A DNA stretch of 64,000 nucleotides, taken from NCBI RefSeq assembly GCF_003992065.1, contig NZ_RQUZ01000013.1:1-64000 (forward strand), written 5' to 3'. Made by a program: the position numbers and the translations under genes. This DNA comes from Veillonella seminalis (lineage in GTDB: Bacteria; Bacillota; Negativicutes; Veillonellales; Veillonellaceae). The notes below the pieces were generated by a model. That model searched no databases. It was not told the origin of the DNA and worked only from the letters and a program-made list of their open reading frames with translations. Positions 1 through 64,000 of the stretch are shown here, one piece after another. Position 1 is the stretch's first letter. Each line of letters begins with the position of its first letter.

Positions 1-74
1 TTACCATGGTCAACGTGACCGATAGTACCGATGTTAACATGCGGTTTAGTACGTTCAAATTTTGCTTTTGCCAT
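1..74 (-). CDS. tuf: Elongation factor Tu, N-terminus (runs off left edge)
   Basis: The first 24 codons read on the minus strand start [20 protein letters not shown] and reach the first P-loop (GHVDHGK), which is diagnostic of EF-Tu, the GTPase that carries aminoacyl-tRNA to the ribosome. A strong GGAGG lies about 11-16 bases before the ATG at 74. A TATAAT-like -10 (complement of 120-125) suggests its own promoter. The gene follows the tRNA cluster and cycA on the same strand. The rest lies outside the window. Confidence 0.95.
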
Positions 75-161
75 TGAAGTAATAGCCTCCTTCACAAAAA
101 TAATAACCTATATGCCCTAATTATAATACAAAAAATCAGTAATGAAAAGAATCTAACATTA

Positions 162-196
162 AAAACCCTAAAATCTACAGGAGATTTTAGGGTTTT
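162..196 (-). terminator. Rho-independent terminator of cycA
   Basis: A perfect 15-bp stem (162-176 with 182-196) and 5-base loop lie just past the cycA stop codon. On the minus strand the stem ends in a T-run. It separates cycA from tuf. Confidence 0.85.
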
Positions 197-204
197 ATAA
201 AAAT

Positions 205-1566
205 TTAGTTGCCGTAATTCTGTTTTAATGTTTGTAATTTGTAGAAACACCACAACATGCCGAACCAAACCGGCGTAAAGAGTAACGCGATAAGTGTTTC
301 ACTGTTAAAAGCCAACGAAATCAAAACTAATGCATAAAAAGCTAAAATCACATAGTTCATAACCGGATATAACGGCATTTTGAACGGATTTGCTTTAACC
401 ACTTCAGGATGCTGTTTACGATATTTCATATGGCAAACCAAAATAATAGCCCAGATAAAAATAAAGCAGAACGTAGACACACTGGTAATTAGAATAAATA
501 CATTTTCAGGCATAATGTACTGCATGATAACGGCTATAAAAATAACCAAAGCGGAGAATACAACGGCGTTCATCGGCACTTGATTGGAACGAAGGCGGAA
601 CATACGACGCGGTGCATTTCCTTCACGAGCCAACGTATACACCATGCGACTTGTACTAAAGAGACCACTGTTACAAGCAGATGCTGCGGACGTTAACACG
701 ATGAAGTTAACGATAGCGGCTGCCGCTACGATACCGGCCGCTTTAAACACCTGAACGAACGGACTGGAATCGGCATTTACGGCCGTCCAAGGGTAAATAC
801 TCATAATAATCGCCAAGGCACCAACGTAGAAAATAATAATACGAATCGGAATATTGTTGATAGCCTGTGGAATTACCTTTTTAGGATTTTCCGTTTCACC
901 GGCCGTTAAGCCTACAAGTTCAATCCCCGTAAAAGCAAATACAACCATTTGGAACGATAAAACAAAACCTTCCCAACCGTTCGGGAACCAACCGCCATGA
1001 CTCCACAAATTAGAGAAACTAACGGGACCCACATCTGTTTGATAGCCTGTAAAAATTAAATATAAGCCACCGCCGATTAAGCCTAAAATAGCAATAACCT
1101 TAATTAAGGCAAACCAGAATTCCAATTCACCGAAAATTTTGACTGCCATTAAATTCGAAGCGAACAGAATGAGCAAAATACAAAGACTCGGTATCCATGG
1201 CTCTACATTCGGTATCCAGTACTGAATATATACACCGGCAGCCGTAACGTCAGCCATTGCGAGCGATACCCAACAGAACCAATAGGTCCAACCCGTAACA
1301 AAGGCGGCACCCGGTCCGATGTACTCTTCAACGAAATCTACGAATGAGTGATGATCCGTATTAGATAATAATAATTCCCCCAAGGCTCTCATCATGAAAA
1401 ATGAAATTAGACCTGTAATGATATAAGCCAATAAAATGGACGGTCCCGCCAAATGAATCGAACGGCCCGACCCTAAAAATAAACCTGTACCGATGGCTCC
1501 CCCTATAGCCAATAACTGTACATGTCGATTTTTCAGCCCCCTAGCTAACTCCTTCTTCTCACGCAT
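205..1566 (-). CDS. cycA: APC-family D-serine/D-alanine/glycine-type permease
   Basis: This 453-residue integral membrane protein has about 12 hydrophobic segments. It carries amino-acid/polyamine/organocation signatures near the N-terminus (AIGGAIGTGLFLGSG, then MRALGELLL). Blocks such as GWTYWFCWV, ELEFWFALIK and FVGIELVG-like FTGIELVG match the order in E. coli CycA, a proton symporter for D-serine, D-alanine and glycine. I infer uptake of small neutral amino acids; alanine/glycine preference is likely but not proven. The ATG at 1566 is chosen because GGAGGTG precedes it by 9 bases; an in-frame TTG at 1584 lies within that Shine-Dalgarno. The gene sits between the tRNA cluster and tuf, with its own terminator. 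Confidence 0.88.
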   Translation of the reverse strand: MREKKELARGLKNRHVQLLAIGGAIGTGLFLGSGRSIHLAGPSILLAYIITGLISFFMMRALGELLLSNTDHHSFVDFVEEYIGPGAAFVTGWTYWFCWVSLAMADVTAAGVYIQYWIPNVEPWIPSLCILLILFASNLMAVKIFGELEFWFALIKVIAILGLIGGGLYLIFTGYQTDVGPVSFSNLWSHGGWFPNGWEGFVLSFQMVVFAFTGIELVGLTAGETENPKKVIPQAINNIPIRIIIFYVGALAIIMSIYPWTAVNADSSPFVQVFKAAGIVAAAAIVNFIVLTSAASACNSGLFSTSRMVYTLAREGNAPRRMFRLRSNQVPMNAVVFSALVIFIAVIMQYIMPENVFILITSVSTFCFIFIWAIILVCHMKYRKQHPEVVKANPFKMPLYPVMNYVILAFYALVLISLAFNSETLIALLFTPVWFGMLWCFYKLQTLKQNYGN

Positions 1567-1647
1567 ACAAATGCCCACCTCCAAAACACTAAATTTGTTA
1601 AAAAAATAAACTCACATTGATATGTGAGTTACCAACTAAATAAATAG

Positions 1648-1724
1648 TGGTGGCGGCACACGGATTTGAACCGCGGACACACCGGGTATGAACCGATTGC
1701 TCTAGCCAACTGAGCTATGCCGCC
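1648..1724 (-). tRNA. tRNA-Met (CAT), elongator
   Basis: Cloverleaf on the minus strand with 3' CCA encoded (1648-1650). The anticodon loop is TTCATAC. It lacks the three G-C pairs typical of initiators and resembles elongator Met (GGCGGC acceptor); a tRNA-Ile(CAT) needing lysidine is less likely. It is the last tRNA of the five-gene cluster. Confidence 0.93.
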
Positions 1725-1733
1725 AAGTGTATA

Positions 1734-1809
1734 TGGAGCTAGTGACCGGGATTGAACCGGTGACCTTATCCTTACCAAGGATACGCTCTGCCGACTGAGC
1801 TACACCAGC
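1734..1809 (-). tRNA. tRNA-Thr (GGT)
   Basis: Complete cloverleaf with encoded CCA. The anticodon loop is TTGGTAA, and the acceptor stem GCTGGTG pairs with CACTAGC. Fourth in the cluster. Confidence 0.95.
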
Positions 1810-1821
1810 ATACGTAATGAA

Positions 1822-1897
<76 letters not shown>

Positions 1898-1902
1898 ATG
1901 AA

Positions 1903-1987
<85 letters not shown>

Positions 1988-1995
1988 AAAAACAA

Positions 1996-2071
1996 TGGAG
2001 CTGGCGATAGGAATTGAACCCACAACCTGCTGATTACAAGTCAGCTGCTCTACCGATTGAGCTACGCCAGC
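1996..2071 (-). tRNA. tRNA-Thr (TGT)
   Basis: Complete cloverleaf with anticodon loop CTTGTAA and encoded CCA. It is the first gene of the cluster after the promoter at 2089-2117. Confidence 0.95.
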
Positions 2072-2088
2072 ATACCACAACATGGAAT

Positions 2089-2117
2089 ATTATACATATT
2101 CCTGAACAACTTGTCAA
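2089..2117 (-). promoter_or_regulatory. Consensus promoter of the tRNA cluster
   Basis: On the minus strand there is a perfect TTGACA (complement of 2112-2117), a 17-base spacer and a perfect TATAAT (complement of 2089-2094), about 18 bases before tRNA-Thr(TGT). Confidence 0.9.
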
Positions 2118-2391
2118 TAGATTTTTTAGCTCAGATTGACTTTTTGTTCAACGCTTACGTCTCCCGTATAGCGCTTTATTATAATAGCATAGGTAATATT
2201 TTTACGCAAGTATTTTTTTACAAAAATATTTACATTTTTCTGACAATCACATTACATCCGATCCAACATATCCTTGGTAATTACCATTTCCTAAATCAGA
2301 ACTCCTTATATATCTATCCTTTAAATCGATTCCCTACATTAACCACACTCATATTTTTACCTCAAATCATGATTTCTCTCATTGACTTTCT

Positions 2392-2437
2392 TCTATGTGA
2401 GGAATATACTACACATAAAAACTATTCTATGTGAGGT
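2392..2437 (+). promoter_or_regulatory. ArsR operator region upstream of arsR
   Basis: TTCTATGTGAGG occurs twice (from about 2392 and 2426), and an inverted half-site CACATAAAA lies between the copies. The same half-site recurs before acr3. Shared half-sites and position make this the likely autoregulatory ArsR binding region. The second copy runs into the Shine-Dalgarno (gaggt, 2433-2437). Confidence 0.65.
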
Positions 2438-2444
2438 TATACCA

Positions 2445-2762
2445 ATGGATGAAAAATATCTGGATAATGCCAAAATTTTAAAAGCGATTGCCGATCCAAA
2501 ACGCTTACGAATTATCGACATGCTTTCATGCGGTGAACTTTGCGCCTGTGAAATCCTGGAAGAATTTCATGTAACACAACCCACCTTATCCCATGATATG
2601 AAAGTATTAATCAAAGCAGGCATTGTAAATTCTCGCCCGGAGGGCAAGTGGACCTACTATTCATTGAATCAAAACAGCCTTAAAAACTTTTATAGTCAAT
2701 TAGGCAATATATTATGTGATACCGATGATTGTATCTACCACAAAAAGGGGGAAACTACTTGA
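2445..2762 (+). CDS. arsR: ArsR-family metalloid-responsive repressor
   Basis: A 105-residue winged-helix repressor. Residues about 8-80 form the ArsR/SmtB DNA-binding fold, with ADPKRLRIIDML and the recognition helix TQPTLSHDMKVL. The As(III)-sensing motif in the helix before it reads ELCACEI, corresponding to ELCVCDL of E. coli ArsR, so two cysteines of the site are visible. By family knowledge it represses the operon until As(III) or Sb(III) binds. The ATG at 2445 follows GAGGT with 7 bases; an in-frame ATG at 2382 lies within the promoter/operator region and is rejected. It heads an acr3-arsD-arsA-arsC cluster. Confidence 0.92.
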   Translation: MDEKYLDNAKILKAIADPKRLRIIDMLSCGELCACEILEEFHVTQPTLSHDMKVLIKAGIVNSRPEGKWTYYSLNQNSLKNFYSQLGNILCDTDDCIYHKKGETT

Positions 2763-2832
2763 ATCGGCTAAATCCGAACCAAGTTTTAGCTTACATGTCC
2801 ATTCCCTTATGGAATGGACATATAAATCGTCC

Positions 2833-2857
2833 TTCACATAGAAATTCTTCTATATGA
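2833..2857 (+). promoter_or_regulatory. Second ArsR-type operator upstream of acr3
   Basis: The segment TTCACATAGAA...TTCTATATGA forms an inverted repeat whose half-sites match those before arsR (TTCTATGTGA). It lies in the 126-base gap between arsR and acr3, so acr3 onward may have its own repressed promoter. Confidence 0.6.
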
Positions 2858-2888
2858 CGCATAGCATTTTTTTATAGGAGTACCAACA

Positions 2889-3946
2889 ATGCAAGAAAAA
2901 TTACAAACAAACATGGATTTTTCCAAAAATATTTAACGGTATGGGTCATTCTTTGTATGATTATAGGCGTATTAATCGGAAAGTTCATCCCCGAAATTCC
3001 CGCTTTCTTAAATCAGTTTGAATATGCCAAAGTATCCATACCCATGGCCATCCTTATTTGGTTGATGATTTATCCCATGATGATGAAAGTTGATTTCCAA
3101 AGTGTAAAAAATGTCGGCAAAAATCCTAAAGGTTTATTCCTTACCTGGATAACCAATTGGCTCATAAAACCTTTTACCATGTATGCTATTGCTTCTATAT
3201 TTTTCTTTGGAATTTTTAAAACTTACATCACACCCGACCTTGCTACCGAATATTTGGCAGGTGCCGTATTACTGGGTGCCGCCCCTTGCACGGCCATGGT
3301 ATTTGTGTGGAGTACGCTCACTAAAGGTAACCCCGCTTATACCGTCGTACAAGTAGCAACCAATGATTTAATTATATTAGTCGCTTTCGTTCCTATCGTA
3401 AAGTTTTTGCTTGGCATATCCAATGTAGAAGTACCTTGGGATACCTTGATATTATCTGTCATCCTTTTCGTCGTAATCCCGCTTACGGGCGGCTTACTCA
3501 CACGCTCGCTTGTTATAAAAAATAAAGGTGCCGATTATTTCAATAACATTTTTGTCAGAAAATTCGACGGAATTACTACAATAGGACTTTTAATGACACT
3601 TATACTTGTCTTCGCAGTTCAAGACGAAACCATCATTAATAATCCGCTGCACATTGTGTTAATTGCAGTTCCTTTAATTTTGCAAACATTCTTGATTTTC
3701 TTCATTGCGTACTTTGCTGCCAGAATTTTAAAACTGCCATTCAATGTAGCTGCACCGGCCGGCATGATTGGTGCTTCTAACTTTTTTGAACTCTCCGTGG
3801 CTGTCACCATCGCCGTATTCAGCACCAGCTCCGCCGCCGCCTTGGCTACCACCGTCGGCGTATTAACCGAAGTACCGGTTATGTTACTGTTAGTAAAAAT
3901 CGCCAACAATACACGCCACTGGTTTCCCACTTCCGGCGAAGAATAA
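2889..3946 (+). pseudogene. acr3: Acr3-type arsenite efflux permease, frameshifted near the start
   Basis: Acr3 is a roughly 10-TM arsenite/H+ antiporter of the BART superfamily. The body (2957-3946) reads as a normal Acr3 with the motif GAAPCTAMVFVWS and the later ELSVAV segment around the conserved core. The proper start, ATG at 2889 with GGAG 8 bases upstream, opens a frame that stops after 15 codons. The Acr3 N-terminus (FFQKYLTVWVILCMIIG) continues in another frame from about 2915. One base appears to be missing in the 2916-2930 stretch, which holds runs of five T and five A. Initiation at the ATG at 2957 would lack the N-terminus and part of TM1 and has no Shine-Dalgarno. It may be a true mutation, slippage or an assembly error. 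Confidence 0.8.
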
Positions 3947-4048
3947 TTTCACTTTTTAGTTTAGCTGTTATTTTAACTGCTTAGTTTAGCTATTTCGCCC
4001 ATATATCAAGGCGCAATTAATATTAATAAAAGAAAGTAGGTAAATCTT

Positions 4049-4447
4049 ATGAAATCTGTAAAAATTTTTGAACCCGCTATGTGTTGTGCTACCGGTCTTT
4101 GCGGTGTAGGTGTCGATCCTGAGTTATTACGTATTTCTACAGTTATTGAAACTTTGAAACAGAATAATATTCAAGTTGACCGCTTCAACCTTACCAATGC
4201 ACCAATGGAGTTCGTTAACGATACAACCATAAACACATTTATTAATGAAAAAGGTCCTGATGCCTTACCTGCTATTCTATTGGACGGAGATTTAGTTCTG
4301 TCCGGAAGATATCCGACAAATGCAGAATTAACCGAATGGCTCAATCTACCTGCCGAAACATTACAAACTTGTGCACAAGGCTCAGAATACGCTTCAAAAA
4401 ACGAAGATGACTCAAACTCTTGTTGTTGTGAAGGAGGTTGTTGCTAA
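4049..4447 (+). CDS. arsD: ArsD arsenic metallochaperone
   Basis: A 132-residue cytosolic protein with a thioredoxin-like fold. It shows the conserved Cys12-Cys13 and Cys18 triad (MCCATGLC) that passes As(III) to ArsA, and a C-terminal cysteine cluster (SCCCEGGCC) found in longer ArsD proteins. The ATG at 4049 follows a modest Shine-Dalgarno. The stop codon TAA overlaps the arsA ATG (TAATG at 4445-4449), implying translational coupling. It is intact although both neighbours are disrupted. Confidence 0.92.
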   Translation: MKSVKIFEPAMCCATGLCGVGVDPELLRISTVIETLKQNNIQVDRFNLTNAPMEFVNDTTINTFINEKGPDALPAILLDGDLVLSGRYPTNAELTEWLNLPAETLQTCAQGSEYASKNEDDSNSCCCEGGCC

Positions 4448-6183
4448 TGGATCGTTTTAATCCGCAAGTCCTCAATTTAACCAAATATCTTTTCTATACC
4501 GGTAAAGGCGGCGTAGGCAAAACCAGTATGGCCTGCGCTACGGCTTGATCTTTGGCCGATCACGGTAAAAAAGTTCTTTTGATCAGTACGGATCCGGCTT
4601 CAAACTTACAAGACGTATTCGCCATGGAGCTTACCAATAAAGCGATGCAAATTCCCGATGTACCGAATCTTTTTGTAGCCAACCTAGATCCGATTCAAGC
4701 AGCCGCCGAGTATCGTGAAAGTGTTGTCGCTCCTTATCGCGGTAAACTACCGGATGCGGTTTTAAATAATATGGAGGAACAACTTTCCGGTTCCTGCACC
4801 GTAGAAATTACGGCCTTCAACGAATTTTCTAATTTTATCACCAACAAAGCCATAGAATCGGAATACGACCATATTATTTTTGATACCGCACCCACCGGAC
4901 ATACCTTGCGCATGCTCCAACTTCCGTCCGCCTGGAGTAATTTTATCAGCGAAAGCACTCATGGCGCATCATGTCTCGGTCAATTATCGGGACTTGAAGG
5001 CAAAAAATCGATTTACAAACAAGCGGTAGATACTTTAGCCGATAGCAAGCTTACTACTTTAGTTTTAGTTACTCGTCCGGAAAGTGCTCCACTCAAAGAA
5101 GCCACCCGCGCGTCTAAAGAACTCAAGGAAATCGGTGTTCAAAATCAAATATTAATTGTAAACGGCGCTTTGACTACAGCCGACGACAAAATATCTCAAA
5201 AACTTTTTGAAAAACAACAAGCTGCTTTAGCAAGTATTCCAAGCGAATTGCAAGAACTCACCATGTATATGGTACCGCTAAGAGCGTATAATGTTACCGG
5301 TCTCGCTAATGTACGCTCCCTGTTAAACGAGGACCACATTGCAGTCGTTAATGAAAATTTAAACACCAATAAACTCTTTGATTTAGATGATGTCGTTAAC
5401 AATCTTGAAACGAACGGAAAGCGCGTTATTTTTACAATGGGTAAAGGCGGTGTAGGCAAAACTACGATTGCCGCCTCCATAGCCTTGAAGCTGGCTGCAC
5501 GTGGGCAAAAAGTACACCTGGCTACTACCGATCCGGCGGCTCACCTCAACTTCGTCCTCGACGAAAACCAAAATATCACCATGAGCCATATTGATGAAGC
5601 CGCTGAGCTTGCCAAATATCAGGATGAAGTTCTCACCAAGGCGCGCAACTCCGGTCTAAGCGACAGCAATATTGCCTATATCGAAGAAGATTTACGCTCC
5701 CCTTGTACGCTTGAAATTGCCGTTTTTAGAGCATTTGCCGAAATCGTAGAAAAAGCGGATGACCAAATTGTAATCATCGATACGGCTCCGACCGGTCATA
5801 CATTGCTTCTATTGGAATCTACACAAAGCTATAATCACGAGATTCAACGTACCAAAGGCGAAATTCCGGAATCCGTAAAAAAATTATTACCACGTCTTAA
5901 AAGTACCGAGACCGAAGTCATTATTATTACCTTACCCGAAGCAACGCCTGTTTATGAAGCATTGCGTTTAGAAGATGATTTAATCCGTGCCAGCATTGCC
6001 ACTAAGTGGTGGGTTATGAACCAATCTTTTTACAAACTAAATACTACCAATCCAATCTTAGCTGCCAAAGCAGACAACGAAGTATCGTGGTTAAATAAAA
6101 TAGACACTCATACAAAAGGTCATTTTGCAGTTATCGCTTGGAGTGCCGACGATATCAAGAATGAAAAATTACTATCTTTGTAA
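4447..6183 (+). pseudogene. arsA: ArsA arsenite-stimulated ATPase, in-frame TGA at codon 34
   Basis: ArsA is the two-domain ATPase that energises arsenite export. The full frame spans 578 codons, close to the 583 of E. coli ArsA. It has P-loop 1 (TGKGGVGKTS, residues 18-27), a DTAPTGHTLR switch, P-loop 2 (GKGGVGKTT, about residue 332) and a second DTAPTGHTL. Codon 34 (4546-4548) is TGA inside the conserved helix after P-loop 1 (ACATA then SLADHG). Restart at TTG 4552 or ATG 4624 would lose P-loop 1, so at best a half-site enzyme is made. The stop is one base from TTA (Leu) or TCA (Ser). The rest of the frame is clean, so the lesion is recent or an error. Confidence 0.82.
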
Positions 6184-6198
6184 CAGAAAGGCCATCAT

Positions 6199-6612
6199 AT
6201 GTTAAAAATAGCATTTATTTGTGTTCACAATTCCTGCCGTAGCCAAATTGCGGAAGCATTGGGTCGCCACTTAGCAAGTGATGTATTGGAGTGTTATTCG
6301 GCCGGTACGGAAACAAAGCCTAAAATCAACCAGGATGCCGTGCGTCTAATGAAAGAACTTTACGGAATTGACATGGAAAAAACACAATTCAGTAAACTTT
6401 TATCGCAAATTCCACCGGTCGACATGGTTGTTACCATGGGCTGTAATGTAGCCTGTCCCAACCTTCCCGCAAAACGTCGCGAAGATTGGGGGCTTGATGA
6501 TCCTACCGGTAAGGATGACGCCGAGTTTATACAGACCATTAAAACCATAGAGTCTAAAATATTAAAGTTGGCAGAAGAATTAAGACAGCCGCCAACTAAG
6601 ATAATAAACTAA
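6199..6612 (+). CDS. arsC: Arsenate reductase, thioredoxin-coupled (LMW-PTPase fold)
   Basis: A 137-residue protein of the low-molecular-weight phosphatase fold. It has the N-terminal P-loop CVHNSCRS with nucleophile Cys8 and Arg14, and a redox pair Cys82/Cys86 in MGCNVACP, followed by the conserved EDWGLDDPTGK segment with the general-acid Asp. These mark thioredoxin-dependent ArsC, which reduces As(V) to As(III) for export. It begins 15 bases after arsA and ends the ars operon at a bidirectional terminator. Without functional export it could be harmful, which bears on whether the upstream lesions are real. Confidence 0.9.
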   Translation: MLKIAFICVHNSCRSQIAEALGRHLASDVLECYSAGTETKPKINQDAVRLMKELYGIDMEKTQFSKLLSQIPPVDMVVTMGCNVACPNLPAKRREDWGLDDPTGKDDAEFIQTIKTIESKILKLAEELRQPPTKIIN

Positions 6613-6645
6613 AAAGCAGCCTTGCTTTTATGAGGCAAAAAATAT

Positions 6646-6683
6646 AGCCGTGTGCATTGTAAGTTTAAACAATGCACACGGCT
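6646..6683. terminator. Bidirectional terminator between arsC and uppP
   Basis: A perfect 15-bp stem (6646-6660 with 6669-6683) lies between convergent genes, with A-rich sequence on the left and T-rich on the right. Confidence 0.85.
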
Positions 6684-6717
6684 ATTATAATTTAAAATCG
6701 GTTTCAACTCTTTTTTA

Positions 6718-7515
6718 TTAGAAAAGGAAGAAATATGCAAAAGCAATAACAGCGATTACAAAACGATAATATGCAAATCCTGCCAAGGATGATTTATTCA
6801 AGAATTTCAAGAACCATACGATGGACAAGTAAGCAAAGATAAAGGCTGTTACAAAACCGATGGCGAACATAACGAAGTCCGACCATTGCAACTGATCAAT
6901 GATTTTAAGCAAATCATAAATACAAGCAATCAACATGATTGGTACTGCCATGATGAAAGAGAAATCAGCTGCCGCTTTACGGCTGACACCGAGCATTAAA
7001 CCGCCGGCGATAGTAGAACCGGAACGGGAAAAACCCGGCCATAAAGCCAATACTTGGAACAAACCGATTTGAAGACATTGATACATGCTCAACTGGTCAA
7101 CATTATCAACAGTAATCGGTTTATGACGTTTTTCAGCCCAAAGCATGAATAAACCGCCTACGATCAAGCCGATAATAACCGTACCTGCCGAGAAGAGATA
7201 ATTTTTAATAAAAGAATGACCTAAAAAGCCGATGGCCATAGCCGGCAACATACCGAAAAAGATATGCGCCAAAGATAATCGGTCATTGCGAATCCAGTTT
7301 TCACGACGAAGCATGCTCATGAATTTTTCGCGATAATAGAAAAATACAGATAAAATGGCACCTAACTGAATAAATACTTCAAATACACTGGCACGTTCGC
7401 CGGTAAATCCTAAAAAGTCACCTACTAAAATCATGTGCCCGGTACTGGATACCGGTAAGAATTCTGTTGCCCCTTCTACGATACCAAGTATAAAGGCAAT
7501 AATATTTTGATCCAT
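6718..7515 (-). CDS. uppP: Undecaprenyl-diphosphatase UppP/BacA
   Basis: A 265-residue membrane enzyme that removes a phosphate from undecaprenyl diphosphate, recycling the lipid carrier for peptidoglycan and other envelope polymers. The catalytic motifs are clear: EGATEFLPVSSTGH near residue 15 and PGFSRSGSTI near residue 163, the (E/Q)xxxE and PGxSRSxxT signatures. Length and about eight hydrophobic segments fit the family. The ATG at 7515 has GAGGTG 5 bases upstream. It is convergent with arsC and probably monocistronic. Confidence 0.95.
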   Translation of the reverse strand: MDQNIIAFILGIVEGATEFLPVSSTGHMILVGDFLGFTGERASVFEVFIQLGAILSVFFYYREKFMSMLRRENWIRNDRLSLAHIFFGMLPAMAIGFLGHSFIKNYLFSAGTVIIGLIVGGLFMLWAEKRHKPITVDNVDQLSMYQCLQIGLFQVLALWPGFSRSGSTIAGGLMLGVSRKAAADFSFIMAVPIMLIACIYDLLKIIDQLQWSDFVMFAIGFVTAFIFAYLSIVWFLKFLNKSSLAGFAYYRFVIAVIAFAYFFLF

Positions 7516-7709
7516 TAGTTCACCTCGACTACCAACTGGCCGCTCTATGGCCGGCCTCCATCATAATCATTCTTCTTCACTTACATGATAACCGCTTTCG
7601 CTATGCGGTTTTGTCATTTAACAACTCAATCATTATAGACTTTTTGGTTAAATTAGACAATGCCAAAATACAGCTTTACCCAATATTTTAATTTTTTTTA
7701 ATACTTTTG

Positions 7710-8903
7710 TTACACTTTTGATACTTTTCCTTCTTTAAAGGTAAAAATCGTAATTTCTCGCGGACAATTATAACGAACCGGGAACCAATGGCCTGTTCCG
7801 TTATTAACATAACCGTATTTGTCTCCGTCACGATACATGCCTTTAAAATATTTAGTGCCTACCGGTACGAGCGGCGTACCGCCCACCACAATTTGTCCGC
7901 CATGAGTATGCCCGGACAGTGTTACCGGTATATTATGGGCAAAAGCATTTTCCATAAAATCAGGATGATGAGCCAATAAAATAGTAAAGGCCTCCGACGG
8001 TATATTGTCCAAAGCCTCTTGAAGATAAACTTCTCGCTGCTCGCCGCTGCGATCAAACGAATATTCAACACCGGCCAAATACACCGGCCAGGATCCGCCG
8101 CTTAAACGAAGCGATGAATTCCGATGCATACGCATGGAGATGCTGCTGAAAGCCTCTAAAACAAGGGGTAGATTTTTAAAATATTCATGATTCCCCAAAA
8201 TATAATCTATGCCATCGGGAATTTTCGGAAACAATTCTTCCAAACGTCCGCACAATAGATTTAAAAAATCAAGGTCATCTATTAAATCGCCGGTAATAAC
8301 TAAACGATCCGGCTTTTCATTTAAAACAGCCTGCGTAATTTTATCAAAATCACGCAAATCAATGAACGGTCCGATATGCACGTCACTGATTTGAGCCAAT
8401 TTATAATCTTTTAAATACTCCGGCAAACTGCGAAATACCAAATCAATGTGATTTACTTGGAGTTCTTTCGCCCCTTCATAAGCTCTGACTACACCGCCGC
8501 CGGCCGTAACAGCAGGTACGGCCCAAATGGCTTTACGCAAAAATTGGCGACGACTATCTTGTTCTTCAGCCGTTGTTTTTTTAGCACGCCAATTCACCGC
8601 CGCCATGACAATTCCCAAAGGGATCAATATGGCAAAACCGACACCGAGCCCCATTAAAAGGCCGTACGTACCGGTAGCCCAAGCACGCCAAAATTCGTAC
8701 ATGGACGTCCCCAGCAATTGCACCTGTGCCATCTGGTAATACGTTGTCCCCACAATAGCTGTGATTTGAAGCAACACTAAGCGCCAAAACCACGCCGAAC
8801 GGCGCTTCATTTTAGTTAAACGCACAATTAAATAGGAATTGGCGAATACTATCAAAAAGATTATAATCGTCGTTATGATAAAAAATATTAAACGTGCCGA
8901 CAT
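7710..8903 (-). CDS. Membrane-anchored metallophosphoesterase with internal twin-arginine motif
   Basis: A 397-residue protein. Residues 1-105 hold about three membrane segments. Residues 118-124 read RRQFLRK, followed by a hydrophobic stretch and GGG, resembling a Tat signal. From about 150 onward is a calcineurin-like phosphoesterase domain with DVHIG, GDLIDD, GNHEY, HHPDF and GHTHGGQ, giving the usual di-metal ligands. The domain resembles B. subtilis YkuE and E. coli YpbG/YaeI, Tat- or membrane-linked phosphoesterases whose substrates are lipid-like or unknown. The ATG at 8903 is preferred because AGGTG lies 5 bases upstream; upstream in-frame starts at 8918 and 8924 lack one. Confidence 0.85.
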   Translation of the reverse strand: MSARLIFFIITTIIIFLIVFANSYLIVRLTKMKRRSAWFWRLVLLQITAIVGTTYYQMAQVQLLGTSMYEFWRAWATGTYGLLMGLGVGFAILIPLGIVMAAVNWRAKKTTAEEQDSRRQFLRKAIWAVPAVTAGGGVVRAYEGAKELQVNHIDLVFRSLPEYLKDYKLAQISDVHIGPFIDLRDFDKITQAVLNEKPDRLVITGDLIDDLDFLNLLCGRLEELFPKIPDGIDYILGNHEYFKNLPLVLEAFSSISMRMHRNSSLRLSGGSWPVYLAGVEYSFDRSGEQREVYLQEALDNIPSEAFTILLAHHPDFMENAFAHNIPVTLSGHTHGGQIVVGGTPLVPVGTKYFKGMYRDGDKYGYVNNGTGHWFPVRYNCPREITIFTFKEGKVSKV

Positions 8904-8963
8904 TCTTTCACCTGCCATTCTCAATCTTTAATCTCTTTATTCTCAGCCATCTTTTTTCATATA

Positions 8964-10172
8964 CTAATTTTGGCAAAATACGGTCAACTTGCCATGTGGA
9001 CCTGCCCAGGGGAACTCAGTAAAATCATCCGACGAAACCCAGCACCATTCATCATCGGTAACCATTGCCGAAGAAGCCTCACCCGTAAGTTCTGCTTCAT
9101 AGGCTTCCATATCCCAACAGCGATGGGAAAACACATGCCGCAACGTAGTGATTGCCTTACTGTGCCAGGTAAGTTTACCCCCTCGAAACATTGAATTCCA
9201 TTCTTCTTTCAAAGGCTTTACACCGATCAAAGGCAATTCTTTTTTATCTTGCATCGTAACATCCCTCGGCACTTCAACATTGGGAAACTCCCACATAGAA
9301 TGCAAAAGACCCTTAGCCGGTCGACGATGCAATAAGTATTCACCATGCGCATTACGGATGAGCCCGGTTACAATCGAAATAATAGGCACTGATTTTTTAA
9401 CAATACGCACCGGTAACTCAGCGGCAATCCCCAAAGCATCCGCCTGACACCAACGCCGTAAAGGACAACCTTCGCAGCGTGGCGCCTTCGGAATACAGAT
9501 ACCGGAACCAAAGTCCATGAGCGATTGGTTGAAATCGCCCGGTCGATCATAGGGCAATGTCTCATCAACTAAGGTAGCAATCGCCTTTTTACCGGCCGTA
9601 CGCATAATATCATCACGCACTGCATACAACCGAGCATACACACGCAGCACATTACCGTCAATAGCCGCTTCGCGTTGATTAAACGCAACCGACAAAATGG
9701 CGCCGGCTGTATAAGCCCCAACGCCCTTAAGGCTTTCCACCTCTTTACGGGTGCGCGGTATCTCACCCCCATATTTGCTCATCACTTCACGCACACCGAG
9801 GCGCAAATTACGAGCACGGGAATAATAGCCCAAACCTTGCCATGCCTTTACTACCGTATCTTCATCCGCAGCCGCCAAAGCTTCCTTCGTCGGGAATTGT
9901 TCCATCCAATTCTCGTAGTACGGCTTCATCGCTTCAATGCGCGTTTGCTGCGACATAATTTCCGACACCCAAATACGATACGGATCTTTAGTCTTACGCC
10001 ACGGTAAATCACGCTTATTGGCATCGTACCAGGCAAGAAGCGTCCTTACCCAATCGGCCTCAACCTTACTTTTCTTTTCATCCGCCATCTGATTGGATTC
10101 TGTCTCCGTCTTCGAAGATACTTCAGTTATATTTTCAGTTAAAACTTTATCTTTATTTACGCTTCGAGCCAC
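8964..10172 (-). CDS. mutY: Adenine DNA glycosylase MutY
   Basis: MutY removes adenine mispaired with 8-oxoguanine. The HhH-GPD fold begins at DLPWRKTKDPYRIWVSEIMSQ. Catalytic Glu and the later Asp occur in this motif and in VGAYTAGAI...DGNVLRV. The [4Fe-4S] ligands are CxxxxxxCxxCxxxxxC (CIPKAPRCEGCPLRRWC). The C-terminus is the nudix-like 8-oxoG recognition domain. The frame opens with GTG at 10172, overlapping the nudix stop by 16 bases. The first 28 residues are unconserved in appearance, and ATG at 10088 would give 374 residues with a more usual N-terminus, so the start is uncertain. Confidence 0.93.
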   Translation of the reverse strand: MARSVNKDKVLTENITEVSSKTETESNQMADEKKSKVEADWVRTLLAWYDANKRDLPWRKTKDPYRIWVSEIMSQQTRIEAMKPYYENWMEQFPTKEALAAADEDTVVKAWQGLGYYSRARNLRLGVREVMSKYGGEIPRTRKEVESLKGVGAYTAGAILSVAFNQREAAIDGNVLRVYARLYAVRDDIMRTAGKKAIATLVDETLPYDRPGDFNQSLMDFGSGICIPKAPRCEGCPLRRWCQADALGIAAELPVRIVKKSVPIISIVTGLIRNAHGEYLLHRRPAKGLLHSMWEFPNVEVPRDVTMQDKKELPLIGVKPLKEEWNSMFRGGKLTWHSKAITTLRHVFSHRCWDMEAYEAELTGEASSAMVTDDEWCWVSSDDFTEFPWAGPHGKLTVFCQN

Positions 10173-10678
10173 GCCTTCATTGCCTCCACTGATTCCAACT
10201 CGGGAATCTCCGTCACCTTCGTTATCTGCATTTGCATAATGCCGTCATTATTCTTACCGAACACGAGTTTACCTTTCAAAAGTTCGCCGTTTAAAACCCG
10301 CGGAATCCAGTCCGCATCACCGGCCCACATTGTATCATAAGGGATTTTGTCAAACGATGTCCAAAACGGCTCCATCTCTTCCGTCTCCATAGGCAAACCC
10401 TCATAATTACGCAGTAAATACACATAATTTACATGCGTCCATTCCTCATTATAAGGAAATTGAAAATCTAATATAGCCACCGTCTCCAAGTCCTCAGGCT
10501 TAGCCAACAAAGACGTTTCTTCAAACAATTCGCGCACCGCACACTGACGGAATGTTTCGCCGTCCTCGCGCTTTCCGCCGAAACCGTTAGCCTTGCCGGC
10601 ACCTAAACCGCGTTTTTTACGGCCCAATAAGATTTCTTGTTGATGATTTATAATAAAACATAATGTTGTCGGTCTCAT
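10157..10678 (-). CDS. Nudix hydrolase, MutT/MTH1-like (oxidised nucleotide sanitiser)
   Basis: A 173-residue protein with a nudix box (GKREDGETFRQCAVRELFEE), matching GX5EX7REUXEE; the usual final Gly is replaced by Ser. The preceding NGFGGK and the 'RPTTLCFI' opening resemble MTH1/8-oxo-dGTPases. It should hydrolyse 8-oxo-dGTP or related nucleotides. It overlaps mutY, so the two halves of the GO repair system form an operon, which supports the assignment. The ATG at 10678 is preceded by a weak AAGAAGAGGC Shine-Dalgarno. Confidence 0.85.
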   Translation of the reverse strand: MRPTTLCFIINHQQEILLGRKKRGLGAGKANGFGGKREDGETFRQCAVRELFEETSLLAKPEDLETVAILDFQFPYNEEWTHVNYVYLLRNYEGLPMETEEMEPFWTSFDKIPYDTMWAGDADWIPRVLNGELLKGKLVFGKNNDGIMQMQITKVTEIPELESVEAMKAWLEA

Positions 10679-10849
10679 GCTGTTGCCTCTTCTTTTTTCA
10701 AAAATAATTCTCAGTTGTTTCGCAAAATTATTTCCATATCTTTAAAAAGTTATTTCGACATATTTCGCTAAAATCATTATCAAATTAATTATATCACACT
10801 GCCCAAAAGGTCAATACTGTGTTAGTATTAAAGTAAGAGAGGTGTACAA

Positions 10850-11620
10850 ATGAATGAACCACTAATATTTAATATAGCCATGGGCCGCACCAAGCCGGAA
10901 AACATCCGCCACCGCGAAGTGGCTTGCCCCTTCTGTGCCGTTGACAAATTGACCGACATTTTGGAAACGCAGGGCGATATTATCTGGCTTATGAACAAAT
11001 ATCCCGTCCTTGATCGAACTTGGCCTACCGTTATCATCGAAACCCACGATTGTTTCAGTGAATTTTCGCGTTATTCACCGGATAAAGCCACAGAGGTTCT
11101 TGATTTTTCTTTGCGTAAATGGCAGGAAACCATGGCTCGCGAAGAGTTTAAATCCGTATTGTATTTTAAAAACTACGGGCCTATGTCCGGCGGCTCAATT
11201 CGCCATCCGCACAGTCAAATTATAGGCTTATATGATTACGATTATCGTGAAGACATTAAAGTTCACCATTTCGACGGCCCTATTCTGAAAGAAGATTCAA
11301 ATTTAAAAATTACCTTATCCGATAAACCGATTATCGGCTTTTTCGAATTCAATATGGAATTCAACGAAAAAACATCCCGTGCCGTAATGGCTAAACGAAT
11401 TCAACAAATTCTGCACTATATTTTAACAGACTTTTCACGACACAGCGGTTCGTACAATCTGTTCTTCTACGATTTACAGACCGGTTCACAGTATGTTAAA
11501 ATAGTACCTCGTTATGTTACCTCACCGCTGTATATCGGCTATTCAATCAGCCAAATCAGCAATAAGGAACGCGTTGAACAAATTAAAAATGAACTGAACC
11601 ATGACTTTTTTATTGATTAA
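10850..11620 (+). CDS. GalT/HIT-superfamily protein (DUF4931-like)
   Basis: A 256-residue soluble protein. It has CPFC near residue 26, a zinc-ribbon-like pair as in GalT, and the HIT-type active-site motif HPHSQI (HxHxQ) near residue 121, preceded by NYGPMSGGSIR. Galactose-1-phosphate uridylyltransferases share CxxC and HPHxQ, but this protein is shorter and lacks sugar-pathway neighbours. It is probably a nucleotidyl transferase or hydrolase related to DUF4931 proteins of Firmicutes; the substrate is unknown. The ATG at 10850 follows GAGAGGTG. It is divergent from the nudix-mutY pair. Confidence 0.7.
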   Translation: MNEPLIFNIAMGRTKPENIRHREVACPFCAVDKLTDILETQGDIIWLMNKYPVLDRTWPTVIIETHDCFSEFSRYSPDKATEVLDFSLRKWQETMAREEFKSVLYFKNYGPMSGGSIRHPHSQIIGLYDYDYREDIKVHHFDGPILKEDSNLKITLSDKPIIGFFEFNMEFNEKTSRAVMAKRIQQILHYILTDFSRHSGSYNLFFYDLQTGSQYVKIVPRYVTSPLYIGYSISQISNKERVEQIKNELNHDFFID

Positions 11621-11694
11621 GTGTGACTTTACCATTCAGCCGAATTACAGTTATCATTTAATCACACATGATTTTTAGTTAGTTAGGAGATACC

Positions 11695-12423
11695 ATGAAA
11701 ATTTTTGCCATTGGCGATCTTCATTTCTCAGGCGAACCGCCTACCAAGCCAATGGATGTATTCGGTCCTCATTGGCAAAATCATCGCGAACGCCTCATAG
11801 CGTCTTGGCAAGAACAAGTAAGCGATGACGATATAGTCTTTGTAGTGGGCGATACTTCATGGGCTTTGCGCCTGGCGGAGGCAGTGTCTGATTTAAAAAC
11901 AATTGCCCGACTGCCGGGCCAAATTTATTTAATCCGCGGCAACCATGATTATTGGTGGAGCAGTGCCAAGAAAATGGATACGGCCATGCAACATGAATTA
12001 ACCTTTTTACAAGGTCACGGCTTGGCCATCGGAAACATTGCCTTCGGCGGCACTCGCGGTTATCTTTGTCCCAACGATACGTCCTTTGACGAAGAAAACG
12101 ATACATCCATTTATACTCGCGAATTGTTGCGCACCGAAGCGGCCCTTCAAGAAATGGAACAGGCCCTTCACCAAAACGAAAACGCTGAATCATCAGAGCA
12201 AGAGGCGATTCGAATTCTGCTCTTGCACTATCCCCCATTCAATGATAAAAACGAACCCAGCGGTTTTACCGAGCTGTTAACCAAATATAAAGTTGATCAT
12301 TGCATTTTCGGACATTTACACGATAAAAATTCTTTTGACCGCATTCCGAAAACCTTTGACAATACACAGTTACATCTTGTATCTGCGGACTATATGGATT
12401 TTAAATTAAAACAGATTTTATAA
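11695..12423 (+). CDS. Cytosolic metallophosphoesterase
   Basis: A 242-residue calcineurin-like phosphoesterase without membrane segments. Motifs in order are GDLHF (DxH) at residues 7-11, VGDTSW at about 51, RGNHDYWW at about 80, LLHYPPF at about 177 and FGHLHDK at about 203, covering all metal ligands. Relatives are annotated as uncharacterised Ser/Thr-phosphatase-like hydrolases, and the substrate is unknown. GTTAGGAGATACC precedes the ATG. It is 74 bases after the GalT-like gene and followed by a short tandem repeat. Confidence 0.82.
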   Translation: MKIFAIGDLHFSGEPPTKPMDVFGPHWQNHRERLIASWQEQVSDDDIVFVVGDTSWALRLAEAVSDLKTIARLPGQIYLIRGNHDYWWSSAKKMDTAMQHELTFLQGHGLAIGNIAFGGTRGYLCPNDTSFDEENDTSIYTRELLRTEAALQEMEQALHQNENAESSEQEAIRILLLHYPPFNDKNEPSGFTELLTKYKVDHCIFGHLHDKNSFDRIPKTFDNTQLHLVSADYMDFKLKQIL

Positions 12424-12424
12424 T

Positions 12425-12483
12425 TTTGATATATTGTACTTTGACATATTGTGCTTTGACATATCGGGCTTTGCAAATTGAGC
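12425..12483 (+). repeat. 15-bp tandem repeat (about 4 units)
   Basis: Units TTTGATATATTGTAC, TTTGACATATTGTGC, TTTGACATATCGGGC and a 14-bp TTTGCAAATTGAGC follow one another directly, starting two bases after the phosphoesterase stop codon. They are degenerate but in register. Confidence 0.85.
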
Positions 12484-12544
12484 TCTGCAATAATATTTAT
12501 CTTAAGGCACTTTAGTTTTCATATTTTATAAGGAGATTCTTTTT

Positions 12545-12775
12545 ATGAGTCGCATTCATCGTGAACATTTACAAGCAGGCTATATCTTCGGCGATATAGC
12601 TAATGAAGAATATATTTATTTGCCGGCCGGTGAAGTCGGTGTTGACTCACCCATGTGTATTTTAGAACGTCACGGCAATTATGAGGATGTGAGCCTCGAT
12701 GAAGCTGCTCATCTCATCGATACCTTGACACTCAAACCATGCAGCCATCCCAAATTGGGCAAACGGTCGTTTTAA
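12545..12775 (+). CDS. Small conserved-looking protein, function unknown
   Basis: A 76-residue acidic soluble protein that starts MSRIHREHLQAGYIFGDIAN with AAGGAGATTC before the ATG. No membrane segment or known motif is visible. Codon use resembles neighbours and a strong terminator follows, which supports a real gene. It lies after the metallophosphoesterase on the same strand with a 120-base repeat-bearing gap. I do not recognise the family. Confidence 0.65.
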   Translation: MSRIHREHLQAGYIFGDIANEEYIYLPAGEVGVDSPMCILERHGNYEDVSLDEAAHLIDTLTLKPCSHPKLGKRSF

Positions 12776-12841
12776 TAAATCCCCGATTCTGTTTTAACAG
12801 AGTGCATAGCGATCTAATTAATTACACATCAATACAAACAA

Positions 12842-12880
12842 AAAAGGCATCTTGCGAGAACTCCTCACAAGATGCCTTTT
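12842..12880. terminator. Bidirectional terminator
   Basis: A 13-bp perfect stem (12842-12854 with 12868-12880), with A and T runs on both sides, lies between convergent genes. Confidence 0.85.
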
Positions 12881-12888
12881 TATTCAGC

Positions 12889-13245
12889 TTATTCTTCAGA
12901 TCCGAACGGAACCATTTTTTGAGCTTGTTCGCGATGCATTGGTTTAATCGAGCGATTAGCCACTTTAAAAGCCAACGCAATCACTGCCGCATCATCAATC
13001 CAACCGATAAACGGAATGCGGTCGGAAACAAGATCGATAGGCAAGATTAAATACCCTAAAGCGCCGGCAATGACGGCTTTAACGTATTTAGGGGTGTCAG
13101 GGTCACGGAAACAATAAAACAAGATGAACGCCCGACGTAAGAAGGCGACATTTTTACCGACACCACTGGCAAAACTTAAAAATTTAGATGACGAAAAGAA
13201 TTTCGCATACTTCAATAATTTTAACGGATTCATTTTGATGCTCAC
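12889..13245 (-). CDS. YkvA-like DUF1232 membrane protein
   Basis: A 118-residue protein with the DUF1232 hallmark around residues 60-85: a hydrophobic helix followed by LPIDLVSDRIPFIGWIDDAAVI. Relatives such as B. subtilis YkvA are widespread small membrane proteins of unknown function. GGAGTGAGCATCAAA precedes the ATG at 13245. It follows the DUF697-like gene (gap about 40 bases) on the same strand and probably shares its transcript. Confidence 0.85.
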   Translation of the reverse strand: MSIKMNPLKLLKYAKFFSSSKFLSFASGVGKNVAFLRRAFILFYCFRDPDTPKYVKAVIAGALGYLILPIDLVSDRIPFIGWIDDAAVIALAFKVANRSIKPMHREQAQKMVPFGSEE

Positions 13246-13286
13246 TCCTATAATTCTCGTATACCTATACTAAGTGCCGTGGTTAA

Positions 13287-14276
13287 TTATTTCTGTAAAT
13301 TGTCTTTCATGCCTTTTACAACATCACTTACTTTTTCCACAACTTCGTCTTTTTTATCGCCTGCGGAAGCAACGAAATCACTTACGCTTTCTACCACATC
13401 ATCTTTAGTATTGCCGGCTGATGTTAAAATATCGCTTACTTTGCCGAGCACCGTAGATTTTGCTTCGCCGGTAGATTTAATAGCGGAGGTAGCCGTACCG
13501 CTTGCCAAATCAAGAGCCGTGGAGCCTACCGTAGCCAATAAGGCACCGATACCGGATAAAGCATGTTTAGCATTGGCAATATATTCGTTATCGGAATTGG
13601 CAAGCGCTTTACCGGCAATACCGGCTACGGCAGCACTGGCAACACCAAGGACTACATTTTTAATGGAGCCGAAGCTTTCCAATAAATCGCCATTTAACAA
13701 GCTACCGAAATTAAAGCTGTTAAGGCCTAAAAATTCATCACTGCCCACACCGGCTTCGGCTAAGAAATCTTTATTTTCATCGCCCAGCGGTTTGTTTTTA
13801 AGCGGTGAATCCACCAATGCAGCAATCGTTGTTTTGTTATGTTCAACAATTTCCATTAAACGTTCTCTGTATTCAGAGAAATCGCCGGGCATAGGCATAC
13901 CGCTTTCTACCCAAATCTTAGCACATTTGCCTACGGCGTATGTTAAGCAAATAGCCAACGGAATTTTAACTTTCGGATTAGGGAATACAGAAGTCAACAA
14001 TGCACTTACTACACTGCCGCCGAGACCGCCGAGGAAACCGATAATAGCACCGGCTGTTGCGGTATGACCATATACGGCAGCAATACGACTTACCATATAC
14101 GCATCATTGGCAATCAATGCGGTTGTACTAAGTTTTGGTGCCATCACGAGTACGCCGGCACGTGCGGCCGCCCAACGGCAGATGTTTTCAATTTCAGCAT
14201 CGCGATCCGCTAATTCTGCTTCTACGGCTGCTAACGTTCCTTCCGGATGAGTCATCAAATCTTTTACGTCTTCCAT
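13287..14276 (-). CDS. DUF697-like membrane protein with repetitive amphipathic C-terminus
   Basis: A 329-residue protein. Residues about 40-120 resemble DUF697 (YcjF-type) domains: APKLSTTALIANDAYMVSRI, then a glycine-rich hydrophobic hairpin and LAICLTYAVGKCAKIWVESG. A second hydrophobic region lies at about 205-250. The last 70 residues are repeats with a period of about 18 (KVSDILTSAGNTKDDVV, ESVSDFVASAGDKKDEVV, EKVSDVVKGMK), predicted amphipathic helices like LEA or apolipoprotein repeats. AAGGAG lies 8 bases before the ATG. Function unknown; envelope or membrane stress is only a guess from the architecture. Confidence 0.65.
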   Translation of the reverse strand: MEDVKDLMTHPEGTLAAVEAELADRDAEIENICRWAAARAGVLVMAPKLSTTALIANDAYMVSRIAAVYGHTATAGAIIGFLGGLGGSVVSALLTSVFPNPKVKIPLAICLTYAVGKCAKIWVESGMPMPGDFSEYRERLMEIVEHNKTTIAALVDSPLKNKPLGDENKDFLAEAGVGSDEFLGLNSFNFGSLLNGDLLESFGSIKNVVLGVASAAVAGIAGKALANSDNEYIANAKHALSGIGALLATVGSTALDLASGTATSAIKSTGEAKSTVLGKVSDILTSAGNTKDDVVESVSDFVASAGDKKDEVVEKVSDVVKGMKDNLQK

Positions 14277-14417
14277 CTATATCGCTCCTTTATCACCTGT
14301 AAAGTCTAATACATGACATATTAATAGAGTTCACTTTAATTATAAACCCTCATTCTGACTATTTCTATATTAAGGAATAAAATTCCTCTTTTTAACTATA
14401 TAAATTATACAATTATC

Positions 14418-15185
14418 TTACCAGCTGGTTAAGCCTCCGTCGATTGTCCATGCGGCGCCTGTTACAAACGAGGCCTTTTCACTGAGTAAAAAAGCAATAA
14501 CTTCGCCGATTTCTTCCGGTTTGGCAATGCGCCCCAACGGATAATGCATAGCCATTTCTTCCATAGCTTCTTCAAATGTTTGGTTGCTGTCGGCCAACTG
14601 TTTTGCTACCAGTGAAGTATCCACATCACCGGGACATACACAGTTAACACGCACTTTATGAACCGCCATTTCAAGGGCCAATGATTTGGTAAAGCTTACA
14701 ATAGCCCCTTTGGAAGCACCGTATACCGAACAGGCCACATTTCCCTGTATGCCCGCATCACTGGAAACGGTTACCACACTGCCCTTCGTGCGTCTGAGAC
14801 AAGGTGCCGCAGCCTGGCATAAGAATACGGTTCCCTTTACATTGGTACCGATCATTTCATCAAAATCCTGCTCGGTCACATCATCGATCAATTCTTCCTT
14901 ATAAAAACCGGCAGCCGTCACCAAAGCACTGATATCACCAAACAAGCGACAAGTTTCATCAACAATACGGCGACAATTCATAACTTTACTTACATCGCCT
15001 TGTACAAAGCGTACTTTAGAGGAAATACGACGCAATTTAACAACCGCTTCCTGACCGGCACGTTCATTGCGCCCGTTAATTACAACGCTCCAACCTTTTT
15101 TCAATAATAACTGCGCCGTTGCGAAGCCGATGCCGGACGTACCGCCACTAATAAGAGCCACCTGATTTTCATTGTTAATCGGCAT
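14418..15185 (-). CDS. SDR-family oxidoreductase (FabG-like)
   Basis: A 255-residue classical short-chain dehydrogenase. It has the nucleotide motif SGGTSGIG at residues 13-20, NGRN after strand 2 (Arg suggests NADP(H)), a catalytic Ser in VSSDAG, YGASKGA (YxxxK) and a C-terminal GAAWTIDGG. It reduces or oxidises a hydroxyacyl or sugar substrate that cannot be told from sequence. No acyl-carrier genes are nearby, so a housekeeping FabG is unlikely. GGAAGGTGAG precedes the ATG. It is third in the yerC-TSUP-SDR operon. Confidence 0.85.
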   Translation of the reverse strand: MPINNENQVALISGGTSGIGFATAQLLLKKGWSVVINGRNERAGQEAVVKLRRISSKVRFVQGDVSKVMNCRRIVDETCRLFGDISALVTAAGFYKEELIDDVTEQDFDEMIGTNVKGTVFLCQAAAPCLRRTKGSVVTVSSDAGIQGNVACSVYGASKGAIVSFTKSLALEMAVHKVRVNCVCPGDVDTSLVAKQLADSNQTFEEAMEEMAMHYPLGRIAKPEEIGEVIAFLLSEKASFVTGAAWTIDGGLTSW

Positions 15186-15204
15186 AGTATCTCACCTTCC
15201 TTCG

Positions 15205-15990
15205 CTACCATTGCGCTACGATATAGTCATACGTTAACTTACAAAGCATACTTACCGTGGTGGCAATAAATACAAAACGCACCAAACCCACGCCTTTTTT
15301 AATGGCCAAACGAGCCCCCAACGTGGCCCCGACAATTTGTCCGGCCGCTGCCGAGAGGCCCAATACATAATCCACATGGCCCAAACTCAAAAACAGGATT
15401 AGAGAAGCGAGGTTACTGGTAAAGTTTAAAAACTTCGCATTCCCCGAGGAATACAAAAAGTTAAACCCGGCATAAATAAACATAAAGATTAAAAATGTGC
15501 CGGTCCCCGGTCCTACAAATCCGTCATAAAAGCCGATTACCAAAGAGCCCAAAGCCAATAAAACAAGCTTTTTCTTCGAGGCTCCCGCATAGGTCGTCAC
15601 CGCACCCCAGTCTTTTTTGAATAAAACAAAGGTCAACACACTGATGAGGAGCACAATAATGATTGGCTTTAAATATAAAGGTGGAATACTGATAACCAGC
15701 CAGGTCCCGAGCAGCGAGCCGATAAACGTAATGGGCATTAAACGCTTAACCAAGGACCATTCCACCATGCCGGAGCGAGCATACGTAATCGCCGCCGTCA
15801 AAGCACCGAATACGCTGGATAATTTATTACTCCCCAAGGCCACACTGGGCGGCAAATTGGTAAGTAGCATCGCCGGCACGGAAATCAAACCGCCGCCACC
15901 TACAATGGAGTCTACAAATCCGGCCAACGCCCCTGCCAAAAATAACAACAACGGCATCGTTAACGCCGGATTAATTATACTTATATCCAT
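15205..15990 (-). CDS. TSUP (TauE/SafE) family anion permease
   Basis: A 261-residue polytopic membrane protein with duplicated TauE/SafE halves: GFVDSIVGGGGLISVPAML near residue 24 and IGFYDGFVGPGTGTFLI near residue 155. Family members move sulfite, sulfonates, sulfoacetate or other organic anions. The neighbouring SDR and YerC regulator give no clear substrate. The gap to yerC is 7 bases and to the SDR 19 bases, so all three are co-transcribed. Confidence 0.88.
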   Translation of the reverse strand: MDISIINPALTMPLLLFLAGALAGFVDSIVGGGGLISVPAMLLTNLPPSVALGSNKLSSVFGALTAAITYARSGMVEWSLVKRLMPITFIGSLLGTWLVISIPPLYLKPIIIVLLISVLTFVLFKKDWGAVTTYAGASKKKLVLLALGSLVIGFYDGFVGPGTGTFLIFMFIYAGFNFLYSSGNAKFLNFTSNLASLILFLSLGHVDYVLGLSAAAGQIVGATLGARLAIKKGVGLVRFVFIATTVSMLCKLTYDYIVAQW

Positions 15991-15997
15991 AAAAGCC

Positions 15998-16288
15998 TCA
16001 TTTCAAGCGTGCCAAGATTGTTTTGTAACCATCCGCTCCATATACTAAACAGCGTTTTACACGACTGATGGTAGCCGTGCTGGCCCCCGTTGTTTCCACG
16101 ATATTATCATAGCTTTCGCCGGCTTCGAGCATCCGAGCTACTTGCAAGCGTTGTGCCAACGCTTTTAATTCATTGACGGTGCAAATATCTTCAAAAAACT
16201 CATAGCATTCATCGATTGTTTTTAATGCCAAGATGGCCTCAAACAATTGATTATTCAAAGGATTACGAAGTTTTTCATTGACACTCAT
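15998..16288 (-). CDS. YerC/YecD-type TrpR-like regulator
   Basis: A 96-residue helical protein of the Trp-repressor superfamily. The core ICTVNELKALAQRLQVARML and the DNA-reading helix-turn-helix GASTATISRVKRCL match the YerC/YecD group. B. subtilis YerC is little characterised. GGGAGGATTC precedes the ATG at 16288. It is the first gene of the operon and may control it. Confidence 0.88.
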   Translation of the reverse strand: MSVNEKLRNPLNNQLFEAILALKTIDECYEFFEDICTVNELKALAQRLQVARMLEAGESYDNIVETTGASTATISRVKRCLVYGADGYKTILARLK

Positions 16289-16346
16289 AAGAATCCTCCC
16301 TTTGCTTAAATATATAATTTTATTATATTACATATTCAGGCAAAAG

Positions 16347-16384
16347 AAAAAGACTTTCGCACTAAAAAGTAAAAAAGTCTTTTT
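16347..16384 (-). terminator. Terminator of metNIQ
   Basis: An 11-bp stem AAAAAGACTTT/AAAGTCTTTTT lies just after the metQ stop on the minus strand. Confidence 0.75.
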
Positions 16385-16391
16385 CATCCGG

Positions 16392-17207
16392 TTAGAATGC
16401 CGGAATAATAGAACCCTTGAAGGTATCATCTATGAATTTCTTCGTTGCATCCGATTGATATACGGCTAACAATTTCTTGATTGTTTCATTATTTTCATCG
16501 CCTTCACGAACAACAAAAACGTTGGCAAACGGCGAATCTTTACTTTCAACAACGACCGCATCTTTTAACGGATTAAGACCCGCATTGAGTGCGTAATTTG
16601 TATTTACCAAGGCAATATCTACATCATTGAGGGAACGGGCAATCTGGGCCGCTTCCAACTCTTTAATTTGTAAATTTTTAGGATTAGACGTAATATCCGC
16701 TACCGTTGATTTCGGCGAACCGCCATCCTTCAACTGAATCAGGCCTGCTTGCTGTAATAACAATAAAGCACGTCCACCGTTGGTCGGATCATTCGGAATC
16801 GCTACACTCGCACCGTTCGGTACTCTGGAAAGGTCTTTATACTGATTGGAATAGAGGCCCATCGGCAAAAGAATGGTTTTTCCGATTGAAACTAATTTTA
16901 AACCGCGTTCACTGACCATATTATCCAAGAACGGTTGATGCTGATAGGAGTTGGCGGTCAATTCTTTTTGTGCCAACGCCACATCCGGTTGAATATAATC
17001 GTTAAATTCAACAACTTTCACTTTAATGCCCTGTTTCGCTGCTTCTTTGGCTACAAAGTCCATAACCTGTGCATGCGGCCCGGCCGTTACACCTACGAAA
17101 ATTTCCTTATTGTCGGTTGCCGCACTGTCCTTACTGTCACTGCCGCAACCAACTAACATCAACGCCAGCGTAGCAATCGCTGCCAATAAAAATACTAATC
17201 GTTTCAT
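16392..17207 (-). CDS. metQ: Methionine-binding lipoprotein MetQ (operon copy)
   Basis: A 271-residue NlpA/MetQ-family lipoprotein with a signal peptide and lipobox (LMLVGC, Cys21). The conserved VGVTAGPHAQVMDFV start, DYIQPDVALAQKELTANSYQH and AIPNDPTNGGRALLLLQ blocks line the substrate cleft. It delivers D/L-methionine to MetI-MetN. It is third in the SAM-riboswitch operon. It differs from the two lone copies at 59.6-61.6 kb (SYQHQPFLDNM against FYQHIPFM or FFQHLPYL), so it is not a recent duplicate of them. Confidence 0.93.
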   Translation of the reverse strand: MKRLVFLLAAIATLALMLVGCGSDSKDSAATDNKEIFVGVTAGPHAQVMDFVAKEAAKQGIKVKVVEFNDYIQPDVALAQKELTANSYQHQPFLDNMVSERGLKLVSIGKTILLPMGLYSNQYKDLSRVPNGASVAIPNDPTNGGRALLLLQQAGLIQLKDGGSPKSTVADITSNPKNLQIKELEAAQIARSLNDVDIALVNTNYALNAGLNPLKDAVVVESKDSPFANVFVVREGDENNETIKKLLAVYQSDATKKFIDDTFKGSIIPAF

Positions 17208-17329
17208 GTGTTTCCCCCATTCTTTCTCTCTTATTCTCTCTTTTCAAAAAAATCAGGTGCCAATACTTCTGCCGATTAATCGACCGAATCAAACTGCAGC
17301 GATTCGAACTCAATTAACGAACCGGATTA

Positions 17330-17983
17330 TTAGCGTTTATTCACTTTACGGGATAAGAAATCACCGCAAGACTGAATCAATTGAACCAATACGATCAAGA
17401 TGATGATCGTCGCCAACATTACATCGCCTTGGAAACGCTGATAACCGTAACGGATCGCGATATCCCCGAGACCGCCGCCCCCAATAGCACCGGCCATAGC
17501 GGAATAGCTGATTAAGTTAACAACCAAAACGGTAATATTGTCAATAATTGTCGGTAACGCTTCCGGCAACAATACTTTGCGGATAATCTGCATTGGCGAA
17601 GCCCCCATCGCCTGTGCCGCTTCAATAACGCCGCTGTTGATTTCGCGAATCGATGTTTCCACCAAACGAGCGAGGAACGGAATAGCCGCAATCGTAAGCG
17701 GTACGCAAGCCGCCGTAGTCCCGATGGAAGAACCGGCAATAATACGTGTGAGCGGAATAATCGCTACCATCAAAATGATAAACGGAATGGAACGGAATGC
17801 ATTCACAACCGAACCTAATGTAGCATTTACTGCTTTATTTTCTAAAATATGGCCTTTGCCGGTAATTACCAAAATAACGCCCAACGGTATGCCCACAATC
17901 ATGGATACTACCGTAGAAATTATCGTCATTTGCAAGGTTTCGCCTAAACCTTGAATCAACATATTAATAATTTGTTGCGACAT
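17330..17983 (-). CDS. metI: Methionine ABC transporter permease MetI
   Basis: A 217-residue permease with five hydrophobic segments. The EAA coupling motif reads EAAQAMGASPMQIIRKVLLPEALP near residue 140, contacting MetN. It ends about 120 bases before metQ. Its start overlaps the metN end by 20 bases, indicating coupling. Confidence 0.94.
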   Translation of the reverse strand: MSQQIINMLIQGLGETLQMTIISTVVSMIVGIPLGVILVITGKGHILENKAVNATLGSVVNAFRSIPFIILMVAIIPLTRIIAGSSIGTTAACVPLTIAAIPFLARLVETSIREINSGVIEAAQAMGASPMQIIRKVLLPEALPTIIDNITVLVVNLISYSAMAGAIGGGGLGDIAIRYGYQRFQGDVMLATIIILIVLVQLIQSCGDFLSRKVNKR

Positions 17984-19010
17984 AGCCGATCACCTCGCTT
18001 CCAATAGGCAATTCATTCAAGTATTGAATAGCCTGCTCTTCATTGGTTCTGTCACCATCCAGCACTATAATCAAATGGCCGAAGCTCGTGTCTTGAATGT
18101 AATCGACACCGCCGAAGAGAATACTTACGTTGAGTCCGAAGCGGCGAATCACGCCCGCCACAACCGGCTCATCAACTACATCACCGGTAAAATTCAAGCG
18201 AATAATCGGATGTAAACCGTCTTGCCAATCCGGCTGTACATTGAGATGACGCCAAGCTTCTTCCGGTAATTTGTGGCTGATAATGGCACTAACGAATTCT
18301 TTCGTAGTTTTTTCTTTAGGACCGGTAAATACATTGACTACACGGCCTTCTTCCAAAATAACCCCGCCTTCAATTACGGCTACACGGTCGCAGATTTCTT
18401 TGATAACCTGCATTTCATGCGTAATGAGCACGATGGTTAATTTCAGTTTTTCATTAATATCTTTAAGCAATTCCAGAATGGATTTGGTTGTCTGCGGATC
18501 CAAAGCGGACGTAGCTTCGTCGCAAAGAAGCACTTTCGGATTGCTGGCCAAAGCACGGGCAATACCGACACGCTGTTTCTGACCGCCGGATAATTGGGAC
18601 GGATAGTTATTCAAACGATCGCCCAATTTTACGATATCAAGGATCGGCAAAATGCGTTCTTTGATTTCCGCTTTGCTCATCCCCTGTAATTCCAACGGGA
18701 AGGCTACATTATCATAAACCGTACGGGAAGATAATAAGTTGAAGTGCTGAAAAATCATGCCAATATTTTTCCGCTGTTCCCGTAAGTCCTTTTCATTTAA
18801 TTTAGTAAGATCTACGCCGTCTACAACAACGGAACCGGACGTAGGTCGTTCCAGCATATTAATACAACGAATCAAGGTCGATTTACCGGCCCCACTTTGA
18901 CCGATAACCCCAAAGATTTCGCCTTCTTTAACTGAAAGGCTAATGTCTTTTAACGCTTCTACGCGATTCGGACCGTCATAAACTTTGCTAATGTGCGTAA
19001 GTTCAATCAT
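17964..19010 (-). CDS. metN: Methionine ABC transporter ATPase MetN
   Basis: A 348-residue ABC ATPase with Walker A GQSGAGKST (about 38-46), signature LSGGQKQR, Walker B VLLCDEATSALD and the H-loop ITHEM. Residues about 265-345 are the C-terminal NIL/ACT regulatory domain, which in E. coli MetN binds methionine and inhibits transport. GGAGAGCGATCAC precedes the ATG at 19010. Upstream is the SAM-I riboswitch at 19064-19200. Confidence 0.95.
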   Translation of the reverse strand: MIELTHISKVYDGPNRVEALKDISLSVKEGEIFGVIGQSGAGKSTLIRCINMLERPTSGSVVVDGVDLTKLNEKDLREQRKNIGMIFQHFNLLSSRTVYDNVAFPLELQGMSKAEIKERILPILDIVKLGDRLNNYPSQLSGGQKQRVGIARALASNPKVLLCDEATSALDPQTTKSILELLKDINEKLKLTIVLITHEMQVIKEICDRVAVIEGGVILEEGRVVNVFTGPKEKTTKEFVSAIISHKLPEEAWRHLNVQPDWQDGLHPIIRLNFTGDVVDEPVVAGVIRRFGLNVSILFGGVDYIQDTSFGHLIIVLDGDRTNEEQAIQYLNELPIGSEVIGYVATNY

Positions 19011-19063
19011 GTGATCGCTCTCCTTTTCTCTAACGCTCTATTTGAAATATATATTAACATAAT

Positions 19064-19200
19064 AAAAAAACTCTTCATACAGATGAAGAGTTACTGTTTC
19101 TTCATCTGTCGAAGCCAAGCTTCGTTGGAATTGGCACCGTTCCTTACCGGATGGTTGCCGCGACTTCATAGGGCCAGTCCCTCAGTCAACTCTTGATGAA
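19064..19200 (-). ncRNA. SAM-I (S-box) riboswitch of metNIQ
   Basis: The minus strand shows conserved S-box blocks: CTGAGGGACTGGCCC, GCAACC, GGTGCCAATTCC and a closing P1 (TTCATC with GATGAA). The expression platform has a terminator (CTCTTCAT-CTGT-ATGAAGAG then seven T, 19064-19092) that competes with P1-region pairing. By known mechanism, SAM binding causes termination. Confidence 0.95.
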
Positions 19201-19224
19201 CCTATGTATTTTTTGCGTGATAAA

Positions 19225-19253
19225 ATCATAACACTGTAGCTAATGACTGTCAA
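19225..19253 (-). promoter_or_regulatory. Promoter of the metNIQ leader
   Basis: On the minus strand: TTGACA (complement of 19248-19253), 17-base spacer, TATGAT (complement of 19225-19230), about 25 bases before the riboswitch. Confidence 0.85.
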
Positions 19254-19357
19254 TAGAATACTCACAGACTACTTATAAGGCTTTTGTATAGCTACCTATA
19301 GAATTCTTGTATAACCATGCAAGAATGCGTATTAAGCTAATCACAGATTACCAATAG

Positions 19358-19870
19358 TTATTTATAAGGCCCTATAGAGCCGTGACTCATGAGGAACCGT
19401 GCCCCTATAACGGCTAATGTACCCGTTACTATCTGCGGCCAGCTCATCATAAATAAAACGGCTTTAGCAATCGGATACGGTATAGCAAAACTCATAAACA
19501 ACAAAGCAAAACTGCAATATAAGACAACGCACTTAGCCACACTGCACACGGCCGTCTGTAACCAAAGCGACTGATTCCGCAATAAAAAGCCCAGAACGAC
19601 GAACACCGAGTTTCCTATCGCCACAATGGGCACAAACGGAGCAAACGGTAACATGGACTGCATAAATGCGATAATCGGCGTTACCCAGGCAATAACGAGA
19701 CCACTCACCACGCCGTAACGCATGGCGGCTAACAACATGCAAAGCCCCACCAAAGAGCCTATTAAAAACATACTCACCATATTCGGTAGCGGAATAATAA
19801 GGCGCAGACTTTGACTTAACAAAGCCAGCGCCAATAATAATCCGGTCCCCGTAATAATTCGGGTATTCAT
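19358..19870 (-). CDS. ECF-transporter S-component-like membrane protein
   Basis: A 170-residue hydrophobic protein with five to six membrane segments. The opening (GTGLLLALALLSQSLRLIIP then LIGSLVGLCMLLAAMRYG) resembles substrate-binding S components of energy-coupling-factor vitamin importers. No ECF ATPase/T genes lie nearby, so it would share a module encoded elsewhere. The substrate is unknown. It starts 7 bases after the transaminase stop, so they are probably co-transcribed, which may hint at a pyridoxal- or amino-acid-related ligand. Confidence 0.6.
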   Translation of the reverse strand: MNTRIITGTGLLLALALLSQSLRLIIPLPNMVSMFLIGSLVGLCMLLAAMRYGVVSGLVIAWVTPIIAFMQSMLPFAPFVPIVAIGNSVFVVLGFLLRNQSLWLQTAVCSVAKCVVLYCSFALLFMSFAIPYPIAKAVLFMMSWPQIVTGTLAVIGARFLMSHGSIGPYK

Positions 19871-19877
19871 AAACTAA

Positions 19878-20732
19878 TTAAGCCAACCCTTCTGCCAATA
19901 ACTTTTCATAACCGGCACGAAGTTTAGTGGCTACAGGGCCCACCTGGCCGTTGCCAACCGGTTTGCGATCAAAGGTAGTAATCGGAATAATGCCGCCGAT
20001 AGTATCGGTAAAGAACAATTCATCGGCATTTTCAACAAATTCACGATCAAATTCTTTTTCAATAACGGACACACCGGCGGTCGGAGCTACACGCGTAACA
20101 ACGAGCTGACGAGTAATCCCTTTTAAAATTAAATTATTGGCCGGATGGGTATAAAGAATACCGTCTTTAACGGCAAACACATTGGAAGTTGCCCCTTCCG
20201 TACAAATATCATCACGGAATAAAACAGCGGAATACGCGAATTTCTTTTCCGCTTTAGTCTGTGCCAAAATATTCGGAATGAGGTTCAATGTTTTAATATC
20301 TACATTAAGCCAACGTTCGTCCGGCAAACTGATTGCTTTAACGCCTTCGCCCAATTTACTTAAATCTTCTTTAATCGGGCGAATATACATGTACATGGTC
20401 GGTTCCAATTTGGAACGATCATACGCATGATGACGAGGTTCTACGCCGCGAGTAATTTGCAAATAAATATAACCGTCCGTAATACCGCTCTGTTCAATCA
20501 TGATTTCATGCAATTCCTGCAAATCTTCCGGACGCATTTTTACCGGAAAATCCATAAAACGCATGGAACGATACAATCTGTCCTGATGATAGGAAAAAGC
20601 AAAGCAACGACCGTCAAACACGCGTGTTACTTCATACACACCATCACCAAAACAATAACCGCGATCATCCAGACTCACACATTTGGAACCCGGTTCTACA
20701 AATTCACCGTTAAAATAGGTTAACTCTTTCAT
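19878..20732 (-). CDS. dat: D-amino-acid transaminase (D-alanine aminotransferase)
   Basis: A 284-residue fold-type IV PLP enzyme that interconverts D-alanine and 2-oxoglutarate with pyruvate and D-glutamate, supplying peptidoglycan precursors. Visible are the DRGYCFGDGVYEV opening, RGVEPRHHAY (the Arg and His of the substrate carboxylate trap in D-AAT), the Schiff-base Lys in VDIKTLNLIPN, and EGATSNVF. Branched-chain transaminases lack this RxH set. The ATG at 20732 with GAGGTG 5 bases upstream is preferred over a longer in-frame start at 20801. A CycA-like D-alanine permease lies elsewhere in the window. Confidence 0.9.
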   Translation of the reverse strand: MKELTYFNGEFVEPGSKCVSLDDRGYCFGDGVYEVTRVFDGRCFAFSYHQDRLYRSMRFMDFPVKMRPEDLQELHEIMIEQSGITDGYIYLQITRGVEPRHHAYDRSKLEPTMYMYIRPIKEDLSKLGEGVKAISLPDERWLNVDIKTLNLIPNILAQTKAEKKFAYSAVLFRDDICTEGATSNVFAVKDGILYTHPANNLILKGITRQLVVTRVAPTAGVSVIEKEFDREFVENADELFFTDTIGGIIPITTFDRKPVGNGQVGPVATKLRAGYEKLLAEGLA

Positions 20733-20954
20733 AAGAACACCTCGCATATCATATGTGGTAACCCGAAATTTAACACTTCGGGGACATCCAACAAAAATCA
20801 AATATTGCTTATGTAACGATTATAGCACAGTCAACGGATACTTGCCCACAGTGAAGATAATTTTTTATGAACAAAAAGTTTTTTCACTAAAACATGTAAA
20901 TTTAACGTCTCAATAAAATCGACAGTCCGGTAAAATTTAACGAAACGATAACTT

Positions 20955-22058
20955 TTAACGGCCCAATAAAATTCTTCGCACCGGTTGCGGTAATTTTTTC
21001 AAAGCCAACGTGCCTAAATACGACATACAAACCGTGCAGACATACAGCCCGATAACTACCAAAGCCGTGTATTGCAATTGCGCCACATACATGCCGGCCG
21101 TCAAAATAATCAGCATGAACGGATGAATCAAATAAATACCGTATGATGTATCACCGATTTGTTCCCAAATGCCGCGACTCATACTGCTCATAGGCGTAGC
21201 AATGAAGAAAAACAAGAAGAACAGCGTGGCTGCGCCCGTGTATAACATGCCCATCGGACTCAGCTGATGAATCGTATAAATCGCTTCCAACAAAGTATAA
21301 TGACGTTCATTGAGCACGTAGAAATAACTGCCCATCATCAAAGCCACCGAAACGGCAAAGACGATGGTTAAAAGGCCGCGATAACGCCACAATAATTCAC
21401 GGGTTTCTTCATAGCGTTCCGCCACTACGGCCCCCAAAAGGAAAATCCAAATATAATGAGCAACCCAATAATTAAGCTTCATGGAATAGGCATATTGCAG
21501 CCAGTGATTTTGAAACGTTATCTGACCGCTATAATAAGACGACCAGAAATTAAACGCCACTTGCACCACAAAGATAAGCGATAACCAAAGGATCGGCTTT
21601 TTCAAAATACCACGCACCATAACTCGCCACAAAGGCATTAGCAAGTAAAACCACAGCAATATTACCATAAAATATAAATGGTAATATCCGTTACCGAAAA
21701 ACAAGGCCGGTAATAAGTAACATGGTGTTAAGCCGGCGAAATTGCCCGCCGTTGCCCCTGCATATGCAATATATAAAAGAGACCAGGCAGTATAAGGGAA
21801 CAAAACGACACGCGAACGACGCCATAAAAAGTCCTTATACGAGAATGTATCAAAGCTCGAAGTGTGATAAAACAATCCGAAGGCTGACAAAAAGAAAAAT
21901 GCCGGCACGGTAAAACGGGATAAAATTTCCAACAATCCGATTAACTGCACATTGGCTTGCGGATTAGTGAGGGCAAATGAACCTACATGGATGCCGATAA
22001 CGCCGAGCATACAAAGTCCGCGCATATACGTGATTTCAGGTAAAAAGGCCTGTTTCAA
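20955..22058 (-). CDS. Acyltransferase 3 family membrane protein
   Basis: A 367-residue protein with about ten membrane segments. It opens with EITYMRGLCMLGVIGIHVGS, the family R-x10-H motif, and contains FFLSAFGLF in segment 2. Members O-acetylate or otherwise acylate envelope polysaccharides and lipids. A close functional call is not possible; OatA-type SGNH domains are absent. GGAGAGGAGACACTG precedes the ATG. A GC-rich hairpin (22083-22113) separates it from the upstream DUF4127 gene. Confidence 0.88.
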   Translation of the reverse strand: MKQAFLPEITYMRGLCMLGVIGIHVGSFALTNPQANVQLIGLLEILSRFTVPAFFFLSAFGLFYHTSSFDTFSYKDFLWRRSRVVLFPYTAWSLLYIAYAGATAGNFAGLTPCYLLPALFFGNGYYHLYFMVILLWFYLLMPLWRVMVRGILKKPILWLSLIFVVQVAFNFWSSYYSGQITFQNHWLQYAYSMKLNYWVAHYIWIFLLGAVVAERYEETRELLWRYRGLLTIVFAVSVALMMGSYFYVLNERHYTLLEAIYTIHQLSPMGMLYTGAATLFFLFFFIATPMSSMSRGIWEQIGDTSYGIYLIHPFMLIILTAGMYVAQLQYTALVVIGLYVCTVCMSYLGTLALKKLPQPVRRILLGR

Positions 22059-22082
22059 AACAGTGTCTCCTCTCTAACACAA

Positions 22083-22113
22083 ACGGGACGAAGGACTAAG
22101 CCCTCCGTCCCGT
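22083..22113 (-). terminator. GC-rich hairpin between DUF4127 gene and acyltransferase gene
   Basis: ACGGGACG-GAGG pairs with CCTTCGTCCCGT, a strong stem without a clear T-run. It may be an attenuator, a weak terminator or an RNA-stabilising element. Confidence 0.45.
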
Positions 22114-22203
22114 ATATATCTGTCTATTAATTCATGCTGCAAATTGCTTATTACAATTAAACTTTCGCAATTTGAGTTTTGCTGCGATTAATTCGCCTGC
22201 TAT

Positions 22204-23940
22204 TTATTCCTGCGTTACCGGAATTGTTGTAGACGCACCGCCGTTAGCCGCGGCAGCTGCAGCCGCCTTAGCTTTCGCTTCAGCTTCTGCCTTGGCTTTG
22301 GCTTCCGCTTCAGCTTTTGCTCTTGCTTCCGCTTCACGCTGCAAACGCAATTCTTTCTGCAACGGAGCTACCGGTTGATCATATACCGTAATATCGGTTT
22401 CGAATAAACGTCCCCAAGGGAAACGGGCCGACACGGTACGCGGATTGATTTTTAAATATTTTTCAGCAAAATCTTGAACTCGTTCGCCCATGTAGCTTTC
22501 CAACTTGTCATTCAATGTTCCGGTATAGCGTACATTATCGGTACGAATCGAATCCTGCATGCGGTAAATATCTTTACGGATATTGGCTTGGTATGCCCAG
22601 TTGTCCAAATACTGTTGCGTCAACATATCGCGATGAGCCTGGGTCGGCATAGCTTTGCCCAAAACGCCCTGAGCAATAGCATAGCCCACCGTATTACTTG
22701 CGGTATTCCAACCGTTATACGCATCAACTTTATAGAGCAAATCACGTTTGTATAAACCATATACAAATGTATTATCAGCGCCGTTAGAGTAAGAAATATC
22801 GGCAATACTTACCGGTACATTCTGCTCAATCGCCGTTTGAATCTTGTCTAAAAAAGCATTGGTACTGTTGGAAATCATCGGGAAATTTTCAAAAGCTTCC
22901 GATTCGCCGGTTACCTTACCGAGCGGTGTATTCACGGCCAATAAAATATCCGGTTTACCGTTGGTGGCTAACGTACCGCCTACAGCCTCTACGTGTTCCG
23001 CAATTGTTTTAGCCACACTCTGATCTTCATAGTGAGGCACTGTTTCACCGCCTCCGCCTAACGGATAGATTACTTCAAAGGACGGTTTTAAATGATTGCG
23101 GTCTACATGAGCTCGCGCAATTAACAACAAGCCCAACTGATCGGCACCCGGGAAGCTGCCGTAACGGTCATTTTTTAAACCTTTACTGTATAACTTCAAG
23201 TAACGACTTTCCAAAGCGGACTGTGACAAAGTACTGGTATCGTCATGGCCTAAGGCGAAATATTTAAAAACGCCATTCCGTGTTTCATCAATGAGTGCAC
23301 GATTTACGGTCATATTCTTTTGACGACGATTGAACCAATCCTGCAAATACTCAATCGGCACGGAAGCTTGCAATTGTACCAACGAAGCCTGTTCATCCTG
23401 ATTCAAATCACCGGCATCCATTTTATCCTGTAACGCGGCAATCTGGAAAATAGTCGGTCCGTATTGGTCATAATAAGACGGCTCTACCCCACCGCCGCTG
23501 GCTCGCGGCGAACGCATAACGGTACCGAACGCATAAATCGGCACATTCGGATATTTATCATGCAAAGCCCCGATTTGTTTTGTACGATTCAACAAGGTGT
23601 TTAAGGATAAATTATGTTTACGGGAATCTACCAAACCACCATAAATCAAAGTGTCTGTACTAATTACCATTACATCGGCACGGGAGGCATTTTCATCAAC
23701 CCACTGCCAAATTTTATCCGCTTCACCATGATAGTTTTTACCGGAAATTAAATAATCCGGCGGTGTAATCACCGTATAACCGGCTCCTTCGGCCGTATCT
23801 ACTGTGTAAGATAAACTAACCGGACGATTGTCTTGCGGTACAAATAAAATAGTAGCCGCGTCTACCTGCGATGTTCCCCATAAAACAGCAGCCGCTAAAG
23901 CCCCTGCCAGCCAGGAAAATCGTTTTTTCAATACACTCAA
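22204..23940 (-). CDS. Exported DUF4127 family protein
   Basis: A 578-residue protein with an N-terminal signal peptide ending near ...TSQVDA-A. The body matches DUF4127 blocks known from Firmicutes: FVPQDNRPVSLSYTV, PPDYLISGK, DVMVISTDTLIYGGLV, GHDDTSTLSQS and GADQLGLLLIAR. Function is unknown; the conserved Asp/Asn/His residues suggest an enzyme acting outside the cytoplasmic membrane. The C-terminus (about residues 535-565) is a low-complexity Ala/Glu/Lys helix of the form AEAKAKAEAEAKAKA, encoded by a degenerate hexamer repeat (22250-22335). It precedes the acyltransferase on the same strand. Confidence 0.82.
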   Translation of the reverse strand: MSVLKKRFSWLAGALAAAVLWGTSQVDAATILFVPQDNRPVSLSYTVDTAEGAGYTVITPPDYLISGKNYHGEADKIWQWVDENASRADVMVISTDTLIYGGLVDSRKHNLSLNTLLNRTKQIGALHDKYPNVPIYAFGTVMRSPRASGGGVEPSYYDQYGPTIFQIAALQDKMDAGDLNQDEQASLVQLQASVPIEYLQDWFNRRQKNMTVNRALIDETRNGVFKYFALGHDDTSTLSQSALESRYLKLYSKGLKNDRYGSFPGADQLGLLLIARAHVDRNHLKPSFEVIYPLGGGGETVPHYEDQSVAKTIAEHVEAVGGTLATNGKPDILLAVNTPLGKVTGESEAFENFPMISNSTNAFLDKIQTAIEQNVPVSIADISYSNGADNTFVYGLYKRDLLYKVDAYNGWNTASNTVGYAIAQGVLGKAMPTQAHRDMLTQQYLDNWAYQANIRKDIYRMQDSIRTDNVRYTGTLNDKLESYMGERVQDFAEKYLKINPRTVSARFPWGRLFETDITVYDQPVAPLQKELRLQREAEARAKAEAEAKAKAEAEAKAKAAAAAAANGGASTTIPVTQE

Positions 23941-24147
23941 CTCCTTCTTCTACTGCTTACTTCGTATTTTATAGTGCAATTTACTTGCAAAAATATAGCA
24001 AATATCGATTTTCATCGAAACTCTTGTAATCTCTAGTATTATATCATATTTTGTTGTAATTAAACATATCGAACTTAACTAATATGTAGCGTAAAACTTT
24101 TAAGACCACCCTAATATATATTCGCCGGTACTTGCTGTCCCCCGCAA

Positions 24148-24774
24148 TTATTTAATGCGTGGCAGACTCCAGTTATAACGAATGGCCAAAGTTCGAATGA
24201 TGACAACGATTAAAAACGAGCTGTACGATGCCATCTGCCACTGACCGGCATAATAAAACATGCAATACACGATGCCGCCGATAATGGCCGGCAAAGCATA
24301 CACTTCTTCACGCAAAACCGACGGTACGCGCTGTGCCAACACGTCACGAATGACACCACCGCCAACAGCTGTCAAAAGGCCCAAAATAACACTCAACACC
24401 GGCATATCGGGATAATTGTACATGCCGATACCGGCACCGGTAACCGTAAATGAAGCGAGCCCCAAGGTATCTGCCGCCAAATACATCTGACGAACCCAAC
24501 GCGTCCCGATATAGTGGTTGCGTCGCAAGCGATAAACGAGGAAAATAATGAACGTTACGGCAATAACGATTGTCACATAAACGCCGGTTCTGAGCGAATT
24601 AGGCGGAATATTACCGACAATCAAATCACGCATAATACCGCCGCCGATAGCCGTCGCCAAAGCTAAAACCAGCATGCCGAAAATATCCATCCGCCGCCCG
24701 ATACCTACGAGCGTTCCCGAAACGGCAAAGGCAATTGTGCCTACCAAGTCAAATATAAGCCATAGTAATTCCAA
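24148..24774 (-). CDS. TRIC-type cation channel family protein (YadS/YicG, UPF0126)
   Basis: A 208-residue protein with seven membrane segments and two repeats, each with the glycine-rich pore motif: ATAIGGGIMRDLIVGNIPP and LTAVGGGVIRDVLAQRVPS. Prokaryotic TRIC homologues form trimeric monovalent cation channels; some relatives are linked to glycine uptake. There are no operon partners: over 200 empty bases lie on either side. Confidence 0.9.
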   Translation of the reverse strand: MELLWLIFDLVGTIAFAVSGTLVGIGRRMDIFGMLVLALATAIGGGIMRDLIVGNIPPNSLRTGVYVTIVIAVTFIIFLVYRLRRNHYIGTRWVRQMYLAADTLGLASFTVTGAGIGMYNYPDMPVLSVILGLLTAVGGGVIRDVLAQRVPSVLREEVYALPAIIGGIVYCMFYYAGQWQMASYSSFLIVVIIRTLAIRYNWSLPRIK

Positions 24775-24988
24775 GATGTTTACTCCTTAATTTGCTGTAC
24801 AAAATAAAAAATGGTCTCCAAACTGTCTATTCTGCACCCCTGCATCTTTTTCGGGTCATTGGTTTTAGACACTACCAGATTGGCACGCTCTCAAACTTTA
24901 TGTCTCAATATATTATTTTATTATAACACAATTGCAGTCTCTTAGTCCTGCATATACGTACAATAAACCGTAGAAAAATAAATAAAAA

Positions 24989-25031
24989 AGTGTAACAGGA
25001 TGCAACCGGTTCTGCTGCATTCTGTTACACT
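24989..25031 (-). terminator. Terminator of the HxlR-family gene
   Basis: A long stem AGTGTAACAG-ATGCA/TGCAT-CTGTTACACT is followed on the minus strand by TTTTTT. Confidence 0.85.
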
Positions 25032-25039
25032 CTTTTAAA

Positions 25040-25417
25040 TCAGTTAATATAATCGCAAGTTTGACACTGTGTCATGACGTGCTCGTTATCAACTGTATGA
25101 TAAGCCCCCGCCCATTGACATATATGTTGCAAAATCGGTACCACTGACTGCCCTTTTGCCGTTAACGAATATTCAACTCGCGGCGGAATCTCATCATATT
25201 GCTGTCGTTGAATCATATCGTCCGCAATCAATTCTTTCAGCGTTGTCGCCAACACCGCATCCGTTATATTCGTCATTTCTTTGCGAATCGAACTATACCG
25301 TAAGGTGCCCTTCTCATTAAGCACACAAATAACACGCGATTTCCATTTACCGCCAAACACAGTGAGCCCGTATTCCAAAGGACACCTGATATCCTTCTCC
25401 AACTTCGGCTGATACAT
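25040..25417 (-). CDS. HxlR-family transcriptional regulator
   Basis: A 125-residue winged-helix regulator. It has CPLEYGLTVFGGKWKSRVICVL, matching the HxlR hallmark CPV...IGGKW, with an N-terminal Cys typical of redox-sensing YodB/HypR members, then the ITDAVLATTLKEL recognition region and YSLTAKG wing. It probably senses thiol-reactive or electrophilic stress. The ATG at 25417 follows AAAGGA; the in-frame TTG at 25426 is rejected. It is divergent from the ABM-like monooxygenase-fold gene at 25677, its likely target. Confidence 0.88.
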   Translation of the reverse strand: MYQPKLEKDIRCPLEYGLTVFGGKWKSRVICVLNEKGTLRYSSIRKEMTNITDAVLATTLKELIADDMIQRQQYDEIPPRVEYSLTAKGQSVVPILQHICQWAGAYHTVDNEHVMTQCQTCDYIN

Positions 25418-25485
25418 ATTAACCAATCCTTTCTATGTATTTCATTATAATAAATGGTCAGAGGTCTCTCAAGGTACTATGAAAA

Positions 25486-25552
25486 TTATTAGTTACTCAT
25501 GATTTTGCTGATATCTTCTCAAGCTAAAGTCAAACTTCTATAATGAAATCAA
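25486..25552 (-). pseudogene. Possible 3' remnant of a transporter-like gene (copy A)
   Basis: Minus-strand translation ends EDISKIMSN-stop after an internal stop. It aligns with the tail of copy B at 26197-26265 (KDMGQLMSN-stop) and shares TTAGTTACTCAT. Too short to identify; it may instead be regulatory DNA of the hxlR/ABM pair. Confidence 0.3.
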
Positions 25553-25676
25553 GCTCAAAACTTGGGAATTCTAAATGCCGATTCCGAGGATTTGAGTGAT
25601 TCAATCAACATGCTTGCAGCTTTACCGGCAAGCGTTTTGAAATTTTATTATTACAATGGATTAGGAGGCAAATACC

Positions 25677-25967
25677 ATGAATGTAAAAGCATACTTGGAA
25701 ATTACCATGACTATTAATGAGTCTAACCGTCCTGCCGCTGCCAAGGTTTACAGCGATTATCGCAAACCATTCCTTGACACCATTGAAGGCGCTTTGATAA
25801 AAGACTTATTAATTCGCGACAAAGATGTTCAAGTTCTTCACGGCTTTGACAGCTTAGAACATGCCAAAGCATATTTAGAAAGCAATCTTTTTAAAAACGA
25901 TGTATTCACCGGCTTGAAACCGCTCTGGAGTGCCGCTCCGGAAATAAGAATCTACACGGTGGCATAA
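25677..25967 (+). CDS. Dimeric alpha/beta-barrel (ABM-like) protein
   Basis: A 96-residue protein with beta-alpha-beta elements of the ferredoxin-like dimeric barrel: VKAYLEITMTI, SDYRKPFLDTIEGALIKDLL and LHGFDSLEHAKAYLES. Such proteins act as small quinol monooxygenases, or as stress proteins with no known catalysis. TTAGGAGGC precedes the ATG. Divergent pairing with an HxlR regulator resembles quinone/aldehyde-response loci, an inference from context. A terminator follows at 26049-26089. Confidence 0.75.
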   Translation: MNVKAYLEITMTINESNRPAAAKVYSDYRKPFLDTIEGALIKDLLIRDKDVQVLHGFDSLEHAKAYLESNLFKNDVFTGLKPLWSAAPEIRIYTVA

Positions 25968-26048
25968 TATAGCAAAAGGCTACAACAAACAGGCTATAAC
26001 AAACATACTATCCATTAAGTCATCACTTACTTGTATCAAATACAACAG

Positions 26049-26089
26049 AAAGGCTGTGACACTCAGGATTCCTGAGGCCACAGCCTTTT
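26049..26089 (+). terminator. Terminator of the ABM-like gene
   Basis: AAAGGCTGTG/CACAGCCTTT encloses an inner CTCAGG/CCTGAG stem, followed by T-rich sequence. Confidence 0.75.
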
Positions 26090-26118
26090 GGTGTTTACTA
26101 AAAATAAACTTATTTGGC

Positions 26119-26148
26119 ATCAATTTAGAATCAATTTAATATCAATTG
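26119..26148 (+). repeat. Short 11-bp tandem repeat
   Basis: ATCAATTTAGA, ATCAATTTAAT and ATCAATTGG lie head to tail in an intergenic stretch. Confidence 0.6.
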
Positions 26149-26196
26149 GGGCAAAAAAACACAATGTTCTACTTTTCCCCTTTGTCACTCTTAAAT

Positions 26197-26340
26197 TTAT
26201 TAGTTACTCATTAATTGCCCCATATCTTTTTGAGTCACTTTAAGTTTACTATAATAAAAGTGTACCAATACTGAAATCATAGTTAATGTTGGTACCTTAC
26301 CTGATAAATCAACAATCCATGACAATACTCCCTGTTGAAA
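26197..26340 (-). pseudogene. Possible 3' remnant of a transporter-like gene (copy B)
   Basis: An open minus-strand segment encodes LSWIVDLSGKVPTLTMISV, then a hydrophobic stretch and a tail ending QKDMGQLMSN-stop, like the last membrane helix and cytoplasmic tail of a secondary transporter. The frame upstream runs into a terminator-like hairpin (26354-26394), so no complete gene exists. Family not recognised. Confidence 0.3.
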
Positions 26341-26353
26341 TCGGGTATGAAAG

Positions 26354-26394
26354 AAGGCTGCCATGGCAGGATGGCCCCTTGCCATGACAGCCTT
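26354..26394. terminator. Terminator-like hairpin
   Basis: AAGGCTG-CATGGCA pairs with TGCCATG-CAGCCTT. Neighbouring T-runs are weak. It sits in the gene-poor stretch between the ABM-like gene and the exported protein at 26536. Confidence 0.5.
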
Positions 26395-26429
26395 TAACTA
26401 TTTAATTTGGTTAAACTTAATCATTATTT

Positions 26430-26480
26430 AAAGAGTCATAGGACAAATAGCAAAATAATTTTGTCCTCTGGCTCTTTTTT
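26430..26480 (+). terminator. Terminator-like hairpin upstream of the exported protein gene
   Basis: AAAGAG-CA-AGGACAAA pairs with TTTGTCCT-TG-CTCTTT, followed by T6 on the plus strand. No plus-strand gene precedes it closely. Confidence 0.65.
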
Positions 26481-26535
26481 GTATGAATATTGTATAATGG
26501 AATTAAGTTTTATCGCTTATTTAGGGAGGTAAACT

Positions 26536-26865
26536 ATGAGAAAGATAATAATCACTTTATCAGGTCTGTTATTAATAAGTTCATCAACAGCATTCGCCGA
26601 TTTGCAAACGCAAGTTATTCGCCATCCGGACGGCAGTGCAACCATCAATCAATGGGATTCCGATGATGGGTATTCTTACAGCGAAGATGTACCACCGAAT
26701 CGTGAAATCATTATCCCGCGTAAAAAAATCATTATGACGCCGGAAGAAGCTAATGAGTTAAGAGATTCGTATGTCAATGATGCGGTACGCAGTTGGCAAG
26801 AAAAGAATGTGATTATAAATACGGAACCAAACGAAGATCAAAAGAAAAATACAGATAAAAAATAA
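26536..26865 (+). CDS. Small exported protein, function unknown
   Basis: A 109-residue protein with an N-terminal signal peptide (MRKIIITLSGLLLISSSTAFA, cleavage after AFA). The mature part is hydrophilic, with repeated Asp/Glu/Lys and the segment MTPEEANELRDSYVNDAV. No lipobox, cysteine or known domain is seen. GGGAGG lies 7 bases before the ATG, and TATAAT at about 26493 offers a -10. Probably periplasmic. I do not recognise the family. Confidence 0.7.
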   Translation: MRKIIITLSGLLLISSSTAFADLQTQVIRHPDGSATINQWDSDDGYSYSEDVPPNREIIIPRKKIIMTPEEANELRDSYVNDAVRSWQEKNVIINTEPNEDQKKNTDKK

Positions 26866-26955
26866 ATATACTAACGATTTACTCGAAAAAGTTTTTTAAG
26901 TGGTAGTCAAAAAGTAGTCAAACCCCTCAAGACAAAGTGTTGTCAAAACAAAAAG

Positions 26956-26984
26956 AGCGCCCTGCGAAAGTTTCGCAAGGCGCT
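26956..26984 (-). terminator. Terminator of the Asp-Phe-Leu tRNA operon
   Basis: AGCGCC-TGCGAAA pairs with TTTCGCA-GGCGCT, followed on the minus strand by a T-run. Confidence 0.85.
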
Positions 26985-26996
26985 TATTTACTGATA

Positions 26997-27082
26997 TGGT
27001 GCGGTTGATGGGACTTGAACCCATACGAGCGTACGCTCACCACCCCCTCAAGATGGCGTGTCTGCCATTCCACCACAACCGC
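26997..27082 (-). tRNA. tRNA-Leu (GAG)
   Basis: An 86-base class II tRNA with anticodon loop TTGAGGG, acceptor GCGGTTG/CAACCGC and encoded CCA. Last gene in the three-tRNA operon. Confidence 0.95.
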
Positions 27083-27099
27083 ATGGAATTGTTATTAAA

Positions 27100-27175
27100 T
27101 GGTGCCTCAGGACAGAATCGAACTGTCGACACAAGGATTTTCAGTCCTTTGCTCTACCGACTGAGCTACCGAGGC
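27100..27175 (-). tRNA. tRNA-Phe (GAA)
   Basis: Cloverleaf with anticodon loop CTGAAAA and encoded CCA; acceptor GCCTCGG/CTGAGGC. Confidence 0.95.
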
Positions 27176-27202
27176 AAATTATTTTTTTCGAGGCAAAAAA
27201 AA

Positions 27203-27278
27203 TGGCGACCCCGATCAGATTTGAACTGACGATCTTCGCCGTGACAGGGCGACATGTTAACCGCTACACCACGGGGCC
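27203..27278 (-). tRNA. tRNA-Asp (GTC)
   Basis: Cloverleaf with anticodon loop CTGTCAC, G73 discriminator as usual for tRNA-Asp, and encoded CCA. Confidence 0.95.
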
Positions 27279-27306
27279 GCAATACCGTTGTTTCAGGTAC
27301 TCAATC

Positions 27307-27335
27307 ATAATATCATGATTTTATTTTCTGCGCAA
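27307..27335 (-). promoter_or_regulatory. Promoter of the Asp-Phe-Leu tRNA operon
   Basis: On the minus strand: TTGCGC (complement of 27330-27335), 17-base spacer, TATTAT (complement of 27307-27312), followed by tRNA-Asp. Confidence 0.7.
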
Positions 27336-27523
27336 GAGGTAAAATGAATTTTTTTTACATTTTTTTGTGAGGAATATTAAAATTTGGAGATATTTTAAGT
27401 GCCAAGGTGTTAACAAGGCACACATATCTCATACTGTAATAAAATTTTTAAACTTCTCAAACTTCTCTATTAATAGAGACCAAGACTTTATTTAGACTCT
27501 ATTTATAACATAAAAAGGTTAGA

Positions 27524-27806
27524 CACTAAAAGATTTATATGTTTCTCAAACAGAGTAGCGTAAAACTAGTGTGGTTAGAAGTAGATACTTTTACATCTAT
27601 CAATCAAACAACCTTCTTTTTCAACAACTAGACTTTTTATCTGATTTATACACTACTAAATCTACATGTTTCTCAAACCATTATGACTATCCTGTCTCAA
27701 TTGCTTAAGCTTTAGGCATTGCTAGATCTGCATATTTCCCGCAGAGATACGATTGCTAAATCAAATAGAATTACTCTAGACGCTACTAGATTTACATGTA
27801 TCAAGT
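27524..27806 (+). repeat. Degenerate dispersed repeat in a gene-free stretch
   Basis: The block ACTA(A/C)(T)AAATCTACATGTTTCTCAAAC appears at about 27525 and 27652 and, more degraded, near 27720 and 27783 (CTACTAGATTTACATGTATC). The stretch 27360-28090 otherwise holds no convincing gene; the longest plus-strand frames here are 30-37 codons without ribosome binding sites. Confidence 0.5.
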
Positions 27807-27870
27807 TCAAATAAAGATTTATCTACAATGCCCTTGGGCGGCTCGGTGTGGGCCATCTTATTCGAACTTT

Positions 27871-27898
27871 ACTCGACTCCTTGGAGTCGAGTTTTTTT
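27871..27898 (+). terminator. Strong orphan terminator
   Basis: A 9-bp perfect stem ACTCGACTC/GAGTCGAGT closes a CTTG tetraloop and is followed by seven T on the plus strand. No gene precedes it, so it may end an uncharacterised small RNA transcribed through 27.4-27.9 kb. Confidence 0.85.
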
Positions 27899-28093
27899 AT
27901 TACCATTTTCGCTATCACAATCATCCCTCCTCATTATTTAAAACCTAGGACCAGAAATAAATTATGGCCGCATTATTTCTAATCAAGCATAATTAATATG
28001 CTTAATTAAATTATAATCCGTCTATTATCAGAATACAAATAGTTTTATAATTTAATATTCTATTTTTTAACAAGAGAAAAAGGAGTCTTAACT

Positions 28094-28522
28094 ATGCAGT
28101 ACAAACGTCTTAGCAACACTCATATCGCCTTTCGCCTCAATCCCGGCGAAGAATTGGTCAGCTCGATTGAAACCATCGCCCGTAAGGAAGGCGTAACTTC
28201 AGCAATGATTCAAGGTTTAGGGGCCACTAACGATATCGTATTGGAAACCTATCATGCTGATGAAAAGAAATATTACCATCATCGCTTAACCGGCGATTTC
28301 GAAATTACATCCATTACCGGCACCATTGATCAACTCAACGATGATTACTATGCTCATCTTCATATCACAATCGCCGACCAAGAAGGTAATTCTCATGGCG
28401 GTCATTTAACTAGCGCCGTTATCAGCGTGACTGCTGAAATGATTTTAACTTTACTTCCTGAAGATATTCATCGCGGCTACGATAAAGAAGCAGATTTAAA
28501 CTTATGGCAGCTAGATAAGTAA
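28094..28522 (+). CDS. PPC/DUF296-domain protein
   Basis: A 142-residue protein consisting of one PPC (plant and prokaryote conserved, DUF296) domain. It shows LNPGEELVSSI, EGVTSAMIQGLGAT and the metal-site region HLHITIADQEGNSHGGHL with its cluster of His residues. In plants the domain accompanies AT-hooks; in bacteria it is a stand-alone trimer, sometimes called a putative DNA-binding protein, with no proven role. AAAAGGAGTC precedes the ATG. Monocistronic. Confidence 0.85.
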   Translation: MQYKRLSNTHIAFRLNPGEELVSSIETIARKEGVTSAMIQGLGATNDIVLETYHADEKKYYHHRLTGDFEITSITGTIDQLNDDYYAHLHITIADQEGNSHGGHLTSAVISVTAEMILTLLPEDIHRGYDKEADLNLWQLDK

Positions 28523-28600
28523 AACTAACTAAATAAGTAAGCCAACAGAATGCCAATAAAATTAAATCGATATTTTTAAATTTAATTACTGCGCACCCCC

Positions 28601-28634
28601 ACCTCCTTATGTTATAATCGAAACATAAGGAGGT
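28601..28634. promoter_or_regulatory. Perfect 13-bp palindrome covering -10 box and Shine-Dalgarno
   Basis: ACCTCCTTATGTT (28601-28613) is the exact inverse complement of AACATAAGGAGGT (28622-28634). The 8-base loop completes a TATAAT (28613-28618). The right arm contains the GGAGG of the gene at 28641. It may act as a DNA operator or, if transcription starts upstream, as an RNA hairpin that hides the ribosome binding site. Confidence 0.75.
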
Positions 28635-28640
28635 ATTTTT

Positions 28641-28883
28641 ATGATGAACGAAAACTTAATTTCCATGATTAGCTCTTATTTTAAGCTTGATGAAGAAAAA
28701 TTCAAAAGTGTAGTAAACAATATTGACGGTATGAACATTAACAGTGTCGATGATATTAAAAATCTCGACTCCGATCAATTACAAACTCTTTTTGCAAGTC
28801 TTAAAGATGCCTACGGCGAACTCAGTGCCAACGAAACCGTAAAAGCCGGTTTAAATGCCATTGCCGGTAAATTTTTCAAATAA
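28641..28883 (+). CDS. Small acidic helical protein, unknown
   Basis: An 80-residue protein beginning MMNENLISMISSYFKLDEEK. It looks all-helical and amphipathic, with the pattern SVDDIKNLDSDQLQTLFASL in the middle. No signal peptide, cysteine or known motif is visible. GGAGG lies 7 bases before the first ATG (28641) and inside the palindrome described above, so tight control is likely. A terminator follows. I do not recognise the family. Confidence 0.7.
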   Translation: MMNENLISMISSYFKLDEEKFKSVVNNIDGMNINSVDDIKNLDSDQLQTLFASLKDAYGELSANETVKAGLNAIAGKFFK

Positions 28884-28900
28884 TATAATCACACAAAAAT

Positions 28901-28939
28901 AAAGGCTGTTATGCAACATTAAATTGCATAACAGCCTTT
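28901..28939. terminator. Bidirectional terminator
   Basis: A 16-bp perfect stem (28901-28916 with 28924-28939) with flanking A and T runs lies between convergent genes. Confidence 0.9.
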
Positions 28940-29007
28940 TTCTCATGTTATCCGTACTATAAACAGTCTTTTTAAAACAGATTCTAACGGAATCACTTTT
29001 TATTTAA

Positions 29008-29943
29008 TTATTGACCGGTGTAGGTATTAAATAACATTTCCATGTTCACTAAACCATGTGGTACCGGGCTTACCAAGTACAAGCTGACTACGGCCAAAAT
29101 GGTAACGGCAATCGCTGCATAGGAGAAAGATCCGCGAGCACTGAATTCATACATACCGAACAAGCGCATACCGATAGCGGCCCCAACTGCTGCCACCAAA
29201 GCTTCCATAGAGAACAGGAAATCAGACGCGAAGAGTGCCAATACACCAACGAAAGCGGCTACGAAGTAAATCACCGGAATCATCACGTCCTGCTTGCTGG
29301 TAAACGAACGGCGTAAAGCTTTGGAATACAATGAAATATCCAAACCAAACAAGCCTAAGAACAATAATAAGAAATTCCAAATAGCATTCCAAGTGCCGCA
29401 GAAAGCATCACGATGCACACTTGCATACCAGGCAAAACCGGTTAAACCTAAAATGGCGAGCCCTACTAAGATGAAGTAGAAATTGGCCGGTAAGAATCGA
29501 ACCGCAAAAACGCCAACCAAGCACCAAACAGCAGCAGTTACTACACTGAGAACAACACCGCCGAGTGCCGGTTTTTGATCGGCCGGCAAGCGATTGTACA
29601 TGCTCATGGCTAATTCAGCAATAAAGCAGAAAATAAAGAAGGCAATAGCTGCCGGCGGCATTACAAACGCCAACGCAAACGAAATAAGTAATGGAATAAC
29701 TACACGCCAGCCTTTAAATAAAACTAAGTCCTTTATATTTAAACGAAAATCCTGTGTTTCCGAAGTAAATCCGTTGTACACGGCAAAGGTCAGCATAAAT
29801 GATACCAATTCTGTCGGTGTGGCGCCCCAATATAATAAGGTCGGTACTACGATAAACGATAAGGCTACACCGGTAAAGCGGGAAATAACCGCCGCAATAA
29901 AACCTGCGCCTAAATAAGGCAATAATGCAAGAACAATCTCCAT
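29008..29943 (-). CDS. TSUP (TauE/SafE) family permease, second copy
   Basis: A 311-residue membrane protein with two TauE/SafE-type halves and about eight to nine hydrophobic segments. It opens YLGAGFIAAVISRFTGVALSFIVVP, replacing the G-rich motif of the copy at 15.2 kb, so the two are distant paralogues. The substrate is probably a sulfur-containing or organic anion, but nothing nearby names it. The ATG at 29943 with GGAG 6 bases upstream is preferred over the ATG at 29955. Monocistronic. Confidence 0.75.
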   Translation of the reverse strand: MEIVLALLPYLGAGFIAAVISRFTGVALSFIVVPTLLYWGATPTELVSFMLTFAVYNGFTSETQDFRLNIKDLVLFKGWRVVIPLLISFALAFVMPPAAIAFFIFCFIAELAMSMYNRLPADQKPALGGVVLSVVTAAVWCLVGVFAVRFLPANFYFILVGLAILGLTGFAWYASVHRDAFCGTWNAIWNFLLLFLGLFGLDISLYSKALRRSFTSKQDVMIPVIYFVAAFVGVLALFASDFLFSMEALVAAVGAAIGMRLFGMYEFSARGSFSYAAIAVTILAVVSLYLVSPVPHGLVNMEMLFNTYTGQ

Positions 29944-30111
29944 GATTAACTCCATTTCTTTAAGCTTAATTTTTTTAAAAACCTTACTTCCATACTCTTT
30001 AGTATAACGAATTAAGCCCCATCAATGCAATACTTTCGCCTATCAATCAAGGATAATATTCTCTCAAAAATTTAATAAAGTGCCCTTTTATTTTCTCTTA
30101 TTATCTGCTAC

Positions 30112-30855
30112 TCAAGACCGCTTCTTATACCCCTGCCACGAGTCCAGGCGACGCCGTACCGCCGAATAGGAACACCCCAAATCGGCGGCAATCTGCATTG
30201 GACTCAGTCCCTGTTGATACCGTACACATACGTCAAACATATTAAGTTCCAAATGATTCCCCCTCAAGCGAACGCCTTCTTCTTTTAACCGTTCAGCCAC
30301 GGTAGCCGGCTTAACGTCATACAAAGCCGCTAACTCCGTCGTAGACATATGACGCTGTTCATACAAATAAGCCAATTCTTTAACATTCAAATACACTCGT
30401 TTATTGCTATGCCGGATGAATATGCCCTTATCTCGCAAAGTTTTCAGCACCGTCCAACGTGACATATGTAAATGTTGAGCCACCCAGCCGGCACTTTGAC
30501 CGCTGTTATATAAAGTTACAATACGTTGCTGTGTCAATGCTGACGGTTCTTTATAATCAGCTTTTTTACTTACCAATACCCCCATCTCATGAAGCCGCGC
30601 CGCTACCGTCGTGTGTGAACACTTATAACGAACGGCCAATTGCTTTACCCCAAGACCGGCTTCTAAATATAAATGAGCCAATTCATCTTCAGGCAGTTTT
30701 TTGCGCCGTGACCGTACCGGAATCTGATAGGCATGCAAACGACGCACTACCGTATCCTGACTGCACCCCAATTTTTTGGCAATCTCCCATGTAGATAACT
30801 TCTCTTCCGTGTACAAACGGTTCAATAACTTCATCGGAATTACGACTTTTGACAT
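30112..30855 (-). CDS. Protein of five tandem helix-turn-helix units
   Basis: A 247-residue basic protein made almost wholly of five related HTH units at about residues 9-47, 57-95, 108-148, 158-198 and 206-241 (period about 49). Each has a helix (LNRLYTEEKLS), the turn (WEIAKKLGCSQDTVVRRL) and a short tail ending in V-R. They resemble resolvase/Hin or sigma-like HTH motifs, with alternating Cys-Ser in the turn (GCSQ, KCSH, GCSY). No catalytic or sensor domain is present. GGGGAGCTGGATAGT precedes the ATG. It is divergent from the site-2 protease gene across a palindrome-rich gap. It may be a regulator that reads a long or repeated operator. Confidence 0.75.
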   Translation of the reverse strand: MSKVVIPMKLLNRLYTEEKLSTWEIAKKLGCSQDTVVRRLHAYQIPVRSRRKKLPEDELAHLYLEAGLGVKQLAVRYKCSHTTVAARLHEMGVLVSKKADYKEPSALTQQRIVTLYNSGQSAGWVAQHLHMSRWTVLKTLRDKGIFIRHSNKRVYLNVKELAYLYEQRHMSTTELAALYDVKPATVAERLKEEGVRLRGNHLELNMFDVCVRYQQGLSPMQIAADLGCSYSAVRRRLDSWQGYKKRS

Positions 30856-31015
30856 ACTATCCAGCTCCCCTAATTTTAACTGACACAGTCCCCGTAATAT
30901 TGATCAAATTCCCCCATAGTGCTGCATTTCATACAAACGCATAAGCTCACACTCTTCATAGTTTTCCCTGTTACTGCCCCTATTATAAAAAGAGTACCGC
31001 TGAGGGGCAAGCAAA

Positions 31016-31085
31016 TGACTCATACCATTGGTGCGCATACGCACTGTCGGTACGTCGCTCATACCAACAGTATGACTCAGTACTC
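31016..31085. promoter_or_regulatory. Cluster of short palindromes and direct repeats
   Basis: Within 70 bases lie GTGCG-CATA-CGCAC, CATAC-CAACA-GTATG, two copies of CTCATACCA and two of ATGACTCA. The cluster sits between the five-HTH gene and the protease promoter (TTGCCT 31114, 17 bases, TATACT 31137). Multiple operators are plausible. Confidence 0.5.
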
Positions 31086-31113
31086 AACATTTTGTGTTTT
31101 ATAGGCTAATACT

Positions 31114-31142
31114 TTGCCTACATCGATATTTTACGGTATACT
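31114..31142 (+). promoter_or_regulatory. Promoter of the site-2 protease gene
   Basis: TTGCCT (31114-31119), 17-base spacer, TATACT (31137-31142), then AAAGGAG and the ATG at 31177. Confidence 0.7.
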
Positions 31143-31176
31143 ATTAATTACATTACATCATGAAAAGGAGCCAGTT

Positions 31177-31800
31177 ATGTTTAACTTTAATCTATTAAGT
31201 ATTGTAGCCGCATTACCGGCTATTATCATTGCTATGGCCATGCACGAGTTTGCTCATGCTAAAGTAGCCGATATGCTTGGTGATGATACACCTCGCCGAA
31301 TGGGCCGTCTTACTATGAACCCGTTTGCTCATATCGATTTACTCGGCATGCTTATGCTTTTACTTTTACACTTCGGTTGGGCTAAACCGGTCGTTATTAA
31401 CCCCGCCAATTTTAGAAACAAAAAACGAGATGATACCCTCGTATCGTTAGCCGGCCCTGCCGCTAACATCATCATCGCCTTCATCTCGGCCTTCGTATTA
31501 TTTTTCATCAACAACCATAATATTGACGTGTCATCCGGTCTTTACTCCGTTATTTCACTCATGGTTATTATCAATATCAACTTTGCCTTGTTCAATTTAA
31601 TTCCGATTCCGCCGCTCGATGGTGCTCACATTGTGTCTAACATGCTCTCGCCGTATTGGCAGATGAAATATTGGCAGTGGGCCCGTTACGGCTTTTTAAT
31701 GTTGATTTTGCTTATTTACACTCCATTCCTTACCTGGGTGTTAATTCCGTTACAGCAAATGATCTTAGGCCTTTTTGCCATGATTCTTCAATTCGTATAA
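31177..31800 (+). CDS. Site-2 protease family (M50) membrane metalloprotease
   Basis: A 207-residue minimal site-2 protease with about five to six membrane segments. Zinc ligands are visible as HEFAH (HExxH) near residue 23 and PPLDGAH (xxDG) near residue 151. No PDZ or CBS domain is present, as in the YwhC/Rip-like soluble-domain-free group. Family members cleave membrane-embedded regulators or signal-peptide remnants; the substrate is unknown. The ATG at 31177 with AAAGGAG is preferred over an upstream in-frame start at 31114. It is followed 64 bases later by a phosphatase gene. Confidence 0.88.
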   Translation: MFNFNLLSIVAALPAIIIAMAMHEFAHAKVADMLGDDTPRRMGRLTMNPFAHIDLLGMLMLLLLHFGWAKPVVINPANFRNKKRDDTLVSLAGPAANIIIAFISAFVLFFINNHNIDVSSGLYSVISLMVIININFALFNLIPIPPLDGAHIVSNMLSPYWQMKYWQWARYGFLMLILLIYTPFLTWVLIPLQQMILGLFAMILQFV

Positions 31801-31864
31801 AAATAGCCTCTTAGTGCTTCAAAGCACTTAACGCCGTTTGTAGTATTTTTTAAAAAGGGAGCTT

Positions 31865-32347
31865 ATGAAAACACTAAAAAAACCGATTCACGTACAGTTT
31901 GTATGTCACGGCAATATTTGCCGTTCCCCTATGGCCGAATTCGTCTTTAAAGATTTAGTGGCAAAGGCAAATTTGAGCGAATATTTCAAAATCGATTCCA
32001 CTGCTACCAGCCGTGAAGAAATCGGCAATGACACACATCACGGTACCAAAAACAAATTACGTGCTTTGCATATCCCCTTTACACCGCGAGCGGCTCGTCA
32101 AATCACCAAAAGCGACTACAATTCAGCCGATTATATTATTATCATGGATGAAAATAATCGCCGCAATTTAGACCGTTTATTGGGTGCCGATTCAGATCAC
32201 AAAGTAAAGAAAATGCTTTCCTTTGCGGGTGAATCACGCGATGTGAAAGATCCGTGGTATATCGGTAACTTTAACGAAACCTATGATGACATCAGTAAAG
32301 GCTGCGAAGCGTTACTTACCGAAATACGAACTAAATATGATATTTAG
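31865..32347 (+). CDS. Low-molecular-weight protein-tyrosine phosphatase
   Basis: A 160-residue phosphatase with P-loop CHGNICRSP (CX5R(S/T)) near residues 14-22 and the general-acid loop KDPWYIG with its Asp. It dephosphorylates tyrosine (or arginine) phosphoproteins; many members pair with bacterial tyrosine kinases controlling exopolysaccharide. No kinase lies nearby. AAAGGGAGC precedes the ATG. It is distinct from arsC at 6.2 kb, which carries the redox cysteines this protein lacks. Confidence 0.92.
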   Translation: MKTLKKPIHVQFVCHGNICRSPMAEFVFKDLVAKANLSEYFKIDSTATSREEIGNDTHHGTKNKLRALHIPFTPRAARQITKSDYNSADYIIIMDENNRRNLDRLLGADSDHKVKKMLSFAGESRDVKDPWYIGNFNETYDDISKGCEALLTEIRTKYDI

Positions 32348-32416
32348 ACACTATATTTGCTGAGATGACCAATATAGCCAACGGCAACTATGGTATTACC
32401 TTAAATAACTAAAAAA

Positions 32417-32465
32417 ATCCTCGAAGTACGTTGAACTGTTATGTTCAATGAAATACTTCGAGGAT
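32417..32465. terminator. Bidirectional terminator
   Basis: ATCCTCGAAGTA pairs with TACTTCGAGGAT, with an inner GTTGAAC/GTTCAA stem and A/T runs, between convergent genes. Confidence 0.85.
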
Positions 32466-32516
32466 ATTTTTATATCTTGCGTTCTGCGATTTATATTTTA
32501 ATAAATTACTGACAAA

Positions 32517-33689
32517 TTATTTTCTTGCTTCAGCTACGGCAACAACAAACTTCTTGGCCGTTTCGGTAATTTCAGCCAAAGTTTTACCGCCACCGGTCAA
32601 AGCACCGCCTGCACCGACAGCTACGGCACCGGCTTTAAACCATTCGCCTACATTATCGATGCTGACACCGCCGGTTGGCATCATCTGTGCCTGTGGCAAC
32701 GGACCTTTTACAGCTTTGATAAACTTGCTGCCTACTACTTCGCCAGGGAATACTTTTACAATATCGGCACCTAATTCCAAAGCTTGAATTACGCCTTGAA
32801 TGGTAGTGGTACCAGGCATGCAAGCTACGCGATAGCGATTGCACAATTTGATGGTAGCTTCATCAAATGCAGGGGAAACAACAAAAGCCGCCCCGTTCAA
32901 AATAGCCATGCGAGCCGTTTCCGCATCAAGCACCGTACCGGCACCGCAATGCATGCTCCAAGAAGGACTGATAACGGCTTCTTCGTTGTACATTACAATA
33001 TGACGAGTTTCAGCTGCCTGACCCATCATATGGAATACCACATTATCTTGAGGTACTTCGAAGTAGAAGTAAACTTCCATACGGCGTTCATGAGTATGTG
33101 GCGGCATGGAGTTCCAAACGCTGCCCGGTTTCAACTGAGTTAAGCCCATGGATAATTGGCAAGTTTGCAATACATCCGGATGGATAAACTGATTGATAAC
33201 GCGGTCATTAGCAGTTTCCATAGCGCCCATAGGACGTTTATTGGCTTTAGCCATTGGAATGAAGGTTGTTTTGTAAGAAGTATGAGCCGGAGCGGACACC
33301 ATGTAGAATTTAGCCGGTTTCTTAGGATCATTACTCTGGAAAGTTACTGTTTTAGTGCCTTTCGTGATGTATACGCAGTCGGTATAAGTCAAGTTGAATT
33401 CTTCACCGTCAGCTACGATTTTACCGTCACCGCCTACATTGAAAATACCGATTTCGCGGCGTTCCAAGAAGAACTGTGTACCGAAGGTATGCCAGATGTC
33501 CATGCCTTTTTCAAGGTTAACGACTTCATTAACAGGCATACAACCGAGTGTTACCATGCGGTCTACGTGACTGTACACAGCTGTTACTTCGTCAGCCTTA
33601 AAAATGTTCTGAGTCAAAAATTCGTTGCGCAATTCTTCAGTCGTATAACGTTTGATGTCGCGCGGTTTTACACTGTAACGTGTATCCAT
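32517..33689 (-). CDS. kduI: Chimera: KduI uronate isomerase fused in frame to C-terminal part of KDPG aldolase
   Basis: A 390-residue protein. Residues 1 to about 252 are 5-keto-4-deoxyuronate isomerase (KduI): TRYSVKPRDIKRYTTEELR opening, metal ligands HTHERRME (His, His, Glu) and the final His in SPSWSMH. KduI should continue about 25-30 residues more, but from GAGT (249-252) the sequence becomes KDPG/KHG aldolase (Eda): VLDAETARMAILNGA, then the Schiff-base Lys in ADIVKVFPGE and MPTGGVS. The aldolase lacks its first about 70 residues, including the catalytic Glu45 equivalent. The junction (32934-32945) falls on a motif shared by both parents (GVGT in KduI, GAGT in Eda), as expected of a deletion. 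Activity of either half is doubtful. The ATG at 33689 follows AAGGAG. A LacI-type regulator lies upstream. Confidence 0.85.
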   Translation of the reverse strand: MDTRYSVKPRDIKRYTTEELRNEFLTQNIFKADEVTAVYSHVDRMVTLGCMPVNEVVNLEKGMDIWHTFGTQFFLERREIGIFNVGGDGKIVADGEEFNLTYTDCVYITKGTKTVTFQSNDPKKPAKFYMVSAPAHTSYKTTFIPMAKANKRPMGAMETANDRVINQFIHPDVLQTCQLSMGLTQLKPGSVWNSMPPHTHERRMEVYFYFEVPQDNVVFHMMGQAAETRHIVMYNEEAVISPSWSMHCGAGTVLDAETARMAILNGAAFVVSPAFDEATIKLCNRYRVACMPGTTTIQGVIQALELGADIVKVFPGEVVGSKFIKAVKGPLPQAQMMPTGGVSIDNVGEWFKAGAVAVGAGGALTGGGKTLAEITETAKKFVVAVAEARK

Positions 33690-33791
33690 ACTTATCACTC
33701 CTTAGATAAAATTGTGTATGTCAATATTTTAAAAACCTAAAATATTAAAACCGAAATTAGTTATACCCTATCGGGCTTAGAGTTGCGGTCT

Positions 33792-34820
33792 TTATAATGA
33801 ACCGCGTTCTACAATCTTACCCGGCAAGATAAGTCGTTGAGCTTCCATATCCGGTGAATCTGTTTCTTTTTGCCCCTCCGCTATCCTGATTAACAGTAAG
33901 CGGGCACATTCCCGACCGACTTGATGCGTAGGGTTTTCAATGACTGATATACCGGGGCCGATACTATCCATCCACGACCAATTATCATAACTGAAAAGCC
34001 CTAAATCATCAGGAACCCGAAGTTTATGATGTCGTACCAACTGAGCCATATCACTGAGTACCACACCGTTACCGGCAAATAAGGCCAAGCGTTCACCGGC
34101 TTTTTGAGCCTCGGCAAATTCTTTAAGAATAGCTGCTTCTAAAACATCCTTATCATTTTTAGTATATTCCAGTGTTTTTGCAGTTCGTCCCGTCTTTTGC
34201 TCATATTGGGCGGTAAATTCATCAATACGTTCGCGGCGAATGCCGTTAGTTCCGATTTGTCGAGTTGCATACAAGATTCGCTCATACCCTTTACCGAGCA
34301 ATACTTCCAAACTGTCTCGTGTCACCTGTTTTGTATCCGAAGATACCAGATCACATTCACAACCTTTAACCGGTCTGTCGGCCAATACAATAGGTAGCGT
34401 CGTACGATTCACTTCATTGAGATACTCTACATTAGCTCCTGTTGCATTCATAACAATACCGTCTACTCCTTGTGCTATCATCGACTGAATATAGCGTTTT
34501 TCCTTCTCAGGATTATCGCCGGCATCAGCCAACAATAAGGTGAAACCATGTTGTTCACAATACTCCGATATACCGGTGTAAAGGATTGCCGAGAACGGGT
34601 TTGAAATATCTGATACAATAACGCCAATCATATGACTTTGTTGAAGCCGTAAGCTTCGCGCCATGCGATTTGGCTTATATTCAATATCCTTAATAACTTC
34701 GCTGATACGTTTACGCGTAGTTTCGGACATAAATTCATACTTACCGTTTAAAAACCGAGATATCGTTGTTTTTGAAAATCCGGTTCGTTCTGCCACATCG
34801 GCTATTGTAACTCTTCCCAT
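33792..34820 (-). CDS. LacI-family repressor, KdgR-like
   Basis: A 342-residue LacI/GalR regulator. The N-terminal HTH reads VTIADVAERTGFSKTTISRFLNG, the hinge follows at about 50-60, and the periplasmic-binding-like sensor begins at IGVIVSDISNPF. The position beside kduI/eda sequence matches B. subtilis KdgR, which controls pectin/galacturonate breakdown in response to KDG-type sugars. The call rests on family plus context. The ATG at 34820 with AAGGAG is preferred over the longer frame at 34877. A large palindrome lies 140 bases upstream. Confidence 0.82.
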   Translation of the reverse strand: MGRVTIADVAERTGFSKTTISRFLNGKYEFMSETTRKRISEVIKDIEYKPNRMARSLRLQQSHMIGVIVSDISNPFSAILYTGISEYCEQHGFTLLLADAGDNPEKEKRYIQSMIAQGVDGIVMNATGANVEYLNEVNRTTLPIVLADRPVKGCECDLVSSDTKQVTRDSLEVLLGKGYERILYATRQIGTNGIRRERIDEFTAQYEQKTGRTAKTLEYTKNDKDVLEAAILKEFAEAQKAGERLALFAGNGVVLSDMAQLVRHHKLRVPDDLGLFSYDNWSWMDSIGPGISVIENPTHQVGRECARLLLIRIAEGQKETDSPDMEAQRLILPGKIVERGSL

Positions 34821-34961
34821 GCAACTCTCCTTACTTTCATCAAATCCTACTCTTTCACCCCAAAGAGTGTTAAACATTAATTAAATATTTAACTTAGTCT
34901 TTAATTAATGCATTCTCAATTTTCTTCTTAATTAAGTATGTCATTTTGAAATATTCAGCTT

Positions 34962-35001
34962 GTGTAACGATTTGCGAAATCGTTTTCTGAAATCGTTACA
35001 C
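34962..35001. promoter_or_regulatory. 12-bp palindrome, likely LacI-family operator
   Basis: GTGTAACGATTT (34962-34973) is the exact inverse of AAATCGTTACAC (34990-35001), and a further AAATCGTTT lies between. The region 34821-35100 otherwise holds no gene and is AT-rich. It is a candidate operator for the adjacent LacI-family regulator. Confidence 0.6.
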
Positions 35002-35103
35002 TTATCACACACCACGAAAATTGTTTTTACAATATATTTACAATGCTTTATCGTCATAATAGGACCGTTTTATCAGGCTATTTTCTATTTTCAAAAATAA
35101 AAA

Positions 35104-35142
35104 AGTCCGATTCATCCCACAGTCATGGGAATAAATCGGACT
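35104..35142 (-). terminator. Terminator of the metE-like/azlCD operon
   Basis: AGTCCGATT-ATCCCA pairs with TGGGA-AATCGGACT, followed by T6 on the minus strand. Confidence 0.85.
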
Positions 35143-35271
35143 ATGTCCTTTGTTCATAAGAACTCAAAAATTTATATAATTTTAGTAACTTTTATTTATA
35201 AAAATTCAAATTTATGACGATTTGATGGTTTTAAACGATCATTTTAACATAAATATCGAATATTTTAGTTT

Positions 35272-35598
35272 TTAAAAGAGCTGTTGTACTAAAAACATAT
35301 ATACAATTGTGCCAACGGCTATACTGAGTAACAAATTACGTCGCCAATAATGAATTATACCTAATATAATCAAAGCAATAGCCTCAGGTATACCGTTCGG
35401 CGATTGCGTAAGTGAAACATCCTTTAAGGAGTAAACAACCAATAAGCCCATAACGGCAGCCGGTAACATATCCCCCAAGTACGTGATAATAGCCGGCGGT
35501 TTTTCCGATTTGGCAAACACAATAAACGAAATAAATCGTGTAGCCATAGTCCCCAGTACTACGGCACCGATCGTTAGGGTCATTTCCCAAGCAGTCAT
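35272..35598 (-). CDS. azlD: AzlD-family branched-chain/methionine transport subunit
   Basis: A 108-residue protein with four membrane segments and the AzlD block TRFISFIVF...YLGDMLPAAVMGLLVVYSL. AzlD is the small partner of AzlC. It overlaps azlC by 4 bases (ATGA), so the two are translated together. In Corynebacterium the related BrnE-BrnF pair exports isoleucine and methionine; the S-box control here favours methionine or a close analogue. It ends the operon before the terminator at 35104. Confidence 0.9.
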   Translation of the reverse strand: MTAWEMTLTIGAVVLGTMATRFISFIVFAKSEKPPAIITYLGDMLPAAVMGLLVVYSLKDVSLTQSPNGIPEAIALIILGIIHYWRRNLLLSIAVGTIVYMFLVQQLF

Positions 35599-36314
35599 GG
35601 CAACGGCCCCCCTTCATTCATTTTAACAGGCTCATTTTTGACCTTAACTTTATAAAGCACACTGAATATGACAACCATAAGTGCCATGGCCGGTAACATG
35701 AATACATCGAGGCCCAATAGAATCCGCATCAAAAGCGATACACCAAGACCGATAAAGCCCGGTACCATGTTTTTGCCACCCAGTATCATATCCAAGAAGA
35801 TAACAGCAAACAATGCGGTCAGTACAAACTCAATCCCTTTGAGGTTCAGCGTAATAAATTGACTGCCTATGGAACCGACGGCTACGCCAAATACCCAGTA
35901 AACAAAATTTAGCCACGTCACATGTAAATAAAACCAGCCGTGGTCTACAGTCTCCGGCAAGTTAACCGTTGCATTAATGGCAAAAGACTCATCGCACATA
36001 CCGAAAATCAGAGGATATTTTTTCCAACCCAGTGATGTATAACGAGTTAACATCGTCAAACCGTAGAAAATATGACGCCCGTTGACCATAAAGGCCAAGA
36101 TAAAAGCACCTAGCGGATCAAACGGAGCGGCTAACAGTGCGACGGTCACAAATTCCATGGAACCGGCAAAAATGGTGGCACTCATTATAATCGGCAAATA
36201 CCAAGGCAGCCCCTGCCCTACGGCATATAAACCATAGGAAATGCCGAGAAATAAGAATCCCGCACAAATCGGTACCGTTAACGGGAAGGCATAACGAAAG
36301 GCATCATTCTTCAT
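35595..36314 (-). CDS. azlC: AzlC-family amino-acid exporter subunit
   Basis: A 239-residue membrane protein. Diagnostic blocks include AGFLFLGISYGLYAVGQGLPW, ATIFAGSMEFVTVALLAAPFDPLGAFILAFMVNGRHIFYGL and FGMCDESFAI. These match AzlC/BrnF, the larger subunit of an efflux system for branched-chain amino acids and methionine. Its start overlaps the end of the MetE-like gene by 11 bases, which ties export to the SAM-controlled operon. Confidence 0.92.
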   Translation of the reverse strand: MKNDAFRYAFPLTVPICAGFLFLGISYGLYAVGQGLPWYLPIIMSATIFAGSMEFVTVALLAAPFDPLGAFILAFMVNGRHIFYGLTMLTRYTSLGWKKYPLIFGMCDESFAINATVNLPETVDHGWFYLHVTWLNFVYWVFGVAVGSIGSQFITLNLKGIEFVLTALFAVIFLDMILGGKNMVPGFIGLGVSLLMRILLGLDVFMLPAMALMVVIFSVLYKVKVKNEPVKMNEGGPLP

Positions 36315-37449
36315 AAGGCCCCCAAGCCTTTTCCGCTACTCGTTTGATAAGGGCCAACTTAGCAAACTGCTCTGCTTCAGTCAAATTATTACCTTCTTCC
36401 GTGGAAGCAAAACCGCATTGCGGACTCAAGGCCAATTGTTCTTTCGGTACATATAAAGTAGCTTCTTCAATACGGGCCAGCAAATCGTCTTCTTTTTCAA
36501 GTCCAGGGAACTTCGAAGTAACAAGCCCTAAGACTACCTTCTGGTTCTTTATAAAACGAAGTGGGGCAAAGCCGCCGGCACGATCGGAGTCATATTCCAA
36601 GAAGAAACCGTCAATATGGCACTGGCCGAACAGAGTTTCCGCAACCGGTTCATAGCCCCCCGACGAGAACCATGTGGAACGGAAATTACCGCGACAAATA
36701 TGCATGGTAACAGCCAAATCGTCCGGTTTACCGTCCAAGGCATAATTGATGACTTCTACATATTTTTTGGCAATGTGATTTAAATCTAAACCGCGAGCCG
36801 CATACTCTTTGCGTTTCGTTTCATCGCAGAATTCACCCCAAGAGGTATCATCCAACTGCAAGTAACGACAACCGGCATCATAGAATGCTTTAACAGCCTT
36901 ACGATAAGCTTTGGCAATGGCTTCAAATAAAGCGTCTTCATTTTCATACTGCGGAATCGCTTCATAATGTTCTTCACGAACACAGCAAATCAGATGGAGC
37001 ATGGATGGAGACGGAATCGTAAATTTGGCAACCGCTCTATCACCGGCGGCTGCTTTTACAAATTTGAAATCTTCAAGGAACGGATGGTTATCCGGGAAGT
37101 CGATATCCCCTACAATTTTAAGCATCGCCGCTTTTGGTTGATGCCCTTTAAAAGCTACCGACCAGTGTTCGGCTTTAATGCGTTCAACTCCCACAAGTTG
37201 TTCCAAGAAATCTAAATGCCAGTAAGCACGGCGGAATTCACCATCGGTTACGGCTTTTAAACCTACGTTAACTTCTTTATCGATTAAATCGCGAATCGCT
37301 TCGTCTTCTACCTTACGGAGTTCGGCTTTACTCAGCGTGCCCGCTTCTACTTCCTGGCGTGCTTTTTTAACTGAATCAGATCGTAAAAAACTGCCTACTA
37401 CATCATAGCAAAACGGACCTTTCCCAATTGTCTGTTTTGTGTTACTCAT
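36304..37449 (-). CDS. MetE-like methyltransferase (YxjG/YxjH type)
   Basis: A 381-residue TIM-barrel protein related to the C-terminal half of cobalamin-independent methionine synthase. It shows VVGSFLRSDSVKKAR, AVTDGEFRR, YLQLDDTSWGEFCD, the zinc-ligand segments around MHICRGN and FLEYDSDRAG, and QCGFAST near the C-terminus. B. subtilis YxjG/YxjH are S-box genes thought to make methionine from homocysteine with a non-folate methyl donor. Its own SAM-I riboswitch at 37485-37630 supports this. It heads the azlCD operon. Confidence 0.88.
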   Translation of the reverse strand: MSNTKQTIGKGPFCYDVVGSFLRSDSVKKARQEVEAGTLSKAELRKVEDEAIRDLIDKEVNVGLKAVTDGEFRRAYWHLDFLEQLVGVERIKAEHWSVAFKGHQPKAAMLKIVGDIDFPDNHPFLEDFKFVKAAAGDRAVAKFTIPSPSMLHLICCVREEHYEAIPQYENEDALFEAIAKAYRKAVKAFYDAGCRYLQLDDTSWGEFCDETKRKEYAARGLDLNHIAKKYVEVINYALDGKPDDLAVTMHICRGNFRSTWFSSGGYEPVAETLFGQCHIDGFFLEYDSDRAGGFAPLRFIKNQKVVLGLVTSKFPGLEKEDDLLARIEEATLYVPKEQLALSPQCGFASTEEGNNLTEAEQFAKLALIKRVAEKAWGPYEE

Positions 37450-37484
37450 ATTCTCAATCTCCTCTCAAGTTTGGCAGATATAAT

Positions 37485-37630
37485 AAAAAAAGTCGTCAAC
37501 AAATGACGACCAACTGTCTTATCATCTGCCGGTTTCCCGTTGGACTTAGCACCTTTCTCTACAAATAAATTGCAAAGCAGGTTGCCGCAGCATCACCGGG
37601 CCAGTTCCCTCCGCTGCTCTTGATGATCTA
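37485..37630 (-). ncRNA. SAM-I riboswitch of the metE-like/azlCD operon
   Basis: The minus strand has GCGGAGGGAACTGGCCC, GCGGCAACC, GGTGCTAAGTCCAAC and P1 strands ATCATC/GATGAT. The terminator is GTCGTCA-TTTGT-TGACGAC followed by seven T (37485-37510). Confidence 0.95.
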
Positions 37631-37725
37631 TAAAATTATAGCTACCTTGGGGTAAATCATTACCCGTTAGATGTATATTATAATACTTCAAAGAATAGAT
37701 ACCTGTCAACTATAGACATACAAAA

Positions 37726-37767
37726 AGAGCATCGAAAGCTGTGTGTAGCACAAGCTTTCAATGCTCT
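37726..37767 (-). terminator. Terminator of the hydrogenase gene
   Basis: AGAGCAT-GAAAGCTtg pairs with caAGCTTTC-ATGCTCT, followed by T5 on the minus strand. Confidence 0.85.
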
Positions 37768-37798
37768 ATTAAGTCTAAGTCAATATGACCGATCCCTA

Positions 37799-39241
37799 TT
37801 ATTCAGGCTTTTTGAATTTAGGGGACGTTGGGCAAGTTTCAGGCGTTACATCTTTACGAACACCAAGATCGCTGCTGCGGTCAGTGAAGTAAGTGTGTAA
37901 TAACTGTTCAGACAATTCGCCCAATGGTTTATCAAAGAATTCGCTGTAAATAGCTTTGATTTCAGGGTTTTCATAGCTGGAACGAAGTTTCATGTTGGAG
38001 TCCATATCGTAGATACCTTTGATACGAGCTTCGCGAACTTTGTTAGCTACAGGCATTTTTACGCGTGGCTGTCCGCCGCCGCCAATACAACCGCCCGGGC
38101 AAGCCATCATTTCAACGAAATCATATTTTTTGCCATTAGCTTTCATGTCGTCCAAGAACGTACGGATATTTTTACCGCCATGAACAACAGCCAATTTTAA
38201 TTTTTTGTCGCCAATTTCAACTTCCGCTTCACGAACGCCTTCCATACCGCGAACTTCCTGAAGGTTAGTGTAACGTTCAGGAGTCGGTTCTTCACCGGTA
38301 ATGAATTTATAAGCACTGCGAACAGCTGCTTCCATAACACCGCCGGTATTACAGAAGATTACGGAGCCACCGGTTTCAGCACCGATGTATTTATCCATCT
38401 GGGATTCTTCCACTTGAGTGAAATCGATACCGGATTCACGAATCCATTTACCGAATTCACGAGTCGTAATACAGTAATCAGTATCGCGAAGGTCTTCTTT
38501 ATCCCAGTAAGCAGCAGATTTATTCTGTTCAGGACGACGAATTTCGAACTTTTTAGCCGTACAAGGAGCCACGCTCACGGATACGATTTTTTCAGGATCG
38601 ATATTCATCTTCTTAGCGAAATATGTTTTAATAACAGCTGCTTCCATAGCGATACAGCTGCGAGTTGTAGAAATATTCGGTAAATATTCAGGGTAGTAAG
38701 TTTCAGCAAATTTAACCCATGCAGGGCAACAGCTGGTAAACTGTGGCAATTCGCCATGGCCGTTTACAACGCGTTCAATCAATTCGCTGGCTTCTTCCAT
38801 GATAGTCAAGTCGGCACCAAAGTTGGTATCTACTACATAGTCGGCACCAAGTTGACGTAAGGCGCCAATCATTTTACCTTCTAAAACGGAACCCGGTTCA
38901 TAACCGAATTCTTCACCGATACCTACACGTACAGCCGGTGCAGTCTGAATAACAACGATTTTTTCAGGATCGGCGATAGCTACTTTTACTTCATCCAATT
39001 CGGAACGTTCGTTCATGGAATCGAATGGGCAAGCGGCTGCGCACTGACCGCAATGAACACAAATCGGTTCATCACCGGTAGATTCTAAATCGTAATAGTC
39101 AAGTACGCTCATAACGTCGGCACAAGCACGACGGCATAATGTACAGTTTTTACATTTACTTAAATCATGAATGATTGCAGGGTTATTCTCTGAAATCGGA
39201 ACACGACGATCAATATGTTGGAATCGACTTTCGAAACTCAT
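37799..39241 (-). CDS. hydA: [FeFe] hydrogenase, two-cluster (M2-like) type
   Basis: A 480-residue hydrogenase that evolves or oxidises H2, probably disposing of electrons during fermentation. Residues 30-71 bind two [4Fe-4S] clusters (CKNCTLCRRAC and CVHCGQCAAAC). H-cluster motifs follow: TSCCPAW (L1), APCTAKKFE (L2) and EMMACPGGCIGGGG (L3). L2 has Ala where prototypical enzymes have Met (MPCxxKxxE). NADH-binding and [2Fe-2S] domains are absent and no maturases are nearby. The ATG at 39241 with GAGGTG is preferred over the longer frame. It is divergent from the dehydrogenase at 39740. Confidence 0.92.
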   Translation of the reverse strand: MSFESRFQHIDRRVPISENNPAIIHDLSKCKNCTLCRRACADVMSVLDYYDLESTGDEPICVHCGQCAAACPFDSMNERSELDEVKVAIADPEKIVVIQTAPAVRVGIGEEFGYEPGSVLEGKMIGALRQLGADYVVDTNFGADLTIMEEASELIERVVNGHGELPQFTSCCPAWVKFAETYYPEYLPNISTTRSCIAMEAAVIKTYFAKKMNIDPEKIVSVSVAPCTAKKFEIRRPEQNKSAAYWDKEDLRDTDYCITTREFGKWIRESGIDFTQVEESQMDKYIGAETGGSVIFCNTGGVMEAAVRSAYKFITGEEPTPERYTNLQEVRGMEGVREAEVEIGDKKLKLAVVHGGKNIRTFLDDMKANGKKYDFVEMMACPGGCIGGGGQPRVKMPVANKVREARIKGIYDMDSNMKLRSSYENPEIKAIYSEFFDKPLGELSEQLLHTYFTDRSSDLGVRKDVTPETCPTSPKFKKPE

Positions 39242-39349
39242 AGTTTTGCACCTCACACAAATAATACTAGTTATGTATTCAATATAATCCAACCTCTGTT
39301 GGAACCGACATCGACCAAAATTGTATGGTTGTGAGTGATGTCTCTTTGT

Positions 39350-39379
39350 AGTATAGCATCTTAAATGGCCTACTTTCAA
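39350..39379 (-). promoter_or_regulatory. Promoter of the hydrogenase gene
   Basis: On the minus strand: TTGAAA (complement of 39374-39379), 18-base spacer, TATACT (complement of 39350-39355), about 105 bases before the ATG. Confidence 0.7.
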
Positions 39380-39571
39380 ATAGGAATTAGATAAACATTG
39401 TGCAATTTTACTATGCTTAAAATACGATAATACCGCCTCTGAGAGAAGTTTTTTAACGCGCTTGCAACAGATACTATAGAATGCTTAATATAAATCTGTC
39501 GCTTATCATTTTGGACGGAACAAACGTCTCTTGTCTACTGACAAAAGATATATTTAATCTATTTTCAATCA

Positions 39572-39600
39572 TTGAATACAACTTTCAGTTGGCGTATAAT
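39572..39600 (+). promoter_or_regulatory. Promoter of the D-2-hydroxyacid dehydrogenase gene
   Basis: TTGAAT (39572-39577), 17-base spacer, TATAAT (39595-39600). The 135-base leader to the ATG holds no recognised riboswitch. Confidence 0.7.
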
Positions 39601-39739
39601 CAAAATAGAGTTATTTATTCATTTTAACAGAGTCATTTATTATTTTTAACGACGTATGGTTGAAATAGTGACAATCAGTCAGCCTAGAACCTTGAATACC
39701 AAACGTCCTTTTCTTACTTTTTTAAAACGAGGTGACAAG

Positions 39740-40690
39740 ATGAAAATCATCGTAATGGAACCATTAGGCGTATCCGCCGCCAAAATCGAAGCTGTCAGTG
39801 CGCCTTTAAAAGCAGCCGGTCATGAATTCTTCTATCCGGAAACGCAGGAATTGGATCAAACTAAACTATTGGCCCGCGTTAAAGATGCGGATGTATTGAT
39901 TTTGGCCAATCAAAAACTCTCCGGCGATATCATCCGCCAATGCCCTAATCTTAAAATGATTTCTATCGCTTTCACCGGCGTAGATCATGTAGATTTGGAA
40001 GCCTGCCGTGAACGCAATATTACTGTTTGTAACGCAGCCGGTTATTCTACCAATGCCGTGGCCGAACTTGCTTTCGGTCTCGCCATTTCTGTAATTCGCA
40101 ATATCGTACCATGTGACCATCAGGCTCGCCATGAAGGCACTAAAGCCGGTTTAGTTGGTTTTGAACTTTATGGCAAAACTTTCGGCGTAGTGGGTACCGG
40201 TGCCATCGGCCGTCGCGTAGCTGAAATCGCACTTGCTTTCAGTTGCAAAGTTATCGCCTATAATCGCAGTGAAAAACAAGACCTCATCGCTAAAGGCGTC
40301 AAATTCGTTTCCAAAGAAGAATTATTCCGCGAAGCCGACTTTGTTTCTTTGCATACACCGTTAACAGCTGAAACTAAAGGTCTCGTAAACGCCGACATGA
40401 TTAAACTCATGAAACCGACTGCCGTACTTATCAATACGGCTCGCGGTCCTGTTGTTGACAGCGAAGCCTTAGCTGCTGCTCTTAATGAAGGTCGCTTAGC
40501 CGGTGCCGGCATCGATGTATTCGAAACGGAACCGCCAATTCCGGCCGATCATCCATTATGCCATGCGAAAAACACCGTGCTCACCCCACATGTAGCTTTT
40601 GCCAGCAAAGAAGCTCTCGAAACAAGAGCGGATATTGTTATTGAAAACATCAAAGCTTGGGAAGCCGGCAAACCGCAAAACTTGGTATAA
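39740..40690 (+). CDS. D-2-hydroxyacid dehydrogenase (NAD-dependent)
   Basis: A 316-residue enzyme of the D-isomer 2-hydroxyacid dehydrogenase family. It has the Rossmann motif GVVGTGAIGRRVAE near residue 148, active-site Arg and Glu in INTARGPVVDSEALA and IDVFETEPP, and His in LTPHVAF near residue 288. Candidates are glycerate/hydroxypyruvate, phosphoglycerate or lactate-type activity; no ACT domain is present, so it is not a full SerA. The ATG at 39740 with GAGGTG is preferred over the upstream frame at 39656. Monocistronic. Confidence 0.9.
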   Translation: MKIIVMEPLGVSAAKIEAVSAPLKAAGHEFFYPETQELDQTKLLARVKDADVLILANQKLSGDIIRQCPNLKMISIAFTGVDHVDLEACRERNITVCNAAGYSTNAVAELAFGLAISVIRNIVPCDHQARHEGTKAGLVGFELYGKTFGVVGTGAIGRRVAEIALAFSCKVIAYNRSEKQDLIAKGVKFVSKEELFREADFVSLHTPLTAETKGLVNADMIKLMKPTAVLINTARGPVVDSEALAAALNEGRLAGAGIDVFETEPPIPADHPLCHAKNTVLTPHVAFASKEALETRADIVIENIKAWEAGKPQNLV

Positions 40691-40784
40691 TTACTGTAAT
40701 TTGTGTAATTATCGCTGACATGATGCCATGCGGTACAAAATACAACGTAACTTAGCACCACAATAAAATCATATCAATAAAAAT

Positions 40785-40835
40785 AAAAGCAACCGCACTT
40801 ACAATGTGTTATCACCGTAAGCATCGGTTGCTTTT
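40785..40835. terminator. Bidirectional terminator
   Basis: AAAAGCAACCG pairs with CGGTTGCTTTT around an irregular loop, between convergent genes. Confidence 0.8.
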
Positions 40836-40864
40836 TATATTATCATTCCCTAATTAATCAACGC

Positions 40865-41560
40865 TTAATACTGGTCGTCAATGATTTCCGTGCCCTGCTC
40901 TTTAAGCAAATCCTCTACCCACTGACGATCGGCATCGCCGGTCAAAGCTGCATGCACATTGGCTGCATCTTTGGCTTGGATTTTTTTAGCCCCTCCCAAA
41001 ATTTCGTCCGCATCTTGCCAAGGCACTACGATTACACCGTCGCGGTCCATCACGATAATATCCCCCGGATTAACGGAAATGCCGCCGCAAGCAATTGGTG
41101 TGTTGATTTCACCGGTACCGTCTTTATAAGGGCCGGCCGGATTAGTGCCGTTTGCATAAATCGGCAGGCTCATGTTGGCCACCGCATCACTGTCGCGAAT
41201 CGGGCCATCGATAACGAGGCCGGCGATTTGTTTATAAATCGCATAACCAAGCATGATTTCACCCATTAACGCCCGATATTCGGTACCGCCGTCATTGGAC
41301 ACCATAATTACGTCGCCCGGTTGCGCCATATTAAGTGCTTTATGAATCATCAAATTATCACCACTGCGCGTTTTTACCGTCAACGCACGCCCCACCGTCA
41401 CCGGTTGTTTCGGTGAAGACTTCAAAGAAATACGTGGATGCAACGCACAAAGTCGCCCCATGCAATCTGCTACGTTTGCGGCCGGAATTCCCTGATACTC
41501 TTTTAACAATTCATCACTTACCATAGGTCGTTTTAAATAGACACGATTACCTACTGCCAT
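40865..41560 (-). CDS. RraA-like protein / HMG-CHA aldolase family
   Basis: A 231-residue protein with the RraA/aldolase fold: ANVADCMGR near residue 30, the substrate-site run GDVIMVSNDGG, GLVIDGPIRD with its metal-anchoring Asp, and GDIIVMDRDGVIVVP. Family members are class II 4-hydroxy-4-methyl-2-oxoglutarate aldolases, oxaloacetate decarboxylases or the RNase E inhibitor RraA. The aldolase/oxaloacetate decarboxylase type fits the sequence better than RraA. The ATG at 41560 with GGAGTGAG is chosen over a GTG at 41569. Single gene. Confidence 0.85.
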   Translation of the reverse strand: MAVGNRVYLKRPMVSDELLKEYQGIPAANVADCMGRLCALHPRISLKSSPKQPVTVGRALTVKTRSGDNLMIHKALNMAQPGDVIMVSNDGGTEYRALMGEIMLGYAIYKQIAGLVIDGPIRDSDAVANMSLPIYANGTNPAGPYKDGTGEINTPIACGGISVNPGDIIVMDRDGVIVVPWQDADEILGGAKKIQAKDAANVHAALTGDADRQWVEDLLKEQGTEIIDDQY

Positions 41561-41759
41561 TGCTCTCACTCCATTCTTCTAAATTTAAAATATAATATCA
41601 CTTTTTACTATGAGTAATCTCTATATCTATAATACTAGATATCCTTTCTTCTTTTCAAGCAAAAAGAGGTATAATAAAAGTAAGCACAGTTAATTTAGAT
41701 TGACTTTACCTCGTTTTTATGCAAAAATTATTTGAATATAAAATCAAAGGAGGCTAATG

Positions 41760-42473
41760 ATGGCAGACGACAGACTTATAGTAGCCCTTGATGTGGCCAC
41801 CATGGAGCAATTAAAAAACTTGGTGACTACCTTAGGTGACTCCGTATCGTATTACAAAGTGGGCATGGAACTATTTTATGCCGCCGGTGCGCAAACCGTA
41901 ACGTATTTGCAAGAACAGGGAAAATCCGTATTTCTCGACTTGAAATTACATGATATTCCCAACACAGTAGCACAGGGGGTAACATCGTTAACCCGCTTAG
42001 GTGCCAAACTTATCACCTTACACAGCCAAGGCGGACCTGTCATGATGGCCGCTGCCGCTAAAGCTGCTACCGAAGCTGCCGAAAAACTGCAAGTGGAACG
42101 CCCTAAACTCTTGGCGGTAACCGTACTCACCAGTTTTGACGATGATGCTTGGACTGCCATCGGCGGTCAATTGCCAATTCGCGATCAAGTACTTCGTTTG
42201 GCAAAACTCGCTAAAGAATCCGGCATGGACGGCGTTGTAGCATCACCATTGGAAGCTAAGGCTATTCGCGAAGTATGCGGTGATGACTTCCTCATCGTTA
42301 CACCGGGCATCCGCCCAAGTTTTGCGGCTGCCAATGACCAGAAACGAATCGCTACACCGAAGAACGCCTTGGCGGATGGTGCTTCCAAACTCGTTATCGG
42401 TCGCCCTATTACCAAAGCCGAAAATCCGCAAGAAGCGGTTCGTTTAATTGTTGAAGAAATGGAGGCTATTTAA
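41760..42473 (+). CDS. pyrF: Orotidine-5'-phosphate decarboxylase
   Basis: A 237-residue TIM-barrel enzyme that makes UMP from OMP. It shows LIVALDVATMEQ, the catalytic DLKLHDIPNTV (Lys-Asp pair), TVLTSF, GVVASPLEA and VTPGIRPS near the phosphate site. AGGAGG (41748-41753) lies 6 bases before the ATG at 41760 and 3 before the ATG at 41757, so the former is chosen. It is followed 2 bases later by pyrE. Confidence 0.96.
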   Translation: MADDRLIVALDVATMEQLKNLVTTLGDSVSYYKVGMELFYAAGAQTVTYLQEQGKSVFLDLKLHDIPNTVAQGVTSLTRLGAKLITLHSQGGPVMMAAAAKAATEAAEKLQVERPKLLAVTVLTSFDDDAWTAIGGQLPIRDQVLRLAKLAKESGMDGVVASPLEAKAIREVCGDDFLIVTPGIRPSFAAANDQKRIATPKNALADGASKLVIGRPITKAENPQEAVRLIVEEMEAI

Positions 42474-42475
42474 TC

Positions 42476-43063
42476 ATGATGACAGAACAAGAAGTTAAAC
42501 AGTTATTAATCGACACTAAAGCTATTTTAGAAGGCCATTTTCTTTTGACCTCCGGACTCCACAGCCCAATGTATGTGGAAAAATTTAACGTTCTTCAACA
42601 TCCTAAATATACAGAACGTCTTTGCCAAGAATTGGCTGAACGTTTCAAAGATCAAAATGTAGAACTTGTTATCGGACCTATGACCGGCGGTATCTTGTTG
42701 GCTCATGAAGTGGGTAAAGCCTTAGGCACCCGTGCTATTTTCACCGAACGTGAAAAAGGCGTTATGACTTTACGTCGCGGTTTCCGCATTGAACCGGGTA
42801 CCCGCGTGCTCATCGTTGAAGACATCGTAACTACGGGCGGTTCCGTTCGTGAAGTAGTTGATGTAGTTAAAGCTTCCCAAGGCGAAATCGTTGGTGTCGG
42901 TCTCTTGGTTAACCGCAGCGGCGGCAAAGCTGATTTCGGCATTCCAAACGAAAAAGTACAGGCTTTGTTAAACCTTACCGTTCCTACTTACAAACCTGAA
43001 GAATGCCCACTTTGCAAAGATAATGTGCCAATGACCGAACGCGGCAGCAAACACATTAAATAA
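42476..43063 (+). CDS. pyrE: Orotate phosphoribosyltransferase
   Basis: A 195-residue enzyme forming OMP from orotate and PRPP. The PRPP signature is VLIVEDIVTTGGSV near residue 105, preceded by VIGPMTGGILLAHEVG and FTEREKG. The C-terminal CPLCK is typical of the Firmicute PyrE subgroup. It forms a two-gene operon with pyrF; other pyr genes are not in the window. A terminator follows at 43081-43114. Confidence 0.96.
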   Translation: MMTEQEVKQLLIDTKAILEGHFLLTSGLHSPMYVEKFNVLQHPKYTERLCQELAERFKDQNVELVIGPMTGGILLAHEVGKALGTRAIFTEREKGVMTLRRGFRIEPGTRVLIVEDIVTTGGSVREVVDVVKASQGEIVGVGLLVNRSGGKADFGIPNEKVQALLNLTVPTYKPEECPLCKDNVPMTERGSKHIK

Positions 43064-43080
43064 GAAATACTATAAACCGT

Positions 43081-43114
43081 AATAGACCGATTCCTTATGG
43101 AATCGGCCTATTTT
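43081..43114. terminator. Terminator between pyrE and osmC
   Basis: AATAG-CCGATTCC pairs with GGAATCGG-CTATT, followed by a T-run on the plus strand. Confidence 0.85.
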
Positions 43115-43154
43115 AATTTGTATCCGTATTTAGTTTAACATATTTGGGGCTTAT

Positions 43155-43559
43155 TTACTCATCATACGTGAAGGTAGCCGTCTGTTTCAAATCGGCATTC
43201 AAGCTGCGACCAACAACACATTTTTCGTGAAGTAAAGTTTCGATTTTTTTACGGTCTTCTTCTTTAACAGCTTTTGGCAAATGGAAGTCAATTTTAATTT
43301 CTTTAACTCTGAATTCTTCCGAGCTCACATCCGCCGCTACTTCGGCATAGGCGCCAACAAAATCATAGCCCATTTTACCGCCGATAAGGCCCATAATGGA
43401 GAGTGCGCACGAAGCAAAAGTATCGGCTAACAATTCAACCGGTGAAAAAGATTCTTCCAAACCGCCCACATCTTTGCCTACATCAGTAAATACAGTGTGA
43501 TTCTTTTTAGCGTTTGTTAATTCATTTCTCAAATGTGCTTGCATTACAACTCGTGACAT
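43155..43559 (-). CDS. OsmC-family peroxiredoxin-like protein
   Basis: A 134-residue OsmC/Ohr-fold protein. The first redox Cys is in LLADTFASCALSIMGL (about residue 51) and the second in HEKCVVGRSL (about residue 110), the two-cysteine pair that reduces organic hydroperoxides. It is close to YhfA/OsmC-like proteins, so the exact substrate is uncertain. AAGGAGGTAG precedes the ATG. It lies 68 bases after the metal-sensor gene on the same strand. Confidence 0.88.
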   Translation of the reverse strand: MSRVVMQAHLRNELTNAKKNHTVFTDVGKDVGGLEESFSPVELLADTFASCALSIMGLIGGKMGYDFVGAYAEVAADVSSEEFRVKEIKIDFHLPKAVKEEDRKKIETLLHEKCVVGRSLNADLKQTATFTYDE

Positions 43560-43627
43560 ACTGCTACCTCCTTACGAATAATCTGCCAAATATTAACTTC
43601 AAAAGTTTATTATAAGCATAGCCTTCG

Positions 43628-44014
43628 CTATTTTATAAACCGATCAATCGCTTCGTTAAGCTTAGCCAACGTTTCTGTATCATTCTCTTTAACCGCATCA
43701 ACGATGCAATGTTCAATATGATCCTTCATAACAACCCGACTGACACTTTTCACCGCCGAATCAACGGCAGCGAGTTGCACCAAAACTTCACTGCAATCGC
43801 GACCATCCGCCACCATACGTTTTACCGATTCCAAATGACCGATAATCCGTGACAAACGATTCATAACCGCCTTGGTTTGCGTATGAGAATGGGTATGACC
43901 GTGTTCATGAGAATGTTCATGGGAATGTTCATGTGTATGTATATGCTCATGCATTGCCTCATGGCTGTGAGCAATGCCTAATTCATGTAATTTATCATGT
44001 TCTGTTTGTGACAC
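43628..44014 (-). CDS. CsoR/InrS-type metal-sensing repressor with His-rich N-terminal tail
   Basis: A 128-residue protein. Residues 1-47 contain 16 His in alternation with Glu, Ser, Thr and Gly (a tail running EHSHEHSHEHGHTHSHT). Residues 49-128 form the all-helical CsoR/RcnR domain, with Cys74, His99 and Cys103 spaced as the Cys-His-Cys site of CsoR (Cu) and InrS (Ni). It probably represses metal export or uptake genes until metal binds. The position just downstream of a NikA-type transporter suggests nickel. GTG start at 44014 after GGTGGTG. The tail is encoded by a short degenerate DNA repeat. Confidence 0.85.
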   Translation of the reverse strand: MSQTEHDKLHELGIAHSHEAMHEHIHTHEHSHEHSHEHGHTHSHTQTKAVMNRLSRIIGHLESVKRMVADGRDCSEVLVQLAAVDSAVKSVSRVVMKDHIEHCIVDAVKENDTETLAKLNEAIDRFIK

Positions 44015-44163
44015 GCAATCACCACCTTGTATTAGTACGTCATGTGTTTATTATAACATATAAGACAAGGCAACCCATTATTTTGAAAACGCATGCCGCA
44101 AAGTTTTTATTATTTTAAAACGCTTCCTCTGCCGACATTCAACGATGAGGATTACAAAGTGTA

Positions 44164-45792
44164 TTACTTGCGATTCAACAAGGAACGCGCTTGTACTAAT
44201 TGTTTTGCCAATTCCGATTGAGGATGCTTCAAAACAGCCTGAACAGGGCCCTCTTCTACAATCCGTCCGTCATCCAACAAATATATATACTCACATAGTG
44301 CTTCAACTACCGCCAAGTCATGCGTAATGACTAAACCGGCAAGCTGATTTTTTTGTTTTAAATTATTCAATACCGCTATTACGTCGGCCTGTGTTTGCCC
44401 ATCTAAGGCTGAGGTCATTTCATCACACAATAATATTGACGGATTGCCGGCAATAGCACGGGCTAAGGCCGCCCGTTGACATTCACCACCGCTTAACATG
44501 TGCGGATATCGCTTGCTGTATGAGCTTGGTAAGTTAACGGTCGCCAATAAGCCGGCAATGCGTGCTTTACCTGACTCGCCGCCAGTCGCCCCGGCCGCAA
44601 ATTCAGCTCGATCTTCCGGTGACAGCATGGTACACTCTTGTGATAAAAACTTCACATTCTGCGGCTGCAATCCTTGCATATCCCCTGTTCTGTTGTCATT
44701 TTTTGCATGTTTTAGAATTTCTTCAAGACTCCAACCTATCGTTTGTCGCGGATTAAAAGAGCTTTGCGGATCTTGCCAGATAGGCTGTACGACTTGTCCA
44801 AGTTCAGCCGCCGAATAATTTTGTAACGGCTTCTGATTATATAAAATCTCACCGCTAAAAAACGGCTGCCAAGCTAATAAGCACCGAAACAACGTACTTT
44901 TACCGGCCCCGCTGAGCCCGACTAAAGCGACCCATTCGCCGTGCTTTAAAGTTAAACTTACATCATGTAATACGGCACGATCTTCACTATCGAAAGAGGC
45001 CGAAAGATTCTTGATTTCTAAAATTGACGAAGCATCAAAATCTCTGACATCCAATGAACTAACTTTTATGCCATTTGGTCGAAGCGCTTCCGGAGTAGCC
45101 GCCATATCGCTTTCTAACTTGCCGTTACGCAATTCGTATATCGTATCGGTAATGCACTCAGCCAATTCTCGCTGATGCGTAACAAAAACTAAAGTAAGCC
45201 CTTCCAAGCACTGTACTTTTTTCAACAGCTCCGCCACCTGCAACTGACGAACCATATCAAGGCTCGCCGCCGGCTCGTCGGCCACCAAAATATCCGGCTC
45301 AGGAAGTAAGGCAAATAATAACGCCACACGCTGTGCCATACCACCGGATAACTCAGACGGATATAAGGATAATACCTGTTCCGGTAAGTCTAACGCAACA
45401 CTCAGCGATTCAATCCGCGCAAGTGCCTTAGGCCACCCAAGACCAATTGCTTTCGCCAAATCACGGCTTTGTTCCTCAATGGTAAAAAAAGGACTAAAAG
45501 AGCTTATGGCCCCTTGTGCCACATAGGTGATGCGTCGACCGCGTAAATTGTGCCAAGCCGTTTCGGATTCAGGCCATGAGGTGCCACAAAGACTGGCAGC
45601 TTCATATGAAACTTGCGCCTGGGGAGGTAATAGCCCCAGTAAGGTCTTTAATATGGTCGTTTTTCCCGCCCCTGACGGACCCACGATGGCCACCGCTTCA
45701 CCGGCAGCAACAGTAAGATTCACATCTTGCAGCACGGTTTGACCCTCATACGTGACCCGTAAATGTTTTAATAAAATAATCGGTTCTGTCAA
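44164..45792 (-). CDS. Fused dual ABC ATPase of nickel/oligopeptide transporter (NikDE-like)
   Basis: A 542-residue protein with two complete ABC ATPase domains. Half 1 has Walker A GPSGAGKTT, signature LSGGMAQR and Walker B DILVADEPAASLD. Half 2 (from about residue 255) has GLSGAGKST, LSGGECQR and ILLCDEMTSALD. In most Nik/Opp/Dpp systems the two ATPases are separate proteins. TTG at 45792 is chosen because GGGGGTG lies 5 bases upstream; an earlier in-frame TTG at 45813 lies before it. It starts 23 bases after the binding-protein stop codon and is the last gene of the transporter operon. Confidence 0.85.
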   Translation of the reverse strand: MTEPIILLKHLRVTYEGQTVLQDVNLTVAAGEAVAIVGPSGAGKTTILKTLLGLLPPQAQVSYEAASLCGTSWPESETAWHNLRGRRITYVAQGAISSFSPFFTIEEQSRDLAKAIGLGWPKALARIESLSVALDLPEQVLSLYPSELSGGMAQRVALLFALLPEPDILVADEPAASLDMVRQLQVAELLKKVQCLEGLTLVFVTHQRELAECITDTIYELRNGKLESDMAATPEALRPNGIKVSSLDVRDFDASSILEIKNLSASFDSEDRAVLHDVSLTLKHGEWVALVGLSGAGKSTLFRCLLAWQPFFSGEILYNQKPLQNYSAAELGQVVQPIWQDPQSSFNPRQTIGWSLEEILKHAKNDNRTGDMQGLQPQNVKFLSQECTMLSPEDRAEFAAGATGGESGKARIAGLLATVNLPSSYSKRYPHMLSGGECQRAALARAIAGNPSILLCDEMTSALDGQTQADVIAVLNNLKQKNQLAGLVITHDLAVVEALCEYIYLLDDGRIVEEGPVQAVLKHPQSELAKQLVQARSLLNRK

Positions 45793-45815
45793 CGCTTCAC
45801 CCCCTTCCGGCAACT

Positions 45816-47378
45816 TTACATATCTACATCTTTGTTAAGTTCATAATAATCGGTCGGCGATGCTTTAAAGTTAACGACCTTATGTTTCATAACAAGATTC
45901 ATTTTAAGATGGGCCACGTAGATAAAAGCCGCATCATCGAGTACAGTCTGAGTCATTTCTTGGAAAATCGCCTGACGCACTGCCGGTTCCGTCGTTTGAT
46001 CCAGTTGTGCCATTAATTCCTGAATACGCGGATTATTGTAATGCCCCACATTATCTACGGCATCTGCCAATACATTCGTTTTAAAATAATACGAACCTTC
46101 TCCGGTCGGTGCCGTAACAAAAGCCTTGGCAAACACATCATAGTTGCCCTGTTTTAAAACGCTGCGATAAGCATCGGTGGCATTGACTTCCACTTTAATA
46201 CCAACTTCTTTAAGCGTAGCTTGGGCGGCTTCCGCCAATACAGGCAATTCTTGACGCGAGGTATACGTCAACCAACGTACCGTGAGAGGCCGGCCGTTTT
46301 TATCGACATAACCGTCACCGTCCGTATCGCGATAACCGGCATCCGCCAACAGCTTTTTAGCGGCTTCAATATTATATGCCGGAGCCGTCAATTTCATGTG
46401 GCCTAAGGCAGTATTGCTTGGGAACGGACCTACGGCAGCCAAACCGTTGCCTTTTAACAATACATCGGCAAACTGGGTTTTATCAATGCTCATAGCAATA
46501 GCTTCGCGAACTGCCTTATCCTGCATAGCCGGACTGTCAAAGTTGAAAGCTACCTGATACACCCGTGATGTAGGCATGGAACTAATGGTATAGGCTTTCG
46601 TATCCTTAAATAAATCTAAGCTGCTATAAGGGAGTCCCTGAGCCACATCAATATCGCCTTTTTGCAAAGCCATAGTAAGCGTATCGCCTTCCGTTATACG
46701 TACTACTTCAACACCGTCCAATTTAGGCTTGCCGCCCCAGTATGAATCATTGCGTACGAGGCTGACCGATTTTTCCGTAACCTTAGTGGCTTTGAACGGA
46801 CCGGTACCGATATATAGACCGTCTTTCGGTTTTTCAGAAACATCAATAATCGCACTGTACGGATCTGCCAAGTATGTCAGTAGTACAGTGGCCGGATTAG
46901 CCGAACGAATCGTAAGATATTGACCGTCTGCCTGCATAGCTTGAATGCCCAAATCTTTAGGTGCCCTGTTGTGAACGGCCAACAAATCTTCAAAATTTGC
47001 TTTCACTGCCTCAGCCGTTAACGGCTTACCGTTTGAAAACGTCACTTTATCCCGAATATGCAGTTTCACCGTATGGGCATCAACAAATTGCCACGAATCG
47101 GCCAACCAAGGCTTAACCTCCATAGCATCATTAAAACGAACCAGCGTTTCCGCTACACCGTAGCGCACCGCACTCCAGCCTTGATACGATTCATGAGGAT
47201 TTAACCCGGCATTTTCCATGGCCGGTCCGTACGCCGTCGTACCGTAATGCAAAATTTTACTGCCCGTAGCCGTATCATTGCTACCGCAACCGCCGATTAA
47301 AACGCCTATAATAACACACATCATGATGATCATACTTTGCCAAAAACCGTGCAATTGGGCCCTACGCTGTAATCCCAT
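45816..47378 (-). CDS. NikA/Opp-family substrate-binding lipoprotein
   Basis: A 520-residue family 5 solute-binding protein. The signal peptide ends in a lipobox (LIGGC). The body shows GLNPHESYQGWSAVRYGVAETLVR and later YRDTDGDGYVDKNGRPL, as in nickel/metallophore binders NikA and CntA. Those bind Ni or Co chelated by histidine or a metallophore, and peptides are the alternative. A metal role is favoured by the His-rich sensor downstream. GGAGGTTACTC precedes the ATG at 47378. The order is permease-permease-binding protein-ATPase. Confidence 0.85.
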   Translation of the reverse strand: MGLQRRAQLHGFWQSMIIMMCVIIGVLIGGCGSNDTATGSKILHYGTTAYGPAMENAGLNPHESYQGWSAVRYGVAETLVRFNDAMEVKPWLADSWQFVDAHTVKLHIRDKVTFSNGKPLTAEAVKANFEDLLAVHNRAPKDLGIQAMQADGQYLTIRSANPATVLLTYLADPYSAIIDVSEKPKDGLYIGTGPFKATKVTEKSVSLVRNDSYWGGKPKLDGVEVVRITEGDTLTMALQKGDIDVAQGLPYSSLDLFKDTKAYTISSMPTSRVYQVAFNFDSPAMQDKAVREAIAMSIDKTQFADVLLKGNGLAAVGPFPSNTALGHMKLTAPAYNIEAAKKLLADAGYRDTDGDGYVDKNGRPLTVRWLTYTSRQELPVLAEAAQATLKEVGIKVEVNATDAYRSVLKQGNYDVFAKAFVTAPTGEGSYYFKTNVLADAVDNVGHYNNPRIQELMAQLDQTTEPAVRQAIFQEMTQTVLDDAAFIYVAHLKMNLVMKHKVVNFKASPTDYYELNKDVDM

Positions 47379-47457
47379 GAGTAACCTCCATATCTACACA
47401 CCACTATAAAACTTAATTCTAAAGACCTGATAAACACTATATCTCTATGTCCATTAC

Positions 47458-48255
47458 TTACCGCTTGTTCAAATATTTCCGCAAGGTTTCCCCCACATAG
47501 TGAAAATACGCCACGGTTAATACAATCGCGCCGCCCGGGGCCCACAAGAGCCACGGTGCCGTCTGTAATAAGCTGCGATTCAAACTGAGCATACTGCCCC
47601 ATTCGGCCATAGGCGGCATCGCCCCCAGTCCCAAGAAGGACAGACCGGCCAGCTCCATAAGAATCACACCAATATCAAGGACCGCCGTTACTGCCAAAGG
47701 TCCGGCAATTTGCGGTAATATATGATGATAAAAAATACCGCCCTTAGACTGTCCCTGCAATTCTGAGATTTTTATATACGGCGCCGCTTTAATTTGTAAC
47801 GTCAAACTCCGTGCCAAACGAGCGTATTTCGGCCAAGCCACACAAATAAGAGCCAATGCCGCATTCCCCATGCCGCCGCCCAACACCGCGGCAATAGCCA
47901 ACGCAAATACCAAAGACGGCACGGCCAGGGACACATTAATACCGGTTGTGATGAGCTGGCTTACCAAACCGCCTGCATAGGCGCTCACAATCCCCAATAC
48001 GGTTCCCATGACGGCAATCGTTACCGTAATTCCTAACGTAAGGCCTACGGTAATCCGCCCACCGGCCAATACACGAGCCAACACATCACGTCCGTATTGA
48101 TCGGTACCAAACCAATGTGTGCCACCGGGTGCCTGCAACACATCAGTTAACACCTGTTTATACGGATCAAAAGGCCATAATTGCGGTGCCATAACCAGCA
48201 ACCCGATTAAGACAATAAAACCGATAAAGACACCGCTAAAATCTTTATATTTCAT
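47458..48255 (-). CDS. ABC permease, NikC/OppC-like
   Basis: A 265-residue permease with about six membrane segments. It shows the N-terminal GTDQYGRDVLARVLAGGRITVG block and the coupling-helix region ISELQGQSKGGIFYHHILPQI, characteristic of DppC/NikC. It overlaps the upstream permease by 11 bases, so they are coupled. Confidence 0.9.
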   Translation of the reverse strand: MKYKDFSGVFIGFIVLIGLLVMAPQLWPFDPYKQVLTDVLQAPGGTHWFGTDQYGRDVLARVLAGGRITVGLTLGITVTIAVMGTVLGIVSAYAGGLVSQLITTGINVSLAVPSLVFALAIAAVLGGGMGNAALALICVAWPKYARLARSLTLQIKAAPYIKISELQGQSKGGIFYHHILPQIAGPLAVTAVLDIGVILMELAGLSFLGLGAMPPMAEWGSMLSLNRSLLQTAPWLLWAPGGAIVLTVAYFHYVGETLRKYLNKR

Positions 48256-49264
48256 CGCCGGCCTCCTTACGTTGGCTGCGATTCAGTCTTTTTTGCAAAA
48301 CATCGGCACCCCAATTCAATACTAAATAAAGTGCGGCCAACCAAATCACATAGGCTTGCAATACAGGATAATCACGCGCCGTAATGGCATCAAACGCCAT
48401 TTTGCCCACACCGTCCCACATAAAAATGGTTTCTACAATCGTCACCCCGCCCAAGAGGGAACCGCAGGATAGAGCTACAAGGGCTACCAACGGGCCGGCT
48501 ATGGCTCGTAAAATATAACGGGTAAGAATCGTAAACCAACTTAAACCGCGGGTTCGAAGGCCTATAATATACGGTTTAGCCAATTCATCTAAGGCAAGGG
48601 CTCTCACTTGCTGAATATATTTGGCACTCATGGACCAAACTAATGTTAACGTAGGCAAGATTAACGCGGCCGGATCATTATGGCGTGCTATAACGGGCAA
48701 CCAATTTAACTTCAAAGCTACCACATACAGGAGCAATAAGGCTGTAAAGAAATTGGGCATAGTATTGCCAAAAAGCGTAAGGCTTCGCACGAATTTATCG
48801 CCCATGCTACCGGCTTTATGAGCCGTCCACAGCCCCAACGGGATAGCTACCAATAACGTAATTCCCACGGCACTGCACATAAGGAGTAAGGTGGCCGGCA
48901 ACTTTAACCATAATATGGAGCTTACCGCCTCCCCGGTTACCATAGACTGCCCGAAATCGCCCTGTAAACCTCTCCCCAGCCAACGGCTATATTGTAACCA
49001 CACCGGTGCCGTAAGACCTAATTCTGCTCGCTTATCGGCTTGCGCTTCAAGCGATAAGCTTTGCTGTTGCGTAAACACCCGGTCAACTACATCATCATTG
49101 GTTAGTTGCATTAAACCAAAAGTAATGGTGGCTACGAGCCAAAGTATGCCCAATATCTGCCACAGTGGCTGCAAGCGATTAGCAACTATATGCCGTAACG
49201 TATTTTTAGTATGGGATGGACTGAATTCATGCACGTCAATATTTTCTTTGTCTGGCACCGTCAC
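48245..49264 (-). CDS. ABC permease, NikB/OppB-like
   Basis: A 339-residue permease with the DppB/NikB features: PVWLQYSRWLGRGLQGDFGQSM after segment 1, NTMPNFFTALLLLYVV, and the coupling region YIIGLRTRGLSWFTILTRYILR. The N-terminal about 30 residues are hydrophilic. It is the first gene of the transporter operon, with no obvious operator visible upstream. The region 49265-49581 holds only promoter-like AT-rich sequence. Confidence 0.9.
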   Translation of the reverse strand: MTVPDKENIDVHEFSPSHTKNTLRHIVANRLQPLWQILGILWLVATITFGLMQLTNDDVVDRVFTQQQSLSLEAQADKRAELGLTAPVWLQYSRWLGRGLQGDFGQSMVTGEAVSSILWLKLPATLLLMCSAVGITLLVAIPLGLWTAHKAGSMGDKFVRSLTLFGNTMPNFFTALLLLYVVALKLNWLPVIARHNDPAALILPTLTLVWSMSAKYIQQVRALALDELAKPYIIGLRTRGLSWFTILTRYILRAIAGPLVALVALSCGSLLGGVTIVETIFMWDGVGKMAFDAITARDYPVLQAYVIWLAALYLVLNWGADVLQKRLNRSQRKEAGDEI

Positions 49265-49581
49265 ACCCCCTAAATCTATAAGTCAAACTTTATATGTATC
49301 ACTAAGCTTTAAATCGACTTGTGTAAAATCCTATATGACTTTTATTTAAAAAATTTAATTGCAAGCTAAATTCATCTTCTTTATATTAGTGTACCCACTA
49401 TCGACTACTTTGAAAAGCCACCCTAGGGGATACTTTTTTCAAAAATAACCCCCACCCCCGCTTTTTTTACTCTTGAATTTCCTCTATACTATTCTATAGA
49501 AATATTTTATGTCATAATATGAACCGGATACTGTTCCGGTTAATCAGCAAAATAACAAGATTGTACGAACAGGAGTCTGTC

Positions 49582-50289
49582 ATGGATATAAATCAACGAA
49601 TAGAATCTTATTGGGATAAACGCAGCGAAGCCTTTAATGAACTGCGTCTACAAGAATTAAAAAGCCCTAACGCCAAAGCGTGGCACGCCTTATTGGCTCA
49701 GCATATCCCCCTCGACAGGCCCCTTAGAATCTTAGATGTAGGAACCGGCACAGGGTTCTTCACATTTTTGCTGTGCCATCACGGACATACCGTAACCGGG
49801 ATTGATATGTCTCAGCAAATGGTCAATCATGCCCGACAAAATGCCTCCACCTTTCATAGCACGGCTACCTTTGAAAAAATGGATGCCACGAAGCTCGCCT
49901 ATGAGGACGGCACCTTCGATGCCGTCTTGAGCCGCAATCTCACCTGGACTTTGCCGGATCCGAAAGCAGCGTATACGGAATGGCTTCGCGTTCTAAAACC
50001 AAGCGGTGTTATTTTAAACTTTGATTCCGACTACGGCAAAACAACCTTTGCCCGTAACGAAGGTCATGTTCACGCCAATGTAGACGGTCATATTCTCGAT
50101 GAATGTACGGCCATCAAAAACAGTTTGGCCATTAGTCAAGAAACACGCCCGGCCTGGGATTTAAAAACCTGTAAACAACTGGGTGCTCACGAAGTAAGTC
50201 TTGTTCCCGATGTGCGTCCTTATGTACAACAAGATACAAATTTACAATACGAAGAAATCCCTATTTTCATGATGCGCGTCGTGAAATAG
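49582..50289 (+). CDS. Class I SAM-dependent methyltransferase
   Basis: A 235-residue Rossmann methyltransferase with motif I ILDVGTGTGFFTF (about residue 50), acidic strand 2 VTGIDMS, and FDAVLSRNLTWTLPDPKAAYTEWLRVLKPSG, typical of UbiE/ArsM-like small-molecule enzymes. The opening DINQRIESYWDKRSEAFNE is common in Firmicute homologues that sit beside metal or metallophore transporters; here it diverges from the NikA-type operon. Substrate unknown. The ATG at 49582 with AGGAG is chosen over an upstream in-frame start. Confidence 0.85.
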   Translation: MDINQRIESYWDKRSEAFNELRLQELKSPNAKAWHALLAQHIPLDRPLRILDVGTGTGFFTFLLCHHGHTVTGIDMSQQMVNHARQNASTFHSTATFEKMDATKLAYEDGTFDAVLSRNLTWTLPDPKAAYTEWLRVLKPSGVILNFDSDYGKTTFARNEGHVHANVDGHILDECTAIKNSLAISQETRPAWDLKTCKQLGAHEVSLVPDVRPYVQQDTNLQYEEIPIFMMRVVK

Positions 50290-50304
50290 GGATTATAGGA
50301 AAAA

Positions 50305-50348
50305 ACGGTTCTCTAAGCTGCAGTATTAACTGCAACCGGGAGAACCGT
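50305..50348 (+). terminator. Terminator of the methyltransferase gene
   Basis: ACGGTTCTC pairs with GAGAACCGT around an inner CTGCAGT/ACTGCA hairpin. Confidence 0.75.
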
Positions 50349-50396
50349 TCTATTATGCCTCAAATGAGGCAAATACTATTAAATACCAATATAAAA

Positions 50397-50456
50397 ATAA
50401 CCATGTTACTCAAGGTTCCGTACAAACAGTACAGGCTTTAGAGCAACATGGTTATT
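50397..50456 (-). terminator. Terminator of the carboxyltransferase gene
   Basis: AATAACCATGTT-CTC pairs with GAG-AACATGGTTATT, with T-rich sequence on the minus strand. Confidence 0.75.
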
Positions 50457-50499
50457 TATTTAGACTGACAATCTGTCAGCTAAGTTCATTTGTTACAAA

Positions 50500-51906
50500 T
50501 TATTCGCGTGGAAGGTCGATTTCTTTAAGAATAACTTGTTTGCTGTGTTTTTCGAAGAACTGTAAAGCTACTTCAGGGAACATAGCATAGGACAATACGT
50601 CTTCATCAGTGAAATTCTGGTAACCAAGTTCGCCCAATTTCTGACGATACATTTCCAATTCAGGTTGGATAAGGTCAGCAGGACGGCAAGTAATAGGTTC
50701 TTCGTCGCCGATGATTTTCTTACGAATATCTTCGCTGATAGGTGCAGGTAAACGACCATATTTACCGCGTACCAAATCTTTAACTTCGCTAGGAGTCATA
50801 GTGTAACGTTCCATTCCGTTTGCCATGAAGTTAACGTTCATCATAGCCATAGTACCAACGATCTGGCTGGTAGGAGTTACCAATGGAGGGTAACCGAGTT
50901 CAGCACGAACTTTAGGCATTTCGTTCATAACATCAAAGAATTTGTCAGCCATGCCCATTTCACGAAGCTGGTTCTGAGTGTTGGACAACATGCCGCCAGG
51001 AATCTGGTAATGACGAACTTCAGGTAATACTTCATGTGCAGGAGTAATGCCGAATTCATCAGCGATTTCTTTGCGAACGCCACGGAAGTATTCAGCCAAT
51101 TCACGAAGAGCGGCTAAATCCAAACCGGTATCATATTCAGTACCGCGGAACATTTCAACGATACTTTCAGTTGCAGGCTGGGAAGTTGCATGACCGAATG
51201 GGCTTAAAGCTGTATCGATTACGTCAACACCGGCTTCAACTGCTTTTAAGTAAGTAGCGCTGGCAAGACCGCAAGTGAAGTGACTGTGTAAGTCGATCAT
51301 CATGTCTTCGCCCAATGCTTTTTTAAGATCCTGAATCAAGGATACTGCATCGTATGGAGCCAACAAACCGGACATATCTTTAATACATAAAGAATCCATG
51401 CCCATTTCTTTTAATTCTTTGGCTACATCAACGAACATCTGGTTGGTGTGTACAGGGCTGATAGTGTAAACCATAGTACCTTGTACATGAACGCCTGCTT
51501 TTTTACCTGCTTTAATAGCAGCTTCCATGTTGCGAGGGTCGTTCAAAGCGTCGAAAATACGGATACGATCGATACCGTTTTCTTTAGCTTTTTTAACGAA
51601 TGCTTCTACTACATCATCAGCGTAGTGTTTGTAGCCCAATAAGTTCTGACCACGTAACAACATCTGCAATGGAGTATTTTTAAGATGAGCTTTTAACGTG
51701 CGAAGACGTTGCCATGGATCTTCGTCCAAGAAACGAAGGCAGCTGTCAAATGTTGCGCCGCCCCAACATTCCAATGCTTCATAACCTACCGCATCCAATT
51801 TTTCCAATACAGGCAACATCTGGCTGGTACGCATACGAGTTGCCAAAATGGATTGATGACCATCGCGGAGGACGGTTTCCATGATTCTTACTTTTTTCGC
51901 TTTCAT
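50500..51906 (-). CDS. Carboxyltransferase (oxaloacetate decarboxylase alpha / transcarboxylase 5S / PycB type) without biotin domain
   Basis: A 468-residue TIM-barrel carboxyltransferase. It has ETVLRDGHQS (metal Asp), IRIFDALNDPRN, the carboxylated Lys in CIKDMSGLL, the metal His pair LHSHFTCG and LSPFGHATSQP. It exchanges CO2 between biotin and pyruvate/oxaloacetate. Full OadA or PycB proteins carry a C-terminal biotinyl domain (AMKM), which is absent here, as in the 5S subunit of transcarboxylase. It must therefore work with a separate biotin carrier encoded elsewhere, fitting propionate/succinate fermentation. GAAGGAGAAGGAG precedes the ATG. Confidence 0.9.
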   Translation of the reverse strand: MKAKKVRIMETVLRDGHQSILATRMRTSQMLPVLEKLDAVGYEALECWGGATFDSCLRFLDEDPWQRLRTLKAHLKNTPLQMLLRGQNLLGYKHYADDVVEAFVKKAKENGIDRIRIFDALNDPRNMEAAIKAGKKAGVHVQGTMVYTISPVHTNQMFVDVAKELKEMGMDSLCIKDMSGLLAPYDAVSLIQDLKKALGEDMMIDLHSHFTCGLASATYLKAVEAGVDVIDTALSPFGHATSQPATESIVEMFRGTEYDTGLDLAALRELAEYFRGVRKEIADEFGITPAHEVLPEVRHYQIPGGMLSNTQNQLREMGMADKFFDVMNEMPKVRAELGYPPLVTPTSQIVGTMAMMNVNFMANGMERYTMTPSEVKDLVRGKYGRLPAPISEDIRKKIIGDEEPITCRPADLIQPELEMYRQKLGELGYQNFTDEDVLSYAMFPEVALQFFEKHSKQVILKEIDLPRE

Positions 51907-52139
51907 AACTCCTTCTCCTTCACTGTCGAGATGAATTGTTCACTGCCACTCCATAAAACCTTCCACATTTTACAGATGTTTACAATTCATATCCTCTTAA
52001 ATTACGCTTATGACGGATACCTGCTGTCTGCCTCAAAGGCAGTCTCTGTATTCGTCTCACATATCTATTAGACTACTAATGACTTTCTTTGTCAACATAT
52101 TTACAATACGGATTACTCATAAATATATATTTATATTTA

Positions 52140-52460
52140 TTATTTATTTTTTTTAGGAGCTGTTTCAATTAGAATATTGCGACCATCTTTCTTAACTTGA
52201 ATAGAAAAATCACCGTAACCGTCTTTATAATATTCCATCTTGATATCCAATAAAAGTTTACCGATTTGCGTTTCCACTTTTTCCGTCAAAAACTCACGAT
52301 AAAAGGCTTCCTGACTGTTTGCCGGCGACTTTCTTAACGGTGCCGGACGACGGGCAGCCGCTTCCCCTTTAAGCATGGCGGTCTCAAAGGTTTCTTCTTC
52401 CTTTACATTTTTGAACATATCGGCATCACTCAAGCCTTTTTGAATTTTAAATTTAGCCAT
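52140..52460 (-). CDS. Small hydrophilic protein of unknown function
   Basis: A 106-residue charged protein starting MAKFKIQKGLSDADMFKNVK. The C-terminal half (YREFLTEKVETQIGKLLLDI then DGYGDFSIQVKKDGRNILIE) looks like a helix followed by a beta hairpin. No membrane segment or known motif is visible. AGGAAGAG precedes the ATG. It lies between the carboxyltransferase and the envelope operon, separated from the latter by a terminator. Family not recognised. Confidence 0.7.
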   Translation of the reverse strand: MAKFKIQKGLSDADMFKNVKEEETFETAMLKGEAAARRPAPLRKSPANSQEAFYREFLTEKVETQIGKLLLDIKMEYYKDGYGDFSIQVKKDGRNILIETAPKKNK

Positions 52461-52486
52461 AATACTCTTCCTTTCAACTATAAAAC

Positions 52487-52519
52487 GAGAAAAGGCCTGC
52501 TACAGCAGACCTTTTTCTC
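52487..52519 (-). terminator. Terminator of the envelope polysaccharide cluster
   Basis: GAGAAAAGG-CTGCT pairs with AGCAG-CCTTTTTCTC, between the propeller-like gene and the 106-residue protein gene. Confidence 0.8.
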
Positions 52520-52574
52520 TTACCTATGCATAAACCTCATAATTAACACCAAAAGTCTGTTTATGCTCTATTTA

Positions 52575-53483
52575 TTACTTTTTATTGTCACCGCCGGTAC
52601 TCGAACGTTTGTCTTCAATCGTTTTCTGAATGGAAGCAACCGTAATGTCTTTTAAATCCTGTGGTGTAGCAAACGTATCTACCGTTTCAAAACCTACGCC
52701 GAGACGGCCCTGCATTACCGATAATGCTTTGTCGTCCTCATCTACTTTAGCGATATAAATATCCTTGTCTTTATCTACACCGATCAAACGATAACGGCCC
52801 GGCGGATTAATAACACGCCAGCCCCCTTCGGTGCCGTTAAACATAAACACATCACCGGTACGCACATTATCATAGAAGAAAATATCTTCATCATAGAAAA
52901 CGGCAATACGACCGATATTGGATGCCTGCATATAAACGCGGCGCGTATCATAGTTCGCATCCGTACGGTAAATACGGTACGCATTATCAGCCACTTTAAT
53001 TTTCATGTACACCACGTTAGTCGCTGTGGAGAACGCAGCATCCACGATTTTGCTGTCAGACGGCAAATCTTCCATGGTCGTATCCACTTCATGTTCCGGA
53101 CTTTCCGGGTCAAATCGAGCGAGTACCACATTGCCCGATGTACCGCCATAAAGGCCCATAATAGCCAAGTCACGATCCGGCAACCATTCGAAATAGCTTA
53201 CCTGACGTCCTTTTAAATCAATATTGGTCGGTGTTTTATCACCGGACTTATAAACTTTAACGGAATCCTGAGTTACCACGGCCATATACTTATGACCTTC
53301 GGAGTAATATTTATTACCGTCCCCTACATCAGGGAAATTACCGTCTTTTTCCTGACCGTCACTGGCCGTTACTTCAAAATCCGTAGTCGGGGCGAAGTAA
53401 ACTTGATCTAAGTAGTAATAGATGCCGCCCTGCAAGGCCAAGCCCAGTGCAAAAGCTGTCATTATTTTACCAAACGATGCCAT
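52575..53483 (-). CDS. Membrane-anchored beta-propeller-like exported protein
   Basis: A 302-residue protein with one N-terminal membrane helix (MTAFALGLALQGGIYYYLD) and a large extracytoplasmic part. Repeated strands such as YMAVVTQDSVKVYKSG, DLAIMGLYGG, RIAVFYDEDIFFYDN and DIYIAKVDEDD suggest a propeller or beta-rich fold. No catalytic motif is seen. The Shine-Dalgarno overlaps the stop codon of the upstream phosphodiester glycosidase gene, so both act together, probably at the cell surface. Confidence 0.65.
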   Translation of the reverse strand: MASFGKIMTAFALGLALQGGIYYYLDQVYFAPTTDFEVTASDGQEKDGNFPDVGDGNKYYSEGHKYMAVVTQDSVKVYKSGDKTPTNIDLKGRQVSYFEWLPDRDLAIMGLYGGTSGNVVLARFDPESPEHEVDTTMEDLPSDSKIVDAAFSTATNVVYMKIKVADNAYRIYRTDANYDTRRVYMQASNIGRIAVFYDEDIFFYDNVRTGDVFMFNGTEGGWRVINPPGRYRLIGVDKDKDIYIAKVDEDDKALSVMQGRLGVGFETVDTFATPQDLKDITVASIQKTIEDKRSSTGGDNKK

Positions 53484-53491
53484 AGCCCCTC

Positions 53492-54439
53492 CTATTCAAC
53501 AATAAAGGCAGTCGGAATCATCCGCTCACCCAATAAATCTGCCGGCTTATTCACAACTTTGCCGTTATAATACAAGGTCGTACTGGATCCGCCATCCAAG
53601 TTGGCCGCAATGTAAGCGCCTTCTTCATAGAGTACATCCTGTACGTCACGAAGCGTGGCCCCCGTAGAATAGCCCGGTTGACGTCCGTCGATAACAACGA
53701 AAATAACCGTACCGTCTTTTTTCTGACCGATAGCCGTACGCGGGCCGATGCCCCAACCGCCGTCACCGTCGGTAATCATCTTTTTGCCGTCAACAATAAG
53801 CGGCGGTCCGAATGTAATCCCTTCAACCGCATCCATATCGGACAATTCCATCTTAGTATACGTACCGGCAATCAAGTTGCCCTGTTTCGTAAAGCCGACA
53901 AAATCAACCGCTTCATCAGGTCCTACATCTTTACCGATAACATAATTGCCGTCCTGCATAATGAAACCATATGGCAAACGACCCGTACCGGTACCGTTCG
54001 GATCATGGAAGCCGCCGGCGTTAATAGCCGCTACCGCATCATTATCCTTGGCAATATTACTTACTGTTTCCCCTTTTTCCTGAATGTTTTTAGCCGTAGC
54101 TACTTTAACACGACGAGGATCCGGAATCTCCAATACATACCCCACATAACGAGTGGATTCAATCTTACGCAATTTAAGCGTCGTATCCTCACGAGCTTTA
54201 AATTTGAATAAGTCCTGACTCCGTACCGTACCTACGGTGCCCAGAATCATATTGATTTCGTCTTGATTAAACAACCAAGTTATATACTGTGGATGACGCG
54301 AACGCATAATCGCCCCCACAACGGTTCGTTTCAGATTATCAAAAGGGCCGAACAACACAACAATCGGTGATGTTACTGCGGTAAAAATAAACATTACGAG
54401 TATAAATTTTACCCACCCTCTGCTAAAAAATCGTTTCAT
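53492..54439 (-). CDS. Phosphodiester glycosidase family (NAGPA-like) exported protein
   Basis: A 315-residue protein with an N-terminal membrane anchor and a NAGPA domain: AAINAGGFHDPNGTG, GPRTAIGQKKDGTVIFVVIDGRQPGYSTGATL and AANLDGGSSTTLYYNG. The domain cleaves GlcNAc-1-phosphodiester linkages in the lysosomal enzyme; bacterial members (YngK/YoeB-linked groups) act on envelope polysaccharides. It lies between a NodB-type deacetylase and a propeller-like protein in one operon, consistent with remodelling of a GlcNAc-containing surface polymer. Confidence 0.85.
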   Translation of the reverse strand: MKRFFSRGWVKFILVMFIFTAVTSPIVVLFGPFDNLKRTVVGAIMRSRHPQYITWLFNQDEINMILGTVGTVRSQDLFKFKAREDTTLKLRKIESTRYVGYVLEIPDPRRVKVATAKNIQEKGETVSNIAKDNDAVAAINAGGFHDPNGTGTGRLPYGFIMQDGNYVIGKDVGPDEAVDFVGFTKQGNLIAGTYTKMELSDMDAVEGITFGPPLIVDGKKMITDGDGGWGIGPRTAIGQKKDGTVIFVVIDGRQPGYSTGATLRDVQDVLYEEGAYIAANLDGGSSTTLYYNGKVVNKPADLLGERMIPTAFIVE

Positions 54440-54455
54440 CCTTTACTCCTATCTT

Positions 54456-55268
54456 CTATAAATCGGTATAATCCTCAGTCGTAATACGCTCTTCAAAATG
54501 AGCCAAATCTACCGCATTACCTATCCAAATACGATGTAAAGCATACGGATTATCACCTTGGTGAACCCAACCCGGATTCATGGTTACAGCAAGCAAAATA
54601 CCATTTTCTTCGGCTACTTTTTGCGTATAATCATCTTGACGACCATATGGATAACAGAACCATTTATTGTCGATACCCAACTGCTCTTTAAGAGCCGTTT
54701 GCGCTTTCACAATATTAGCCAACTGTTCTTTATCCGACAATTCGTTCATACGCACATGATCATAGCCATGGCTGGCAATCGTCACGCCGCCTTTTTGCAT
54801 TTCTTTAATCTGATCCCAAGTCAACCGTGTGCCTACATCACCCGGATTTACATACACCGTAGCGGCAAATCCGTATTCTTTAAGCACCGGATATACGATA
54901 CTGTACGTATCGGCATAACCGTCATCAAAGGTAAGTACGACCGGCTTTACCGGTACTGCTTTACCATGACGAACATAATCATTTAATTGTTCCATCGTAA
55001 TCGGATTGAAGCCTTTGTCATGCAATAACTTCATTTGCGCTCGGAATAAGTCTTCTCGAATTACCGCATCATTGTCTGCATCGGGTCCCACTTTGTGATA
55101 CATGAGTACCGGAATCCCTTTAGGTACCGCTGTAGCCACTGTAGTCTCTGTCTTAACTGCAGCCGGTTTTGCCGCATCGGGAGCCGGCTCTTTTGTATCG
55201 GCCGCACAGCCGGCGATTAGCATCATAAGCCCCCACATTAAGCCCAAGACCAATATGAAACGTTTCAT
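54456..55268 (-). CDS. Polysaccharide deacetylase lipoprotein (NodB domain)
   Basis: A 270-residue lipoprotein with signal and lipobox (MLIAGC, Cys21). The NodB fold from about residue 95 has motif 1 LTFDDGYADT (catalytic Asp pair), motif 2 SHGYDH (zinc His pair, SHxxxH) and a late YPYGRQ. It should deacetylate GlcNAc residues on a surface polymer such as PNAG or peptidoglycan, as PgaB/IcaB do. It is first in the three-gene envelope operon; AGTAGGAGGC precedes the ATG. Confidence 0.9.
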   Translation of the reverse strand: MKRFILVLGLMWGLMMLIAGCAADTKEPAPDAAKPAAVKTETTVATAVPKGIPVLMYHKVGPDADNDAVIREDLFRAQMKLLHDKGFNPITMEQLNDYVRHGKAVPVKPVVLTFDDGYADTYSIVYPVLKEYGFAATVYVNPGDVGTRLTWDQIKEMQKGGVTIASHGYDHVRMNELSDKEQLANIVKAQTALKEQLGIDNKWFCYPYGRQDDYTQKVAEENGILLAVTMNPGWVHQGDNPYALHRIWIGNAVDLAHFEERITTEDYTDL

Positions 55269-55468
55269 AATAAGCCTCCTACTTATTCAATTGTCTTCTA
55301 AAAACATTTATACACTCTATATTATATCACAAAGAAATGCGCTATGCCTATTGACAGCGAATCAAATCGGCTCCTATACTCTAAGTATATTCGAATAATA
55401 AATATAACATTAAAGCAATAAACTCAGATGAAGTTATTTGTAAAAAATCAGAAAGGAGTTTTTATCTT

Positions 55469-56254
55469 ATGGAAAAGAAAATCGCCCTTTTGCAAATGAA
55501 TATCGCAGCCGGCGAAGTTGAACGAAACTACGCCCACGCGGCAGAATTAATCAATACTGCAGCAGAATCCAAACCGGACATCATCGTGCTTCCCGAAACC
55601 TGGAACACCGGCTTTAAAATGACGGAAAAGCTACCGCAAGAAGCCGATGCAAATGGTGAGCGCACTAAAACCATGCTCAGTGAACTGGCAAAAAAGCATG
55701 ACATCAATATCGTGGGCGGCTCAGTCGCCACCTTACGTAATAATAAAGTATATAACACCACCTTCATCGTTGACCGTAAAGGCACTGTAATCTCAGAATT
55801 CGACAAGCTTCACGGATTCTCACCGGCCAAAGAAGATCAGTACTTCCAAAGCGGTGACCATACACATCGTTTCTTCTTAGACGAAATTCCTTGTTCCAGC
55901 GTCATTTGCTATGATATTCGCTTCCCGGAAATCATCCGCAAGACAACCGTGGAAGGTGTCGATTTATTCTTCGTACCGGCCGAATGGCCAACCTTACGTC
56001 TTCGTCATTGGGAACTTTTGAACACAGTCCGCGCCATTGAAAACCAGGTGTTCTTATGTGCCGTGAACTCGTCCGGTCACATCGGCAAAGTGGAAGCAGC
56101 CGGTAATTCTTTACTCCTCGATCCGTGGGGTGAAGAAATTCTCCACCTCGGTAAAGACGAAGAAATTGCCATCGGCACCATTAATTTGAGTGTCATTCAG
56201 GAAATTCGGAATAAGATTAATGTGTTTAGAGACAGACGGCCGGAATTATATTAA
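55469..56254 (+). CDS. Carbon-nitrogen hydrolase (omega-amidase-like)
   Basis: A 261-residue nitrilase-superfamily amidase. The Glu-Lys-Cys triad is visible in VLPETWNTGF, FDKLHGF and VICYDIRFPEI. This form matches omega-amidase/YafV/MtnU proteins, which deaminate alpha-ketoglutaramate or ketosuccinamate. In several Firmicutes MtnU works in methionine salvage (2-oxo-4-methylthiobutyrate transamination), which would fit the Met theme here. That link is inference. GAAAGGAGT precedes the ATG. Single gene. Confidence 0.9.
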   Translation: MEKKIALLQMNIAAGEVERNYAHAAELINTAAESKPDIIVLPETWNTGFKMTEKLPQEADANGERTKTMLSELAKKHDINIVGGSVATLRNNKVYNTTFIVDRKGTVISEFDKLHGFSPAKEDQYFQSGDHTHRFFLDEIPCSSVICYDIRFPEIIRKTTVEGVDLFFVPAEWPTLRLRHWELLNTVRAIENQVFLCAVNSSGHIGKVEAAGNSLLLDPWGEEILHLGKDEEIAIGTINLSVIQEIRNKINVFRDRRPELY

Positions 56255-56377
56255 AATCAGCTTATCGGCTTTGCACCAAATATACTGCCCTTCACATTCA
56301 ACTTATGCTTGGTTTTAAATAGCAGCCCATTTGGCTGACTATTCTTTTATAGACAACAAAGAAAGGTTGTGACCGGT

Positions 56378-56593
56378 ATGAATTTATTTCTTAAATCTGT
56401 AACTGTAGCGACATTGTTAATCACTATGGCTTTACCGGCCTTTGCGTACACGGGGAATTCACGAACGGCAAAATTCCACTATGACGGCTGCAAGTAAGCT
56501 CAAAAAATAAGCCCGGCAAACCATGTGTATTTTGATAGTCGTGATGCGGCAGTCAACAGTGGCTACGTACCTTGTAAAGTATGTCGTCCTTAA
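56378..56593 (+). pseudogene. Exported Ada-like metal-binding (zinc-ribbon) protein, in-frame TAA at codon 40
   Basis: The frame encodes a signal peptide (MNLFLKSVTVATLLITMALP then AFA) and a short domain: KFHYDGCK, then stop TAA (56495-56497), then in the same frame AQKISPANHVYFDSRDAAVN, GYVPCKVCRP and a final TAA (56591-56593). Intact homologues read FH-x2-C...SRDxAVxxGYxPCxxCxP without interruption and resemble the Ada metal-binding domain. The stop is one base from TAT/TAC (Tyr). AAAGGTTGTGACCGG precedes the ATG. A recent nonsense mutation or an error. Confidence 0.8.
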
Positions 56594-56828
56594 TTAATTG
56601 CTGAAAACATGACAGTCACAGACATAATAAGCATAATTACCTCCCCATTAGAACCAAAAACTGTTAGACAAAGCAGTAATTAAGGCGTATGATATAGACA
56701 TTATTATAAATTATACATAATTTTGAAATGTTTATATTCTTTGTAATGTTCAATGTAGGAGTCAGTCATCATCCTGCGGCTATCCTTCTCTATTGCATAG
56801 AATATACCACAACGGGGAGGCGTATGTG

Positions 56829-57323
56829 GTGAATCCTAAAGACAAAGAAAAAAAGTATGTTACTCCTGAATTAAGAAGTCCTCATGTTGCTGAAGCCACT
56901 GAATCTTCAAGATTGGCTCAACGCACAGCACGCCGAATGATTGCCCGACGAGCCCACTTCAAACTGTTAAACGAAGACGACAGTGTGCTGGCATTCTCAA
57001 AACTTTGGACTCCAAGAATTGACGTGAAGGTTCCCGGCGACGGAGATCCGCACGGTGATGCCCTATATCATTGCCTGGGCTGTAAGATTTCACATTTACG
57101 CAAAAGCAAAGGTTGGTTGCAAAAAGACTTAGCCAGAGAAACAGGTATTAGTGTCAGTTACATCTCGAAACTCGAACGGGGCTACCGCATCGAGGGTGTA
57201 ACGCTGGATATATTAATTACCCTTGCCAATATTCTCGACGTAACCATTAAAGAGTTATTCGATTTTTCAAAAGAAGAAATTACCTTAGCCTACTATCAGC
57301 TGGAACTGCAAAACTACTCGTAA
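56829..57323 (+). CDS. XRE-family helix-turn-helix regulator
   Basis: A 164-residue protein. Residues about 80-140 form a classical Cro/CI HTH: KISHLRKSKGWLQKDLARET, GISVSYISKLERG and LDILITLANILDVTIKELF. The N-terminal 75 residues are basic (RLAQRTARRMIARRA) without known motif. GGGGAGG at 56814-56820 lies before tandem GTG codons at 56826 and 56829; either may start, the second has better spacing. An in-frame TTG at 56793 lacks a ribosome binding site. Target unknown; the broken Ada-like gene lies upstream. Confidence 0.82.
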   Translation: MNPKDKEKKYVTPELRSPHVAEATESSRLAQRTARRMIARRAHFKLLNEDDSVLAFSKLWTPRIDVKVPGDGDPHGDALYHCLGCKISHLRKSKGWLQKDLARETGISVSYISKLERGYRIEGVTLDILITLANILDVTIKELFDFSKEEITLAYYQLELQNYS

Positions 57324-57430
57324 CCCGGTCCTGCCCCGGATTAAAACGCAACAAGTTCACATAATATCCGTTTAATATAAATATAAAATCTTTTCGACAC
57401 CAAAATCTTCGTAAATTTATAATTTCGTGA

Positions 57431-57459
57431 TTGACAAGTTATTTACTTTCCCTTATACT
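57431..57459 (+). promoter_or_regulatory. Promoter of tRNA-Ser
   Basis: TTGACA (57431-57436), 17-base spacer, TATACT (57454-57459), 22 bases before the tRNA. Confidence 0.88.
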
Positions 57460-57481
57460 ATTAAAGTACGTTACACGACAT

Positions 57482-57572
57482 GGAGAGGTGTCCGAGCGGC
57501 TTAAGGAGCATGATTGGAAATCATGTGTGCGGTGATACCGTACCGAGGGTTCAAATCCCTCTCTCTCCGCCA
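57482..57572 (+). tRNA. tRNA-Ser (GGA)
   Basis: A 91-base class II tRNA with long variable arm, anticodon loop TTGGAAA, acceptor GGAGAGG and encoded CCA. Confidence 0.95.
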
Positions 57573-57580
57573 GGTCTAGA

Positions 57581-57613
57581 AGAGCTATCTGATTAATCAG
57601 ATAGCTCTTTTTT
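57581..57613 (+). terminator. Terminator of tRNA-Ser
   Basis: A perfect 14-bp stem AGAGCTATCTGATT/AATCAGATAGCTCT followed by a T-run. Confidence 0.92.
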
Positions 57614-57742
57614 CATGTCTGCTTTTAACTTCATTATTTACTCTACTATTTTACATACTCCTTACTTTTTCATTACGAATCATTGATAATCCCTTGATAT
57701 AATCAGCTTACATATGCGAAATACATAATTTTCTGGAGGTGC

Positions 57743-59095
57743 ATGATGAAAATGAAAAAACAATGGAAGTGCTTACTCGCCCTAGGTATGACTCTTACAA
57801 CCATAGGAGGCATCGGCTTTGCGGCTGATGGTGTACAAACAACATCCTACATCGTCAATGCTGACAAATTCCAATTGCCTTATGCCGGCAATGAAGCCGC
57901 TTTTAACCACAAAATCAACCCCGGTTACGGCTCCGCTCTTGCTTTAAAATCGATCAACAAAGACGGCACAATGGAATTCTATGCCATCACCGACCGCGGT
58001 CCTAACGGCGACATTCCAACCTATGTGAAAGACGGTAAAAAAGTATCCGGGAAATTTTTCCCAACACCAAACTTCACACCTAGCATCGGCATTATTAAAG
58101 TTAATCCGGCCAAAGATCGTGCCGACATCATCAAATCTATTCCATTGAAAGTTAACGGTAAAGCTATTACCGGCAAACCGGTTCCATCCGGTCTTACGGG
58201 CTCTACCAATGAAGTAGCCTTAGATTTCAACATGAACAACTTGGGCACTGACGTAAACGGTCTCGATACGGAAGGTATCTCCCTCGATAAAGACGGTAAC
58301 TTCTGGATCAGTGACGAATACGGTCCATTTGTAGCCAAAGCAGACAAAAAAGGCAATATTATTGAAAAATACGGTCCGGGCATGGGCTTACCTTCAATTT
58401 TAGCCAACCGTGTACCTAACCGCGGCAGTGAAGGCGTTACCGTTGATGAAAACGGCAATGTATTCGCTTTCATTCAAAGCCCGATGGATATTAACGGTAA
58501 AACTGCCAAAACAGCCAAATATATCCGCATCGTTGAACTCAACCCGGTAACCAAAGCTACCACTATGTATGCTTACCCTGTAGATACAGGTTATAAAAAC
58601 ACCGGTGCTGCCAAAATCGGCGATATTACCTCTATCGGCAACGGCCAGTTCCTCATGATTGAACAAGGCAAACAAAACGGCAAAATGCAGAACCTCATTT
58701 ACAAAGTAGACCTTAACGGTGCTACCCCTATTCCTAACAATGGCGATCTCGAACTTGGTCTTTTAGACGGCCAAATCGTTCCGGCTCATAAAGAACTCGT
58801 ACTCGACTTACGTGCTCAAGGTTGGGATATTGAAAAAGCCGAAGGCCTTGCTCTCTTGCCTGACCGCAAAACTATCGTAGTTGTTAACGACAATGACTTC
58901 GGTATGGACATCAACTTAGAAGACAAAGCGGTAGCCAAACCTGAATTAGACGACTACACGTATGACGCTGACAAAAAAGTCATGATTTATGATGAAGACA
59001 AAACACCTCATGACGTAACCATCAGCCTTAAGAAAAATGCTCCGGGCGAACAGCAAAGCCAGATTTGGTTCTTCACTTTACCAAAAGCTTTATAA
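57743..59095 (+). CDS. Exported esterase-like phytase-family protein
   Basis: A 450-residue secreted protein with a signal peptide ending at GFAA. The mature part matches the 'esterase-like activity of phytase' family: GYGSALALKS, YAITDRGPNGD, LDTEGISLDKDGNFWISDEYGPF, NRGSEGVTVDENGNVFAFIQS, EQGK and KAEGLALLPDRKTIVVVNDND. It is a predicted beta-propeller binding metal through Asp/Glu, with phosphoesterase or esterase activity. GGAGGTGC precedes the ATG. Single gene with its own terminator. Confidence 0.85.
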   Translation: MMKMKKQWKCLLALGMTLTTIGGIGFAADGVQTTSYIVNADKFQLPYAGNEAAFNHKINPGYGSALALKSINKDGTMEFYAITDRGPNGDIPTYVKDGKKVSGKFFPTPNFTPSIGIIKVNPAKDRADIIKSIPLKVNGKAITGKPVPSGLTGSTNEVALDFNMNNLGTDVNGLDTEGISLDKDGNFWISDEYGPFVAKADKKGNIIEKYGPGMGLPSILANRVPNRGSEGVTVDENGNVFAFIQSPMDINGKTAKTAKYIRIVELNPVTKATTMYAYPVDTGYKNTGAAKIGDITSIGNGQFLMIEQGKQNGKMQNLIYKVDLNGATPIPNNGDLELGLLDGQIVPAHKELVLDLRAQGWDIEKAEGLALLPDRKTIVVVNDNDFGMDINLEDKAVAKPELDDYTYDADKKVMIYDEDKTPHDVTISLKKNAPGEQQSQIWFFTLPKAL

Positions 59096-59185
59096 TACTT
59101 CAAACAACCTCTATCAACCTCAACAGCTTTGGTAAATAAAGACCAATCAATACCTACTAATAAACAACAAAACCTCACAACCAAT

Positions 59186-59225
59186 AAAAAAGTGCAGCAG
59201 CCTTGCGTTGTTGCACTTTTTATTT
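59186..59225 (+). terminator. Terminator of the phytase-family gene
   Basis: AAAAAGTGCA-CA pairs with TG-TGCACTTTTT, followed by a T-run. Confidence 0.8.
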
Positions 59226-59367
59226 GCCTTATATCATTGAAATCCGGACCGTCCCTTGCTATTTCTTTTTCCACGTCCATTTACACTCCCACTTCCACTA
59301 TGAGCATATCATTTATATTTTCTAAATATATTTTTCAAAGTATTTTTAAATTTTATTTTTCCTACTT

Positions 59368-59395
59368 TGCAAGTATGATTTGCTCATGCTATAAT
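59368..59395 (+). promoter_or_regulatory. Promoter of lone metQ copy 1
   Basis: TTGCAA (59368-59373), 16-base spacer, TATAAT (59390-59395), 25 bases before the S-box aptamer. The TGCTCATGCTATA context is shared with the second copy. Confidence 0.75.
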
Positions 59396-59419
59396 CACAA
59401 AAAAGAAATTCAATAGCGA

Positions 59420-59553
59420 TATTATCAAGAGTGATGGAGGGACTGGCCCTATGAAATCCGGCAACCATTCGATGGTGCTAATTCCTGCGGCATGTACCGA
59501 GAGATAACAAAGAGGTAACGATGACATAGGAATAAACGGTCATCGTTTTTTTA
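59420..59553 (+). ncRNA. SAM-I riboswitch of lone metQ copy 1
   Basis: S-box blocks GATGGAGGGACTGGCCC, CCGGCAACC and GGTGCTAATTCC, with P1 strands TTATC/GATAA. The terminator AACGATGAC/GTCATCGTT with seven T lies at 59517-59553. Confidence 0.95.
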
Positions 59554-59653
59554 TTACTCACATCACTACCCTATTTTTGTATCGGGGATGCAATAATAGG
59601 CATGAATTTCTGTTTGCAATTATTTCATTTGAGAGAAAAGTAGAATTTTAACT

Positions 59654-60487
59654 ATGAAGAAATTTTTATCCGTAGCCGCCACATTTGTATTAGGCAGTGC
59701 TCTACTACTTGCCGGATGTGGCAGTGACCAAGGCAATGCCACATCCGGCTCTGACAAAAGAGTAACGTTAACTGTAGGGGCCGCCCCTGTTCCGCATGCT
59801 GAAATTCTGGAACAGGTAAAAGACAAATTAGATAAAGAAGGTGTAGACCTTAAAATCGTTGAATTCAGTGACTATGTCAAACCTAACCTTGCGTTGCATG
59901 ATAAAGAGTTAGACGCCAATTTCTATCAGCATATTCCTTTCATGAAAAAATTTGAAGAAGAACATAATATGAAATTTGTGTCAGCCGGTGCTGTTCACAT
60001 CGAACCAATGGGGATCTACTCCAATAAAATTAAAGACAAAAATTTACAACAATCGGTTCCAAACGGTGCTAAAGTTGCGATTCCAAATGACCCGACCAAC
60101 ACGGACCGTGCTTTACAGTTATTGCAACAAGCGGGTCTGATTACGTTAAAAGATCCTAATAATATTTATTCAACCAAATTAGATATTGTCGGTAATCCTA
60201 AAAACCTTGACATTATTGAACTGGATGCGGCGCAAACACCAAGAAGCCTTAGTGATGTCGACCTTGCGGTTATTAACGCCAACTATGCACTGGGTGCTCA
60301 ATTAAATCCGTTAGCCGATGCTTTATTCTTAGATTCCAAAGATTCTCCATATGCTAACTTAATTGCCGTTCGTCCCGGGGATGAAAATCGCCCTGAGATT
60401 CAAAAACTCGTAAAATCTATTCAATCGCCTGAAATTAAAAAGTTTATTGAAGAAAAATACAAAGGGGCCGTATTACCGGCTTTCTAA
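59654..60487 (+). CDS. metQ: Methionine-binding lipoprotein MetQ, lone copy 1
   Basis: A 277-residue MetQ lipoprotein with lipobox LLLAGC (Cys22). It shows VGAAPVPHAEILEQV, DYVKPNLALHDKELDANFYQ and AIPNDPTNTDRALQLLQ. It has its own promoter and S-box leader and no adjacent permease, so it would have to dock with MetI-MetN encoded at 17-19 kb or elsewhere. It is about two-thirds identical by eye to copy 2 and more distant from the operon copy. The ATG at 59654 has a weak Shine-Dalgarno (GAGAGAAAAG, farther upstream). Confidence 0.92.
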   Translation: MKKFLSVAATFVLGSALLLAGCGSDQGNATSGSDKRVTLTVGAAPVPHAEILEQVKDKLDKEGVDLKIVEFSDYVKPNLALHDKELDANFYQHIPFMKKFEEEHNMKFVSAGAVHIEPMGIYSNKIKDKNLQQSVPNGAKVAIPNDPTNTDRALQLLQQAGLITLKDPNNIYSTKLDIVGNPKNLDIIELDAAQTPRSLSDVDLAVINANYALGAQLNPLADALFLDSKDSPYANLIAVRPGDENRPEIQKLVKSIQSPEIKKFIEEKYKGAVLPAF

Positions 60488-60529
60488 ATGAGGGTTTTAC
60501 ACACATTTGATAATTCTGTTCTTTCCCCC

Positions 60530-60558
60530 TTTACAAATTTGTCCCCTCATGCTATACT
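60530..60558 (+). promoter_or_regulatory. Promoter of lone metQ copy 2
   Basis: TTTACA (60530-60535), 17-base spacer, TATACT (60553-60558), just before the second S-box leader. Confidence 0.75.
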
Positions 60559-60580
60559 AACGAAAGAATTAAATACGGAC

Positions 60581-60713
60581 TGTTATCGAGAGTGATGGAG
60601 GGACTGGCCCTGTGAAATCCGGCAACCATTCGATGGTGCTAAATCCTGCGGTATATACCGAGAGATACGAATTAAATGTAGGCGACTCGGTTTTACCGAG
60701 CCGCCTTTTTTAT
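60581..60713 (+). ncRNA. SAM-I riboswitch of lone metQ copy 2
   Basis: The aptamer is nearly identical to the one at 59420 through GATGGAGGGACTGGCCC...CCATTCGATGGTGCTAA. The terminator differs in sequence: AGGCG-CTCGG/CCGAG-CGCCT with a T-run (60680-60713). Confidence 0.95.
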
Positions 60714-60760
60714 TCCCGATGCATTTCGTAACCGTTTTTCTATTTTGAGGAGGTAGAGAT

Positions 60761-61591
60761 ATGAGAAAATTATTTGCGTTAGCAGCTGCTGCTATTTTGG
60801 GGAGTGCCTTATTATTGGCCGGTTGTGGCAGTGACAACACAGCATCCGCCGGCAGTTCCGGCAAAACAACGATTACAGTTGGTGCATCACCGGTTCCACA
60901 TGCTGAAATCTTGGAACAAGTTAAACCGTTATTGGAAAAAGAAGGTATTGACCTTAAAATTGTTGAATTCACCGATTATGTAAAACCTAACTTGGCACTT
61001 AATGACAAAGAATTGGATGCCAACTTCTTCCAGCATTTGCCTTATCTTGACAAGTTCGATAGCGAACATAACTTAAGTCTTCAATCTGCCGGTAAAGTTC
61101 ACATTGAACCAATGGGTATTTACTCCAAAACAATTACCGACAAAGACTTGAACGCCGTTTTACCTAACGGCTCTAAAGTAGCGATTCCAAATGATCCAAG
61201 TAATGGCGGCCGTGCCCTTCTTCTTTTACAAAAAGCAGGTCTTATCACTTTGAAAGATCCTAACAATATCTATGCTACTAAAGCAGATATCGTTTCCAAC
61301 CCTAAGAATCTTGAAGTCGTAGAATTAGAAGCTGCTCAGTTACCACGCAGCTTAGATGACGTAGCTTTTGCTGTTATCAACACTAACTACGCTTTGGAAG
61401 CAGGTCTTGATCCACTCAAAGGTGCTTTATTCTTAGAAGATAAAGATTCCCCATATGCTAACATCGTTGCCATTCGCAAAGGCGACGAAAATCGTCCTGA
61501 AATCCAGAAATTAATGAAAGCCTTACAATCTCCTGAAATTAAAAAATTCATTGAAGATAAATACAAAGGCGCTATCTTACCTGCATTCTAA
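60761..61591 (+). CDS. metQ: Methionine-binding lipoprotein MetQ, lone copy 2
   Basis: A 276-residue MetQ lipoprotein with lipobox LLLAGC. It shows VGASPVPHAEILEQV, DYVKPNLALNDKELDANFFQ and AIPNDPSNGGRALLLLQ. GAGGAGGTAGAG gives a much stronger ribosome binding site than in copy 1. It is preceded by its own riboswitch and followed by a terminator. The tandem pair including leaders (about 59.37-60.49 and 60.53-61.59 kb) looks like a duplication of a riboswitch-gene unit. Confidence 0.93.
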   Translation: MRKLFALAAAAILGSALLLAGCGSDNTASAGSSGKTTITVGASPVPHAEILEQVKPLLEKEGIDLKIVEFTDYVKPNLALNDKELDANFFQHLPYLDKFDSEHNLSLQSAGKVHIEPMGIYSKTITDKDLNAVLPNGSKVAIPNDPSNGGRALLLLQKAGLITLKDPNNIYATKADIVSNPKNLEVVELEAAQLPRSLDDVAFAVINTNYALEAGLDPLKGALFLEDKDSPYANIVAIRKGDENRPEIQKLMKALQSPEIKKFIEDKYKGAILPAF

Positions 61592-61632
61592 ATCGTAAGA
61601 TAATTTGAAACACAACAACAAATACAACTAAA

Positions 61633-61681
61633 AGCCCGCTGAAGTGATTCTCATCTGAACACTTCAGCGGGCTATTTTTTT
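61633..61681 (+). terminator. Terminator of lone metQ copy 2
   Basis: AGCCCGCTGAAGTG pairs perfectly with CACTTCAGCGGGCT, followed by a T-run. Confidence 0.92.
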
Positions 61682-61687
61682 ATGCAG

Positions 61688-61744
61688 TTAAGTAGCAAAC
61701 CATATTTTAAATAGTGAATTATGTTTTAAGTAGTGAACCATGTT
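61688..61744 (+). repeat. 19-bp tandem repeat, three units
   Basis: TTAAGTAGCAAACCATATT, TTAAATAGTGAATTATGTT and TTAAGTAGTGAACCATGTT lie head to tail in the gap between the convergent metQ and cdd genes. Confidence 0.85.
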
Positions 61745-61864
61745 TAAAGGAGCGTAAGTGACGCATAAACATGTGTGAATCTCTTAGTTCGCTGCGTAAA
61801 ATTTTACGAAGTAAAATTCACAGCCGCCGAACAGGACGCATTTACAAAGTACTTAGTGCTCATA

Positions 61865-62260
61865 TCACACTAAGTCTTTCGGTCCGAAGCTGTGCGGCAA
61901 CAATTCATCCATCGTATAACTTATAACCTGCCCCGCTTCATCTTCCAGAAAAATCTGCGGAATATCGAATTCAAGCATTACCTGCCGGCAAGCACCGCAA
62001 GGCATACAGGGATTACTTTTCAAGCCGACGACAGCGATGGCCTTAAACGATGTATAACCTTTCGCAATAGCAGTCTGAATTGCACCGCGTTCGGCACACA
62101 TGGTGAGACCATATGAAGCATTTTCTACATTACAGCCGGTTATGACCGTACCGTTTTCACTGAGTAACGCCGCCCCAACAGGAAAATTTGAATACGGACT
62201 ATATGAATGCAAGGCCGCCTCTTTGGCTGCCTCAATTAATTTTTGTTGCCATGCTTCCAT
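61865..62260 (-). CDS. cdd: Cytidine deaminase
   Basis: A 131-residue tetrameric-type cytidine deaminase that converts cytidine and deoxycytidine to uridine forms. The zinc site is CAERGAIQTA (Cys-Ala-Glu) and PCGACRQ, with SPYSNFPVGAALL at the N-terminus. GAGGATAACC precedes the ATG. It is the last gene of the deoC-pdp-cdd salvage operon. Confidence 0.96.
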   Translation of the reverse strand: MEAWQQKLIEAAKEAALHSYSPYSNFPVGAALLSENGTVITGCNVENASYGLTMCAERGAIQTAIAKGYTSFKAIAVVGLKSNPCMPCGACRQVMLEFDIPQIFLEDEAGQVISYTMDELLPHSFGPKDLV

Positions 62261-62307
62261 GGTTATCCTCCTCGGATTATTTCATAATTGATTACACTTA
62301 TTCGTGA

Positions 62308-63630
62308 TTATATATACCGTTCCGTACCTTCGACCGTAACTCTGGCAAATACCAACGGCCGTTTAGCCGGTAGTGCATCCTCAATCGTCAAAGCATTTAA
62401 ATAGCGCGTTTCACCTTCTGCCAAGGTATTTTTCGAACTACTCTGCAGATAAGCAATAACTTCGTCTTCTGTAACTACATCACCTGTCTTTTTAAGCATC
62501 CAAATTCCAGCCTTATAATCGATGGTATCTGTCTTTGTATAACGTCCGGCTCCCAAAGCTAAAGCCGCCCTTCCGCAAGCTTCCGCATTCATATGCGTAA
62601 TATACCCCGATTTAGGTGCTGTAACAGCCTTTTTATAAGCCGCTTCGGCAAAACTCGGATCAGTTAACACGGACGCATCACCGCCTTGAGCAGTTACCAT
62701 TTCAACGAATTTATTAAAACCGCGACCGCTAGCCAATGTAACCTTTGCCATGGTTACACAGTCTTCATAGACTCCTTTACCGCCAAGATACAGCATATTG
62801 GCCGCTAACGTTATTGATTCTTGAATCAAATCAGCAGGACCTTCACCGCGAAGGACTTGCACGACTTCAGCGATTTCCGTCGCATTGCCGATAGCCTGCC
62901 CCAAAGGTCTATCCATATCGGTAATAAGAGCCACCGTTTGACGTCCGTTGTGATTACCGATAGCCACCATCGTTTCCGCCAAGCGTACCGCATCATCCAG
63001 CGTTTTCATAAAAGCGCCGCTGCCGACTTTAACATCCAGCAAAATAGCATCACTGCCGGCTGCTAATTTTTTACTCATCACGGAAGAGGCAATGAGCGGA
63101 ATACTGTCCACCGTTCCCGTCACATCGCGCAGAGCATACATCAATTTATCCGCCGGTGCCAAATTACCGGATTGCCCCGTAACGGCTACGCCGACTTTTT
63201 TGACAATATCCAAAAACTCATCTTTAGAAAGAGCCACATTCACATGTGGAATAGATTCTAATTTATCTATAGTGCCGCCCGTATGACCGAGGCCTCGGCC
63301 CGACATTTTGGCTACGGGCACACCGCAAGCCGCCACGATTGAGGCAATAATAAAGGTCGTTTTGTCGCCCACACCGCCGGTACTGTGTTTATCCACCTTA
63401 ATACCTGCTATCGAACTCAAGTCGATTTGTTCTCCCGACTCCGCCATAATCATGGTCAAATCGGCCGTTTCCACATCGGTCATGCCTTGAAAATAGACAG
63501 CCATGAGCCAGGCACTCATCTGATAATCGGGAATCTTGCCGCTTACGTAATTATCTATGATGTACTTTAGCTCGTCCTTCGTATGAGCCTCGCCATTGCG
63601 TTTTTTGATAATTAATTCATTCATATGCAT
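62308..63630 (-). CDS. pdp: Pyrimidine-nucleoside phosphorylase
   Basis: A 440-residue enzyme that splits thymidine, deoxyuridine and uridine into base and (deoxy)ribose-1-phosphate. The family signature SGRGLGHTGGTIDKLESIP is intact, along with KVDKHSTGGVGDKTT near the phosphate site and DVKVGSGAFMK. Length is close to B. subtilis Pdp (433). The ATG at 63630 with AGGTG 5 bases upstream is preferred over the longer frame at 63672. It lies between deoC and cdd. Confidence 0.95.
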   Translation of the reverse strand: MHMNELIIKKRNGEAHTKDELKYIIDNYVSGKIPDYQMSAWLMAVYFQGMTDVETADLTMIMAESGEQIDLSSIAGIKVDKHSTGGVGDKTTFIIASIVAACGVPVAKMSGRGLGHTGGTIDKLESIPHVNVALSKDEFLDIVKKVGVAVTGQSGNLAPADKLMYALRDVTGTVDSIPLIASSVMSKKLAAGSDAILLDVKVGSGAFMKTLDDAVRLAETMVAIGNHNGRQTVALITDMDRPLGQAIGNATEIAEVVQVLRGEGPADLIQESITLAANMLYLGGKGVYEDCVTMAKVTLASGRGFNKFVEMVTAQGGDASVLTDPSFAEAAYKKAVTAPKSGYITHMNAEACGRAALALGAGRYTKTDTIDYKAGIWMLKKTGDVVTEDEVIAYLQSSSKNTLAEGETRYLNALTIEDALPAKRPLVFARVTVEGTERYI

Positions 63631-63699
63631 AATATCACCTGTTTTCGTGAAAACCGCCGCAGCGGTACTCATGTTGCCAACCGCTATGAAATATCGTCG

Positions 63700-64000
63700 C
63701 TATTTCTCCGACATTGTATCCGACTTGAATGTTTCATCCAAACGATTCGTTAAAAGACCTACGGCCGCACTGGCGCCGATGCGATCACAACCGGCTGTCA
63801 AATACGCTACCATGTCTTCGATAGAGCGAATACCGCCGGCGGCTTTAATTTTAACCCCGGCACCGATATGTTTTTTGAATAGTAACACATCATCCAGCGT
63901 AGCTCCCGCTGTGCCGAATCCGGTTGAAGTTTTTATAAAATCAGCACCGCCATCCGTTACCGCTTGGCAAAGAGCGATTTTTTCAGCTTCTGTTAAATAG
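63700..64000 (-). CDS. deoC: Deoxyribose-phosphate aldolase, C-terminal part (runs off right edge)
   Basis: The minus-strand frame enters at the right edge as LTEAEKIALCQAVTDGGADF and continues with the Schiff-base Lys in FIKTSTGFG, then IKAAGGIRSIEDMVAYLTAG and DRIGAS. These are DeoC hallmarks. The enzyme cleaves deoxyribose-5-phosphate to glyceraldehyde-3-phosphate and acetaldehyde. The TAG stop is at 63700-63702. About 100 codons are present and the N-terminal half is outside the window. Confidence 0.94.
   Translation of the reverse strand, partial: YLTEAEKIALCQAVTDGGADFIKTSTGFGTAGATLDDVLLFKKHIGAGVKIKAAGGIRSIEDMVAYLTAGCDRIGASAAVGLLTNRLDETFKSDTMSEK

Follow-up and report, generated by a model that had tools for sequence, protein, structure and literature searches.

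Tandem arrays of helix-turn-helix (HTH) units that read a long DNA site along a single chain are a known kind of protein, so far characterized mainly in archaea and as parts of mobile-element proteins. The archaeal proteins Cbp1 and Cbp2 (NF040595; PDB 2lvs), like the protein described here, are small and consist purely of tandem HTH units that arose by domain duplication; the three HTHs of Cbp1 lie 5′ to 3′ along one CRISPR repeat (PMC10883916). HNH and GIY-YIG endonucleases of phages and archaeal viruses (phrog_8446; BcepSauron_070; HJTV-4 gp23) carry units of the same type as those described below, head-to-tail and in four copies, and the C-terminus of Tn7-like TnsD (PF15978) uses several HTHs per chain for target-site choice (PMC10293859). 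Paired-type domains (Pax, Tc3, Mos1) combine tri-helical HTHs with an extended linker, but comprise two units only and sit within larger proteins.

The window analyzed here (the whole stretch of 64,000 nucleotides, from Veillonella seminalis) encodes a protein, referred to below as the poly-HTH protein, whose nearest matches are all DNA readers: the CRISPR-repeat binder 2lvs, TyrR, resolvase, Mos1/Tc3 and Pax paired domains. Cbp1 was its best NCBIfam match (56.3 bits vs. a cut-off of 140), and 2lvs its best PDB sequence match (E 9e-6). Whereas Cbp1 and Cbp2 are archaeal, have three and two HTHs, respectively, and bind CRISPR repeats, the poly-HTH family is bacterial, has four to six units, and has its candidate sites in promoter regions. 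A role as a Cbp1-like CRISPR-repeat binder was rejected because the score falls far below the cut-off and Cas1 (PF01867) is absent from the window's genome, control genomes being positive. The Pfam match to TnsD (29.3 bits vs. a cut-off of 32.4) covered one HTH stretch only, and unlike TnsD the poly-HTH protein lacks a TniQ/zinc-finger core and has no transposon genes among its neighbors. A Foldseek search against the PDB gave no significant whole-chain match; paired-type domains appeared among both the Foldseek and the profile matches, the former with E-values that are not significant. Phage D5-like transcription regulators (phrog_323) matched several HTHs over 155 residues (6e-10); these are phage proteins. 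No viral relatives were confirmed by sequence pattern, and membership of a defense system was rejected given that PADLOC returned generic HTH matches only. Overall, no library model covers the family above its family-specific cut-off, and no characterized multi-HTH family matched above cut-off either. To that extent the design remains one that the sequence-only reading was right not to recognize, but its kind is familiar from Cbp1, TnsD C-termini and phage endonuclease arrays.

Architecture of the HTH units

The gene and its units are as follows.

30112–30855, minus strand: gene of the poly-HTH protein (247 aa, pI 9.9), with five tri-helical HTH units in tandem
30712–30840, minus strand: HTH unit 1, residues 6–48, recognition helix starting at residue 33
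30574–30696, minus strand: HTH unit 2, residues 54–94
30412–30534, minus strand: HTH unit 3, residues 108–148
30262–30390, minus strand: HTH unit 4, residues 156–198
30118–30246, minus strand: HTH unit 5, residues 204–246

The gene is real: the 247-residue frame claimed at 30112–30855 is present, starts with ATG with AGGGGAG ahead of it, and is under strong purifying selection (dN/dS ∼0.05 against the nearest available orthologue, 84% protein identity). Its product has a computed net charge of about +18. Pfam placed HTH families throughout the chain, with HTH_23 the best (6e-21, four stretches) and HTH_7, HTH_38 and others also matching, and a profile of the unit, made from family sequences, found five units at 47–62 bits each. 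With the window's genus left out of its training, the profile still recovered five units at 25–52 bits, whereas 2000 shuffles gave no more than 5.4 bits. An AlphaFold2 model computed from a two-sequence alignment (the window protein and one orthologue) contained 15 helices, which form five sets of three with other domains absent; its mean pLDDT of 74.7 and pTM of 0.40 give fair to moderate confidence in single units and low confidence in their arrangement relative to one another. HTHs and linkers account for all residues, and no nuclease family was among the 25 Pfam matches listed. The earlier claims of five HTH units and of no other domain were thus both borne out.

Recognition helices start at residues 33, 81, 133, 183, and 230, i.e., at spacings of 48, 52, 50, and 47 residues, so the proposed 49-residue period holds as an average (mean 49.25) and not as a fixed spacing. 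Units 1, 2, and 5 of the window protein have a Cys-Ser pair just before the recognition helix (C31-S32, C79-S80, and C228-S229), as had been noticed. Of these pairs, C31-S32 alone is invariant in the family, the pair in unit 2 becoming V-S in most other genera and that in unit 5 being variable; the pair stands where an HTH turn ordinarily has a hydrophobic residue and an N-cap, and is no special motif. Helix 3, the recognition helix, is the most conserved helix of each unit in the family comparison. Between orthologues, units in equivalent positions are 37–52% identical, vs. 19–30% for units at different positions, which indicates an old array whose units have separate roles and are differentiated, as expected for a protein that reads a fixed composite site. 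The earlier view of the chain as a DNA reader is likewise supported, and the poly-HTH protein is predicted to bind DNA.

Candidate operator and proposed regulation

Two elements lie upstream of the poly-HTH gene.

30982–31010, minus strand: poly-HTH gene promoter of sigma-70-like type (TTGCCC-17-TATAAT), kept across six species of the genus
31016–31072, minus strand: candidate operator, adjoining the −35 box on its upstream side, with two clear CACYANTGGTRTGA copies 39 bp apart

A degenerate copy lies between the two clear ones, and the 3′ part of the candidate operator is kept in all six species, in whose upstream alignment the conserved block ends in TGGTRTGAGT, followed by the −35 TTG, 17 bp, and TATAAT. 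Motif copies fit CACYANTGGTRTGA and are spaced by 19–20 bp or, in one clade, by 33/39 bp, as in the gene's own promoter and those of genomes G004 and G005. Rfam gave no known RNA element. Searching the whole genome of the window with the degenerate motif gave five exact matches at three loci only, all intergenic: the poly-HTH promoter, the region between comEA and an M29 peptidase gene (comEA/M29), and topB/prfC, where three copies recur at 19-bp spacing. A PWM scan of 1.92 Mb agreed with this result, and the pattern search covers contigs C8–C11 and C21–C22 in full. With three intergenic loci only, a high-copy intergenic repeat or uptake sequence was rejected for the window's genome. The intergenic matches in G004 and G005 were again the own poly-HTH promoter and comEA/M29, and the remaining matches across the genus were almost all within ORFs. 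The poly-HTH untranslated leaders of G006 and G001 contain short tandem repeats with 15-bp/19-bp periods (L033:7001-7158, L035:7446-7506) that are absent in the window.

One 18-mer of the promoter block, GCACCAATGGTATGAGTC, has a single further exact copy in the genome, in the comEA/M29 intergenic region. Exact 18-mers are, however, shared by 274 pairs of intergenic places in this genome, so such sharing was rejected as proof in itself and the argument for an operator rests on conservation across species. The comEA/M29 site is kept in related species and varies together with the promoter copy: in G006 and G002 the poly-HTH promoter has another form, CACTAYNGGTATGA-N6-CTCTANTGGTATGAGTGA, and so does the comEA/M29 region. 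Local alignment of the two regions outscored each of 300 dinucleotide shuffles in four of the seven species; in G002 they align over the same stretch, not significantly by shuffle score, and the pairwise test was likewise not significant in G001, G003, and the other genera. From the autoregulatory position and this co-variation, we infer that the poly-HTH protein binds the CACYANTGGTRTGA motif.

The interpretation we favor, and to which we give roughly an even chance of being correct, is that of an autoregulated, sequence-specific regulator whose head-to-tail HTH units occupy a long composite site, probably the CACYANTGGTRTGA array, and which co-regulates comEA/M29 and, here, topB/prfC. The units would align head-to-tail on one DNA site, each recognition helix entering the major groove, while the basic linkers, of the GI-x-(L/V)-R-G-N type, would probably follow the minor groove. 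The likely site consists of CACYANTGGTRTGA elements, mostly 19–20 bp apart, just upstream of the gene's own −35 box and at comEA/M29, and in this strain also at topB/prfC. If reading were linear as in Cbp1, at ∼7–8 bp per unit, five units would span ∼38–40 bp, i.e., two elements of 19–20 bp. The conserved candidate site has this length, and the five half-turns (∼26 bp) suggested by the sequence-only reading are probably too short. The protein would thereby regulate its own gene and co-regulate the genes at comEA/M29 and topB/prfC. A site abutting the −35 box suits activation, and autorepression would also be possible. G006 has the element in its M29 leader, where it stops just short of the start codon, so the effect there may differ, or comEA may be the target. 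Natural competence is known in Veillonella parvula (PMC5397411), so the link to comEA can be tested.

Several motif copies are partly palindromic, e.g., TCACACCATTGGTATGA. Such symmetry is more in keeping with a dimeric regulator than with a monomer lying head-to-tail, and another factor could thus own the motif. That dimeric regulator would control poly-HTH, comEA/M29, and topB/prfC, the poly-HTH protein having a target of its own; we consider this somewhat unlikely. The palindromic form found in Veillonella (below) agrees with it, but direct repetition at 19–20 bp and the several copies without a dyad suit a tandem reader, and with so few sites autoregulation offers the simplest connection.

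Genomes of Veillonella proper carry the core CTAWTRGTCAC in dispersed, terminator-like palindromes at ∼6–9 intergenic loci each, which include, not exclusively, the poly-HTH and comEA/M29 regions; this number is too low for an uptake sequence, which was rejected. Palindromes in the Veillonella-type genomes G062, G137, and G180 (L176-L205) share a conserved core, CTAWTRGTCACC-TA-GGTGACYAWTAG, within variable outer stems (AGAGGTTC, AATGACT, AACTCCTGC), and some stand at orthologous places, by galE, comEA/M29, poly-HTH, and a YraN-like gene. The core could be the same site placed inside hairpins, or a separate repeat.

These dispersed palindromes and the 19-bp tandem arrays at topB/prfC would also fit a nucleoid-type or architectural protein, one that uses its five basic units to cover or bridge DNA of almost any sequence and perhaps nucleates at repeats in the manner of Cbp1. 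The poly-HTH protein is a basic, all-HTH product of a core gene of the family, and Cbp1 offers a chromatin-like precedent (PMC10883916). We nevertheless regard this as unlikely: the units are individually conserved and mutually different, with the recognition helices the most conserved parts, which argues for specificity, and the window's genus has few motif-like sites.

Family distribution and gene neighborhood

The survey of copy number in relatives that had been proposed found the poly-HTH gene as a single copy in the window's genome and in 29 of 29 sampled Veillonellaceae genomes, from four genera. It was not found in the sampled sister families at E ≤ 0.001, two weak matches elsewhere in the class being other HTH proteins. 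Most orthologues have five units; those of genus g3 and of G174 have six, and that of G141 has four. The genes upstream vary by genus, with an M50 peptidase gene, divergent, in g1, g3, and g4 and NfeD-FloA-orf in most of g2. Downstream, the neighborhood is constant.

29008–29955, minus strand: divergent TauE/TSUP-like permease gene, directly downstream of the poly-HTH gene
30001–30030, minus strand: permease promoter-like element, TTGCAT-18-TATACT, in the poly-HTH/permease gap, genus-conserved (coordinates set by eye)

The permease, which matches Pfam TauE below cut-off only, adjoins the 3′ end of the poly-HTH gene on the same strand in all 29 family genomes (with two ORFs between in one), though the other flanking genes differ. 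This constancy might suggest a regulator–transporter pair, in which the poly-HTH protein is a local regulator of the permease alone. The permease, however, was found in 61 of 62 sampled genomes of the order, including three families without the poly-HTH gene; in family f2 it sits after pyrF/pyrE-like genes (named from sequence). It is therefore the older gene, and the poly-HTH gene appears to have joined an existing permease locus in the ancestor of the family, a single insertion that may explain the adjacency. In the window's genus, moreover, the permease is preceded by a conserved promoter of its own that holds no copy of the CACYANTGGTRTGA motif, so the two genes may not form a simple operon. 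We thus consider control of the permease alone improbable.

In three genomes a homologue of LarA (lactate racemase) lies beside or near the poly-HTH/permease pair (L038:4343-5611, L047:1027-2292, and a LarA-cluster gene in L036). Lactate is the main food of Veillonella, and a carboxylate might thus be the substrate of the permease. Elsewhere in the window, a minus-strand cluster of tRNA genes (Leu, Phe, Asp; 26997–27278) is followed downstream by three non-coding 33-nt direct repeats spaced by ∼128 nt (27519–27808); plus-strand ORFs of 77 and 86 aa (26996–27318) opposite the three tRNA genes are almost certainly not genes.

Origin and meaning of the array

The best PHROG match of the poly-HTH protein was the HNH endonuclease family phrog_8446 (6e-24). 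Endonuclease arrays of this kind also gave its best viral fold match, and the unit profile found four units beside GIY-YIG in phage BcepSauron and four beside HNH in the haloarchaeal virus HJTV-4. Those endonucleases bear nucleases and are mobile, whereas the poly-HTH protein is nuclease-free and inherited at one locus. Two further proteins carry such units: a second gene in the relative G165 (L048, G165:C1:22469-22756) encodes two poly-HTH-type units and then, by eye, an HNH-like domain, and is a related putative endonuclease within the same bacterial family; and a 466-aa open frame in G669 (L056) has two poly-HTH-type units, repeated cysteine-rich segments, and an endonuclease-like C-terminus. 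Going one step further from these comparisons, we infer that the poly-HTH array probably derives from the DNA-reading part of a free-standing endonuclease of the HNH/GIY-YIG type whose nuclease was lost. That it still is only a relict, or solo, DNA-reading array left from a homing endonuclease, devoid of a regulatory role or competing with such elements for their sites, would agree with the viral arrays, the HNH endonuclease family as best PHROG, and the two-HTH protein with its HNH-like tail, but is very improbable given a single copy at one locus in 29 of 29 genomes, strong purifying selection, and its own conserved promoter, which argue for a host function.

The sequence-only reading as a whole is thus partly supported, and our preferred interpretation remains an autoregulated, sequence-specific regulator. 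In a broader form, which we hold to be rather unlikely in full, the protein would be a family-wide regulator derived from a mobile endonuclease and placed over the DNA-uptake gene comEA, reading a ∼40-bp non-coding site with five (four to six) differentiated head-to-tail units whose number tracks the length of the site from genus to genus.

As far as the libraries and literature searched show, a core, nuclease-free bacterial family of four to six HTH units with a candidate operator is a new form of this known kind of protein. Its natural four-, five-, and six-unit orthologues, together with the candidate operator, would permit studying the way in which HTH modules are combined on DNA, and whether adding or dropping units lengthens or shortens the recognized site. 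The family would also provide a candidate regulator near the DNA-uptake genes of Veillonella, an oral genus that is abundant and naturally competent.
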